A DNA stretch of 48,578 nucleotides from Clostridiaceae bacterium (lineage in GTDB: Bacteria; Bacillota; Clostridia; DSM-8532). Numbering within the stretch: position 1 is the first letter of the stretch; each line of letters begins with the position of its first letter. Shown in pieces: positions 1 to 48,578 of this stretch. Both the position numbers and the translations under genes were made by a program. The DNA is taken from NCBI GenBank assembly GCA_012518025.1, contig JAAYTP010000113.1, positions 1 through 48,578 of the forward strand, given 5' to 3'. The notes beneath the pieces are model-generated. The model was not told the origin of the DNA. It saw only the letters and a program-made list of their open reading frames with translations, and made no database searches.

Positions 1-59
1 ATTCTTGCAGCTTGCCCACCTAATTGGCTTTTTTATCATAAATAAATAAGGAGGCTCTT

Positions 60-2261
60 ATGATGGGGGGAGAATCTCAGAAAAAATTAACGGGTCAGAT
101 AAAAGCAAAGATACCGCTGCTCATAATAACATCAGCCATCTGCATTCTGCTTCTGGCTGTACTCATCATTCCGCTTCTGTCTGGCAAAACAGCTTTGGCA
201 AACATAGCAGTCCAGCCTTTTAATTTCTTCAACATCATTCTTATCCTTGCCGTTATTGCTGCTGTTTCACTGATGATTATAATTTCAAGGTTCTTCTCAT
301 CACTGGAGCTCATAAACAGCCATGCCAACATGCTGGCATCAGGGGAACTGAACATCAGTGATATCAGGTTGGACAAAACCAAGGGGCTCCTTGTATTGAC
401 CAGAGCCTTTAACGATATGAAATCCAACCTGCTCAGCTTTATTGAACTGACCAAGGGGAATGTTATAGTCCTGTCGGATTCCATTGACAAGCTTTCCAAG
501 AGCCTTGAGAGCAGCTATAAGGGCAATGAACATATTGCGGTGAATATCAATTATGTGGCTGAAAAGGCTCAGGAACAACTGAAAATAGTCAATCAAACCA
601 TTGAAGGTATCCAAGGAATCAGCATGCGGGTAGAGGCGATTTCCGCCAGTATCGCAAATATAGAGGACTATGTGGAGGACAACGTAAAGATCACAAAGTC
701 CGGAACCGAACACATGGACCAGTTCTATGAGCAACTCAATACCATTTCGGATAACCTGAACAACACCCATGAGTTTTTTGAGAATCTGAATTCCGAGATC
801 AAGGAAATCACAGAGGTCAGTGAGTTCATCATAAGGATCAGCGAACAGTTGAAGCTGTTGGGAATCAACGCCTCTGTTGAGGCTTCGAAAGCCGGTGAGT
901 TCAGTAAGGGATTCACTGTTGTAGCCAATGAGATAAACCAGCTTGCTGCCAAGACCAAAGAGGGCATTGCAAAGATCAAATCCATAGTTGAGAACATAAT
1001 CAATGGCGGCAGCATTGTCAGTGAGAGTATCAACCGCAGTGTAAACAGCTTTAATGAAAGCAAGGAAACCTTCAACACCGTGAAGGAATTCTTCCATACC
1101 ATCAACAGCCAAAGCACCCTTTTGAATAATGGTATGAAGGATATATATACTGAAATCAATCAGATCAACACCTTTACCAAGGAAACCAGTTCCAGGGGAG
1201 AGGCGCTTCACTCGGCATCCAATGAGATATCCTTAAAGACACAGGAGATTGCTGCAGTGACTCAGGAAGAGCTTGCTGAACTTGAGGAGATCAAGCATAA
1301 TACACAGCAACTCAACAATATGCTCACCAATATTCAGAACCTGACCCGCAAGTTTAGAACATCCATCATGCCGGTTGAGAAAGCCAGCCCAAGTAAACTC
1401 AAAATTGCATTTCTGGCACCCATGGATCATGCCTTCTGGCTATCAGTTCGTCAGGGTGTTCTCTATGCCCAAATGGAACTCGCAAACAAGAATGTCCATG
1501 TCGATTACTGCGGACTGCCAGCAGGCTATGATCAGAGTGATTTCATTAACGCCCTTAATGGCTATATCAAAGAGGGCTATGATGCCTTTATCGCCCCTGG
1601 TTTCTTTGTGGATTCCTTCCCTATCTTTAGCAAGCTCACTTCAAAAGGAGTCCCGGTTATCAGCTTTAACCACGATTTCCCCAGTGAAGTTAAGAGACTG
1701 GCCTATTATGGACCCGATACATATCAACAGGGGGTTGAAGCAGCTAAGCTTATGTATAATGCCCTGAATGGAAGAGGGAATGTTCTCGTAGCCCGCAGGG
1801 ATACCGGGGTAGGAACCGGTATTCACGAACAGCGCGCCAAGGGCTTTGAAGATCAGTTGAAGAATTACAAAAAGATGAATATTGTCGGGCATACACCTGT
1901 GGATGACACCGCTGAAATCGTTTATGCACAGGTAAAGGAATTCTTGGCCAAAAACAAGGATGTGGACGGCATCTTTGTAGCGGGCGGCGGACCTTCAGGG
2001 GCTGCCAGGGCTATCACTGAAGCCGGCTTGAAGGGTAAAGCCAAGGTGGTTTGCTTTGATCATAGCAAAGAGATATTTGAAGCCATCAGGGACGGTATTA
2101 TATATGCAGCCATCGGGCAGGATCCCTTCGGACAGGGGCATGATCCCATTATCTATATCTACAACTACCTGGTTGACGGGCAGAAACCGCCCAGCGATCA
2201 CATCCCCACTCGCTTTGATATTGTCGACTACCATAATGTGGACGATCTTCTGGAGTCTTAG
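60..2261 (+). CDS. Methyl-accepting chemotaxis protein fused to a C-terminal periplasmic-binding-protein-like domain
   Basis: 733 aa. Two hydrophobic segments (about residues 18-41 and 56-78) are separated by only about 14 residues, so there is no sizeable extracellular sensor. A HAMP-like stretch (80-130) follows, then a long helical MCP signalling domain with the hairpin tip near residues 263-300 (LLGINASVEASKAGE, then GFTVVANEINQLA). Residues about 445-733 resemble a type I sugar-binding protein of ABC transporters (Peripla_BP_4 type; starts KLKIAFLAPMDHAFW, later YGPDTYQQG and VDGIFVAGGG). It has no signal peptide of its own and lies on the same side as the signalling domain, so it should be cytoplasmic. 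GGAGG at 50-54 serves ATG 60 or ATG 63. The ligand is unknown. Domain calls are confident; topology is inferred. Confidence 0.88.
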   Translation: MMGGESQKKLTGQIKAKIPLLIITSAICILLLAVLIIPLLSGKTALANIAVQPFNFFNIILILAVIAAVSLMIIISRFFSSLELINSHANMLASGELNISDIRLDKTKGLLVLTRAFNDMKSNLLSFIELTKGNVIVLSDSIDKLSKSLESSYKGNEHIAVNINYVAEKAQEQLKIVNQTIEGIQGISMRVEAISASIANIEDYVEDNVKITKSGTEHMDQFYEQLNTISDNLNNTHEFFENLNSEIKEITEVSEFIIRISEQLKLLGINASVEASKAGEFSKGFTVVANEINQLAAKTKEGIAKIKSIVENIINGGSIVSESINRSVNSFNESKETFNTVKEFFHTINSQSTLLNNGMKDIYTEINQINTFTKETSSRGEALHSASNEISLKTQEIAAVTQEELAELEEIKHNTQQLNNMLTNIQNLTRKFRTSIMPVEKASPSKLKIAFLAPMDHAFWLSVRQGVLYAQMELANKNVHVDYCGLPAGYDQSDFINALNGYIKEGYDAFIAPGFFVDSFPIFSKLTSKGVPVISFNHDFPSEVKRLAYYGPDTYQQGVEAAKLMYNALNGRGNVLVARRDTGVGTGIHEQRAKGFEDQLKNYKKMNIVGHTPVDDTAEIVYAQVKEFLAKNKDVDGIFVAGGGPSGAARAITEAGLKGKAKVVCFDHSKEIFEAIRDGIIYAAIGQDPFGQGHDPIIYIYNYLVDGQKPPSDHIPTRFDIVDYHNVDDLLES

Positions 2262-2306
2262 GTCGGGCTAATAAGAAGAATATGCAGATCATATAATGTA
2301 TATAGT

Positions 2307-2334
2307 AAAAGTGGCGTTGGAAAACGCCACTTTT
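2307..2334. terminator. Bidirectional rho-independent terminator
   Basis: A perfect 12-bp stem (AAAAGTGGCGTT / AACGCCACTTTT) with a GGAA loop. It has a T-run on one strand and an A-run on the other, and sits between the convergent chemoreceptor gene and ferredoxin gene. It should stop transcription from both sides. Confidence 0.9.
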
Positions 2335-2335
2335 A

Positions 2336-2527
2336 TTACTCCTCAATATGAATGACACTGACGGGACAGCTGTCCGCAGCTTCCCGGGCTGCATCTTCCG
2401 AATCTGAAGGAACAGTGTCCACATAGGCTTCTGCCAGGTCGTCATCCCCCATTCTGAAAACCTCAGGACATATGGTGGGGCACAAACCACAGGATATGCA
2501 TCCATCCTTGTCTACCCACGCTTTCAT
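2336..2527 (-). CDS. Ferredoxin, single [4Fe-4S]
   Basis: 63 aa from ATG 2527, chosen because AAAGAGGAG lies about 10 nt upstream; a longer reading from 2572 has no such site. The cluster motif is C10-x2-C13-x2-C16, with the fourth ligand at C54 in a CP context. C20 is an extra cysteine matching a disulfide position in Thermotoga-type ferredoxins, but its usual partner is absent. The protein is acidic and cytoplasmic, a low-potential one-electron carrier. In this genome it could serve ferredoxin-dependent enzymes such as IorAB encoded at 27.6-29.9 kb, but that pairing is not shown by the sequence. Confidence 0.9.
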   Translation of the reverse strand: MKAWVDKDGCISCGLCPTICPEVFRMGDDDLAEAYVDTVPSDSEDAAREAADSCPVSVIHIEE

Positions 2528-2572
2528 GGCAATCACTCTCCTCTTTAAGGTAGTATAACCTGAAAACATCAT

Positions 2573-2601
2573 ATCATATCATTACAAAAAAGAACCAGTA
2601 A
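2573..2601 (-). promoter_or_regulatory. Candidate promoter for the ferredoxin gene
   Basis: Minus-strand TTACTG (2596-2601), 17-bp spacer, TATGAT (2573-2578), about 45 bp upstream of the ferredoxin start. The -35 match is only moderate. Confidence 0.45.
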
Positions 2602-2641
2602 AATTTGGACATCTGCCGCATTCAACCTGTTAAAATCCTTA

Positions 2642-2932
2642 CTAATCCACATATACCAGTTCTGTGGAATAATCGGTGATCTCAAGCCATCCGTTGCTTT
2701 CAATGAAATTAATCACCGTAGCCAGCATGCTGTCGGCGTGAGCCGCCTCATTTGACACACAGGTAATACCTATTTCACAGCGGTTCCATGAATCCTGGGC
2801 ACCGATTTCAGCAACCGAAATATTAAATTTATTCTTCAGCCGTTCAATCAGGCTTCTAACCAACCGGCGTTTATCCTTCAAAGACTGGGGATCACTGGAA
2901 AACAGCCGGACCTTCATAACACCGATAACCAT
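2642..2932 (-). CDS. DUF503 (YlxP-like) small protein
   Basis: 96 aa, start MVIGVMKVRLF. ATG 2932 is preferred over ATG 2941 because a GGGGGG ribosome site abuts the latter but lies 9 nt before the former. Family hallmarks are the N-terminal beta strand, SLKDKRRLVRSLIERLKNKF, then SVAEIGAQDSWN and a C-terminal acidic strand. The length is typical for DUF503. Members such as B. subtilis YlxP lie near translation/ribosome-maturation genes and have no firmly established activity. Here it stands alone between ferredoxin and an RNA-modifying enzyme. Confidence 0.85.
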   Translation of the reverse strand: MVIGVMKVRLFSSDPQSLKDKRRLVRSLIERLKNKFNISVAEIGAQDSWNRCEIGITCVSNEAAHADSMLATVINFIESNGWLEITDYSTELVYVD

Positions 2933-3098
2933 TAAAGACATCCCCCCGCATTTTGCATCATGAATGAAAAGGCATTCAAAATGGGTATGTATTGATTATA
3001 ATGGTTATATGAAAAATGTAAACATCTGACGGAGTACCGGATTGACCGGTGAAGCACCTCCCTCATAAGATTTCTGATATTGGAGGCATCTGAGCATA

Positions 3099-3995
3099 AT
3101 GCTGATCGAATACATCATCCCAGATGGAGAAGGACGGGTTAAACTATTAAAGATCCTCAAGCAGGATCTTAAACTTTCCACACGCCTGATTAACAGGTTA
3201 AAACATCAATCGGGCATCCTGGTCAATGGTGTCCCCTGCCGTACCATCGATCCGGTGAAACCGGGTGACAAGATAAGCATCAGATTATTGGAAACGGCAG
3301 GTGGAGGACTCGTCCCGGAAGACCTAGGGTTGGATGTTCTCTATGAGGATGACTGGTTTTTAGCCGTTAACAAGCCGGCGGGAATCGCTATTCACCCTTC
3401 GTCCAATCATCCCTCGGGTACACTGGCCAATGCAGTACAGTTCTATTATTTGAAGAATGGACTTGATATAAAGGTAAGGCCTGTGAATCGCCTTGACAGG
3501 GGAACTTCCGGGGTTGCTCTCTTTGCAAAGCATTCCCACGCCCAGGACAGAATCATCGGTCTTATGAATCAGAACCTTGTCTACAAAGAGTACTGGGGTG
3601 TGGTGGAAGGGCATTTCTCTCCTGAATCCGGAACCATAGACCTGCCCATTCAACGAAAACCCGGCAGCATAATAGAAAGGCAGGTACACCCCCTTGGCGA
3701 GAAAAGCATTACCCACTACAAGACCCTTCATTCCTTCAAAACCTGTAGTCTCGTCCAGTTTGTTTTGGAAACAGGGCGAACCCATCAGATCCGGGTTCAT
3801 TGCAAGGCATGCGGTCACCCCCTTCTGGGAGATTGGCTTTACTCGGATAAAACTACATCCCTCATAGACAGACAGGCTCTCCATTCACGCGCCCTGCGCT
3901 TTGAGCATCCTGGCTCAGGCAACCCTATCGAAATAACAGCTCCTGTCCCGGAGGACTTCAATGCCCTTCTGGAACAGGAGATGAATATGCAATGA
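3099..3995 (+). CDS. RluA-family pseudouridine synthase
   Basis: 298 aa. An S4-like RNA-binding segment occupies about residues 14-65 (LSTRLINRLKHQSGILVNG). The RluA/RluD catalytic domain follows, with the catalytic aspartate in RPVNRLDRGTSG (about residue 136), the VNKPAGIAIHPS motif, and TGRTHQIRVH near residue 230. It isomerises uridine to pseudouridine in RNA (rRNA or tRNA target not deducible). GGAGG lies about 12 nt before ATG 3099. It converges with paaK with only an 18-bp gap and no obvious terminator. Confidence 0.93.
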   Translation: MLIEYIIPDGEGRVKLLKILKQDLKLSTRLINRLKHQSGILVNGVPCRTIDPVKPGDKISIRLLETAGGGLVPEDLGLDVLYEDDWFLAVNKPAGIAIHPSSNHPSGTLANAVQFYYLKNGLDIKVRPVNRLDRGTSGVALFAKHSHAQDRIIGLMNQNLVYKEYWGVVEGHFSPESGTIDLPIQRKPGSIIERQVHPLGEKSITHYKTLHSFKTCSLVQFVLETGRTHQIRVHCKACGHPLLGDWLYSDKTTSLIDRQALHSRALRFEHPGSGNPIEITAPVPEDFNALLEQEMNMQ

Positions 3996-4013
3996 TTTAT
4001 GCTGATTATCTTT

Positions 4014-5324
4014 TTATTTGTATAACTGCCTCTTGTCAACAACCCTTTTTGCCTTGCCCTCACTCCTCTGGATGGTCTTATGTTCTACAAGGCGCACTTT
4101 TGCATGGATACCGAGAGTGGATTCGATATCGTCTCTTATGGTTCTCTCCAGTGCTTCCAGCTTTCTTATCTCGTCCGAGAACAGCCCATTGGTCACTTCT
4201 ATCTGTATTTCCATGATGTCAAGGTTACCCTTACGATCCACAACAATCATATAATGGGGTTCTACCTCGGCATATTTTAGCAAAACAGACTCCACCTGAG
4301 AAGGAAATACGTTTACTCCTCTTATGATCAGCATATCATCAGAACGGCCCGTCACCCTCAGCATTCTGGGACTTGTTCTGCCGCAGGAGCATTTATGCCA
4401 ATCCAGTATTGAAAGGTCCCTGGTTCTGTAGCGGATCAGCGGAAGGGCTTCCTTGGAAATACAGGTAAAAATCAATTCTCCTGTTGATCCATCTGGAAGG
4501 ACTTCTTCAGTTTGAGGATCAATGATCTCAGGAATAAAATGATCTGCCTGTATATGAAGGCCTCTCTGATGTTCGCAGTCCATGGATACTCCCGGTCCGA
4601 TAATCTCGCTCAGGCCATATATATCGTAGGCCTTGATACCCAATTTTTCCTCTATCTGCCATCTCATTTCATCAGACCAGGGCTCGGCTCCGAAGATACC
4701 GATCCTGAGGGACAGATCCTCTTTTTTCACGCCCAATTCAGCCATTTCATCGGCTATGTATAGCGCATAGGATGGTGTACAGCAAAGAACGGTGGCCTTA
4801 AAATCCTGCAGTAGCTGAACCTGACGTTTTGTGTTCCCCCCTGAAACAGGCACCACTACAGCTCCCACCTTTTCTGCTCCATAATGCAGCCCGAGGCCGC
4901 CGGTAAACAGTCCATATCCATAGGCCACATGAACAACATCCTCGTTTGTCACACCGACATTGGTAAGAGAGCGAGCCATACACTCGGTCCAGGTATCTAT
5001 ATCCTTCTGTGTATATCCCACAACAGTCATCTTGCCGGTGGTTCCTGACGAAGCGTGCACCCTGACAACCTGATCCATGGGAACTGCGAAAGTGCCGAAT
5101 GGATAATTGTTGCGTAAATCCTCCTTATAGGTAAAGGGCAGTTTCTTTAAGTCTTCGATCCCTCTGATATCATCGGGCGTCAGCCCTTTGCGCTTCATCC
5201 TCTCAGCGTAGTAGGGCACATTATTATAGACCCTTTCAACAGTTGCTCTCAGCCTTTCTCCCTGTAGTTTTTTTAATGCTTCGATGTCCATGGTTTCAAT
5301 TTCTGCGTTCCAATAGCGTGCCAT
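4014..5324 (-). CDS. paaK: Phenylacetate-CoA ligase (AMP-forming)
   Basis: 436 aa from ATG 5324 ([12 protein letters not shown]), with GGAGGG 8 nt upstream. It is a member of the adenylate-forming family: ATP-binding loop [14 protein letters not shown] (about residues 92-105), the family-typical [15 protein letters not shown] region, a YRTRD core motif, and a C-terminal lid domain. It activates phenylacetate or a related aryl acetate (indoleacetate, 4-hydroxyphenylacetate) to the CoA thioester. It is alone in its transcription unit, behind a T-box leader with its own promoter (5415-5733). This points to induction by amino-acid starvation rather than by a catabolic substrate. None of the usual aerobic paa catabolic genes are present. 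Confidence 0.92.
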
Positions 5325-5414
5325 TTTGATAACCCTCCATCCATAATTATGCTTCATGCTCCACCTGCACCTTGTACAGCAAATGAATCTCTCTGATTCC
5401 AGGCCTTATACGCA

Positions 5415-5698
5415 ATATAAAAGCCTTTCGTCCCCCTATGGGACGAAAGGCTATTGCTTTCCGCGGTACCACCCAAATTTACTGCATAAACAGTACACTC
5501 TGCCAGGTACGGGATATTATTGATCCGATACCCTCCTCCAATAACGCGGAGAAACGCATCAGCCTACCACTTCTGCTTCAGCTGATGAGCTCGGGAGCGA
5601 ACTTCAGTATGGTTTGCGCGAGGGTGCTTTCAGTCTGGACAACCCCTCCCTGGACACGCTGTAATATACCTACTTTTCTCCGTCATCGCCTGATATTT
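5415..5698 (-). promoter_or_regulatory. T-box leader (tRNA-sensing), probable Phe (UUC) specifier, upstream of paaK
   Basis: Read on the minus strand, it contains the T-box core GGGTGGTACCGCGG (complement of 5461-5474), whose UGGU bulge would pair with a tRNA ending ACCA. A terminator follows. Stem I has the K-turn element GATGA, the specifier-loop AGTA (complement of 5671-5674), GGAG (5678-5681) pairing with CUCC (5594-5597), and CGAGC. Between the flanking helices the 3' side reads GAAG-UUC-G, the same length as GAAA-GGC-A in the Geobacillus glyQ T-box, so UUC (5599-5601) is the likely specifier codon, followed by a purine. Uncharged tRNA-Phe would then favour readthrough into paaK. The T-box call is near certain; the specifier reading is by hand alignment. 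Confidence 0.93.
5422..5452 (-). terminator. T-box attenuator terminator
   Basis: A perfect 13-bp stem (AGCCTTTCGTCCC with GGGACGAAAGGCT), a 5-nt loop and a following T-rich run on the minus strand. The left arm also offers TCCC to pair with the GGG before UGGU in the competing antiterminator, as expected for a T-box switch. Confidence 0.9.
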
Positions 5699-5704
5699 TG
5701 GTTA

Positions 5705-5733
5705 ATTCTATCACCAAAAATCAGCAGTGTCAA
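5705..5733 (-). promoter_or_regulatory. Promoter of the T-box/paaK unit
   Basis: Consensus-like on the minus strand: TTGACA (5728-5733), 17-bp spacer, TAGAAT (5705-5710). Transcription should start near 5698, just ahead of the T-box stem I. Confidence 0.85.
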
Positions 5734-5864
5734 TACCCCGGTAATAATAAAAGCATACCCTTTTCAGCCTGGATCACATAAGCCTGCATTTACACTATTC
5801 TTCCGGAAACACATTATGAACATACTATCGTGTAATCAGATCCAAAAGGCCTTGTGTGCAAATT

Positions 5865-5891
5865 AAAAAACCTCCCGCAGTTTGCGAGAGG
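5865..5891 (-). terminator. Rho-independent terminator after the small lipoprotein gene
   Basis: Minus strand: a 9-bp stem CCTCTCGCA/TGCGGGAGG (one G-U pair), a 3-nt loop and TTTTTT. It lies 14 bp after the stop of the lipoprotein gene. Confidence 0.88.
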
Positions 5892-5904
5892 CTCTTATTA
5901 CCTT

Positions 5905-6342
5905 TTAAAAAATTCCGCCCATGGCTCCGTCGTCGATGTAGTACTTGCCCTTGATTTTGACAACCTGAATGTACTCTGTTTCGCCATCCAAGGTGACTTC
6001 CACTTCATAATATGTAATGCTGCCATCCTTGTCAATTTCTTCAGCCTTGCCAACCTTGACCTGCTTTCTCCAGTTCTTGCCGAACTCATCAGAGAACATC
6101 TCATCCATCATCTCAAGCGTATCTTTAAGATAATCCTCACCTATATACGGGAGTATATCTTCGTATATGTCTTCCTCAAAGCAGTTTAAGAATTTCTTCA
6201 CATCGTGCTTGTCAATGGAATCAAAGAATGCGTTGACTACGCCGCTCGCGCCTCCGCCGCCGCCACAACCAGTCATGGTAAATGCGAAAGCCACTACCAT
6301 AATAATAGAAATCGCTGCGGCCAGTCTCTTTTTGTTTGACAT
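5905..6342 (-). CDS. Small lipoprotein with NTF2-like/DUF4878-type domain
   Basis: 145 aa. N-terminal positive charges, a hydrophobic stretch (about residues 9-22) and a lipobox ending TMTGC, followed by a GGGGG linker, predict a lipid-anchored extracellular protein. The mature part begins with VVNAFFDSIDKHDVKKFLNCF and ends with beta strands (TYYEVEVTLDG, YIQVVKIKGKYYIDD), the layout of NTF2-like accessory domains. The neighbouring gene at 6507-7142 ends in a similar domain, so the two look like paralogues with different anchors. It has its own promoter (6394-6422) and terminator. Function unknown. Confidence 0.82.
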   Translation of the reverse strand: MSNKKRLAAAISIIMVVAFAFTMTGCGGGGGASGVVNAFFDSIDKHDVKKFLNCFEEDIYEDILPYIGEDYLKDTLEMMDEMFSDEFGKNWRKQVKVGKAEEIDKDGSITYYEVEVTLDGETEYIQVVKIKGKYYIDDGAMGGIF

Positions 6343-6393
6343 CGTTTAAGTCCTCCTTAAATCAATCGCTCAGCTAAAGAGCATTTTATAAAA

Positions 6394-6422
6394 ATTGTAT
6401 ACTCATGCATCTGTAAAGTCAA
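6394..6422 (-). promoter_or_regulatory. Promoter of the small lipoprotein gene
   Basis: Minus strand TTGACT (6417-6422), 17-bp spacer, TACAAT (6394-6399), about 50 bp before the gene's GGAGG site. Confidence 0.75.
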
Positions 6423-6466
6423 CCAATAAATACCGTAACCATATTTGCCTGGTTGAGAAAGCAAGT

Positions 6467-6489
6467 AAAATGCCCCACATTGTGGAGCA
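6467..6489 (-). terminator. Terminator after the zinc-ribbon membrane protein gene
   Basis: Minus strand: an 8-bp stem TGCTCCAC/GTGGGGCA (one G-U pair), an AAT loop, then TTTT. It lies 18 bp past the stop codon. Confidence 0.75.
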
Positions 6490-6506
6490 CAGATTACAAA
6501 GCATAA

Positions 6507-7142
6507 TCAGAAGTCAGAATAGTCTTCATGAATATAGTATCTGTCTTTGTCATCCCTCTTGATGTACAGGTATTCGTGGAATTTGCCGTCAATTGTTATA
6601 CGAAGACTGTATGCACCTCTATCTTCACGTTCCCTGGTACCCGATTCCACTTTTCTTTGCCATCCCCTGCCGTACCAATCGTTCATGTCTTCCTTCATTT
6701 CTTCCATTTCTTCTTCTATATAATCCTTGTCCTCTTTAAGCTCTTTCTGTGCATCCTTGTCGAACAGTTTGATCATGGCATTGACATCTTGATTATAGAT
6801 AGCTTCATAATAGGCCTGAGCCAGTTCCTTATAATCTTTATATCCGCCGCCCCCTCCGCTAAACAGGAGCAAAGCCAGAGCAACAATAAGAACAGCAGCT
6901 GCTGCAATTATTACTATTCCTGTATTGGACTTCTTAGGGGTATCCGATGCCGATACGGGAGCAGTGCCAGAAGCAGTTTGCGGGGTATCCGGGATGGATG
7001 CGGTCACCGATTCTGGAACACCTGCATTCGCCGGCTGTTCGGTTGCTGGCTGAGCAGCAGGCTCTTGATCAATCTTCGCGCCGCAGGATGTACAAAACAT
7101 AGCTCCATCGGCAACTTCTTTCCCACAATTGGTACAGAACAT
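6507..7142 (-). CDS. Zinc-ribbon, single-pass membrane protein with NTF2-like C-terminal domain
   Basis: 211 aa from ATG 7142 (GGAGG 8 nt upstream). The N-terminal zinc ribbon CTNCGKEV...CTSCGAKI carries two CxxC pairs (residues 3-6 and about 17-20). A low-complexity Ala/Pro/Thr linker follows (about 25-75), then one transmembrane helix (GIVIIAAAAVLIVALALLLF), GGGGG, and an acidic/helical domain starting YKDYKELAQAYYEAIYNQDVNAM and ending in beta strands. The layout suggests a cytoplasmic zinc ribbon and an outside NTF2-like domain. The C-terminal domain resembles that of the next gene downstream (5905-6342). Function unknown. Confidence 0.82.
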   Translation of the reverse strand: MFCTNCGKEVADGAMFCTSCGAKIDQEPAAQPATEQPANAGVPESVTASIPDTPQTASGTAPVSASDTPKKSNTGIVIIAAAAVLIVALALLLFSGGGGGYKDYKELAQAYYEAIYNQDVNAMIKLFDKDAQKELKEDKDYIEEEMEEMKEDMNDWYGRGWQRKVESGTREREDRGAYSLRITIDGKFHEYLYIKRDDKDRYYIHEDYSDF

Positions 7143-7197
7143 TCGAAAAACCTCCTCATAAATACTGACCATATGCAAATATTACCTTGTTAGACTG

Positions 7198-7226
7198 ATT
7201 ATATCCTCATAAAAAAAACGTGTCAA
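7198..7226 (-). promoter_or_regulatory. Promoter of the zinc-ribbon membrane protein gene
   Basis: Perfect consensus on the minus strand: TTGACA (7221-7226), 17-bp spacer, TATAAT (7198-7203). Confidence 0.88.
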
Positions 7227-7286
7227 CATCAAGCCGTTAATTCATGCTAATTTTCATCTCTCATAGCCGTTTCTCCGCCATCCTGC

Positions 7287-7292
7287 TATAAT
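7287..7292 (+). promoter_or_regulatory. Candidate -10 element for the TraB-family gene
   Basis: TATAAT on the plus strand, 65 bp before the TraB/GumN start. No convincing -35 hexamer lies 16-18 bp upstream, so this is tentative. Confidence 0.4.
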
Positions 7293-7356
7293 AAAAACAG
7301 ACCTCAGTATAAATATACTGTATATATTTTCGGATAGCACAACTTCGGAGGTTTTT

Positions 7357-8301
7357 ATGAATAGAAGATCATTGCTTTTTTTGATTGCTCTTACCGTTCT
7401 CTCCCTCATTTTTAGCGGATGCACTGTTAAAGTTTATCAGCAGGAGCCTGTTAAGGAACCTGATAAAGGCTCGGTCTTCATGTGGGAAGTGGAGGCGAAG
7501 GAAGGTGATGGAAAGCTGTATCTATTAGGTTCCATCCATGTAGGTAAGGATGATATGTATCCTCTGAATCCCATCATCACCAATGCCTTTGAGAGTTCGG
7601 ATGTCCTGGCTGTTGAATGCGATACCACAACGGTCGCCCAAAGGCCGGACTTTTTGCAGATCATGGAGAAGGTCATGTATACCGATGGCACAACCGTACA
7701 GGATCACATCCCTGAAGATCTTTACGAAAAGACCGATGCCCTCCTTCAGGAGAAAGGCCTTTCCATCAGATATTTCTCCCTCTATAAGCCCATAATCCTG
7801 GCACAGAACATCATAAACCTCTATCTGGAAGAATGGGGCTACTCCGCTGAAAAAGGTATTGATGTTCATTTTATAAACCTGGCCAGGGAGAGGGACATGG
7901 AAATCATTGAAATTGAATCTGTTGAATTTCAATATGATATGATTGGGGGATTTTCTGATGAGATCCAGATTATGGACTTAGAAAGTGCTCTGGAAGGAAT
8001 AGATACCTACAAGAGCGATCTGGATGACATGTTCAATTTTTGGATAGCCGGAGATATCGAGAGCTTTGAGGAACTAATCTTTCAGGAAGACACCTCATTG
8101 ACACCTGAGCAAAAAGAATTGTATCAGGAATATGAGAAGCAGATGTTTGATGACCGCAATCTACATATGGCGGACAAAGCCGAAGAATATCTGAAAACAG
8201 GGAAAACCACCTTTTATGTGGTCGGCTCAGGTCATATGGTGGGAGAAACCGGCATTGTCAAACTGCTCAGGGAGAGGGGCTATCAGGTTATCCAGAAATA
8301 G
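7357..8301 (+). CDS. TraB/GumN (Tiki-like) family lipoprotein
   Basis: 314 aa. A signal peptide with lipobox FSGC (cysteine about residue 22) predicts a lipid-anchored surface protein. The first family motif is LLGSIHVGKDDMYPL (about 53-67), followed by VLAVECDTTTV. The second is VVGSGHMVGETGIVKLLRERGY near the C terminus. The conserved GxxH pair and the glutamate of AVEC match the TraB/GumN/PrgY family, proposed metalloproteases related to Tiki. The substrate is unknown. A GGAG site precedes ATG 7357. It is convergent with the C45-type amidase gene. Confidence 0.88.
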   Translation: MNRRSLLFLIALTVLSLIFSGCTVKVYQQEPVKEPDKGSVFMWEVEAKEGDGKLYLLGSIHVGKDDMYPLNPIITNAFESSDVLAVECDTTTVAQRPDFLQIMEKVMYTDGTTVQDHIPEDLYEKTDALLQEKGLSIRYFSLYKPIILAQNIINLYLEEWGYSAEKGIDVHFINLARERDMEIIEIESVEFQYDMIGGFSDEIQIMDLESALEGIDTYKSDLDDMFNFWIAGDIESFEELIFQEDTSLTPEQKELYQEYEKQMFDDRNLHMADKAEEYLKTGKTTFYVVGSGHMVGETGIVKLLRERGYQVIQK

Positions 8302-8334
8302 CTCTGTACCTTTTTGCAGCAATGCCAACAAGGA

Positions 8335-9348
8335 TCAGGGGAAGATCACTTCCTCAAATGCTGATTTGCTGGCAGCCGGAAACCCGTTACAGGCATAATA
8401 GTATAAGCTTTTTGACGGACAGGCCAGGTTTGAGTATACAGTTCCTGATACCCCAAGGTTTTGTTCCACTTCCGGATGGGAAAGAATCCGGGTAAAATCT
8501 CGATATGGGTCTTCCATTCTCATGGTTGACAAAAGATCCTCCATGCGTTTCATGCGGCTGACAGAAGATTTGTCGCCGTTCTTGAATCCCTTAGGCATTG
8601 TGGTGGCGGTATAATGATTGGAACCTGCAATATAGGGCTTGCTGCTCTGTCTTTTGATATAGCCTTTGCAGGTGCATTCGTAAACCGCATGGGTATTATT
8701 CTTACCATCAACCACAAACAGATTCATTCCGCCATCCCGGACGGTTGTCTGCAAAAGTTTTTCAACCTCGCTTATGTTGCTGCAATTCTCAAGAGCCATT
8801 CGAATAAAAACAAAAGGCGGTATGGTTTTCTCATCGGAATCCGGCATATCCCAGGCAGGAAGATGATTGTAGTGAAGCCAAAGTTTCCGATAATTAAAAC
8901 CCGTGTGTGAGAATAAAGCACCCTCCTGCCCAAAAATCACCGCTGGGATGCGGCCTTCTTTCTCAATGATGTTTATATTGCGCCACAGGCAGGACCCAGT
9001 ATGATCGAAGTTTCTTCCAACCCAGGCCACACCATCCACAAATACAATAAAGCTTGAGCAGCCGCTGAAAATTAACCGGTCACAATATAACCACTGGGCA
9101 ATCTTTTCAAGCTTCACCGCTGATCCGTATGCCAGGCTTTCCACCTCCAACTGGTATTCCTCCGGCAATTTGGACAACCATGGCAAGGCCTCTTTTCCCA
9201 ACCTATTGAAGTCCAGACCATATGCCCTTTCCATGGCTTTAAGAAAATGATCTATGATGGATTTGAACCGGCCTTTCACCTGCTTACCTATGTATAAACC
9301 GATTTCACAGGCATTACCCCTGAACCTTTGGATCTGATACCCTCTCAT
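8335..9348 (-). CDS. C45-type (acyl-CoA:6-APA acyltransferase-like) Ntn hydrolase
   Basis: 337 aa. The expected nucleophile is Cys97 in SGCSSFIVF, followed 14 residues later by GRNFDH, the typical C45/linear-amide hydrolase arrangement. The segment upstream of Cys97 would be removed by autoproteolysis. Further family-like parts are GFNYRKLWLHYNHLP and GGMNLFVVDGKN. No signal peptide is seen, so it is probably cytoplasmic. It would hydrolyse or transfer an acyl group on an amide; the substrate cannot be read from the sequence. GGAGGG lies 8 nt before ATG 9348. Confidence 0.82.
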   Translation of the reverse strand: MRGYQIQRFRGNACEIGLYIGKQVKGRFKSIIDHFLKAMERAYGLDFNRLGKEALPWLSKLPEEYQLEVESLAYGSAVKLEKIAQWLYCDRLIFSGCSSFIVFVDGVAWVGRNFDHTGSCLWRNINIIEKEGRIPAVIFGQEGALFSHTGFNYRKLWLHYNHLPAWDMPDSDEKTIPPFVFIRMALENCSNISEVEKLLQTTVRDGGMNLFVVDGKNNTHAVYECTCKGYIKRQSSKPYIAGSNHYTATTMPKGFKNGDKSSVSRMKRMEDLLSTMRMEDPYRDFTRILSHPEVEQNLGVSGTVYSNLACPSKSLYYYACNGFPAASKSAFEEVIFP

Positions 9349-9414
9349 CCCATATTCCCTCCCCTCTTATTCATATGCTCAAAAAGTAAAAATAAAGTAT
9401 GAATCTGATCGATT

Positions 9415-9458
9415 AAAAAAGCGGCTTTCTCTTTCATCGGAATGAAAGAGGAAACCGC
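9415..9458 (-). terminator. Terminator after the SLH-domain gene
   Basis: Minus strand: a 17-bp stem with one mismatch (GCGGTTTCCTCTTTCAT with ATGAAAGAGAAAGCCGC), a short loop, then TTTTTT. It lies about 40 bp past the stop codon. Confidence 0.9.
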
Positions 9459-9499
9459 AGTCCTTATGTTTTTCCGCTATACCAGGTTTTTCTGGTGTT

Positions 9500-11797
9500 C
9501 TACCTAATGGTGATCAGAACAACCTTGCCGCCATAATTGATGGGTTTGTCCAGATAAATGGAGATTTGCCGGCGGTTGTCTCCCTTAATAATTTCGGATG
9601 TACCGGTTTTTGTCCATTTCTCGCCGTCATATTTCAAAATGGAGATATCACTCTTGTAGCTATAAGTAACTCCCCTCATCCTGATCCTTGAAGAATCCAC
9701 GGCATCCACCATGCTCCCCGTAACCGCAGGAGTTACGGCATGATCGACACCTGTAATGGAGGCACCATTGAACTTGACCCTCAAAACCTGCCCCACATAA
9801 TGGCCCTCTTCTTTATATGTATATATGTAGTCGTTGCCATTAATCTTGATGGTGGCGCTATGGGTGGTACCGGTCATCGGGCTGAAGGTTGAAGTTACGT
9901 TGGTCACCAGACCATAAGCCACTCCCTGATCCAGTATATTGTTGAAATAGATAACATCAACATCCTGGAAATCTCCGGTCTTTCGCAAATACAGCACCTT
10001 ACCGGACTGAAGGTAGCCATTGGGAAGATCGGACCACTTGAGAACCGAAGCAATGCTGTCGGTGCCATAAATATTATCTATCATATTGAAGATGACTACA
10101 TCATTGGTAACCGTTGAGTTGTCCAGCATACGGTTCTCCTTGTCAATGCGGGAGGCGCTGGCTTTGTCATACTTCAGATCGATGAGTTTTACAGTATCGT
10201 AATCATCATGTTTCTTACCTGTCTTTATAATCTCATAACGCGCAATTTTACCCTTCAGGTTGATCTCGTTAGTTTCGGTAAGATAGGTCTTCTTTGATCC
10301 GTCGGCATGGAGAAGGGAGACATAATGAAGGTTCTTACCGTAATCCTCTATCTCAGTCGATTCTCTGTCATAGGCATTGAGAACCAGCACGAAGTCCCTG
10401 TTCTCGGAATCACCGTGCAGGATTATGTCAACCACCTGACCATTGCTGTCCAGGAGCACCTTAGCATTCTGATCAACCTGCAGGCCTCCCTGGCCTATGA
10501 TCTTCTCCATGGGGAAGTCATCGGACAAGGGGTGGCTTACACCATCTATTTCGATGGACTGGGGCGAAACCTTATTGGGCAATATAGCCGTAACTTCTCC
10601 CGATACACTGTTGGCATAGATGACCACATAGGGGTTGTTGTTCCATATATCGGTGACCTCATAGACCACATCCTCACTCTCGATCTGTGCGGGGGAAATA
10701 TATTTCCCTTCCCTGTCAATGGTCTTTCCACCATACAGTTTTTCAAGCATGCTTGAAGTCATGCCCGGGTCTATCACCTTAGGATCCGAATACACAGGAT
10801 CGAAGAGTACACCATAACCGGTTCCGTCATTTTTGGTTCCAATAATAAGTGAGGAGTTGGTTTTCATGCTTTTATTGACTATATCAAAGCTGGATGGAGC
10901 GGCATGATAATACCAGGTTACATTTGATGGCAGGTATTCGGTTATTCCGTCATTGGTCAGAATCTTTCCGGATACGGCATACTGTACCGAGATCTCCCTG
11001 TAGTTGAGGCCTGCAATAGCAAGCCTGGTGATCTGGCCATCCTTGATTCGTGCGATATACTGCTTACCTGCCTGGGGTATGGCAAGTGAAGGTTCCAGAT
11101 AGTATACACCTAAATCTGTTACTATTCTTCTATCGTCAGAGTTCTTGTTGATGAAGCTGTTTTCAAGGATGATCATCCGCTTATAGATGCTGACGGTATC
11201 TACATAATCCCGGGCATCACCAAAAACCTTCGTTGTAAGCAGCCTGTCAATCATGACAGCAAGCTGGCCTCTGGTTACGGCCGCTTTTGCCAAATACTCC
11301 ATACCATCCACAATTCCCAGTTTGGCCATGAGATTGATATATTTTTCAGGATAACTGCCCACAAGACTATAATCGTTGTATCTTAAAAGATCAGCAAAGA
11401 TCTCCGATACCTCCGCAAAGGTTACCTTCTCTTCAGGATGGAACAATCCGTCGGGTTTTGCACGCATATAGCCCAATTTAACCGCAGCCCCCACATATCC
11501 GGCAGACCATCTTGACGGGGCGACATCGGAAAAAAGGCTGGCATTCCTGTACAGTGAGGTTTTGTCCTCATGACCATTCAACAGAATGATAACCGTCGCC
11601 AACTGCTCCCGGGTCACAGCCTGTTCCAGATCCATCTTATCAGGTTCAGTTAATGAGAATACTCCCAAATCCATCAATCGCTGCATACTCTGTACATATT
11701 CAGGCTCAGGCAGGGTTGATGCGGCAGCTGGCAAGGCATTGGAAAGCCCCGCTGAGATGAGGGTTACAACCATAAGAACCATGAGCGTTTTTTTCAT
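9500..11797 (-). CDS. S-layer homology (SLH) domain cell-surface protein
   Basis: 765 aa. The signal peptide covers residues 1-26 (MKKTLMVLMVVT..., cleavage near PAAAS). Three SLH repeats occupy about residues 30-200: AVTREQLATVIILL, then DVAPSRWSAGYVGAAVKLGYM with PDGLFHPEEKVTFAEV, then LAKLGIVDG / AAVTRGQLAVMIDRLL. These bind secondary cell-wall polymer. The remaining 560 residues are beta-rich and of no recognised family, with repeated segments about bond-like DVVIFNMIDNIYG and YIYTYKEEGHYVG. It has its own strong terminator and a structured 5' leader (11869-11913). It is probably a wall-anchored structural or enzymatic surface protein. Confidence 0.9.
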   Translation of the reverse strand: MKKTLMVLMVVTLISAGLSNALPAAASTLPEPEYVQSMQRLMDLGVFSLTEPDKMDLEQAVTREQLATVIILLNGHEDKTSLYRNASLFSDVAPSRWSAGYVGAAVKLGYMRAKPDGLFHPEEKVTFAEVSEIFADLLRYNDYSLVGSYPEKYINLMAKLGIVDGMEYLAKAAVTRGQLAVMIDRLLTTKVFGDARDYVDTVSIYKRMIILENSFINKNSDDRRIVTDLGVYYLEPSLAIPQAGKQYIARIKDGQITRLAIAGLNYREISVQYAVSGKILTNDGITEYLPSNVTWYYHAAPSSFDIVNKSMKTNSSLIIGTKNDGTGYGVLFDPVYSDPKVIDPGMTSSMLEKLYGGKTIDREGKYISPAQIESEDVVYEVTDIWNNNPYVVIYANSVSGEVTAILPNKVSPQSIEIDGVSHPLSDDFPMEKIIGQGGLQVDQNAKVLLDSNGQVVDIILHGDSENRDFVLVLNAYDRESTEIEDYGKNLHYVSLLHADGSKKTYLTETNEINLKGKIARYEIIKTGKKHDDYDTVKLIDLKYDKASASRIDKENRMLDNSTVTNDVVIFNMIDNIYGTDSIASVLKWSDLPNGYLQSGKVLYLRKTGDFQDVDVIYFNNILDQGVAYGLVTNVTSTFSPMTGTTHSATIKINGNDYIYTYKEEGHYVGQVLRVKFNGASITGVDHAVTPAVTGSMVDAVDSSRIRMRGVTYSYKSDISILKYDGEKWTKTGTSEIIKGDNRRQISIYLDKPINYGGKVVLITIR

Positions 11798-11868
11798 TAC
11801 ATATTCCTCCTGTAATCCTGAAGAAACTAAACAATCACTGTAAAATTGGGTGGTGTGCGAAAAATGAC

Positions 11869-11913
11869 CGGACAGCGGCCGTTTTTTTCAGACTGTCCGC
11901 CGGAAAATCCGGC
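11869..11913 (-). promoter_or_regulatory. Structured 5' leader of the SLH gene
   Basis: In the 317-bp gap between the divergent SLH and LCP genes, two adjacent hairpins could form in the SLH transcript: GCCGG/CCGGC with a 5-nt loop (11899-11913) and CGGACAG/CTGTCCG with a 17-nt loop (11869-11899), followed by ATTTTT. A possible -10 (TATTAT, 11939-11944) lies upstream without a good -35. The layout is attenuator-like, but no known riboswitch motif is recognised. The rest of the gap shows nothing clear. Confidence 0.35.
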
Positions 11914-12114
11914 CGGCAACCAATTCTGTCCCTGTTCTATAATACACCATACCAGTTATAAAGTCTGATTCAGAAAGTACTGAACATGTTTTGACGCACT
12001 GCGAAAAAGTCCTGAAAGGTGCATGAACCATGGCAATAATGAACATGCTAACAGTGAAATTTGGATGCTTTGGTCTCCATAGACAGTAAAAGACTTTTTG
12101 GTTGGAGGTATATG

Positions 12115-13050
12115 ATGAAAAAGGGTAGAAGGAGTCTTCTGGGTAAGATAGTTTTTGTATTGCTTATTGTAGTGCTGGGAACTCTGGTCGCCTTATCGGA
12201 TGATCTTGTGCTCTCTATAAAACCTCCAACAGGCAACCCCACCCTTGAAAGCCTGAAAAACAATCCTGCTCAAAGCCGTACAACAAATTCTCCGGCTGCC
12301 GGCAACGAAGCTTCAATAAATTCTCCCTGCGCCGAACCACTGGTGTCCGGCGTGCCATCAAGTGAGAAGCCTTTGCCCGATACTGAGCAAACAACCGATA
12401 TCGGTATTGATTCGCATCCAGGTTCTTCTGCGGTTCCTTCCCCGGATGCTGTTTCCGATGAGATTTACTATTTTCTCTTTGCAGGATTTGACGCTGCTCA
12501 TGCCAATACAGACACCATCTTGCTGGCGGGCTTTAACATGTCCAAAAAAAGTCTTCATCTGCTGAGCATTCCCCGGGACACTCTGACCGGGTCAGACAGG
12601 CTCAATAAAAAAATAAATGCCGCATGGCAACAGGGAGGCATTATTCAATTGGAAAATGAGGTAGCCGAACTTACGGGGATAGATGTCAACCGATATATCA
12701 TGACAAGCCATGAGGGCATGGAAAAAATGATGGAGGCAGCAGGAGGCATTAGCTTCAATACCGATGGTGATATCGGGTGTATCTCAATGCAGCAGGAACT
12801 TGCAAAGGCCATTGCTGCACAGCCACGACTGCCCGCTGATACAGCAAGCCTTTCCCGGCTGGCAATCCTGGCCATGGAGCATTTTGAAACCGATCTGACC
12901 ATGGGTGAGATTCTATGGCTTTCGGACGCCCTGAATACCGTGTCACCGGAGGATGTTCATTTCTACACACTACCTGGCCAATGCGTGATGATGGATGGTA
13001 CATCCTACTGGATTCCGGACAAGGAAGCCATAGCTTCGTTGATTCAATAG
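12115..13050 (+). CDS. LytR-CpsA-Psr (LCP)-like protein, degenerate
   Basis: 311 aa. ATG 12115 is favoured because GGAGG (12104-12108) lies 6 nt upstream; ATG 12112 is in frame but too close. One N-terminal transmembrane helix is followed by a Pro/Ser/Thr linker (about residues 45-125). An LCP core follows with NTDTILLAGF, LLSIPRDT and KKINAAWQQGG (about residues 150-195) and AAGGISF. The C-terminal half lacks the usual L-x-G-x-x-A-L-x-Y-x-R-x-R motif, whose arginines bind the polyprenyl-phosphate glycan in active transferases. It is therefore either a divergent or an inactive wall-glycopolymer ligase homologue. Divergent from the SLH gene. Confidence 0.78.
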   Translation: MKKGRRSLLGKIVFVLLIVVLGTLVALSDDLVLSIKPPTGNPTLESLKNNPAQSRTTNSPAAGNEASINSPCAEPLVSGVPSSEKPLPDTEQTTDIGIDSHPGSSAVPSPDAVSDEIYYFLFAGFDAAHANTDTILLAGFNMSKKSLHLLSIPRDTLTGSDRLNKKINAAWQQGGIIQLENEVAELTGIDVNRYIMTSHEGMEKMMEAAGGISFNTDGDIGCISMQQELAKAIAAQPRLPADTASLSRLAILAMEHFETDLTMGEILWLSDALNTVSPEDVHFYTLPGQCVMMDGTSYWIPDKEAIASLIQ

Positions 13051-13090
13051 ACTCGCTGGGCCCTGACTTTTCTCACCATTCTTGAATTTT

Positions 13091-13155
13091 AACAGCCTCC
13101 CTGTTGGCCTTCTAGTACCAGCTCCCCGTCGGGTTGGACAGGAGGCCTGTTTTTC
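13091..13155 (+). terminator. Possible terminator after the LCP-like gene
   Basis: Arms AACAGCCTCCCTGT and ACAGGAGGCCTGTT pair with two bulges around a long loop and are followed by TTTTT. Stem quality is moderate. The rest of the 300-bp gap to the ABC exporter holds no convincing promoter or other gene. Confidence 0.5.
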
Positions 13156-13351
13156 TATTCTATTTCTGCTGATTATAAGACAACTCGATGAATTTTCTGG
13201 TAGACTATATCAGTAACTAGTGTACAATAGGTTTTACCATAAAGACATAATACCGGAGCTTGAAAGCATAGAGGATCTGAAATGACCAGTACCCAAACCG
13301 GTGATAATTTAAGCAATTGTTTTGAAGTGCACACAAAGGAATGGTATATGC

Positions 13352-15460
13352 ATGCTTAAACTGATGAAGTATATGAAGCCCTATCTTATTATAGTTCTTG
13401 CCATTATTGCTCTCCTGTTCGGACAGGCTATGGCAGATCTCTCCTTACCGGACTATATGTCGGATATCGTCAACAATGGGATTCAGCAAGGCGGTATTGA
13501 ATATGCAGTTCCGGAAGTGATAAGAAAGAGCGAATATGAAAAACTGGTTCTTTTAATGACCGATTCCGAGAGAGAATATGTGGAAGGCTTTTATGCGCCT
13601 GCCAATAGTCAGATTAAGGACTATGGACGCTTTCTTAAAAGATTTCCCCTTCTGAACAGCGAACCTGCCTATTCTCTGAAGAACAGGAACAACCAAAAGG
13701 ATGAACGTCTGAACAGTATTATGGGAAAAGCCATCATGGCGGTTTACGGTATAGAAACAGCCGGGTTTGAAGGCATGGTTGATATTCCGGAAACAATGGT
13801 CAGGCAATCAGCCGCCGAGTATATCAAGAACGAGTACAAAGCCCTGGGTGCCGACATAGGAAAGATGCAATCCGGCTATATCCTCAAGACCGGGCTTATA
13901 ATGCTTCTGGTTGCTGTTTTGAGCATGATCTCCACTGTTTTGGTGGGTCTTCTGGCTGCCCGTATGTCGGCAGGACTGGGTAGGGATGTCCGAAGGTCTC
14001 TGTTCTCGAAGGTGGTTGAGTTCTCGGGAACAGAGTTTGATCAGTTTTCCACGGCATCCCTGATCACCCGCACAACCAATGACGTCCAGCAGATTCAAAT
14101 GGTGATGGTTATGCTGTTCAGGATGGTATTTTACGCCCCAATTCTGGGCATTGGAGGGGTCATCCGCGTACTTTCCACCAATACCAATATGGGGTGGATA
14201 ATTGCGGTTGCGGTCATGGCCATCTTAACCCTGGTTCTGGTACTGTTCTTTGTTGCGGTACCCAGATTCAAAATCATTCAGAAGCTTGTGGACAGGCTCA
14301 ATCTGGTAACCCGTGAGAGCTTGGAAGGGATGCTTGTCATCCGTGCTTTCAATACCCAAAAGCATGAAGAACAACGTTTTGATGAGGCCAACACCCATCT
14401 GACACGAACCCATCTCTTTGTCAGCCGCATAATGGCTCTCATGATGCCCATCATGATGCTGATAATGAACGGCATCTCGGTTCTGATTGTCTGGGTGGGA
14501 GCCCATCAGGTGGATGCGGGAGCCATGCAGGTGGGAAGCATGATGGCATTCATCCAATATACCATGCATATCATCATGGCCTTTCTCATGATCTCCATGG
14601 TGTCCATCATGCTCCCCCGCGCCTCGGTTTCAGCTCAGCGCATAGCCGAGGTTCTCAGCACAAAAACGGCCATAAATGATCCTGAATCACCAACCCATTT
14701 CGAATCCGGCGGACCTGCCACAGTGGAGTTTAGAAATGTGTCCTTCAGATATCCGGGAGCTGAGGATTGTGTGCTTCAAGATATCAGCTTCACTGCCAAA
14801 CCCGGACAGACAACCGCCTTAATTGGCAGTACGGGCAGCGGCAAGAGCACACTTGTTAATCTAATCCCACGGTTTTACGATGTCTCAGCCGGGCAGATTC
14901 TGATAGATGGCACCGATATACGTCATGTCACCCAGCGTGAGCTAAGGGATAGAATCGGATATGTGCCGCAAAAGGGTATCCTTTTTTCTGGTACAATAGA
15001 GAGCAATCTCAGATACGGCGATGAGAACGCACCGGATGCTCTGCTGGAAAAGGCGGCACAGGTTGCCCAGGCATCACAATTCATCTCCGAAAAACCTGAA
15101 GGCATTCAATCTCCCATCTCCCAGGGCGGAGCCAATGTCTCCGGCGGCCAGAAGCAAAGGCTATCCATCGCTCGTGCTCTAGTTAAAAAACCTGATATCT
15201 TTATTTTTGACGACAGCTTCTCTGCTCTTGACTTTAAGACCGATGCAGCTCTTAGAAAAGCCCTCAGGGCTGAGTCCGCAGACAGCACGGTTCTTATTGT
15301 GGCACAGCGCATCAGCACTATCAAAGATGCCGATCAGATTATCGTTCTTGATAATGGACGAATCGCAGGCAAAGGAACCCACCAGGAACTTATGGCAAAC
15401 TGTCAGGTCTACAGGGAGATTGCCCTGTCCCAGCTTACAGAGGAGGAATTGATATCATGA
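13352..15460 (+). CDS. ABC exporter half-transporter, degenerate-site subunit
   Basis: 702 aa from ATG 13352 (AAAGGA upstream). An N-terminal six-helix export domain is followed by a nucleotide-binding domain with Walker A GSTGSGKST, signature VSGGQ and Walker B IFIFDDSFSALD. The residue after the Walker B aspartate is Asp rather than the catalytic Glu. An unusually long segment of about 140 residues separates the first two membrane helices and would form an external domain. The gene overlaps its partner by 4 bp (ATGA), so the two make a translationally coupled heterodimer. It resembles multidrug/lipid exporters of the TM287/288 type. Substrate unknown. Confidence 0.92.
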   Translation: MLKLMKYMKPYLIIVLAIIALLFGQAMADLSLPDYMSDIVNNGIQQGGIEYAVPEVIRKSEYEKLVLLMTDSEREYVEGFYAPANSQIKDYGRFLKRFPLLNSEPAYSLKNRNNQKDERLNSIMGKAIMAVYGIETAGFEGMVDIPETMVRQSAAEYIKNEYKALGADIGKMQSGYILKTGLIMLLVAVLSMISTVLVGLLAARMSAGLGRDVRRSLFSKVVEFSGTEFDQFSTASLITRTTNDVQQIQMVMVMLFRMVFYAPILGIGGVIRVLSTNTNMGWIIAVAVMAILTLVLVLFFVAVPRFKIIQKLVDRLNLVTRESLEGMLVIRAFNTQKHEEQRFDEANTHLTRTHLFVSRIMALMMPIMMLIMNGISVLIVWVGAHQVDAGAMQVGSMMAFIQYTMHIIMAFLMISMVSIMLPRASVSAQRIAEVLSTKTAINDPESPTHFESGGPATVEFRNVSFRYPGAEDCVLQDISFTAKPGQTTALIGSTGSGKSTLVNLIPRFYDVSAGQILIDGTDIRHVTQRELRDRIGYVPQKGILFSGTIESNLRYGDENAPDALLEKAAQVAQASQFISEKPEGIQSPISQGGANVSGGQKQRLSIARALVKKPDIFIFDDSFSALDFKTDAALRKALRAESADSTVLIVAQRISTIKDADQIIVLDNGRIAGKGTHQELMANCQVYREIALSQLTEEELIS

Positions 15461-17334
15461 AAAAGCATGATCAATCAGGTAAAATGCCGCCAAAACCCGG
15501 TTTTCGAGGCGGTTTCCGCCCACGTGGAGGACATATGGGACCGGGCGAAAAGCCCAAGGATTTCAAGGGCGCTCTAAAAATGCTTCTTAAGTACCTGAAA
15601 CCCTATCGGGCAGCCATCCTGACAGTGCTGATACTATCCTTTGGAAGCGCCGCCTTTTCCATCATAGGCCCCAAGATATTGGGCAATGCCACCACTATCC
15701 TGTTTGAGGGATTGGTGAAAAAAATAAGCGGAGTTCCCGGAGCCGGTATTGATTTTGGTACCATCGGCAACACCCTCATACTCCTTTTGGGTTTATACCT
15801 TGCAAGCAGCATTTTCTCATTCCTTCAGGGTTTCATTATGGCCGGAGTTTCCCAGAGGATCTCATACAGGATGAGAAAATCAATCGCCGAAAAAATCAAT
15901 CGGCTGCCTCTGAAATACTTTGATACCAAGACCCATGGCGAGATCCTGTCCAGAGTGACCAACGATGTGGATACCGTCAGTCACACGCTCAATCAGAGCC
16001 TTTCACAGATCTTATCCCAGGTCACCATGATGATCGGTGTATTCGTGATGATGCTCACCATTAGCTGGATCATGACCCTTGCCGCCCTATTGATCATACC
16101 GATTTCAACCTTCTTTATAACCTTTGTGGTTAAGAGATCTCAGAAGCATTTCAGAACCCATCAGGAATACCTGGGGCATGTCAACGGCCATGTGGAAGAA
16201 AGCTTCAGTGGTCACACCATCATGAAGGCCTTCAACAGGGAAGAAGAGTCTGTGAAAACCTTCGATGAGCTCAACAAAACCCTCTACAGCTCTGCCTGGA
16301 AGTCGCAGTTTCTATCCGGCATGATGATGCCCATCATGGCTTTTATAGGGAATCTGGGCTACGTGGTGGTCTGTATGCTGGGAGGATGGCTTGCAGCAAC
16401 AGGTGCCATCCAGGTGGGAGATATCCTCTCATTCATCCAATATGTCCGCCTCTTTACACAGCCCGTGTCCCAGATTGCTCAGGTGGCTAATTTATTGCAA
16501 TCAACCGCAGCGGCCGCAGAACGTGTCTTTGAGTTTTTGGGCGAATCCGAAGAATCACCCGAATCTGAAAGCCCTGTGTTGCCAGACAGGATTGAAGGCA
16601 GAGTAGCCTTTGAGCATGTGCGTTTTGGCTATGATCCCGAAAAAATCATCATCAGGGACTTCAACGCCAGTGTGGAGCCAGGCCAGAGAGTTGCCATTGT
16701 AGGTCCTACCGGCGCTGGCAAAACAACCATGGTAAAGCTGCTGATGCGTTTTTATGATCTCAACGGTGGACGTATAACAGTGGATGGCCATGATATCCGC
16801 GAATACACCCGCAGAGATCTGAGGAAGATATTCGGCATGGTTCTTCAGGATACATGGCTTTTCCATGGAACTATTATGGAGAATATTCGATACGGTCACC
16901 TTGACGCATCTGACCAGGAGGTGAAGGAAGCTGCCCGGATGGCCCATGCAGACCATTTCATCCATACTCTGCCCGATGGTTACAATATGATGCTAAACGA
17001 AGAGGCATCCAATATATCCCAGGGTCAAAAGCAGCTCCTCACCATTGCAAGAGCATTACTGGCCGATCCCAGGATTCTGATTCTGGATGAGGCCACAAGC
17101 TCGGTGGACACCCGTACCGAGGTCCTGATCCAAAAGGCCATGGACAATCTGATGAAGGGCAGAACCAGCTTTATAATTGCCCATCGGCTGTCCACCATAA
17201 GAAATGCGGATCTGATCCTCGTCATGAATGAGGGGGATATAGTAGAGCAGGGAACCCACGATGAGCTGATGGCAAGAGACGGCTTCTACGCTTCGCTTTA
17301 CAACAGCCAGTTTGAACAGCCCGAAGCCTCCTGA
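15457..17334 (+). CDS. ABC exporter half-transporter, catalytic-site subunit
   Basis: 625 aa. The N-terminal extension is rich in Gly/Arg/Pro (GFRGGFRPRGGHMGPG) and is followed by a six-helix export domain. The nucleotide-binding domain has Walker A GPTGAGKTT, Walker B ILILDEATSSVD with the catalytic Glu, and a non-canonical signature ISQGQ. Combined with the upstream subunit, the site using this Walker A/B and the partner's VSGGQ is fully canonical, while the other site (partner's Asp plus this ISQGQ) is degenerate. That is the expected asymmetry of heterodimeric exporters. It ends close to the convergent ABC-F gene. Confidence 0.93.
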   Translation: MKKHDQSGKMPPKPGFRGGFRPRGGHMGPGEKPKDFKGALKMLLKYLKPYRAAILTVLILSFGSAAFSIIGPKILGNATTILFEGLVKKISGVPGAGIDFGTIGNTLILLLGLYLASSIFSFLQGFIMAGVSQRISYRMRKSIAEKINRLPLKYFDTKTHGEILSRVTNDVDTVSHTLNQSLSQILSQVTMMIGVFVMMLTISWIMTLAALLIIPISTFFITFVVKRSQKHFRTHQEYLGHVNGHVEESFSGHTIMKAFNREEESVKTFDELNKTLYSSAWKSQFLSGMMMPIMAFIGNLGYVVVCMLGGWLAATGAIQVGDILSFIQYVRLFTQPVSQIAQVANLLQSTAAAAERVFEFLGESEESPESESPVLPDRIEGRVAFEHVRFGYDPEKIIIRDFNASVEPGQRVAIVGPTGAGKTTMVKLLMRFYDLNGGRITVDGHDIREYTRRDLRKIFGMVLQDTWLFHGTIMENIRYGHLDASDQEVKEAARMAHADHFIHTLPDGYNMMLNEEASNISQGQKQLLTIARALLADPRILILDEATSSVDTRTEVLIQKAMDNLMKGRTSFIIAHRLSTIRNADLILVMNEGDIVEQGTHDELMARDGFYASLYNSQFEQPEAS

Positions 17335-17360
17335 TAAGATCCCTATGATTCCGGTTCTGG

Positions 17361-19271
17361 CTATGGAGACCCATCCCCCATCAATTGATGGGTTTCCATC
17401 CATTTCCGATACAGTACTTCCAGCTTTGCGGAAAGATCATCCTTTTCGGAGAGCAATTCTTCCAGCTTAACATAATCTGAGGCATGTTGCTCCATTTCCT
17501 GCTCAATATCCATGAGCCGTGCCTCTGTTTCAGAGATATCGGTTTCAATGGAAGCCAGCCTCTTTTCAAGAGCCTTGGGATTGGGCTTTCTGGCTCTCTC
17601 CCGTTTGGGCCTGGCAGTCCTGCTTTCCTCGGAAGCAGTTCTTCTTTTCTCTTCCTCAACTATCCTCCTGTATTCCCTGAAGGTTTCATAATCACCATCA
17701 AAACAAAGCAGCTTTCCGTCTTCCAGTTCACATACCGAGGATGCAAATTTGCGGATAAAGTAGCGGTCATGGGACACAAACAAAATGGTGCCTTCAAAAG
17801 CATCCAGCGCTTCTTCTATCCATTCCCTGGACTGAATGTCCAGATGATTTGTGGGCTCGTCAAGGATCAGGAGGTTGACATCCTGCTGCATGAGAAGGCA
17901 CAGCTTAAGCCGGCTTAACTCTCCCCCGGAAAGGCTTCCCACCGTCTTGAGCACGTCCTCGCCCCTGAACATGAAGCCCGCCAGAATGTTCCTGGCTGTT
18001 CCCTCATCAATGATGAGTTCGTGCCGCACCGTTTCTAAAACAGACATTTCCGGGTTATCAAACACAACATGCTGGGGAAGGTAACCTGCTTTTATGCTTG
18101 AGCCGATCTTTACTATTCCTTCATCGGGAGCAAGCTCTCCCCTTATTATCCTGAGGAGGGTAGTTTTGCCGCTCCCGTTATCCCCAAGCAGGGCAAGCCT
18201 ATCATTTCTTCTTACAAGAAGTTCCACTCCGTTCAGGATTGTATTGGAGCCAAAACCAAACTTCAAACCGCTTAAAAAAACCACTTCCGAGCCAGAAAAG
18301 CCCTCAGTTCTAAATCCCCTGGTAATTCTCTGTTCTTTCTTCGGTCTGGAGGTGCCGTCCCTCTTAAGCCTTTCTATACGTTTTTCCATACTGAAGGCAC
18401 GACGGTGCATCTTGGCCGAATCAGCACGGTTTGCCCATTCATGCATGCGTCTGACGGCTTCTTCGAGCTGGCGGATCTTCTTTTGTTCCTGCTGGTAATG
18501 CTTGAGCTGTTCCAGCCTTTTCTGCTCCTTTAAAAGGGCATATCTGCTGTAGTTTCCCTCGTAGGTCGTTGCAACACCATCCTCTATCTCAATAATCACC
18601 TTTACAACGCGATCCAGGAAATATCGGTCATGGGAGATCACCACAACCGTTCCCTTAAAGGACTGGAGGTATTCCTCCAGCCATTCCGCTGACTTGATAT
18701 CCAGATGGTTCGTTGGCTCATCCAGAAGCAAGATGTGTGGATCCATCAAAATGATCCGTGCCAGATTGACCCGGGTTTTCTCCCCGCCGCTTAGTTTGGA
18801 AAAGGGCTTATTCTGCATATCCTGATCAATATCCAACCCTGTGCATACTTTTTTTATGCGTGTTTCTGTCTCATAGCCCCCTCTGGCCTCAAACTCCGAC
18901 AAAAGGGCTCCATACCTTCCCATTACAGATGCTTCTGGGTCTTCGGCCAGCTCGGCCTGCAGGGCATCTATGCTTTCTTTGATCTCCCGCAAATCCTGAA
19001 AGGCTGAATCAATAACCTGGTATACTGTAGTATCTTCAGGATACTGGGGTATCTGATCAAGAATACCTGTTCTCAGTCCTTTTGCAATCTGTATCTCACC
19101 CTTGTCATAGGGTTCTTCCCCTGAAAGGATTTTGAACAGTGTTGTTTTTCCTGCACCATTTCTCCCGATAAGTCCCACCTTGGTTCCTTCGTAGATTTCC
19201 AGGGAGATGCCACGTAGGACATGTTGTATTCCGTAATACTTATGTATATCCTTAAGCACTATTTCTGCCAT
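17361..19271 (-). CDS. ABC-F family ATPase (ribosome-associated type)
   Basis: 636 aa with two nucleotide-binding domains and no membrane helices. Walker A motifs are GRNGAGKTT (about residue 36) and GDNGSGKTT (about 360). Both signatures are LSGGE, and both Walker B regions read LDEPTNHLD. A charged linker with the P-site tRNA-interacting helices lies between them (about 240-320), and a basic/coiled-coil C-terminal tail (about 550-630) is present. It is most like the YdiF/Uup-type proteins that act on translating ribosomes. An antibiotic-resistance role cannot be excluded or claimed. It appears to be last in a minus-strand run with the DUF2207 and GT-C-like genes. Confidence 0.92.
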   Translation of the reverse strand: MAEIVLKDIHKYYGIQHVLRGISLEIYEGTKVGLIGRNGAGKTTLFKILSGEEPYDKGEIQIAKGLRTGILDQIPQYPEDTTVYQVIDSAFQDLREIKESIDALQAELAEDPEASVMGRYGALLSEFEARGGYETETRIKKVCTGLDIDQDMQNKPFSKLSGGEKTRVNLARIILMDPHILLLDEPTNHLDIKSAEWLEEYLQSFKGTVVVISHDRYFLDRVVKVIIEIEDGVATTYEGNYSRYALLKEQKRLEQLKHYQQEQKKIRQLEEAVRRMHEWANRADSAKMHRRAFSMEKRIERLKRDGTSRPKKEQRITRGFRTEGFSGSEVVFLSGLKFGFGSNTILNGVELLVRRNDRLALLGDNGSGKTTLLRIIRGELAPDEGIVKIGSSIKAGYLPQHVVFDNPEMSVLETVRHELIIDEGTARNILAGFMFRGEDVLKTVGSLSGGELSRLKLCLLMQQDVNLLILDEPTNHLDIQSREWIEEALDAFEGTILFVSHDRYFIRKFASSVCELEDGKLLCFDGDYETFREYRRIVEEEKRRTASEESRTARPKRERARKPNPKALEKRLASIETDISETEARLMDIEQEMEQHASDYVKLEELLSEKDDLSAKLEVLYRKWMETHQLMGDGSP

Positions 19272-19309
19272 GTTTAAATTCCTTTCCCACTTAAGGCTGC
19301 AACCATGTC

Positions 19310-21124
19310 TTATACATCCTGAAGGGATGAAATAGCCTCATCCATAATGTTAAGAGTGTTTCTCACAATCTTGTTAAGCCCGTAATCCTCCAGTTCCTCC
19401 GATTGGCTCAGCCCACACAAAGGACAGCCTGCTCCATGGTTCTGAGCCATGATCCAACGCGTAGCATCCTTCTCAATGCCCAGAGCCACGCCATAGCCCA
19501 TGAGGACAGGACAGGAACGCATCCACTCAGGCAGCGCATCCAATGTGAGAGAATCCTTCTTTATAACAAGCCGAACGGCTTTCCATATCCTGAGCTGATC
19601 GGCTCCATACACGGTAAATTTTCTGATTCTCAAAGAGAAGGCCAACAGCAGCAAACCTGCAGGAAAGATCACATAGCCTATGGCCACTGAGAAGGCAACA
19701 GGTATAAGAAAGCCCAGGAAGAGTAACAGGACACTGTATACCAGGCCAAAATTCCGATACCTGACCATACTGCTGTCCAGGATATTTCTTTCATGGTAAG
19801 CTTCTCTTGCTTTAAGGAGCCACCCGTCATACAGAGCCTTCATCCTGGCAGCCTTCTCATCAGAATCAGTAAACCCGAGAAGCTGTATGGGATCAAATTC
19901 GTTATTGGATGAGGAAAGCTCTATAATACGGTCCAAAAAATATCTGTCGGCATCATTGAGTTCATCGCCATTCATCGGGTCTGCCACTTTAAAGGTGAAC
20001 CGGATCCTGTTTTTCAGGCTTTTTCTGATCCCGGGGCTGAGAAAGCCTCTTGAAACCAGCTCCATAAGTTTACCCATCATGGCTCTTGCTCCGGTTCTTC
20101 CACCAGTAACAAGCATCCTGACCTCTGCCGGATCAAGCCTGTCTATCCCGCTGAATGCCGAAGGCAGGGCACTCTTTTTATCATACCTCAGCTTTCTGCG
20201 GATGAACAGAGCATAGTATACACAGGACAGGACCAATAGCAGGGAGAGGATGCCAAGCAGATTTCTGACCCGCTGCCTCATACGCTCAAAAGATGCCTTC
20301 TGTCCGGCCTTTCTGGCAGCGGCCTCCCTCGCCTCAAGTAAATCCGCCTTATCGCTGACCTGGTATTCCAGTTCTTCAGCTACTATCCGGTCACGGTTCG
20401 GTGAATCATCGGTCATAGGACAGTCTGAAACCTGCTTTTGAGGAAAGATGACACGTGTTTCCACATACTCGCCGGGAACCGTGTCGGGTACGTTGTAGCG
20501 GACTATCTGGCTGTTTGTGAAGGACTTGATGCCTACAAAAACGCCGTGCATCCAGAGTTCTACATCCTCGGCCCGAGCGGGTTCCGGAAGCCGGATAGCG
20601 ATATTGATGCTGGAAACCCGCGTTTCCCACAGCTTAGGGATATGGATGCGCTGGTATTCGGCAACATCCTGGTAGCGTCTGACAGCATTTTTCACCTTGT
20701 AATGTACAAAAACCGATCCGGAGGATCTGTAGAAAGAACCGTAAATCTTCAGCTTCACATGGTCCGGTTCATCTATGACACTGTAGGTTCCAGTAAACAC
20801 TTCTGCATCCCACTGCCCGGCCAGCAATCGCCTGCACTCAATGAGTTCATCCTTGCGCTGCATATAGACATGGCTGACCTCTATCTCCTCACCCTCGTTC
20901 TTCCAGATGGGGATCATGATATTGTTGAATCCGTCAAAAAAGGTGAAATCGATGTGCTCCATGATATATGCCGATCCATCACTATTGATATTAACCGTCA
21001 CATCATATGCCGCAACCAAATACTCATCATCTGAGGCTGCGAAAACCCGAACTCCGGAGAGACTAAAGATAAGCACTGTTATCATGAATAAGATGATACC
21101 ATTGATAAATCGGCTTGACTTCAC
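19310..21124 (-). CDS. DUF2207 membrane protein
   Basis: 604 aa from GTG 21124, chosen because AGGGGG lies 7 nt upstream and the product then begins with a clean signal peptide (VKSSRFINGIILF...FAA). ATG starts at 21145/21160 would overlap or crowd the previous gene and have poor ribosome sites. The extracellular DUF2207 domain (about residues 28-225) carries YDVTVNINSDGSAYIMEHIDF, which is the family's usual opening. A transmembrane helix lies near 275-295 and two more near 450-490, with cytoplasmic segments after them. Function of the family is unknown. It lies 22 bp after the GT-C-like gene and is probably co-transcribed. Confidence 0.85.
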   Translation of the reverse strand: MKSSRFINGIILFMITVLIFSLSGVRVFAASDDEYLVAAYDVTVNINSDGSAYIMEHIDFTFFDGFNNIMIPIWKNEGEEIEVSHVYMQRKDELIECRRLLAGQWDAEVFTGTYSVIDEPDHVKLKIYGSFYRSSGSVFVHYKVKNAVRRYQDVAEYQRIHIPKLWETRVSSINIAIRLPEPARAEDVELWMHGVFVGIKSFTNSQIVRYNVPDTVPGEYVETRVIFPQKQVSDCPMTDDSPNRDRIVAEELEYQVSDKADLLEAREAAARKAGQKASFERMRQRVRNLLGILSLLLVLSCVYYALFIRRKLRYDKKSALPSAFSGIDRLDPAEVRMLVTGGRTGARAMMGKLMELVSRGFLSPGIRKSLKNRIRFTFKVADPMNGDELNDADRYFLDRIIELSSSNNEFDPIQLLGFTDSDEKAARMKALYDGWLLKAREAYHERNILDSSMVRYRNFGLVYSVLLLFLGFLIPVAFSVAIGYVIFPAGLLLLAFSLRIRKFTVYGADQLRIWKAVRLVIKKDSLTLDALPEWMRSCPVLMGYGVALGIEKDATRWIMAQNHGAGCPLCGLSQSEELEDYGLNKIVRNTLNIMDEAISSLQDV

Positions 21125-21146
21125 CGGGCAACCCCCTAAACGCATT

Positions 21147-22400
21147 TTATCCGATGGCACCTGCCCTGCCCTTTATAATGGATCGGAGCGAGTGGAGAAG
21201 CGGTCTGTAATCGGCAATCAGAAGGGTTGGCGCAACAATGGCAGCCCTGTAGCGGTAATAGGTCTCCCCCACATCCTCACAGATCAGGGCATTTATCAGG
21301 CTGTAGGTAAGAATGAAGGCCAGAAGCCCCAGTATATACGGGTTTCTTTCCAATATGGCATTGATTATGCCGAATATGGAAATCACCAGACAGATATACC
21401 ATAGAAGCTGTTCTATCTTAACAGCGGTTATGGCAACTTTGTTCCCGCTTATATCCGATATTCTGCTGACCTTTTCCAGATGGGGCTGGGTCAGAAACCC
21501 ATTGATAGCCTCGGGTACATCCTTGCTCATTATAATGCTGAGTATGGATCCCAATTCATCGCTGATGTTCTCGTCGCCGCCCTTGCTCCTGTCCAGCGGA
21601 AGGGCATGATAGCCATCGATCTGAACCAATATGGTGGTATATGTTACCACTATGCAGGTGATCAGAACCATGGCTCCAAGAACCAGCAGAACCCTTCTTT
21701 TTGTTTTCAGGTAGCTGAAGAAGAGAGCCACCAGGATACCGCCGCCCAGGGTGTACAGCATGTAGATTCTTAACAGGGTACTGATCCAGAGCAAAACACA
21801 GACCAATACCATGTAGAGTATGGGTTTTAGCATGCTGCGGTTTCGCTCCTGCAATACCTTCAGAAACAGGTACCAGACCAAAAGGATGATGAAGAAGGTG
21901 ACCGATTCCTTTCTGGTATCGGTAGTCCATACCATCATACTGGGCATGAAGATGTAAGCCAGGCTGATGATGGCGGATTTTTTCCAGGTGAACTTAAGAC
22001 CATGGGCAAGGCCGAACAGAACAAAGCCTGACATTACCGAAATAAAGGCATTGATAAAAGAAGCTGCATACCGGTTTACGCCAAAGGCTGCATACTGCAT
22101 CCCCATCAGGACGGTATACCATGTATACTTATATTCAACCTTCCATATGGGGACCCCCGACCTTAGCTGATCCGCAACGTTTTTTGCCACCTCATGGTAG
22201 ATCAGGCCGTCGGTGCCTGCCGCCTCGGTTCCGCCCTTGTACATGTAAAATACAAGGACATACCTTAATGCCATACAAAAAACGACCGTCAGCAGGAAAG
22301 CCGTTCTGTATTTATGGGCAGGCAGAAAGACTGTCCCGATCCAGACAGCCAGGCCTGCCAGCACAACCATCCATATGATGTTTTCAAGCAATGGCGACAA
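21147..22400 (-). CDS. Multi-pass membrane protein, GT-C glycosyltransferase-like
   Basis: About 417 aa. There is no ATG near the front: TTG 22400 has AGGGA about 9 nt upstream, while TTG 22409 abuts it, so the start is uncertain. About 10-11 hydrophobic helices are present. The first external loop carries GTDGLIYHEVAKN, which has the acidic residue plus Y spacing seen in GT-C (GT39/ArnT-like) enzymes that use polyprenyl-phosphate sugars. Another external loop of about 60 residues follows the seventh or eighth helix. Its placement ahead of a DUF2207 protein fits an envelope role. The enzymatic assignment is tentative. Confidence 0.7.
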   Translation of the reverse strand: MSPLLENIIWMVVLAGLAVWIGTVFLPAHKYRTAFLLTVVFCMALRYVLVFYMYKGGTEAAGTDGLIYHEVAKNVADQLRSGVPIWKVEYKYTWYTVLMGMQYAAFGVNRYAASFINAFISVMSGFVLFGLAHGLKFTWKKSAIISLAYIFMPSMMVWTTDTRKESVTFFIILLVWYLFLKVLQERNRSMLKPILYMVLVCVLLWISTLLRIYMLYTLGGGILVALFFSYLKTKRRVLLVLGAMVLITCIVVTYTTILVQIDGYHALPLDRSKGGDENISDELGSILSIIMSKDVPEAINGFLTQPHLEKVSRISDISGNKVAITAVKIEQLLWYICLVISIFGIINAILERNPYILGLLAFILTYSLINALICEDVGETYYRYRAAIVAPTLLIADYRPLLHSLRSIIKGRAGAIG

Positions 22401-22449
22401 TTCGATCAATCCCTATTATTTACATTGGTTTAAGTAAATGTCCGGGCTA

Positions 22450-23619
22450 TTAGTGATGGAACAGCCTCAATCCGGTAAAGCACATGACCATGCCGTACTC
22501 GTTGCAGGCGCGGATCACATCTTCATCCCGGGTAGAGCCCCCTGCCTGCGCCACATACATGGCACCGCTCTTTGCCGCCCTGTCGATATTGTCCCGGAAT
22601 GGAATGAAGGCATCAGAGCCATAGGACACATCGGTAAACTGGCTGAGCCATGCTTCCTTATCCTTTTGTGTCAGCCTTTCCGGAACTACCTCAAATAGCT
22701 TTTCCCACTCCTTGTACTCCATCTCGGATATATCATCCCTTAAATACAGGTCGATGGCATTATCCATGGCGGGGCGCTTAAGCCCTTCCTTAAAGCGCAG
22801 ACCCAAGACCTGGGGATGCTGGCGCAGAAACCATATGTCGGCTTTGGATGCAGCCAGTCTGGTGCAATGGATTCTGGATTGCTGACCTGCGCCGCAACCG
22901 ATCACCTGTCCGTCATAGGCAAAACAGATGGAGTTGGACTGGGTATATTTCAACGTAATGTATGATACCAAAAGATCTCTAGCAGCCGCCTCGGTCATGG
23001 CTTTATTCTCGGTCACAATATTGCTGAAGGTATCTTTGGAGATGACTGCATTATTTCTCATCTGTTCAATGGTTATACCAAAAATATCCCGTGACTCCAG
23101 TTCAGCAGGCTCATAGCGGGGATCCATGCGCATGATGACATAGCTACCCTTCTTCTTTGCCTTAAGGATCTCAAGTGCCTCATTGTCATAGTCAGGAGCA
23201 ATGATACCATCGGACACCTCATGGGAGAGCAGCCTTGCCGTGTCCACATCCACTTTGTCGCTGATGGCAGCAAAATCGCCAAAGGACGAGACCCTGTCGG
23301 CTCCCCTGGCTCTGGCATATGCGCATGCTACCGGAGAGAGCTGGGCTGCATCTATATGATATGCCTTTTTCAGGGTATCGCTGAGAGGCAGTCCAACCGC
23401 GGCTCCTGCCGGGCTGACATGCTTGAAGGAAGCCGCTGCGGGAAGGCCGGTAGCCATCTTCAGTTCTTTAACCAGCTGCCATCCATTTAAGGCATCCATG
23501 AAATTGATAACGCTGGGATTCCCGTTGAGAACCGTAACGGGGAGGTCCCCTTCTCTCATATATATGCTTGCGGGTTTTTGATGCGGGTTACAACCATATT
23601 TTATCTTCAGATCACGCAT
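22450..23619 (-). CDS. Stand-alone AICAR transformylase (PurH C-domain type)
   Basis: 389 aa, with AGGAGG before ATG 23619. It matches the formyltransferase half of bifunctional PurH: K66-H67 in FKHVSPAGAAVG are the conserved catalytic Lys-His, and SNSICFAYDGQVIGCGAGQQSRIHCTR-type segments lie near residues 225-250. The N-terminal MGS-like IMP cyclohydrolase domain is absent. It should transfer a formyl group from 10-formyl-THF to AICAR in purine synthesis. The missing cyclisation step is supplied by the gene just upstream (23662-24384). The pair forms one transcription unit. Confidence 0.9.
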   Translation of the reverse strand: MRDLKIKYGCNPHQKPASIYMREGDLPVTVLNGNPSVINFMDALNGWQLVKELKMATGLPAAASFKHVSPAGAAVGLPLSDTLKKAYHIDAAQLSPVACAYARARGADRVSSFGDFAAISDKVDVDTARLLSHEVSDGIIAPDYDNEALEILKAKKKGSYVIMRMDPRYEPAELESRDIFGITIEQMRNNAVISKDTFSNIVTENKAMTEAAARDLLVSYITLKYTQSNSICFAYDGQVIGCGAGQQSRIHCTRLAASKADIWFLRQHPQVLGLRFKEGLKRPAMDNAIDLYLRDDISEMEYKEWEKLFEVVPERLTQKDKEAWLSQFTDVSYGSDAFIPFRDNIDRAAKSGAMYVAQAGGSTRDEDVIRACNEYGMVMCFTGLRLFHH

Positions 23620-23661
23620 GATGATTATTCCTCCTGTTTGTATTCTTTGGAATCTGGTACA

Positions 23662-24384
23662 TCAGGCTCCATGCCTGTTTATCATACTGATTTCAAACTC
23701 GCCGCTTCCTCTGTCTATATATTTGGCCAGCAGCGAGATCCTGTTCTCCTCATCCAGCAGGGACCAATAATATTGGCATGCTTTTTTTGCATCCTCGGGT
23801 ATGGGCATGATATAGGGCTCCCCGCTGAAAGACGGCAGCGGGTTTCCATCACCCTGATAGGTATGAATACAGTGGCCATAACCGTGAATAGGTTTCTCAA
23901 AGTAATAGAAATGACGCAGACAATGCTGATCATTTCCGTCCTGGGATTTGAGAATGGAGAGGGCATACGCCCATGATGCCTTAAGGTCCATGATGCCTGT
24001 AATGCGGGGTGTGAAATTGGGTGCATCGGGCTCAAACTCTCTGGTCATTAGTGCTTCGTTCCATGTATTTCCGGCTTTCAGAAACTCTATGACCGTATCG
24101 GTCTGGTCTCCGTTGGATACCACATGGATATCCCGATGATGCTTCACAGGATAATAGATTATGAGGGACGGATCGGTGAGCTTGCTTTCATCAAAAGCTC
24201 TTGTGCGCACAAATCCGGATTCCTCCTGAAAAACACGGTTCCGGCTGTTCTGACTGCGCCCCATGATCCAATAGATCTGGGCAAGTTTTGTACCATCCTG
24301 TGTTGCGCCCAGCACGATGCCTCTGCCCGGGTAGGTGTTTTTCCGTAAGTTTGCCGCGTTGATTTCTGCAATACTTCTGAACAT
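23662..24384 (-). CDS. PurO-type IMP cyclohydrolase
   Basis: 240 aa, with AAGGAG 6 nt before ATG 24384. It begins INAANLRKNTYPGRGIVLGATQDG, then YWIMGRSQNSRNRVF, motifs of the archaeal-type IMP cyclohydrolase family (PF07826 type) rather than of the PurH N-domain. It should close the FAICAR ring to IMP, the last purine step. Its position immediately before a transformylase lacking the cyclohydrolase domain supports the assignment strongly. It is shorter on known detail than PurH; no catalytic residues are claimed here. Confidence 0.85.
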   Translation of the reverse strand: MFRSIAEINAANLRKNTYPGRGIVLGATQDGTKLAQIYWIMGRSQNSRNRVFQEESGFVRTRAFDESKLTDPSLIIYYPVKHHRDIHVVSNGDQTDTVIEFLKAGNTWNEALMTREFEPDAPNFTPRITGIMDLKASWAYALSILKSQDGNDQHCLRHFYYFEKPIHGYGHCIHTYQGDGNPLPSFSGEPYIMPIPEDAKKACQYYWSLLDEENRISLLAKYIDRGSGEFEISMINRHGA

Positions 24385-24440
24385 CTGTTTCTCCTTCCTG
24401 AAGGCTCATGGCCTCTGTAATTCCAGAATAATCCTACCCA

Positions 24441-24469
24441 ATTTTACATGAATCGCCGGTTTACTACAA
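24441..24469 (-). promoter_or_regulatory. Candidate promoter of the purO/AICAR transformylase unit
   Basis: Minus strand TTGTAG (24464-24469), 17-bp spacer, TAAAAT (24441-24446), about 55 bp before the purO-type gene. No purine riboswitch or PurR-like box was recognised here. Confidence 0.5.
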
Positions 24470-24559
24470 GAGGCTAATGCCGGTAGCATAAGCAATCCGA
24501 CCCCATAAGTCCCGTCTTCATTTCAGGTTTCAGTTTCGTGCCATTGAGCCAGCCTGTTA

Positions 24560-25105
24560 TTAATTCTTGTACAGCATGTCCTTTTTCAGCTTGTCAGCCA
24601 CGTCATAGCCCAGAATCTCTCCCACAATGGCATAGGAAAAGGCAAGTGCGGTGCCCGGGCCCCTGCTTGTTATAAAGTTACTGTCAACTGCCACATCATC
24701 ATATGCTACCTGTGCGCCTTCGAGATATTGTTCATAACCGGGATAACAGACTGCCTTAATCCCTCTTAAGAGCCCCAGCTCCCCTGGAATGGATGGGCCT
24801 GCACAGATGGCTGCAACCCTGCCGCTATAAGAACGGTGCTTCTTTAATAGTTCAGCAAGTTCTCCGCTCTTTTCCAGAACCTCCACGCCCTGTCCGCCAG
24901 GTATGACGATCATATCTTCCTTCTCAACTGTGATATCCTTTAAAAGCTTGTCGGCCTTCACCCGTACATTTCTGGCACTGTCCACATAATACTCCTCGGA
25001 AACAGATACCATCACAGTTTCAATACCCGCTCTTCTGGCCACATCAACCACTGAAAGAGCCTCAATTTCTTCAAATCCATTGGCCATCATAACCAGTATT
25101 TTCAT
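24560..25105 (-). CDS. DJ-1/PfpI family protein
   Basis: 181 aa from ATG 25105 (MKILVMMANGFEEIEA), preceded by GGAAGGG. Family marks are the conserved Glu in NGFEEIEA (about residue 16), MIVIPGGQG, and the nucleophile-elbow cysteine in AAICAGPSIPGELGLL (about residue 100). DJ-1 members act as protein/nucleotide deglycases, chaperone-like proteins or redox sensors; which of these applies is not deducible. It stands alone, and the 200 bp upstream contain no clear promoter. Confidence 0.9.
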   Translation of the reverse strand: MKILVMMANGFEEIEALSVVDVARRAGIETVMVSVSEEYYVDSARNVRVKADKLLKDITVEKEDMIVIPGGQGVEVLEKSGELAELLKKHRSYSGRVAAICAGPSIPGELGLLRGIKAVCYPGYEQYLEGAQVAYDDVAVDSNFITSRGPGTALAFSYAIVGEILGYDVADKLKKDMLYKN

Positions 25106-25311
25106 AGAAATCACCCTTCCATGCATTATTTTCCTGGGTTTCCCCAGACCCTATTTTAGCATTATGCCCCAGTATTGACCAGTCAAACAGGTGAGTTCCT
25201 CCCATGCATAGGGAGCGTAGCATCAATATAGACGCCACTTTTTTACCTGCCAGATATTCCGCAAGGTATGGTACCTACTGGATTAATGAGGAGGTTTAGA
25301 AAGAAGTGTCC

Positions 25312-26004
25312 CTATCTCCACGGCCTCTCTTTTTCAAGCCACTTTTTGTCTTCCCAATATGCCTTGTCAAGGGGAGCGTAATCATTATTTTTTTGAAATG
25401 CCCGCATCATTAAGAATATAAACTTTGTCCTTATTCCCGGTTTTGCTCGTCCTTTTTTGGAGAGGATCTTGCCGGCTATTTTATTCGTTTTCGCATTGAT
25501 CTTCGCTTTAGTTTTCTCGGATACTCCGTCCCAATCACTCGCCATGACTCTGAAAGGAATTTGATATGTTTTGGGTACGCCTAAATAAAACATTTGTTTA
25601 GCCATTGATTTCGTAACGCCATCCATACCCATGCCGGCGGCAGTGGAAACAACAACAGCAATTTTTGAGAACATCGCAGGTTCCGGTCTATGAGCAAGCC
25701 ACGCGGTGAAGATATGCTCGAAAAACCCCTTCAAATGCGATGTCATTTCCATAACATAGGTTGGCGAACCAATGATTATCACATCAGAAGATAACATGGA
25801 ATCAAGAATAGCGCTGACTTTTTCCGCCTTCGGGCAGAACTCTCTGCCTTTATGCAGGCACGCTAAACAGCCGGAACACCCCCCGCTAAAATCCCGTGGC
25901 AGAAAGAATTCCTCAATATCACCGCGAAGCTTTTCCGCTGTCATTCTCGCTATGTGGTATGTACTACCCTTATGATTTTGTCCATGAATCAACGTGATCT
26001 TCAA
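25312..26004 (-). CDS. Flavodoxin-like NAD(P)H-dependent FMN reductase family protein
   Basis: 230 aa, TTG start at 26004 with GGAAGGTGAG upstream. The N-terminal flavodoxin fold has an FMN phosphate loop (HGQNHKGSTYHIA), a cysteine-rich segment CSGCLACLHKGREFC (about 43-57), and DVIIIGSPTYVMEMTSHLKGFFEH (about 75-98). These cysteines are of the iron-sulfur-flavoprotein/reductase type, but a complete ISF cluster motif is not certain. The last 50 residues are lysine-rich with DYAPLDKAYWEDKKWL. Function unknown beyond probable flavin-dependent reduction. Confidence 0.82.
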   Translation of the reverse strand: MKITLIHGQNHKGSTYHIARMTAEKLRGDIEEFFLPRDFSGGCSGCLACLHKGREFCPKAEKVSAILDSMLSSDVIIIGSPTYVMEMTSHLKGFFEHIFTAWLAHRPEPAMFSKIAVVVSTAAGMGMDGVTKSMAKQMFYLGVPKTYQIPFRVMASDWDGVSEKTKAKINAKTNKIAGKILSKKGRAKPGIRTKFIFLMMRAFQKNNDYAPLDKAYWEDKKWLEKERPWR

Positions 26005-26098
26005 TGGATCTCACCTTCCAATCGCTTTTTCAGCCTTTTCTTCATAGGCATAAAAGCCTATTAATAAATATACGATAATAATTACGAAAAGTTTTGCT

Positions 26099-26139
26099 AC
26101 AGTGCAGGTCTTGCCACTCTCTGGCAAGACCTGCACTGT
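26099..26139. repeat. Long perfect inverted repeat between genes
   Basis: Two 18-bp arms (26099-26116 and 26122-26139) are perfectly complementary around a 5-nt loop (CTCTC). No good T-run follows on either strand. It may stop transcription from the aminotransferase gene on the minus strand, or be a dispersed palindrome. Confidence 0.7.
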
Positions 26140-26172
26140 TAATTATAGTGAAATGTCCCTTTGTTAACTTGC

Positions 26173-27360
26173 TTAGATCAGGCCATATTCCTTCGCAAGG
26201 TTCGTAAAGGCCGGAAGGCTTCTCTTGATCATAGGGGTATCATAGCAGTAGGCTATGCGCACATACCCGGGACAGCCGAACCCTGATCCGGGAACGATGA
26301 GCAGGTTGTACTTCTGGGCTGTTTCGCAGAAAGCGACATCATCCTCAACGGGCGATTTCATAAACAGGTAGAATGCCCCTTCCGGCTTGACACATTCAAA
26401 TCCCACAGAGGTGATATGGTTATACAGGATATCCCTCTTCTCCTGATAGAATCCGGTATCGACAGCCACATCAAGGTTTTCAGCCACAACCTTCTGGAAC
26501 AGGGCAGGAGCGTTGACAAACCCCAAGGTCCTGTTCAGGGTAATCATGGCGGCCATAAGGGTGCTCACATCATCAATACGGCTGCTGGTAGCCACATAGC
26601 CTATTCTCTCCCCTGGCAGGGCATGGGATTTACTGAAGGAGTTTATGACTATGCAGTTTTTAAATACAGTAAGCATATTGGGCAGTTCGACCCCGTCGTA
26701 AACAATGCTCACATAGGGTTCATCGGACAATATGAAGATGTTTGTGCCAAACTCCTTCTCTTTCTCCTCAATAGCCTCTCTCAACCTCTCAAGGGATTCT
26801 CCGCTATAAACCACTCCGGTGGGATTATTGGGAGAATTCAGGATAATGCCTTTCGTTTTGGGGGTAATGCTGTTTTTAACAGCCTCCGTATCTATCTGGA
26901 AGGTATCCTTCTCGGTCTTTACGATAACCGGCTTTCCATCGGCATTTTCAATATAGGACAGGTACTCCACAAAGAAGGGCGACAGGACGATGACCTCTTC
27001 ACCCGGGTTTAACAGGGCCTTGAGGGCAACGTTCATGCCTGCGGCCGCTCCGCACACCATCAGAATGTTTTCGTGTGTCAGCGGTATGCCGCTCTTTTTC
27101 TGGAGATGCTCTGCCACCTTTGCCCTCACATCCTGGTATCCGGCATTGTTCATATAATGGTGCAGCCCCGGAGTTTCACTGTTAGCATATTTCCTGATGG
27201 ATTCCTGCACCTGGGCGGGAGGTTCTATATCAGGGTTACCCAGACTAAAATCGAATACATTTTCATCGCCATATTGGGCTTTGAGCTTTGCGCCTGCTTC
27301 AAACATGGCTCGAATCATGGATGATTTCCCCAGGCTCTCAACAATCTTTTGATTAAACAT
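26173..27360 (-). CDS. PLP-dependent aminotransferase, class I fold
   Basis: 395 aa from ATG 27360, which has AAGGAG 8 nt upstream; ATG 27366 is only 2 nt from it. PLP-binding features are NSPNNPTGVVYSGESL, the aspartate/tyrosine of LSDEPYVSIVYDG, and the Schiff-base lysine in SFSKSHALPGERIGY. The C terminus has GFGCPGYVRIAYC with the substrate-carboxylate arginine. It transfers an amino group between an amino acid and a 2-oxo acid; specificity is not readable. It is separated from iorB by a terminator and has its own promoter, but lies next to it, so an aromatic substrate is plausible. Confidence 0.9.
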   Translation of the reverse strand: MFNQKIVESLGKSSMIRAMFEAGAKLKAQYGDENVFDFSLGNPDIEPPAQVQESIRKYANSETPGLHHYMNNAGYQDVRAKVAEHLQKKSGIPLTHENILMVCGAAAGMNVALKALLNPGEEVIVLSPFFVEYLSYIENADGKPVIVKTEKDTFQIDTEAVKNSITPKTKGIILNSPNNPTGVVYSGESLERLREAIEEKEKEFGTNIFILSDEPYVSIVYDGVELPNMLTVFKNCIVINSFSKSHALPGERIGYVATSSRIDDVSTLMAAMITLNRTLGFVNAPALFQKVVAENLDVAVDTGFYQEKRDILYNHITSVGFECVKPEGAFYLFMKSPVEDDVAFCETAQKYNLLIVPGSGFGCPGYVRIAYCYDTPMIKRSLPAFTNLAKEYGLI

Positions 27361-27437
27361 AGTCATTGCTCCTTTTTATGGTTCTTCATATATGGGTATT
27401 TGGTTCAAGAAGATAGGCAGCTTTTCTGCATACGCTA

Positions 27438-27467
27438 ATCTTACACCAATTTTACCTTTCTTTGCAA
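27438..27467 (-). promoter_or_regulatory. Candidate promoter of the aminotransferase gene
   Basis: Minus strand TTGCAA (27462-27467), 18-bp spacer, TAAGAT (27438-27443), about 75 bp before the start codon. Confidence 0.5.
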
Positions 27468-27555
27468 TAACGTATAACCCATCATGCATGATGTCCCATA
27501 TATTTATCCACTCACATCTCAACAGTTATCCATTTGCTATACCGCAAAAACGGGA

Positions 27556-27580
27556 GAAAAAAAGCGGGCTACATGCCCGC
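27556..27580 (-). terminator. Terminator after iorB
   Basis: Minus strand GCGGGC/GCCCGC stem, 5-nt loop, followed by TTTTTTT. It lies just past the iorB stop and separates iorAB from the aminotransferase. Confidence 0.88.
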
Positions 27581-27587
27581 CTTTTAC

Positions 27588-28160
27588 TCAGAGATTATAA
27601 CCCTTCTTAAATGCCTCGATATTCATATCAACAAACTGAGGTTTCACCGTCTTCCGTATGGATTCGATCCATATTTCTTCGGGAATGCCCGTTCTCCTGG
27701 CCAGGACACCTATCATAACAACATTGACAGCTTTGATGCTTCCGCAGGCCTCAGCCAGCTCAAGGGCGGGGACAGTCACCACGTTCTTATATTCAGCACT
27801 GATCTTTTCAACAATATTCTCAGGATACTTTGCTTTCCCGGTTATTACCGGCATGGGATCGATCCTTTGGGTATTGATGATGATGGAGGCATCTTTTTTG
27901 GCATAATCAACCCAGCGCAGGGCTTCCAACTCTTCAAAGCAGAGCAGGATATCGGCCTCACCTTTTTCGATGATGGGTGAGCTAACCTTCTCTCCCATCT
28001 TGACATAGGTTACAACGCTGCCACCCCGCTGGGACATTCCATGAACCTCCGACACCTTCACATCGGCACCGGTACTGATACCCACATTGCCAAGAATCCT
28101 GCTGGTCAGGAGGGTACCCTGGCCTCCGACTCCGACTATCATAATTGACGTATCACGCAT
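27588..28160 (-). CDS. iorB: Indolepyruvate:ferredoxin oxidoreductase, beta subunit
   Basis: 190 aa from ATG 28160 (MRDTSIMIVGVGGQGTLL). GGAG lies just upstream inside iorA, and the gene overlaps iorA by 8 bp, so the two are translationally coupled. The GVGGQGTLLTSRILG segment and HGMSQRGGSVVTYVKMG are typical of the gamma/beta domain of 2-oxoacid:ferredoxin oxidoreductases. With IorA it oxidatively decarboxylates aryl pyruvates (indole-, phenyl-, hydroxyphenylpyruvate) to aryl-acetyl-CoA, reducing ferredoxin. The reaction can in principle run in reverse. Confidence 0.93.
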   Translation of the reverse strand: MRDTSIMIVGVGGQGTLLTSRILGNVGISTGADVKVSEVHGMSQRGGSVVTYVKMGEKVSSPIIEKGEADILLCFEELEALRWVDYAKKDASIIINTQRIDPMPVITGKAKYPENIVEKISAEYKNVVTVPALELAEACGSIKAVNVVMIGVLARRTGIPEEIWIESIRKTVKPQFVDMNIEAFKKGYNL

Positions 28161-29898
28161 CTTCTCCACCAAGCCTTTCAAACGCATTAAAGCGGCACAC
28201 CTTTGTACAGAGGTCACATCCTACACAGAGAGCAGAATCCACTTCAATATGGGTGCCTCTGTCCACGATGGCGGGGCAACCAAGGCGCATACACATCCTG
28301 CATTTGGTACACCTATCGGTGTTGATACTCAATGCCCCATTGAATTTTACATGTTTCAGCAAGGCGCAGGGTCTTTGAGCAATGATCACAGAGGGCTCCT
28401 CGGCCGCTGTTTCTTCCCTTATGATCCTTTCCATCTCTTCCAGATCGAATGGATCGCAGATCCGTACCCTATCCACACCCACCGCCTGGCATAGCTTTAC
28501 CAGATCCACCTGACGGGTGGGTTCTCCCTTGATGGTAAAGCCGGTGGCAGGATTATGCTGATGCCCCGTCATGCCGGTAATGGAGTTATCCAGTATCACA
28601 ACCGTGGAAGTTCCCTTATTGTAGACAATATCAATCAGACCCGTTATGCCGGAATGAATGAAGGTGGAATCCCCAATAACTGCAACTGTCTTTCGGGCGG
28701 CATCCCGTCCCCTCGCCTTTTCCATGCCGTGAGCCATACCCACGCTTGCACCCATGCAAACACAGGTATCCACCGATTCAAGGGGCTGCAGGGCACCAAG
28801 GGTATAACACCCTATATCCCCGGTCACAGTGAGTTTCAATTTTTTCAGCACATAAAAGACACCGCGGTGGGGACATCCTGCACACATGACCGGCGGACGG
28901 ACAGGTATTTCCTCTTCAATACTGTTGTACTTTTCTTGCTTTTGCCCGAATACCCTCTCACGAATCAGACTGGCGCTGTATTCACCGATCACAGGCAGCA
29001 AGGCCTTACCTTTGACCTCAATACCCATTCTCAGGCAATTGTTTTCAATAAAGGGTTCCAACTCTTCTATGACATACAGGGTTTCAACCCCTGCCGCAAA
29101 TTCCCTGATCAACTTCTCCGGCAGCGGATAAACCATACCCAGCTTCAGGAAGGAGGCATCTCCAAAAGCTTCTTTTGCGTATTGATAGGTAATACCGCTG
29201 GTTATAACCCCTATCTTCCTGTCTCCCCATTCAATGCGGTTAAGAGTTGTGGAGTCTGAGAACTCAGCAAGCCTTGAAAGCCTTTCTTCTACCACAACAT
29301 GGCGCCTTTTTGCCATTGCTGGCATCATGACATATTTGCCCGGATCTTTTGAATAGGGCTTAATTGGAATATCATCCCTCTCACCTAGTTCAACCAGCCC
29401 CTGTGAATGGGCTACTCTGGTGGTGAGTCTCACAATAACGGGAGTATCATACTCTTCACTGATCCTGAAGGCTTCTTTGGTAAAATCCTTGCATTCCTGG
29501 CTGTCTGAAGGTTCCAGAACCGGTACCTTTGCAGCCCTGGCAATGATTCGGGTATCCTGCTCATTCTGGGAGCTGTGCATGCCGGGATCGTCCGCCACAA
29601 AGATCACCAGACCGCCATTTACGCCAGTATAGGCTGCAGTAAACAGCGGATCTGCCGCAACGTTAAGGCCCACATGCTTCATGGCGCAGGTAGAACGTAC
29701 TCCGCCCACAGAAGCGCCAATGGCAACCTCCAGGGCAACCTTTTCGTTCGGAGCCCACTCGGAATAAATCTCGTCATATTTTGCTATGTATTCGGTAATC
29801 TCGGTGCTGGGAGTCCCGGGATAGGCTGAAGCCACTGTGGCACCGGCCTCATATACACCTCTGGCAATGGCTTCATTGCCAAGCATAAGCTTTTTCAT
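28153..29898 (-). CDS. iorA: Indolepyruvate:ferredoxin oxidoreductase, alpha subunit
   Basis: 581 aa from ATG 29898 (AGGAG upstream; the longer reading to 29937 is not supported). Order: pyrimidine-binding domain (GNEAIARGVYEAGATVASAYPGTPS at the front), a middle linker, a TPP-binding domain (CAGCPHRGVFYVL, then GDIGCYTLG, GDSTFIHSGITGL with a metal/TPP motif), and a C-terminal pair of [4Fe-4S] motifs (CTKCRMCMRLGCP, CVGCDLCTKVCRF). It is the large subunit of the cytoplasmic enzyme. It has its own promoter (29975-30004), separate from the symporter gene upstream. Confidence 0.95.
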   Translation of the reverse strand: MKKLMLGNEAIARGVYEAGATVASAYPGTPSTEITEYIAKYDEIYSEWAPNEKVALEVAIGASVGGVRSTCAMKHVGLNVAADPLFTAAYTGVNGGLVIFVADDPGMHSSQNEQDTRIIARAAKVPVLEPSDSQECKDFTKEAFRISEEYDTPVIVRLTTRVAHSQGLVELGERDDIPIKPYSKDPGKYVMMPAMAKRRHVVVEERLSRLAEFSDSTTLNRIEWGDRKIGVITSGITYQYAKEAFGDASFLKLGMVYPLPEKLIREFAAGVETLYVIEELEPFIENNCLRMGIEVKGKALLPVIGEYSASLIRERVFGQKQEKYNSIEEEIPVRPPVMCAGCPHRGVFYVLKKLKLTVTGDIGCYTLGALQPLESVDTCVCMGASVGMAHGMEKARGRDAARKTVAVIGDSTFIHSGITGLIDIVYNKGTSTVVILDNSITGMTGHQHNPATGFTIKGEPTRQVDLVKLCQAVGVDRVRICDPFDLEEMERIIREETAAEEPSVIIAQRPCALLKHVKFNGALSINTDRCTKCRMCMRLGCPAIVDRGTHIEVDSALCVGCDLCTKVCRFNAFERLGGEDA

Positions 29899-29974
29899 TG
29901 ACCTTCTCCTCACGTGTCTTCCAGGCACGGACGGCAAGCCACCCCACTGCCTGGGCAGTTTTACAATACTAAAT

Positions 29975-30004
29975 ATTATATCAGTTTTTTATCAGCAATG
30001 TCCA
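29975..30004 (-). promoter_or_regulatory. Candidate promoter of iorAB
   Basis: Minus strand TGGACA (29999-30004), 18-bp spacer, TATAAT (29975-29980). No T-box motif was found between here and iorA, unlike paaK. Confidence 0.6.
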
Positions 30005-30030
30005 ATATGGATGTGGGAATAAAGGGGTAT

Positions 30031-30117
30031 GCTTGCTTCGTCGTGCAGCTCCTCGCACCGACACAAAGGCCGAGCCTTCTTTCAATGACGTAGACACTTC
30101 GCAACTATCAATGACAT
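30031..30117 (-). repeat. Probable degenerate dispersed intergenic repeat
   Basis: In the 346-bp gap between iorA and the symporter gene, the minus strand reads GTCATTGATAGTTGCGAAGT, then GTCATTGAAAG, then GTGCGAGGAGCTGCACGACG followed by AAGCAA. This resembles the common bacterial intergenic repeat type built on GTCATTGCGAGGAGC...GACGAAGCAATC. The copy looks worn. No coding content is supported. Confidence 0.5.
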
Positions 30118-30173
30118 CCGTGCCGCAATAATGACGCCAAAAGCGCTTCACATGATGATATAAGGGATGCATG

Positions 30174-30223
30174 CAAAAACAACAGGGGATTTGCCTGATG
30201 GGGGGACAGGCAAATCCCCTGTT
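30174..30223 (-). terminator. Terminator after the sodium:solute symporter gene
   Basis: A 16-bp perfect stem (30181-30196 with 30208-30223) and an 11-nt loop are followed on the minus strand by GTTTTTG. It isolates the symporter from iorA. Confidence 0.85.
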
Positions 30224-30244
30224 TCATAATTAACTCCTCATCAT

Positions 30245-31732
30245 TCAGGCTGCAGTCCGTTCGGAATCAAATACCTTGCTGATATGCGCCTTGCTATATT
30301 TTTTCGTAACAAGGCTTACAACGGGCACCACTACAAGGGATGCCAGCATGGCTATTGCGCCTATGCCCGGAACAAATACCTTGGCCATGTCAAATCCGGT
30401 TTTGGGAAGTTCAATGGCAAGGCCGATAAGCATTACCAAAAAGCCGGTGGCAAATCCGGACCAGGCACCGATGCGGGTGGTGCCCTTCCACAACAGACCA
30501 AACAGGTAGGGAGCGATGAACATTCCCGAAATCACACCCCATGACAGCGCCATGAGCGCATCAATGGTAGGATTCTCCCAGATGGCCATGAAGAAGGACA
30601 GAACCACAAAGATGAAGCAGAAAAAGCGCATGAGCATCATATTTTTCTTATCATCAATGTCGGGCTTTACAAACCCCTTAATCAGGTCTATGGATATCAC
30701 AGAACTTGAGACAAGAACCAGGGATGACAGGGTGGACATGGATGCCGAAAGCATCAGTACAATGATAACTCCCATCAAAACATCGGGCAAGGCTTTTTCA
30801 AGCATCACCGGAATGATCATGTCCATATTTCCGTTGGGAACCTGGTTGTCTAGCATGACCCGTCCAAAGGCACCCACAAAATAGGCACTGCCTCCTATGA
30901 TCAGCGAGAAAAGCGTGGAGATGATGGTTCCCCGCTTTATGGCTTTTTCATCCTTCACCGTGTAGAACTTGTGCAGTATTTGCGGAAGCCCCCAGGTACC
31001 AAGGCTGGTAAGCAGAACCAGGGCTCCCAGTTTGAGAGGCGCCGGGCCAAAGAAGCTCGTCAATCCGCTATCCATGGAAGAAAGCTTGGCAATACCCTGG
31101 GTCAGTCCCCCAACCTCCGGATGGCTCAATATGTAAGCCACCATCAGGATTGTGCCGACCAGCATGATGACTCCCTGGATCAGATCGTTAATAGCAGTGG
31201 CCACATACCCTCCAAGGATGAGATATAAGCCGGTCAGACCGGTCATAATAAGGATTATGGTGTCCATTGGAAGCCCGAAAGCACTCTCGAACATATAACC
31301 CAGGCCTTTGTAAATCGAAGCGGTATAGGGCACCAGAAATACAAAGATCACAACGGCACTGACTATCTTCATGCTCACACTGTCATATCTGGCTGCAAAA
31401 AACTCCGGCATGGTGGAAGCATTCAGCTTGTGGGTCATGACACGTGTCTTTTTGGCCAGCAAGATCCACGCAAGAAGACAGCCTATGACGGCATTACCAA
31501 TACCGATCCAAACAACCGACAAGCCGTTGGCCCATCCGAACTTTCCGGCGTAGCCCACAAACACCACAGCCGAAAAATAGGATGTTCCGTATGCAAAAGC
31601 GGTTATCCATGCTCCCATCTTTCTGCTTCCCAAAAAGAAGTCATTGATTCCATGAACCCGTCTTCTGCTATAGATGCCAACACCAATTGTCACAAGAATA
31701 AAAAGCACAAGAAGAGCAATCTTAATAGGCAT
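30245..31732 (-). CDS. Sodium:solute symporter (SSS family)
   Basis: 495 aa from ATG 31732; GGAAGGA lies about 11 nt upstream, and the upstream ATG 31744 abuts it. About 13 transmembrane helices. SSS features include FFLGSRKMGAWITAFAYGTSYFSAVVFVGYAGKFGWANG near the front (the sodium-site and unwound first-helix region) and GGYVATAINDLIQGVIMLVG (about residue 180). It should import a small solute with sodium. Members take up proline, pantothenate, sugars, acetate and other acids, so the substrate is open. Its place just upstream of iorAB makes an aromatic or short-chain acid a reasonable guess only. Confidence 0.9.
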   Translation of the reverse strand: MPIKIALLVLFILVTIGVGIYSRRRVHGINDFFLGSRKMGAWITAFAYGTSYFSAVVFVGYAGKFGWANGLSVVWIGIGNAVIGCLLAWILLAKKTRVMTHKLNASTMPEFFAARYDSVSMKIVSAVVIFVFLVPYTASIYKGLGYMFESAFGLPMDTIILIMTGLTGLYLILGGYVATAINDLIQGVIMLVGTILMVAYILSHPEVGGLTQGIAKLSSMDSGLTSFFGPAPLKLGALVLLTSLGTWGLPQILHKFYTVKDEKAIKRGTIISTLFSLIIGGSAYFVGAFGRVMLDNQVPNGNMDMIIPVMLEKALPDVLMGVIIVLMLSASMSTLSSLVLVSSSVISIDLIKGFVKPDIDDKKNMMLMRFFCFIFVVLSFFMAIWENPTIDALMALSWGVISGMFIAPYLFGLLWKGTTRIGAWSGFATGFLVMLIGLAIELPKTGFDMAKVFVPGIGAIAMLASLVVVPVVSLVTKKYSKAHISKVFDSERTAA

Positions 31733-31837
31733 GACAAATACCATCCTTCCATACTACAAAATTGAGATGTTCATTCCATGCTATAATGAAATCTCCGTGT
31801 TACATTGATGCGGAACCCCCGCATCCCTACTCTACCT

Positions 31838-31865
31838 ATTATACATAATAATCCCGTAATGTAAA
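31838..31865 (-). promoter_or_regulatory. Promoter of the symporter gene
   Basis: Minus strand TTTACA (31860-31865), 16-bp spacer, TATAAT (31838-31843). The transcript would begin with a small hairpin GATGCGG/CCGCATC (31807-31825). Confidence 0.65.
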
Positions 31866-31876
31866 TAGTGTTATGT

Positions 31877-34255
31877 TCAGCCTAGTTTCACGACAGTTAC
31901 GCCTGCTTCACCTTCACCGTACTTTCCAAGCCTGAAGGACTCCACTTGCCCATGCCTTCGAAGATGCTCGGATATAGCCTTTCTCAGCGTACCGGTACCC
32001 TTTCCGTGGATCAGTGTAACCTCGTGGAGCCCGGCGATTGTAGCATCATCAATGTATTTGTCAACCCTGTCCAGGGCTTCCTCAACATTAAGGCCCCTCA
32101 AATCCAGTTCCAGCCCGATTGGGGAAGCCTTGACACTGGTCATACGAACCTTCTGCATCTTTTCAATGGTGTTTTTCTGCTCGTTAATTCGTGAAAGTTG
32201 AGTGATATGAACTTTAATCTTCATAATCCCTGCCTGTACAAGCACCTGCCCGTCCCCATCAGGCTCTTCCAGCACCGTTGCTTTCTGATTGAGGCTCAGC
32301 AGCATCACGCTCTCACCAGGCCTAAGATCCTTTGGAGGCTCGGCATAGCCGTCTCTGACACCGATTTCGTCCACATATGCAGCTTCCAGATGATCGAGCC
32401 TTCGCACACCGGCTCTGGCCTCCCGGAGTTCTTTAGTGCTGTTCTGTCCAAACCCTTCTTTCTCCATGGTCTTCAAGCGTTCCAGGAGTTCCTCCGCCTC
32501 ATATCTTGCTTCAATGATCAAAGAACGGGCTTCATCCTTTGCCTTTGAGATAATCCGATCCCGCTCCCTGGCTATCTTCTCCCTTTCCTTCTCGGCCTCC
32601 CGTCTGATTTCTTCGATTTGACGCTTGAATGCCTCGGCCTGTTCCTTTTCACGCAGGGCCTGGGTTCTGCTTTTCTCAATATCCGAGAGGACGTCCTCAA
32701 AGCGGATGCTGTCCTGGGTTAAAAACTCCTTTGCCCTGCTTATAACATCCCTTTCCAGACCCAGCTTCTCGGATATGGCAAAAGCATTGCTTTTTCCGGG
32801 TATGCCAACCAGCAGTCTGTAGGTGGGCCTTAAAGTCTCCACATCAAACTCACAGCAGGCATTCTCTACTCTCTCGTTTGTCATGGCATAGATTTTAAGC
32901 TCGCTGTAGTGGGTGGTAGCAATCGTGCGGATCCCTCTTTGGGTCAGTCCATCCAGAATAGCTATGGCGAGGGCGGCACCCTCAGTGGGGTCGGTTCCGG
33001 CACCCAGTTCGTCAAAAAGGACAAGGCTTGATTCATCCGCCTCAGCCAGTATCTTTACAATATTCTTCATGTGTGACGAGAAGGTGCTCAAGGACTGCTC
33101 AATGCTCTGTTCATCCCCGATATCGGCAAAGACGTTGCTGAAAAGTCCAAACTCACTGCCTTCCTTTACCGGCAGATGCAACCCGGCCTGAAGCATCAGC
33201 ACAAAAAGGCCCACTGTTTTAAGAGTAACGGTTTTACCTCCGGTATTGGGTCCTGTGATTACTAACGTTGAGAATCGGTCTCCAAGCTCGATATCTATGG
33301 GCACAACGGTCTTCCTGTCAAGGAGGGGGTGCCTTCCCTGCAGGATCTTTAAAACCTTAGAACGGGACAGTTTGGGACAGATACAATTCAGATCCCTCGA
33401 GAGCTTTGCCTTGGCAAAGATGAAATCGAGGGTGGAGACGATCTCCACATTTACTTTCAGGGGCTCTCTTATCTCCGCAACCATCCCGGTGAGTTCCATC
33501 AGTATCCTTTCAATTTCCTGCTGCTCGCGGATGATAAGCGATTTTATCTCATTATTGGTCTCAACAACCGACAGGGGCTCGATAAATACTGTAGCACCAC
33601 TGGCAGACATATCATGAATCAATCCGGGAACCATAGCCTTGTATTCCTGCTTAATAGGAATAACGTACCGATCTCCCCGCATGGTCACAACAGCATCCTG
33701 CATGTACTTCCGATTATCCGCCGACCTTATGATGGCATTGAGTTTATCCTTAATGCTGTCCTGTTTTTGTCTGATGTTTCTTCGAATGGTTGCAAGAGCC
33801 GGACTTGCGTGATCAGATATCTCCTCTTCACTGATGATCGCTCTCGCTATCGCATCCTCCACATCCCGTGAGGGTGTGATTTGCCTGCCCAACTCCAGCG
33901 CAATATTGCCCTCCCAGTCGGAAGGTACATCATTGGTGAGGAACTGCTTCAGAATACGGCAGCACCTTAACATATCTCCTATTCTCAGAAGTTCCGGTAT
34001 ACCGAGGGTAGCTCCGATCTCCACCCGCTTTAAAGTGGAACGGATATCATGAACCCCTCCAAAGGGAGCATCGCCCTTTCTCCACAGATAGGCTGCAGCA
34101 TCGGTGGTCTCCCTGAGCCTGTACTCAACTTCGCGTAGATCTGTCGAGGGAGTCAGCCCTCCGGAAATGGAACGGCCAAGCTCCGATGCAGTCCTTTCAT
34201 TCAGCATTCTTATGATCTTATCATATTCAAGCACTTTAAGTGCCCTTTTATCCAT
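31877..34255 (-). CDS. mutS2: Endonuclease MutS2
   Basis: 792 aa from ATG 34255 (MDKRALKVLEYDKII), with AAGGAG 6 nt upstream. A MutS-type clamp and ATPase region carries Walker A GPNTGGKTVTLKT (about residue 335) and Walker B LVLFDELGAGTDPTEG. A long coiled coil follows (about 510-620), a KOW-like small domain, and a C-terminal Smr nuclease domain (LDLRGLNVEEALDRVDKY ... HGKGTGTLRKAI). In Firmicutes MutS2 has been linked to suppressing recombination and to splitting collided ribosomes. It appears to be last in the run starting with the Asp23 gene. Confidence 0.96.
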   Translation of the reverse strand: MDKRALKVLEYDKIIRMLNERTASELGRSISGGLTPSTDLREVEYRLRETTDAAAYLWRKGDAPFGGVHDIRSTLKRVEIGATLGIPELLRIGDMLRCCRILKQFLTNDVPSDWEGNIALELGRQITPSRDVEDAIARAIISEEEISDHASPALATIRRNIRQKQDSIKDKLNAIIRSADNRKYMQDAVVTMRGDRYVIPIKQEYKAMVPGLIHDMSASGATVFIEPLSVVETNNEIKSLIIREQQEIERILMELTGMVAEIREPLKVNVEIVSTLDFIFAKAKLSRDLNCICPKLSRSKVLKILQGRHPLLDRKTVVPIDIELGDRFSTLVITGPNTGGKTVTLKTVGLFVLMLQAGLHLPVKEGSEFGLFSNVFADIGDEQSIEQSLSTFSSHMKNIVKILAEADESSLVLFDELGAGTDPTEGAALAIAILDGLTQRGIRTIATTHYSELKIYAMTNERVENACCEFDVETLRPTYRLLVGIPGKSNAFAISEKLGLERDVISRAKEFLTQDSIRFEDVLSDIEKSRTQALREKEQAEAFKRQIEEIRREAEKEREKIARERDRIISKAKDEARSLIIEARYEAEELLERLKTMEKEGFGQNSTKELREARAGVRRLDHLEAAYVDEIGVRDGYAEPPKDLRPGESVMLLSLNQKATVLEEPDGDGQVLVQAGIMKIKVHITQLSRINEQKNTIEKMQKVRMTSVKASPIGLELDLRGLNVEEALDRVDKYIDDATIAGLHEVTLIHGKGTGTLRKAISEHLRRHGQVESFRLGKYGEGEAGVTVVKLG

Positions 34256-34362
34256 AAGCATCTCCTTAATACAATAAAACCAGGTCTGCGGGCTGACCGT
34301 AACCACGCAGATTCGAGTCCGTCCGTCGCTGTTTTAAACAAAACACGGGCTGAAAACTATAA

Positions 34363-34902
34363 CTAGCCTCTTTTTACCTTTGGCGCAATCTTCTCAAAAT
34401 AAAAACGAATCCATAGGGTAAAAAGATAATCATATAACAAAAAGAGGATTTGCAGAACCGCTCCCACTACCGGAACGCCCCAGCCCATTGTCAGGGATTC
34501 TGGAAGAAATGCTTTCGCCATGCCCCAGGCAGGCCATAAAAAAAGATTGAATGCAGCAAGTTTTAGAAGGATCTCAAGCCATACCTTTCTGAGGCTTTCT
34601 ATATGGTATTTGACGACGGTGTAGATGCCAAAAAAAGCGATATAGGGTAAGATGTTGAGTTTCTCAGGAACAGCAATGAAACCCGCCAGGCTGGTCACAA
34701 TATATCCAGCCCAGGCAAACCGGATACCGCATTCAAGAAGAATGACCGAAAGCACAAATGCTGCCAGAACATAGAATCCCAGCCGTCCGGTTGGTGCGAT
34801 GGATTCCAGCACCAAGGCCGATACGACTATGGCTGATAGAACCCCGGTCAATGCTATTTTTCTTGTATGGTTTCCTGATGCGCGTTCAGCAGACAACCCC
34901 AT
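34363..34902 (-). CDS. Small integral membrane protein, ECF S-component-like
   Basis: About 179 aa. GGAGG directly abuts ATG 34902, so TTG 34896 (7 nt spacing) may be the real start. Five or six hydrophobic helices. The opening RKIALTGVLSAIVVSALVLESIAPTG resembles the start of substrate-binding S components of ECF vitamin transporters, and AWAGYIVTSLAGFI is similarly placed, but no diagnostic ligand motif is seen and no ECF ATPase genes are nearby. It lies between the J-domain gene and mutS2 on the same strand. Function unknown. Confidence 0.7.
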   Translation of the reverse strand: MGLSAERASGNHTRKIALTGVLSAIVVSALVLESIAPTGRLGFYVLAAFVLSVILLECGIRFAWAGYIVTSLAGFIAVPEKLNILPYIAFFGIYTVVKYHIESLRKVWLEILLKLAAFNLFLWPAWGMAKAFLPESLTMGWGVPVVGAVLQILFLLYDYLFTLWIRFYFEKIAPKVKRG

Positions 34903-34946
34903 TCCTCCAATAGATTACTAGCTGGCTCTATATAGCATGGCCTCGG

Positions 34947-35636
34947 TCAGCAACAGCCTATGAGGTCTCCACCCATGCACTCGCAGCAGGAATCAGCGCA
35001 CCACAGAGTACCGCATATCTGGCACATATCAGGATTACTCCTGTAAGTGTTGTTGTAATATGGATTATGCCTGTATCCGAAGGACTGGTTGTTAAGATTA
35101 TTCAAAGCGTTCCTGTACTCATAATTAGTAGGATCCATATTGGCTGCCCTCTGTATGTTGGAGTAGCCCCTGTCATACCAGCCTCTTCTTAAGAAAACCA
35201 AGCCCTGCAGGTAGTACCAATTGGCATTTCGGTTGCGCATCCTGTCCAGAATCCGTTGTGCCTCATTGAGATTACCATTGTTAATGTGAGTACGAACCTG
35301 CCTCTCCAACTCAGACTCATCTGCATAACCCTGCTGGCTCTGTTGCCTGCTTTGTTGGCTTTGATACTGGGTTCGGTAGGAACCGCTCTGGGAGGCGGTG
35401 CTGTTACCATAGGACTGACTCTCGCTCTGATATTGATAAGCTCCCCCTGCATTCTTCATGAGGAAGTCATAGGCCTCGTTGATTTCCCGCATTTTTTCAT
35501 CGGCAAGATCAGCAAGCGGATTGTTGCGATACCGATCGGGATGATATTTCTTGGCCAGTTCCCTATATGCCTTTTTTATCTCGTCGTAACTGGCTCCTTC
35601 TTTGACCCCTAAAACCTTATATGGATTCTTTTTCAT
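34947..35636 (-). CDS. J-domain protein with low-complexity linker and cysteine-rich tail
   Basis: 229 aa. The J domain spans residues 1-68 ([34 protein letters not shown] at 32-34). A Gln/Ser/Tyr-rich linker occupies about 70-110. A TPR-like helical segment follows ([48 protein letters not shown]; about 110-180). The C terminus has eight cysteines in [25 protein letters not shown]-like order. It should recruit and stimulate a DnaK-type Hsp70 for a specific client, and is not a general DnaJ (no zinc-finger core or client domain). Its start overlaps the DUF5685 gene by 20 bp. Confidence 0.9.
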
Positions 35637-36501
35637 TCTTTTTGCATCTCCCCTGTAAAACCTTGTCTGTCTTCACAATGAGACCCGAATAGATAATATT
35701 ATCAATAATACCCGCGTTCTTCACCGCTCCCAATAATGAATATGCTTTTTCACACTCACTCAGTGAGTAAGTCAGGCTAAAATCAAGTCTTTCCTTAATG
35801 CTGGCCTTGAATGCATCAAGGTCGCCCCCATTGTATTGAAATTGCAGCAGGATCGCATTATAGCTGCCGGACTTGATGTCGTCTGCTAAATCATCCCATG
35901 CATCCAGTATGTAAATCCATCTTCCTATATTGTAACCCAGCCATCCAAGCACCTTGCGCTTGCTCTCATCTTCAACATGAGGACATTGGAAAACCTCTCT
36001 CATGATGTTGGCAAAAGGTTCCGCCGCTTCATCAAGGGAAGCGCATTTCTCTTTCTCCAGCCTGATTAATTCATCCAGCAGGCTTTTTATTTTTTCTGTT
36101 TTTTCTTTATACCGTTTTGAGGCTTTCTTATAGGCACCTCTGAGAACCATGGATCCAAAGGCACCCAAAAGGTTTTTTTCATCAGACCATTTATCTCTTA
36201 AATTATAATACGCCAAAACTATGTTCATGTCTGCCGCATAATCAACAAATTGATTGCGCCTGATAACATATCGCTTCCTGATGGGATGGGCAATGCAGCG
36301 CTCAACCTTTCCAATGCTCATTTCCCCCTGGGTGGAATCCAGCAGGACAGCAAGAAACGCCAGGTCGTAATTAAGTGATATCCTGGGAACCTGACCAAAT
36401 CTTTTGCCAATGCTTTTGCAAACACCGCAATAATAACCCCGGAAAACTTCGAATTCACGAATCTTCAGTTCAGGTTTATCTGGCTCAACATAACCGAACA
36501 T
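35617..36501 (-). CDS. DUF5685 family protein
   Basis: 294 aa. GAGGTG lies upstream of ATG 36501. The protein opens [20 protein letters not shown], then [14 protein letters not shown] (CxxC at about 25-28) and [10 protein letters not shown] (another Cys near 69). It is mostly helical. Residues about 200-208 read DAWDDLADD, an Asp-rich stretch reminiscent of isoprenoid-synthase metal motifs, but no second such motif is evident. No membrane helices. It overlaps the J-domain gene, implying coupled translation. Family function is unknown. Confidence 0.8.
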
Positions 36502-36509
36502 TCAACACC

Positions 36510-36923
36510 TCAACTCTGCTTTGTGGAAGCATCGGTTTTATGAGCCTCTTTAGCATTTTTATCAAAGCTTACACCTTGTACATGGATGTTAATGGCATTG
36601 ACATGCATGCCGGACATGCTTTCAACTGCAGACTTGACACGTTCCTGGATCCTCCAGGCCACATCTGGGATTCTGGCTCCATAATCCACCACGATATAGA
36701 AATCGATGACAACTCCCTTATCGGTGATATCTACCTTCACACCCTTGGATGATGTCTTGCGTCCCAATACTGAAGAAATATTATCAGCAATACCGGAACT
36801 CATACTTGAAACACCCTCAACCTCACTGGCCACCGTATGAGCGATTACCGTAATAACATCGGCCGATATCTTGACCTCTCCAATATCCTGGGATGTGTTC
36901 AAACTGAGTTCATTCTCGTTCAT
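36510..36923 (-). CDS. Asp23/Gls24 family envelope stress protein
   Basis: 137 aa from ATG 36923 (MNENELS), with GGAGG 7 nt upstream. The family core is GEVKISADVITVIAHTVASEVEGVSSMSSG, followed by KGVKVDITDKGVVIDFYIVVDYGARIPDVAWRIQERVKSAVESMSGM. No signal peptide or membrane helix. Members lie near the membrane and respond to envelope stress or alkaline conditions; the partner is usually unknown. It is first gene of the minus-strand run that includes DUF5685, the J-domain protein and mutS2. Confidence 0.92.
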   Translation of the reverse strand: MNENELSLNTSQDIGEVKISADVITVIAHTVASEVEGVSSMSSGIADNISSVLGRKTSSKGVKVDITDKGVVIDFYIVVDYGARIPDVAWRIQERVKSAVESMSGMHVNAINIHVQGVSFDKNAKEAHKTDASTKQS

Positions 36924-37025
36924 ACGGATACCTCCATTCATTTTGATCCCCCAAAAACAGCTATAGGTATCTTAAGAGGAACCATGATGGTCTGTCCGGT
37001 ATAATCATTATATGTTGCATGATAT

Positions 37026-37054
37026 ATTATACATTCTCTGATGTTTCAATGCAA
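37026..37054 (-). promoter_or_regulatory. Promoter of the Asp23-DUF5685-J-protein run
   Basis: Minus strand TTGCAT (37049-37054), 17-bp spacer, TATAAT (37026-37031), about 100 bp before the Asp23 start. Confidence 0.75.
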
Positions 37055-37109
37055 CTTTACGCCCCTTAAGGAATATCTATTAAGCGAGTCTTGATTTATC
37101 AGAGCGGAC

Positions 37110-38285
37110 ATGAATAATCACACCAGCCTGTACAGAAAATGCATCGTTTATATCTTCCCGGCATTGGCACTTATGTTGGCCCTCTACGCAAAGGAAACAT
37201 CAAAGGCAGCAAGAGATGCTATCTATCTGTGTCTGGACGTGGTGATCCCCTCGCTGTTTCCCTTCTTTGTTCTGTCGCGGCTTTCCGTACCCTTTTTGAA
37301 GAATTTCACCTGCCCCAGGTTTTTAAGGCGGCTGATCCAGGGTCTTATCGGTCTGCCCTACTACATTCTGCCCACCATTGTCCTGGGCTACCTCAGCGGC
37401 TATCCCACCGGAGCCAAACTTGCCAGAGATATGCTGGATGAAGGACTTCTGGACTCAAACCAGGCTTCAAGGGTGATAGCCATTGCAAATAACTGCAGTC
37501 CGTTGTTCATAATCGGCACTGTGGGTGCAGGCCTGTTCAGAAGCATAAGGGTAGGTTTCATCCTTCTGGGAATTCACTGGGTTTCGGGACTTTTAGCCGC
37601 ACTCATCCTGAACCGGCTGCTAAGAAGAGGTCAATTTCAATTGAATAATGGAACGATGGTCTTCGAGGACAGTAATATCAAAATGAACAGGAAGAACAGC
37701 ATCGCAGCCCTCTTCCCCGGTGCTATTGAAGATGCCGCTATTTTGTCCATCAAGGTTACCGGTTACATCGTCCTTTTTGCAGTGCTGTCTGAGTTATTGT
37801 ATAAAACAGGTTTGTTCAGCCTGCTTGGCCAGATGCTGTCGGCTATACTGCCTGAAAGCCTTACAGGAGATGGCATAACAGCAGTGCTGAGAGGCATCAT
37901 GGAGATCTCATCGGGTTCCAGTGCCATTGCCCATACAGTGAATACTCCTGCTGTGGTTCAGCTCTCCCTGGTCTCCTTTATCTGTGGATTTGCAGGGTTC
38001 TCGGTGCATACCCAGGTCATGGGGATCATGAAGGGAACCGGAGCCCGGTATGGGGTGTTCTTCCTCGGGAAGATCCTTCATGGTGGTGTTGCATGCATAC
38101 TGACCATTGCAGCCCTAAGCCTTCTGCCCGTCAGCCTCGCCACGTCCAACCTCAAACCTATGGTATCGGGTATTCCCTCCAGCTTCAGAATAATTACCAT
38201 TATGATACTGATCGTAGCCTTAGTCATAAACCCATATGAAAATGGCGGATCAATCCGCCATTCAAACAAAACTGTTAAAAAATGA
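37110..38285 (+). CDS. ylbJ: Sporulation integral membrane protein YlbJ
   Basis: 391 aa, about 9-10 transmembrane helices. Family hallmarks are LCLDVVIPSLFPFFVLSRL, LGYLSGYPTGAKLARDML, and VIAIANNCSPLFIIGTVGAGLF in the first half, and EISSGSSAIAHTVN plus GFAGFSVHTQVMGI in the second. In B. subtilis YlbJ is made in the mother cell under sigma-E and is needed for the spore cortex. No sigma-E-like promoter was recognised with confidence upstream, and only a weak AGAGCGG site precedes ATG 37110. It is convergent with the coaD operon, a common clostridial arrangement. Confidence 0.94.
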   Translation: MNNHTSLYRKCIVYIFPALALMLALYAKETSKAARDAIYLCLDVVIPSLFPFFVLSRLSVPFLKNFTCPRFLRRLIQGLIGLPYYILPTIVLGYLSGYPTGAKLARDMLDEGLLDSNQASRVIAIANNCSPLFIIGTVGAGLFRSIRVGFILLGIHWVSGLLAALILNRLLRRGQFQLNNGTMVFEDSNIKMNRKNSIAALFPGAIEDAAILSIKVTGYIVLFAVLSELLYKTGLFSLLGQMLSAILPESLTGDGITAVLRGIMEISSGSSAIAHTVNTPAVVQLSLVSFICGFAGFSVHTQVMGIMKGTGARYGVFFLGKILHGGVACILTIAALSLLPVSLATSNLKPMVSGIPSSFRIITIMILIVALVINPYENGGSIRHSNKTVKK

Positions 38286-38296
38286 ATTGTATGTAA

Positions 38297-38740
38297 CTAT
38301 TTCAGTTCCTGCCGGTTCATTTTTATAACGTCTAGTGTGTCCTCCAGAATTTCTTCCACCTTGTTGAGAATACCATCTGCATACTCCCTGGTGCCAAGGC
38401 GTATTTCCCTCGCATTCTTCTTTGCATTGGAAATAATCACTTCGGCTTGCTCATAAGCCTTCTTTGTAATCTCATGCTCATCCACCAGAGCCGCTATACG
38501 GTTTTCCGCATTATTCAGTATATTCTCGGCTTCCTGCTGAGCATCGGAGAGAATTCGCATTTTCTCTTCCACAATCCTCTTGGCATGCTTCATATCATCG
38601 GGAAGACGAAGACGGATTTCCTGAATGATTTCAAGCACCTCGTCCCGGTTGATAAGGCACTTTCCTCCGGAAAATGGGATACCAGTCCCGCTTTCGATTA
38701 TCTCCTCCATCTGTTCTAAAAGCTCCAAAAGCTCCATCAT
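38297..38740 (-). CDS. Coiled-coil protein, ATP synthase b-subunit-like
   Basis: 147 aa, highly charged and helical almost throughout (DDMKHAKRIVEEKMRILSDAQQEAENILNNAENRI, EQAEVIISNAKKNAREIRLG). No transmembrane segment is present, so it is not a true F0 subunit b; the similarity comes from the coiled coil. It is the usual unnamed neighbour of coaD in clostridia. Its start (ATG 38740 or 38737) touches the coaD stop, implying translational coupling. Function unknown; a DivIVA/SepF-like scaffolding role is conceivable but not shown. Confidence 0.82.
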   Translation of the reverse strand: MMELLELLEQMEEIIESGTGIPFSGGKCLINRDEVLEIIQEIRLRLPDDMKHAKRIVEEKMRILSDAQQEAENILNNAENRIAALVDEHEITKKAYEQAEVIISNAKKNAREIRLGTREYADGILNKVEEILEDTLDVIKMNRQELK

Positions 38741-39229
38741 TCAGACACCCGCCTTTTTAAATTTTTCATATATATAAGGAGCAATGGAATGAGGAACATA
38801 ATCCTCTATCCCGGCACCATTTCTCGCAAGCTCCCTTACCACACTGGAGCTTAGAAAACTGTTGTTGATACTGGTCATCATAAAAAGAGTATCGATCTCA
38901 TTATCCAGCTTCCGGTTCAGTAGAGCCATCTGCATTTCATATTCGAAATCCGAAACTGCGCGCAACCCCTTAATAATGGTTTTGGCATTGACTCTCTTCA
39001 TAAAATCCACTAAAAGGCCAGAGAAGCTGCACACCTCAATGTTCTCCCTGTCCCCAATTGCTTTTTCCAGGAGCATGGTTCGCTCTTCCATGGTAAATAC
39101 AGGGGTCTTGCTTTCGTTGACAAGCACAGCCACGATCAGCCTATCACATATTTTTGATGCTCGCTCAATGATATCCATATGTCCGTTTGTAACTGGATCA
39201 AAGCTTCCAGGGTAAACCAGCAGTTTCAA
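38741..39229 (-). CDS. coaD: Phosphopantetheine adenylyltransferase
   Basis: 162 aa, TTG start at 39229 with GGAGG 8 nt upstream. The nucleotidyltransferase fold shows [16 protein letters not shown] (the xxGH motif), [25 protein letters not shown], and SSSVVRELA (the ISSS/ATP motif). It adenylates 4'-phosphopantetheine to dephospho-CoA, the penultimate CoA step. It lies 3 bp after rsmD in an operon with recG, the standard clostridial order. Confidence 0.97.
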
Positions 39230-39232
39230 ACT

Positions 39233-39805
39233 CTATGCCTCCCCATCCGCACCATTTAGGATATAAAATGTAAAAACAGTGTCACCATAATGCTTTGAAC
39301 GAACCTTTCCAAGCCTCCCAATCCTGTCGGGCAATGGCTCGCTCTCGATATGCTCCACTGCAACCAAACCATTTTCGATTATTATATCATTTTCTACGAT
39401 CATTTGCAGTGTTTTACATACAAAATTTCGTGAATACGGCGGATCCATAAGTATTATGTCGAATTGCCTTCCCTGATCCGCCAAATCCCTGATTGCTTTA
39501 TAAGCATCCGACCTTACCACATGCGCCTTATCGGTCATTCTTATCTTCCCGATATTCTCTTTAATTATTTCGGTACATAATCTGCTGTTGTCCACAAAAA
39601 ATGCAAAATCAGCACCCCGGCTCAACGCCTCAAGCCCCAGACTTCCGGAACCGGCAAACAGATCCAATACCTTTGACCCGGGTAAATAGGGCTGCAGGAT
39701 TGAAAAAACAGATTCCTTCACCCGATCCAATGTAGGCTTAGTCTTTTCTGTGGGAGGTGTTTTGATGGGTATACCCCCAGCAATCCCTGATATAATTCTA
39801 ACCAT
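39233..39805 (-). CDS. rsmD: 16S rRNA (guanine(966)-N2)-methyltransferase
   Basis: 190 aa, with AGGTGG 7 nt before ATG 39805. SAM-binding motif VLDLFAGSGSLGLEALSRGA (about 44-63) and catalytic DPPY in ILMDPPYSRNF (about 124-128). The N-terminal RIISGIAGGIPIKTPPTEKTKPTLDRVKESVF opening is typical of RsmD. It methylates N2 of G966 in 16S rRNA. It sits between recG and coaD. Confidence 0.96.
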   Translation of the reverse strand: MVRIISGIAGGIPIKTPPTEKTKPTLDRVKESVFSILQPYLPGSKVLDLFAGSGSLGLEALSRGADFAFFVDNSRLCTEIIKENIGKIRMTDKAHVVRSDAYKAIRDLADQGRQFDIILMDPPYSRNFVCKTLQMIVENDIIIENGLVAVEHIESEPLPDRIGRLGKVRSKHYGDTVFTFYILNGADGEA

Positions 39806-39838
39806 TTTTATGCCACCTTTTCATATATACCACATCGG

Positions 39839-41911
39839 CTAATTCATGGATAATTCCTGCAGCTTTTTTCTGACCATCAGTTCCACTCTCCTGGCCAGTG
39901 GCCGATATGATTCATCATTCTCCATCAGACCCTCCGAGACTATGTGTTTGGCAGCCTTCTGCACATCCTTCAGCACATCCATGTCACGATAAAGATTGGC
40001 AATCCTGAACTCTGGAAGACCATGCTGCCTTACACCAAAAACATCCCCCGGGCCCCTCAGCTCAAGGTCTTTTTCGGCGATAACAAAGCCGTCATTTGAC
40101 GATGCCATTATCTCCATCCTCTGCCTGGATACCTGGCTCTTACTCTGGTTGAAAAGGATGCAGTAGGATTGATGGACACCCCTGCCCACCCTGCCCCTGA
40201 GCTGGTGGAGCTGAGCCAGACCAAAGCGTTCTGCATTTTCGATAACCATAATACTTGCATTGGGTACATTAACCCCTACTTCTATAACGGTAGTGGAAAC
40301 AAGCACCTGCAGTTCTCCTTTGGAGAACCGCCTCATGATATCATCCTTTTCGGCACTTTTCATCTTGCCATGTATAAGTCCCACACGAAGCCCTTTTAAG
40401 GCATCATCCTTAATCTTTTCAACCAGGCCCGTGGCCGATTCAACATCCATGGCATCGGATTCTTCCACAAGGGGGCAGACTATATATGCCTGACGTCCCT
40501 CTGCTATATTTTTTCGAATGAATTTATATACCCTGTCCCTCATTCGATCATCCACCACATAGGTTTTGATGGGCTTTCTGCCGGGAGGGAGGGTGTCTAC
40601 AATGGATACATCCAGATCCCCGTAAAGCACCAGGGATAGGGTCCGGGGAATGGGCGTAGCCGTCATGACCAGCAGATCCGGGTTTTGGCCTTTCTGTGAG
40701 AGCCTTGCCCTCTGGCGAACACCGAACCTGTGCTGCTCATCGGTTATCACAAGACCGAGCTTGCTGAACATGGTGCTGTCCTCCAGAACAGCATGGGTTC
40801 CTACAAGGACGTTCAGCCGCCCCTTTTCTGCATCCTCCTTGATAGCTTCCTTCTCTTTCTTCCTCATGCCCCCGGTAAGAAGTCCAACCTTAATATCAAA
40901 CTCTTCAAGCAAGGGGGCAATACTGCGGTAATGCTGCTCCGCAAGTATCTCGGTAGGCGCCATAAAGGCACTCTGATACCCGGACACGGCGGCTATATAG
41001 ATAGCCAGTACTGCCAAAATGGTCTTTCCTGAGCCCACATCTCCCTGTATAAGCCTGTTCATTCGCCTGTCAGATTCCATATCGGCCCGTATTTCATCAA
41101 AAACCCTTACCTGGGCATCAGTAAGTTTGAATGGCAGAGCCTTTAAAAGCGGGTTTATATCAACAGATGAAAAACGGATCCCGCTTTGGCCGCTGTTACT
41201 GCCCTTTATGGAGGAAAGCCCCAATTGAAGCAGCAGCAGTTCTTCAAAAACCAGGCGTCTTCTAGCCATTTCCATATTTTCCATGCTGGTGGGAAAATGG
41301 ATCTGCTCAAATGAAAAGGCTGTTTCAGCCAAATGGTATTGGCTGCGTAAACTCGGGGGAAGAATATCCACAAGCTTATCCGAAACGGTATCCAGAGCAT
41401 TCCTGAGGATTTTCCTGAGTATATTCTGTGTGATGCCCCTGGTTAAGGGATAGACCGGCACAATACGGCCGGTGAGACTACCTGAATGTTCCAGTTGCTC
41501 AAAAACAGGGTTGTTGATTTCCACACGGGATCCCACACGCTTGACAGTGCCATAAAAGACATATTCACGGGATATGTCTATACTCTGCTTCACATAACTT
41601 TGATTAAACCATGTCACGTTCATAAATGATGTACCATCGGTCACCTGGGCTTTTTGTATGCTAAGGTTTCTTCTGGGACGTGTTTGCGAAATATCGGAAA
41701 CAAAGCGGACCCTCATGGTTATGGATTCCCCGTCAGCCGCCTCTGAGATGGGTTTGCACACCGACCGATCCTCATAATCCCTGGGAAAGTAATGGATGAT
41801 ATCACCAAGGGTGAAAAGACCAAGCCTGGAAAACAATCTTGCCCGGTTTTCACCCACACCCTTTAAATATTTCAGTGGTTGGTCCAGAAGTTTATTATCA
41901 TATTCAGACAT
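39839..41911 (-). CDS. recG: ATP-dependent DNA helicase RecG
   Basis: 690 aa. N-terminal wedge/OB region (LKGVGENRARLFSRLGLFTLGDIIHYFPRDYED), then helicase domains with Walker A GDVGSGKT, DEQH box DEQHRFG, TATPIPRTL, and motif VI QLRGRVGRGVHQSYC. It processes stalled forks and Holliday junctions. GGGAG precedes ATG 41911. It is first of the minus-strand recG-rsmD-coaD unit. Confidence 0.97.
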   Translation of the reverse strand: MSEYDNKLLDQPLKYLKGVGENRARLFSRLGLFTLGDIIHYFPRDYEDRSVCKPISEAADGESITMRVRFVSDISQTRPRRNLSIQKAQVTDGTSFMNVTWFNQSYVKQSIDISREYVFYGTVKRVGSRVEINNPVFEQLEHSGSLTGRIVPVYPLTRGITQNILRKILRNALDTVSDKLVDILPPSLRSQYHLAETAFSFEQIHFPTSMENMEMARRRLVFEELLLLQLGLSSIKGSNSGQSGIRFSSVDINPLLKALPFKLTDAQVRVFDEIRADMESDRRMNRLIQGDVGSGKTILAVLAIYIAAVSGYQSAFMAPTEILAEQHYRSIAPLLEEFDIKVGLLTGGMRKKEKEAIKEDAEKGRLNVLVGTHAVLEDSTMFSKLGLVITDEQHRFGVRQRARLSQKGQNPDLLVMTATPIPRTLSLVLYGDLDVSIVDTLPPGRKPIKTYVVDDRMRDRVYKFIRKNIAEGRQAYIVCPLVEESDAMDVESATGLVEKIKDDALKGLRVGLIHGKMKSAEKDDIMRRFSKGELQVLVSTTVIEVGVNVPNASIMVIENAERFGLAQLHQLRGRVGRGVHQSYCILFNQSKSQVSRQRMEIMASSNDGFVIAEKDLELRGPGDVFGVRQHGLPEFRIANLYRDMDVLKDVQKAAKHIVSEGLMENDESYRPLARRVELMVRKKLQELSMN

Positions 41912-42048
41912 GAACCATTCTCCCGTATGACATCCGGTCTGAAAACCTACTAATAGGCGAAATAGTGTGAATCCATTGACTCCACACTATTTCAATATCC
42001 TAACTATACCATATTTGATAAAGCTGTTAAAGGCTGAAACCTGGTTGT

Positions 42049-44154
42049 TCAACTCCGCATATTACCGGTTCTTATGATGCGCATGGCATTTAGAACTGCC
42101 AGAAGAGCTACACCAACATCGGCAAAGACTGCCTCCCACAAGGTCGCCAGCCCGCCTGTGGCCATAGTCAAAAACAAAAGCTTAACCCCCAGAGCTAAAA
42201 TGATGTTTTGCCAGACAATGCGTTTGGTTTTCCTGGAAATGGCCACCGCATCGCCCAGTTTTTTGAGCTCATCGTCCATGATGACAATATCCGCTGCCTC
42301 AATGGCTGCATCCGAGCCAATTCCGCCCATGGCTATGCCGATATCCGCCCTTGAGATAACGGCGGCATCGTTGATTCCGTCCCCCACAAACACCACCGGT
42401 TTGCCTTCCTGCTTCTGCATAATGCCCTCCAGTACCGTTACCTTATCCTGAGGAAGCAGCTGAGAATGAACCTTGCCGATTCCAAGGCGCCCGGCCACTT
42501 CATGGGCTGTTTCCCGGATGTCTCCGGTAAGAAGCACCGTATCGTTAATGCCCATGTCCCGCAGGGTCTTAAGTGCAGATGCGGCATCAGGCTTCAGAGT
42601 ATCTCCCATATCTATTCGTCCTGCATATACTCCGTCCACGGCAACATAGACAGAAGTTCCGGCAGCAATCCCTTCGTCAACGTCGATATTGTAATCAGCC
42701 ATCAACCTTCTGTTGCCGCAGAGTACCTGTTTGCCGTCAACCCGGGCACTCACCCCCTTTCCCGGAATCTCGGTATGGCTGTCCATCCTGGCAGGATCGG
42801 GGTTTTGTCCATACCTGTTAAGAATGGATTGTGCCAGGGGATGAGTGGAATAGCTTTCGGCACTGGCTGCATAGTGGAGAAGCTCCTGCTCTGCAAATCC
42901 CGGGCGGGAAGTTACACCCGTCACCTCAAAAACGCCGGTGGTCAGTGTACCGGTTTTATCAAACACCATGGTTTCCACACCGGCCAGTGCTTCCAGGTAG
43001 TTCCCGCCTTTAACAAGTATACCCTTCCTGGATGCGGCTCCGATCCCTCCGAAAAAGCCCAGCGGGATGGAGATCACCAGTGCACAGGGACAGGAAATAA
43101 CCAGGAATACAAGAGCCCGGTAAGCCCACTGGCTGAAGGGGGTGTTGGTGAATAGTGGAGGCAATATGGCCAGCATGGCCGCAAGCCCCACAACAATGGG
43201 TGTGTATTTGGCGGCGAAACGTGTTATAAACCGCTCTGTAACGGCTTTTTTGCCTGATGCGGTCTGGACCAGCTCCAAGATCCTGCTAACGGTGGAGTTC
43301 TCATAGCTCCTGGTTACCTCCAAAGTCAATACGCCTGACTGATTGATGCTGCCCGAAAGCACTTCATCACCTTCCTGGACATCCCTGGGCAGGGATTCAC
43401 CCGTCAACGGAGAGGTATCTACAGAGGAATGCCCTTCAAGAACCCTTCCATCCAGCGGAATCCGCTCTCCGGGAAAAACCATAATCCTGTCACCCGGTCT
43501 CACATTTGCCGGCGACACCTTCACCCAACCGCTTTCAGTAATGATATTGGCAAACTCAGGCTTGATGTCTAAAAGCCTTTTGATGGATCTTCTGGAACTG
43601 TCTACAGCATAATCCTGAAACATCTCTCCGATCTGATAGAACAGCATTACCGATGCGCCTTCGGCATACTCTCCAAGAATAAATGCTCCCACGGTAGCAA
43701 TGGTCATCAGAAAATTCTCATCAAATATCCTGCCCTTGAGGATGTTGCGGAAGGATTTTAAGAGTACCTGACCCCCAAATATAAACCAGGCTGCAATAAA
43801 AAACATAGTCTCCACAAGGCTTTGCTCCGGAAGAATAATTGCAGCTATGAAAAGCAGAAGACCTGTTATGTAAATTGGTACACGTTTTATAAAAGATCTC
43901 CCCTCGTCATTTTCCGGCTCTCTCTCATCATTTATAGATGCTCCGGGTTCTATATCGGACATGATGGTTTTTACTCGTTCCTTTATACCCCCGGCATCCT
44001 GATCGTCACTGATCTCGACATAGAATTTGGAGTTGACAAAATCAAGGTGTGCTGAGGCCACACCCTCCATTTTCCGGACTGTTGTTTCGATTTTACGCGC
44101 ACAGCTGACGCATCCCAACCCCGTCAGTGTCCACTCATGTCTCGTGGTTTTCAT
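42049..44154 (-). CDS. P1B-type heavy-metal efflux ATPase (Zn/Cd/Pb type)
   Basis: 701 aa from ATG 44154 (MKTTRHEW), with GGAGG 7 nt upstream. One N-terminal HMA domain has C15-V-S-C18. An actuator domain carries the TGES loop (about 251-254), the membrane metal site is CPC at 355-357, and the phosphorylated Asp is D399 in DKTGTLT. The ATP-binding and hinge motif GDGINDAAVISRADIG follows. CPC with a following NYLEAL segment matches the Zn2+/Cd2+/Pb2+ exporters (CadA/ZntA) rather than copper pumps. It lies just downstream of an ArsR/SmtB-type repressor and should share its promoter. Confidence 0.93.
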   Translation of the reverse strand: MKTTRHEWTLTGLGCVSCARKIETTVRKMEGVASAHLDFVNSKFYVEISDDQDAGGIKERVKTIMSDIEPGASINDEREPENDEGRSFIKRVPIYITGLLLFIAAIILPEQSLVETMFFIAAWFIFGGQVLLKSFRNILKGRIFDENFLMTIATVGAFILGEYAEGASVMLFYQIGEMFQDYAVDSSRRSIKRLLDIKPEFANIITESGWVKVSPANVRPGDRIMVFPGERIPLDGRVLEGHSSVDTSPLTGESLPRDVQEGDEVLSGSINQSGVLTLEVTRSYENSTVSRILELVQTASGKKAVTERFITRFAAKYTPIVVGLAAMLAILPPLFTNTPFSQWAYRALVFLVISCPCALVISIPLGFFGGIGAASRKGILVKGGNYLEALAGVETMVFDKTGTLTTGVFEVTGVTSRPGFAEQELLHYAASAESYSTHPLAQSILNRYGQNPDPARMDSHTEIPGKGVSARVDGKQVLCGNRRLMADYNIDVDEGIAAGTSVYVAVDGVYAGRIDMGDTLKPDAASALKTLRDMGINDTVLLTGDIRETAHEVAGRLGIGKVHSQLLPQDKVTVLEGIMQKQEGKPVVFVGDGINDAAVISRADIGIAMGGIGSDAAIEAADIVIMDDELKKLGDAVAISRKTKRIVWQNIILALGVKLLFLTMATGGLATLWEAVFADVGVALLAVLNAMRIIRTGNMRS

Positions 44155-44191
44155 GTCTCTTCCTCCGTTATTGCTATAAAGTCCCGCCAAG

Positions 44192-44557
44192 TCATTCCAT
44201 GATATGCTCCATACCCAGTTCAAAAATTCTCTCGATATGGTCGTCGTTAAGTGAATAGTAAACGGTTTTCCCTGATTTCTTATACCTCACCAGACGGGAG
44301 TTCTTAAGAACCCTCAATTGGTGAGATATGGCCGACTGGCTCATATTCAGAAGCTTTGCTATGTCACAGACGCACATATCCGCTTCGAAGAGAGCCCAAA
44401 TAATCTTGATGCGGGTAGAATCTCCGAAAACCTTGAAGAATTCTGCAAGGTCATAAAGGAGTTCTTCATCGGGCATCTTCTGCCTTACATTCTCCACAAG
44501 CTCCTTATCCATCACGGGCTGATCGGTTGATTGCCTGTTTTCATCCACAAATTCCAT
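44192..44557 (-). CDS. ArsR/SmtB-family metal-sensing repressor
   Basis: 121 aa. Winged helix with recognition helix SQSAISHQLRVLKNSRLVRYKKSGKTVYYSL. The alpha-5 zinc site is complete: D105-x-H107...H118-x2-E121, with the spacing of SmtB/CzrA. An alpha-3 CVC pair (C62, C64) is also present, but the N-terminal cysteines that complete the CadC alpha-3N site are missing. It is therefore most likely a zinc sensor. It should bind the palindrome at 44585-44608 and release it on metal binding, controlling itself and the efflux ATPase 37 bp downstream. Confidence 0.93.
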   Translation of the reverse strand: MEFVDENRQSTDQPVMDKELVENVRQKMPDEELLYDLAEFFKVFGDSTRIKIIWALFEADMCVCDIAKLLNMSQSAISHQLRVLKNSRLVRYKKSGKTVYYSLNDDHIERIFELGMEHIME

Positions 44558-44584
44558 GGTATCACACCTCTATTTTATGTTTGA

Positions 44585-44608
44585 ACATATGAACACTTGT
44601 TCATATGT
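44585..44608. promoter_or_regulatory. SmtB/ArsR-type operator
   Basis: Perfect 11-2-11 palindrome ACATATGAACA-CT-TGTTCATATGT, with the TGAACA-N2-TGTTCA core known for SmtB/CzrA/CadC operators. It lies between the promoter and the repressor start codon. Confidence 0.9.
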
Positions 44609-44610
44609 AA

Positions 44611-44639
44611 ATTATATTATGACTGACCTGTCATTGCAA
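44611..44639 (-). promoter_or_regulatory. Promoter of the metal-efflux operon
   Basis: Minus strand TTGCAA (44634-44639), 17-bp spacer, TATAAT (44611-44616), abutting the operator so that bound repressor would block polymerase. Confidence 0.8.
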
Positions 44640-44719
44640 CAGTTTTTTTGAAATAAAATCTGCAGATATCAGGGTAAAGCAGCAGACTTTACGAGAGGGC
44701 AAGAGAAGTCTGTTTAATC

Positions 44720-44988
44720 GGTTCTATAATAAATGTTGGGGTACAAAAAGATTAAGTGCTCCAACATTTTTTAAAATAAAACGAGCATGAAATTGAAATC
44801 TCAAGTAAAATGAAGTTGCTCACACTACATTTGAAAAGGAGATTCAATCCATGCTCAATACTAATTATATGCAAGAATTAATCGGATTGGAAGATGTTAT
44901 TGTAACAAAAGTAGAAAGAAAAGATAACCAACTGGATATTAACCTAATAATGCCTAGAAGGTTTTACTTAGTTCAATCCAACAATTGA
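44720..44988 (+). mobile_element. Left-end remnant of an ISL3-family insertion sequence
   Basis: GGTTCTATAATAAATGTTGG at 44720 resembles an ISL3-family left terminal repeat. It is followed by an imperfect hairpin (ATGTTGGGG...CTCCAACAT), a GGAG site and the start of a transposase gene. The reading frame dies after 45 codons, and no matching right terminal repeat appears before gap. Most of the element has been lost. The rest of this 485-bp gap holds the efflux promoter/operator and the gap terminator. Confidence 0.7.
44851..44988 (+). pseudogene. Truncated ISL3-family transposase N terminus
   Basis: 45 codons: MLNTNYMQELIGLEDVIVTK continuing VERKDNQLDINLIMPRR, then an unrelated tail and a TGA stop. 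The opening matches the N terminus of ISL3 transposases, which normally continues into a zinc-binding CPxC segment that is missing here. AAAAGGAG lies 9 nt upstream of ATG 44851. Non-functional. Confidence 0.72.
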
Positions 44989-44993
44989 CATAG

Positions 44994-45019
44994 AAAAGAG
45001 CGGATCTCTCCGCTCTTTT
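44994..45019 (-). terminator. Terminator after gap
   Basis: A perfect 11-bp stem (AAAAGAGCGGA/TCCGCTCTTTT) with a TCTC loop, and T-rich on both strands. It lies 23 bp after the gap stop codon. Confidence 0.9.
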
Positions 45020-45042
45020 AATGAACCCTTTTTCTTTGCAGC

Positions 45043-46053
<1,011 letters not shown>

Positions 46054-46106
46054 TTAAACCTCCTGCTATAGTATATTTGTTAACTTAATCACAAAGATCA
46101 TTAAGT

Positions 46107-46135
46107 ATTATATGCCAAAATGGGGAACTTTTCAA
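46107..46135 (-). promoter_or_regulatory. Promoter of gap
   Basis: Minus strand TTGAAA (46130-46135), 17-bp spacer, TATAAT (46107-46112). Strong, as expected for a highly expressed gene. Confidence 0.85.
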
Positions 46136-46278
46136 GTACGGATTAGTGAGGGTTTTTGTGCCAAACCTTTGCACATTCTATTGCACATTCTATGGAAAGC
46201 CCCAGTTTATTCTTCTCCGGGAGCACAGCTTTTATCCTGAAAGGGTAGAACAGAAAAATGCCACGTGGTCAGGACGAC

Positions 46279-47088
46279 CTAGCGGGTCAGGCGCTGCCGC
46301 ATGCTTTCATAAAGGATCATGGACGCTGCCGATGCAGCATTGAGGGATTCAGCCTGCCCCGGCATTGGGATCATGGCATGGATATCGGTAATATCAAGCA
46401 TGCGCTGAGAAAGGCCGCTTCCTTCATTCCCAATGACTAAGGCAATTCCATCGGCCAGTGGTAAATCCCAGACATACGCCGAATCCCTGGTATGGGCGGC
46501 AACTATCCGGATCCCCCTTCCTTTTAGACCATCTATGGTGGTATAGATATCTGCACAGGACAGGATGGGAATATGGAAAACCGATCCCATGGCAGACCTT
46601 ATAACTTTCGGGTTATGCGGATCTGCGCAGCCTGAAGACAGAAGAATCCCGTCAAAGCCGCATGCATCAGCAGTACGTATAATGGTTCCTATATTACCTG
46701 GATCCTGAAGTTGCTCCAGTATGACGTACCTTGAACCATGGGCTATAAGGGACTGGTCCTCCAGATTCAGAAGCGGGGCAACAGCCAAAACACCCTGGGG
46801 TGTCTCGGTAGTGGATACTCTCTTTAAGAGATAATCAGGAACAAGGTAAACAGGAGCAGTCATTCTTCCGGGCATGCCATCCACCATGGCTTCAAATTCC
46901 GGCAAAAAGCTGTCTGCCACAACAAAAAAGCTGATGGAGACCTGATGCATCAAAGCCTCCTCCACCAGTTTCAGGCCCTCTATAATAAAGGCATTCCACT
47001 GAATTCGGCCCTTCTTGTGAGCCAAATCCCGCAACTGCTTAATCACCCTGTTTGACGCTGATGTAATCCTCGTAACCATTTCCACCAT
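46279..47088 (-). CDS. TrmH-family RNA 2'-O-methyltransferase
   Basis: 269 aa. The N-terminal substrate-binding part (ITSASNRVIKQLRDLAHKKGR) is followed by the SpoU knotted methyltransferase domain: LEQLQDPGNIGTIIRTADACG, then LVIGNEGSGLS, then MIPMPGQAESLNAASAASMILYE. These are the three SpoU motifs. It methylates a ribose 2'-OH in rRNA or tRNA; the target is unknown (it resembles the YsgA group often found near rplT). The start is ATG 47088 or an inner ATG. Confidence 0.93.
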   Translation of the reverse strand: MVEMVTRITSASNRVIKQLRDLAHKKGRIQWNAFIIEGLKLVEEALMHQVSISFFVVADSFLPEFEAMVDGMPGRMTAPVYLVPDYLLKRVSTTETPQGVLAVAPLLNLEDQSLIAHGSRYVILEQLQDPGNIGTIIRTADACGFDGILLSSGCADPHNPKVIRSAMGSVFHIPILSCADIYTTIDGLKGRGIRIVAAHTRDSAYVWDLPLADGIALVIGNEGSGLSQRMLDITDIHAMIPMPGQAESLNAASAASMILYESMRQRLTR

Positions 47089-47133
47089 CTCTTCACCGCT
47101 CTATAAGAATAACAGAATCGGCCAAACTATAGT

Positions 47134-47163
47134 AAAAGTCCCCCAACTTCAGTTTGAGGGACT
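47134..47163 (-). terminator. Terminator of the infC-rpmI-rplT operon
   Basis: Minus strand AGTCCCTCAA/TTGGGGGACT stem (one mismatch), a short loop, then TTTT. It lies 20 bp past the rplT stop. Confidence 0.82.
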
Positions 47164-47183
47164 AATCCTGTTATCATTAATAG

Positions 47184-47528
47184 CTATTTTACTTTTTCAA
47201 CAAGCTGGGCAAACCCTTTGGCATCATTAACGGCCATATCGGCCAGAACCTTCCTGTTGAGAGTTATGCCGGCCTTTTTAAGACCATACATCAGTTTACT
47301 GTAAGACATACCATTCATTCTCGCAGCAGCATTTATGCGAGCAATCCACAGTCTCCTGAAATCACGCTTCTTTTGCTTTCTATCCCTGTAAGCATAGCTC
47401 AAGGATTTCATAACAGCCTGGTTGGCTACTCTATATAGCTTGCTCTTTGCGCCAAAATAACCCTTCGCAAGCTTTAAGACTTTTTTATGTCTTGCGCGAG
47501 TGCGCACAGCTCCTTTTACTCGTGCCAT
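47184..47528 (-). CDS. rplT: 50S ribosomal protein L20
   Basis: 114 aa, opening [20 protein letters not shown], with [27 protein letters not shown] in the middle, as in all bacterial L20. It binds 23S rRNA early in 50S assembly and in Firmicutes also represses its own operon through the leader. AGAGGTG precedes ATG 47528. Confidence 0.98.
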
Positions 47529-47551
47529 TTTTCACACCTCTTTCCATGTTT

Positions 47552-47749
47552 TTATGCGTAGGGCAGCATTTTCTTGATAGTTGCCGCGTCTGCTGCTGAA
47601 GCTATATCTCCTTTGCGAAGATTTCTTTTGCGCTTAGTCGATTTCTTTGTAAGAATATGATTCTTGTAGGCATTGGTTCTCTTAACCTTGCCTGACCCGG
47701 TGATCTTGAATCGCTTCTTAGAAGCACTGTGAGTCTTAAGCTTTGGCAT
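47552..47749 (-). CDS. rpmI: 50S ribosomal protein L35
   Basis: 65 aa, [20 protein letters not shown] opening with a basic [16 protein letters not shown] segment, diagnostic of L35. GGAGG precedes ATG 47749. Middle gene of the infC-rpmI-rplT operon. Confidence 0.98.
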
Positions 47750-47774
47750 ATCCCTAAACCTCCTTTTTGAGCAA

Positions 47775-48290
47775 TTACTTCTTGTGTGGAACCAATATCA
47801 TCGATAATGATCTGCCTTCCATTATCGGCGGTCTTTCAATCTTTCCGTATTCCTTTACGGTGTCTGCAAACTTATTGAGCACTTCGCGTCCAAGAGCGGA
47901 ATAGGCGATTTCACGACCCCTGAAGCGTATGGATACCTTGACTTTATCGCCATCTTCAAGAAATCGTATAGCATTTTTGGCTTTGAAATTGAAATCGTGA
48001 TCCTCAATCTTAGCAGAAAGCCTGACTTCCTTCACCTCAATAACGGTTTGTTTCTTCTTGGCTTCCTTATCCCTCTTGTTACGCTCATACAGATACTTCC
48101 CATAGTCCATGATCTTACAGACCGGTGGGTTAGCGTTTGGGGATATCTTGACCAGATCCAATTCTCTCTCGTTTGCCATTAACTGCGCTTCCTTAGCCGA
48201 CATTATTCCAATCATGGAACCATCACTGTCAATCAGCCTTACTTCCTTGTCGCGAATCGATGAATTGATCTGAATCTGATTTTTGTTTAT
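47775..48290 (-). CDS. infC: Translation initiation factor IF-3, AUA start
   Basis: 171 aa from ATA 48290 ([21 protein letters not shown]). GGAGG lies 8 nt upstream. The upstream in-frame GTG overlaps that GGAGG, and the distal ATG at 48350 has no ribosome site and would add 20 unconserved residues. N-domain ([23 protein letters not shown]), linker with [23 protein letters not shown], and C-domain ending [18 protein letters not shown]. It keeps the ribosomal subunits apart and checks start codons. A non-AUG start lets IF-3 repress its own translation, as known for AUU in E. coli. Confidence 0.95.
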
Positions 48291-48512
48291 AAAAAACACC
48301 TCCGAAATACAGAAAATAGACCCTTTGCATCTCACATAAGCAAAATACAAAATACCTATTTATTTTATATAAATAAAACAGGCGAAGCTTTCTCCACCTG
48401 TTTATGCCAATATACGCAACATTATGATTAATAAATCATATAATTTACGATATTGACCCGCCGACATCAGCCAGCAAGGTGAGAAGCGCTGCTTCTGCTT
48501 TATTTACTCGTA
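48291..48512 (-). promoter_or_regulatory. infC-rpmI-rplT leader with attenuator hairpin
   Basis: About 220 nt of untranslated leader on the minus strand. It contains a hairpin AAACAGG/CCTGTTT (48376-48403) followed by a T-rich run, placed like the attenuator of Firmicutes L20/IF-3 leaders. An L20-binding pseudoknot could not be confirmed by eye. Confidence 0.6.
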
Positions 48513-48513
48513 T

Positions 48514-48543
48514 AATATACATCATTAGCGCATGGTTTGTCAA
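48514..48543 (-). promoter_or_regulatory. Promoter of infC-rpmI-rplT
   Basis: Minus strand TTGACA (48538-48543), 18-bp spacer, TATATT (48514-48519). Confidence 0.75.
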
Positions 48544-48578
48544 GGTGATTTTTTTCTAATAAACAGGAATAAGCCCTC

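Follow-up and report, generated by a model that had tools for sequence, protein, structure and literature searches.

Bacteria usually sense sugars outside the cell via binding proteins, and register their internal state only indirectly, through redox, the PTS or the proton motive force. In a stretch of 48,578 nucleotides from a Clostridiaceae bacterium (contig JAAYTP010000113.1, hereafter the window), the gene at positions 60 to 2,261 of the forward strand was identified by Pfam and orthologs as encoding a chemoreceptor (MCP) of 733 amino acids that carries a sugar-binding-protein-type domain, Peripla_BP_4, at its C-terminal end, which raises the question of whether such a receptor reads a chemical inside the cell. 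Our analyses suggested, with a probability of roughly 60%, that the protein is a membrane-anchored chemoreceptor in which the C-terminal cytoplasmic Peripla_BP_4 domain serves as the sensor for an intracellular ligand.

Domain architecture and predicted topology

All features of the gene lie on the forward strand. By eye, a ribosome-binding site (AAGGAGG, positions 48 to 54) was recognized 5 bases 5' of the ATG; beyond the stop codon, an inverted repeat with a T-run (AAAAGTGGCGTT GGAA AACGCCACTTTT, positions 2,307 to 2,334, no strand assigned) forms a likely transcription terminator. Pfam reported MCPsignal (PF00015) at residues 208-378 (positions 681 to 1,193; E 6e-22; 78.6 bits against a curated cut-off of 34.6) and Peripla_BP_4 at residues 455-704 (E 2e-43), the latter matching profile positions 8-254 of 258; together with the model, this places the type I solute-binding-protein domain at residues about 446-733 (positions 1,395 to 2,258). 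The predicted structure consists of two long coil helices (residues 111-275 and 286-430) with a tip region of low confidence, a linker of about 15 residues that is not hydrophobic (residues 431-445, positions 1,350 to 1,394), and a globular C-terminal domain. A HAMP-like region after the second membrane helix (ASGELNISDI...GLLVLTRAFNDMKSNLLSFI, positions 288 to 434) was assigned by eye from its motif, and HAMP itself was not reported by Pfam in this protein. Neither PAS nor any other redox domain was among its Pfam matches, and CZB and PilZ were absent both from these matches and from the other fusions scanned. The AlphaFold model of the binding domain (mean pLDDT 92.9) indicated a complete two-lobed sugar-binding-protein fold, and its best solved matches were glucose/galactose-, arabinose- and glucose/xylose-binding proteins (Z 31-34, up to 34.5, over 270-284 residues), with GanP, AraP and TmGBP as solved relatives.

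Hydrophobicity placed two membrane helices at the N-terminus, at residues about 19-41 (positions 114 to 182) and about 56-76 (positions 225 to 287), with core windows at 19-37 and 57-75 of Kyte-Doolittle about 3.0. The extracellular loop between them (residues about 42-55, positions 183 to 224) amounts to about 15-19 residues and is too small for a ligand-binding domain. The N-terminus is basic, with 4 K/R in 18 residues versus 1 in the loop, and an N-in/C-in topology is therefore predicted. No third membrane helix was found in the protein by hydrophobicity, all 19-residue windows past the hairpin tip being at most 1.12; nor did anything point to a signal peptide, a lipobox or an extracytoplasmic placement of the binding domain, which follows the cytoplasmic coil without a hydrophobic segment. 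In every anchored fusion, likewise, no membrane crossing was found C-terminal of the hairpin tip, the top 19-residue value (1.61) lying inside one binding domain. On hydrophobicity we thus reject a third membrane helix or export; given the two-helix topology and where the signalling coil lies, the binding domain is predicted to be cytoplasmic.

Two related fusions (L077, 1387-3318; L084, 1495-3438) show the MCP-Peripla_BP_4 arrangement and lack membrane helices altogether. Their starts are preceded by in-frame stops and by plausible ribosome sites, and upstream of neither ORF does an uninterrupted frame supply a membrane segment; in those proteins the binding domain therefore cannot be outside. 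They represent fully soluble receptors with a sugar-binding-protein-type domain.

These results bear on the initial annotation, which had described an MCP signalling domain followed by a whole type I binding-protein domain at residues 445-733, two membrane helices joined by a very short loop, and no further membrane crossing. Both Pfam domains are present, with Peripla_BP_4 close to full profile, the residue range was right, the loop is as short as described, and no helix occurs at residues 430-450, where its presence had been named as refuting evidence; the structure modelling proposed there returned a complete type I fold. Its step from topology to sensing of an intracellular ligand holds as to place, by the lack of a third helix, the N-in/C-in prediction and the helix-free relatives; the binding of a ligand is something that we infer.

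Distribution and ancestry of the fusions

The survey for other MCP and Peripla_BP fusions in the same order, also proposed initially, yielded about 35 clostridial proteins, 17 of them in the receptor's own clade. Both Pfam domains were matched in all 26 fusions scanned; in the anchored ones the membrane pair comes first, then the coil and last the binding domain. The same architecture was present at full length in all four other members of the genus that were searched (74-96% identity), in one member of another genus of the same family (60%) and in another family (40-46%), and because it recurs across genus, family and another family, an assembly or frameshift chimera is ruled out. Among 391 Clostridia genomes, the nearest extra-genus relatives of the C-terminal domain (36-48% identity) were almost without exception fusions, encoded by open frames of about 600-750 amino acids and with up to 4 copies per genome in one other family; the first unfused exported relative appeared at 39% identity, and most other unfused ones ranked after the fused. 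More distantly related fusions (about 20% identity overall) make up a second set, which is common in the receptor's family and occurs in at least four others. A phylum-wide search of other phyla at E 1e-40, with two candidates per genome scored, gave only the window's gene, which is a weak negative, and a plasmid search gave hits that covered no more than the binding domain (at most 38% query coverage), the annotated ones being transport binding proteins.

Some of the loci read showed further variation. Two fusion genes lie in tandem at L049:6695-11561 and their pocket residues are divergent, which suggests recent duplication with ligand change. Another fusion gene (L059:6998-8788), without the N-terminal membrane part and without the end of the binding domain, is probably a decaying copy.

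In the tree of fused and unfused domains, the receptor's clade formed one group (100/99) whose sister comprised exported lipoprotein-type binding proteins (100/98), with LacI-type regulators branching outside; the unfused relatives were top hits only, and exact sister groups could therefore shift with denser sampling. One origin of all fusions was rejected for the binding domain by the AU test (p-AU 2e-5 for a single clade) and was only borderline for the coil part (p-AU 0.058). Read most cautiously, these trees imply no fewer than two captures of binding-protein domains; that the captures were independent argues for a selected function. The initial annotation had spoken of the receptor's own ligand-binding protein, which proved too narrow: the trees support an exported, transport-type ancestry, and a former docking partner is not demonstrable.

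Neighbouring arrangements of the same domain types were seen as well. In G021 and G022 (L101, L102 and L103, with L027), a transmembrane MCP gene adjoins an exported Peripla_BP_4-type lipoprotein gene, a pairing that resembles the classic docking arrangement with its parts encoded separately. An exported CUT2-type sugar-binding protein (L063:8702-9793) adjoins permease and ATPase genes, and a 751-amino-acid ORF of the same locus (L063:10892-13144) with LacI DNA-binding, Peripla_BP_1 and SBP_bac_1 domains provides another solute-binding domain, apparently cytoplasmic, that is fused to a transcription regulator.

Ligand pocket, hairpin tip and rival readings

Pocket positions were compared with those of E. 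coli RbsB, whose contact residues we took from general knowledge of the ribose-bound structure. In the sequence alignment, the equivalents of F15, F16 (as W), R141, D215 and Q235 are kept, whereas those of N13, D89, R90, F164 and N190 are changed; a sugar-like ligand is therefore plausible and ribose in the same pose as in RbsB unlikely. An unchanged ribose site is argued against by this alignment, which names no ligand. The kept contact equivalents (F459, W460, R592, D667 and Q687) are present in all six close orthologs, and R, D and Q are kept in 15/15 members of clade B, an independent fusion. Across the receptor's whole clade, conservation at the ten RbsB contact positions did not exceed the average for the domain (p = 0.30). 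The R141/D215/Q235 equivalents are missing from one paralogous subclade, as would fit copies that either took on another ligand once duplicated or no longer bind one. Estimates of dN/dS (binding domain 0.10-0.19, coil 0.02-0.07, membrane part 0.05-0.35) point to purifying selection on both halves, strongest on the coil and least on the membrane part. An intact fold under purifying selection and in the cytoplasm makes an intracellular ligand the natural reading.

The kinase-control hairpin tip (residues 261-280, positions 840 to 899) is divergent: the ortholog group has SEQLKLLGINASVEASKAGE where ordinary receptors have DQTNLLALNAAIEAARAGE, with QLK for QTN and K for R, and the N, A, E, A and G positions of the canonical QTN...NAAIEAARAGE are kept. 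In this tip the receptor's clade departs from every other chemoreceptor compared, and its form is conserved throughout the ortholog group; tips close to the canonical form occur in clade B and in the membrane-free fusions. Because it is conserved, the tip change appears to be selected. It may alter or weaken coupling to CheA, and standard CheA coupling is therefore unsure. The genome search found a single CheA, with all five domains, plus CheR and FliG, so that a motility output, as the initial annotation proposed, is possible; one methylation-motif-like site (AVTQEELA) lies at residues 399-406 of the receptor. Gene neighbours vary between species and gave no metabolic context for the receptor. 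A glycerate kinase gene stands divergent to the receptor gene in two related species (L011:2753-4012; L012:4557-5696, Pfam-confirmed in the latter), and the window contig ends before the corresponding place; since this gene was seen beside the receptor in L011 and L012 only, and not beside it in the other relatives read, the neighbours do not name the ligand.

These observations bear differently on the alternatives to an intracellular sensor that drives motility. The protein could be a real intracellular sensor whose output is not flagellar motility, having a different output or only tuning the array via mixed assemblies; the divergent tip, conserved in the clade, and a long stem branch in the coil tree speak for it, yet most conserved tip residues are retained (N270, A271, E274, G279, F285, V287/V288), only one CheA was found in the genome search and the surroundings of the gene show no other candidate partner, and we regard this as doubtful. 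It is also unlikely, in our judgement, that the binding domain no longer senses a small ligand and has become a docking or dimerisation module, for example one contacting a transporter ATPase, an enzyme or a neighbouring receptor. Several changed RbsB positions, the average conservation of the pocket over the clade and the paralogous subclade without the R, D and Q contacts are what such a module would have in its favour, but the key contact positions are all kept in the receptor's ortholog group, and so are R, D and Q in clade B, which is a separate fusion.

A third possibility resembles energy taxis: the two membrane helices with their short loop would monitor the state of the membrane or of cell energy, and the binding domain would do no more than modulate this, in the manner of the C-terminal PilZ domain that adds to an N-terminal sensor in Azospirillum Aer and Tlp1 (PMC6406031). 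We consider this quite improbable, since evolution is fastest in the membrane region (dN/dS up to 0.35), L077 and L084 do without it, and no redox domain accompanies it. Export of the binding domain, or an ORF artefact such as a chimera, a frameshift or an inverted topology, has on its side that the sister group of the domain consists of exported lipoproteins; it is contradicted already by the missing third helix, the orthologs in many genomes, the membrane-free fusions and the presence of both Pfam domains in every fusion scanned, and is extremely improbable.

Proposed mechanism and comparison with known systems

The tip of an MCP hairpin is its membrane-distal end, from which the C-terminal helix leads back to the membrane. 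Under the preferred reading, a membrane-anchored receptor with an internal sensor, the helix pair with almost no extracellular loop would act mainly as an anchor, and the binding domain would hang beside the HAMP-like region at the receptor base, because the C-terminal helix of the antiparallel hairpin returns towards the membrane. If the two lobes closed around a small ligand, for which a sugar or a metabolite derived from one is the likeliest candidate, the C-terminal signalling helix would be pulled, and this could change CheA activity at the distal tip; the coupling to CheA, and from there to motility, we infer. In evolution, an exported ABC-type binding protein would have been recruited to the receptor C-terminus. 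As this fusion was made at least twice and a membrane-free lineage exists, the swimming machinery probably reads a chemical inside the cell. A broader proposal, which we put forward tentatively and at somewhat less than even odds, is a recurrent class in which exported ABC-type sugar-binding proteins were internalised onto chemoreceptor C-termini at least twice, placing the array under direct control of the intracellular concentration of a sugar or sugar-derived metabolite, with the tip re-tuned in the receptor's clade. If true, a receptor with an internal binding-protein domain reads one metabolite directly, and metabolism-dependent taxis thereby becomes testable with ligand and pocket both defined. 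Repeated capture, together with the membrane-free version, offers a natural experiment on a clam-shell domain driving a receptor from its C-terminal end.

The open-access literature yielded no paper describing an MCP with a Peripla_BP domain fused to its C-terminus; a survey of receptor ligand domains contains a single Peripla_BP_5 cluster (PMC8547431), and the architecture is very probably listed in domain databases. The binding-protein fold itself is familiar from three settings. In Trg with the ribose- and galactose-binding proteins, a type I sugar-binding-protein fold also feeds an MCP, but the binding protein is free, outside the cell, and docks on a periplasmic domain, whereas here it is covalent, inside, and joined to a receptor with no extracellular domain. 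LacI-family regulators (Peripla_BP_4/1), seven of which were among the nearer unfused relatives, likewise use the fold in the cytoplasm for internal sugars, yet their output is transcription and their branch is separate from the fused clade. CUT2-type exported sugar-binding proteins belong to the same domain family and form the sister group of the receptor's domain, but are exported lipoproteins for transport, whereas the fused form has no signal peptide.

Control by a C-terminal cytoplasmic sensor has precedents in TlpD (PMC12871147) and the PilZ receptors (PMC6406031), and by Pfam, hydrophobicity and the model our receptor shares their layout, in which the MCP coil is followed by a cytoplasmic sensor domain. 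In Helicobacter pylori TlpD, the sensor is C-terminal to the MCP coil and acts on the distal kinase interface through that coil; it is, however, a four-helix zinc-sensing CZB domain on a soluble receptor, in contrast to a two-lobed binding-protein fold on a membrane-anchored one. The PilZ-tailed Azospirillum Tlp1 and Aer and Azorhizobium Cbp1 (PMC6454048) are anchored MCPs in which a cytoplasmic domain at the C-terminus serves an intracellular signal, but PilZ binds c-di-GMP and adds to an N-terminal sensor, whereas here the C-terminal domain is the only candidate sensor. By this analogy, the receptor may work like the TlpD and PilZ types but is not one of them. C-terminal cytoplasmic chemoreceptor sensors (CZB, PilZ) and cytoplasmic binding-protein folds (LacI family) were each already known, and it is for their combination that we found no open-access description.
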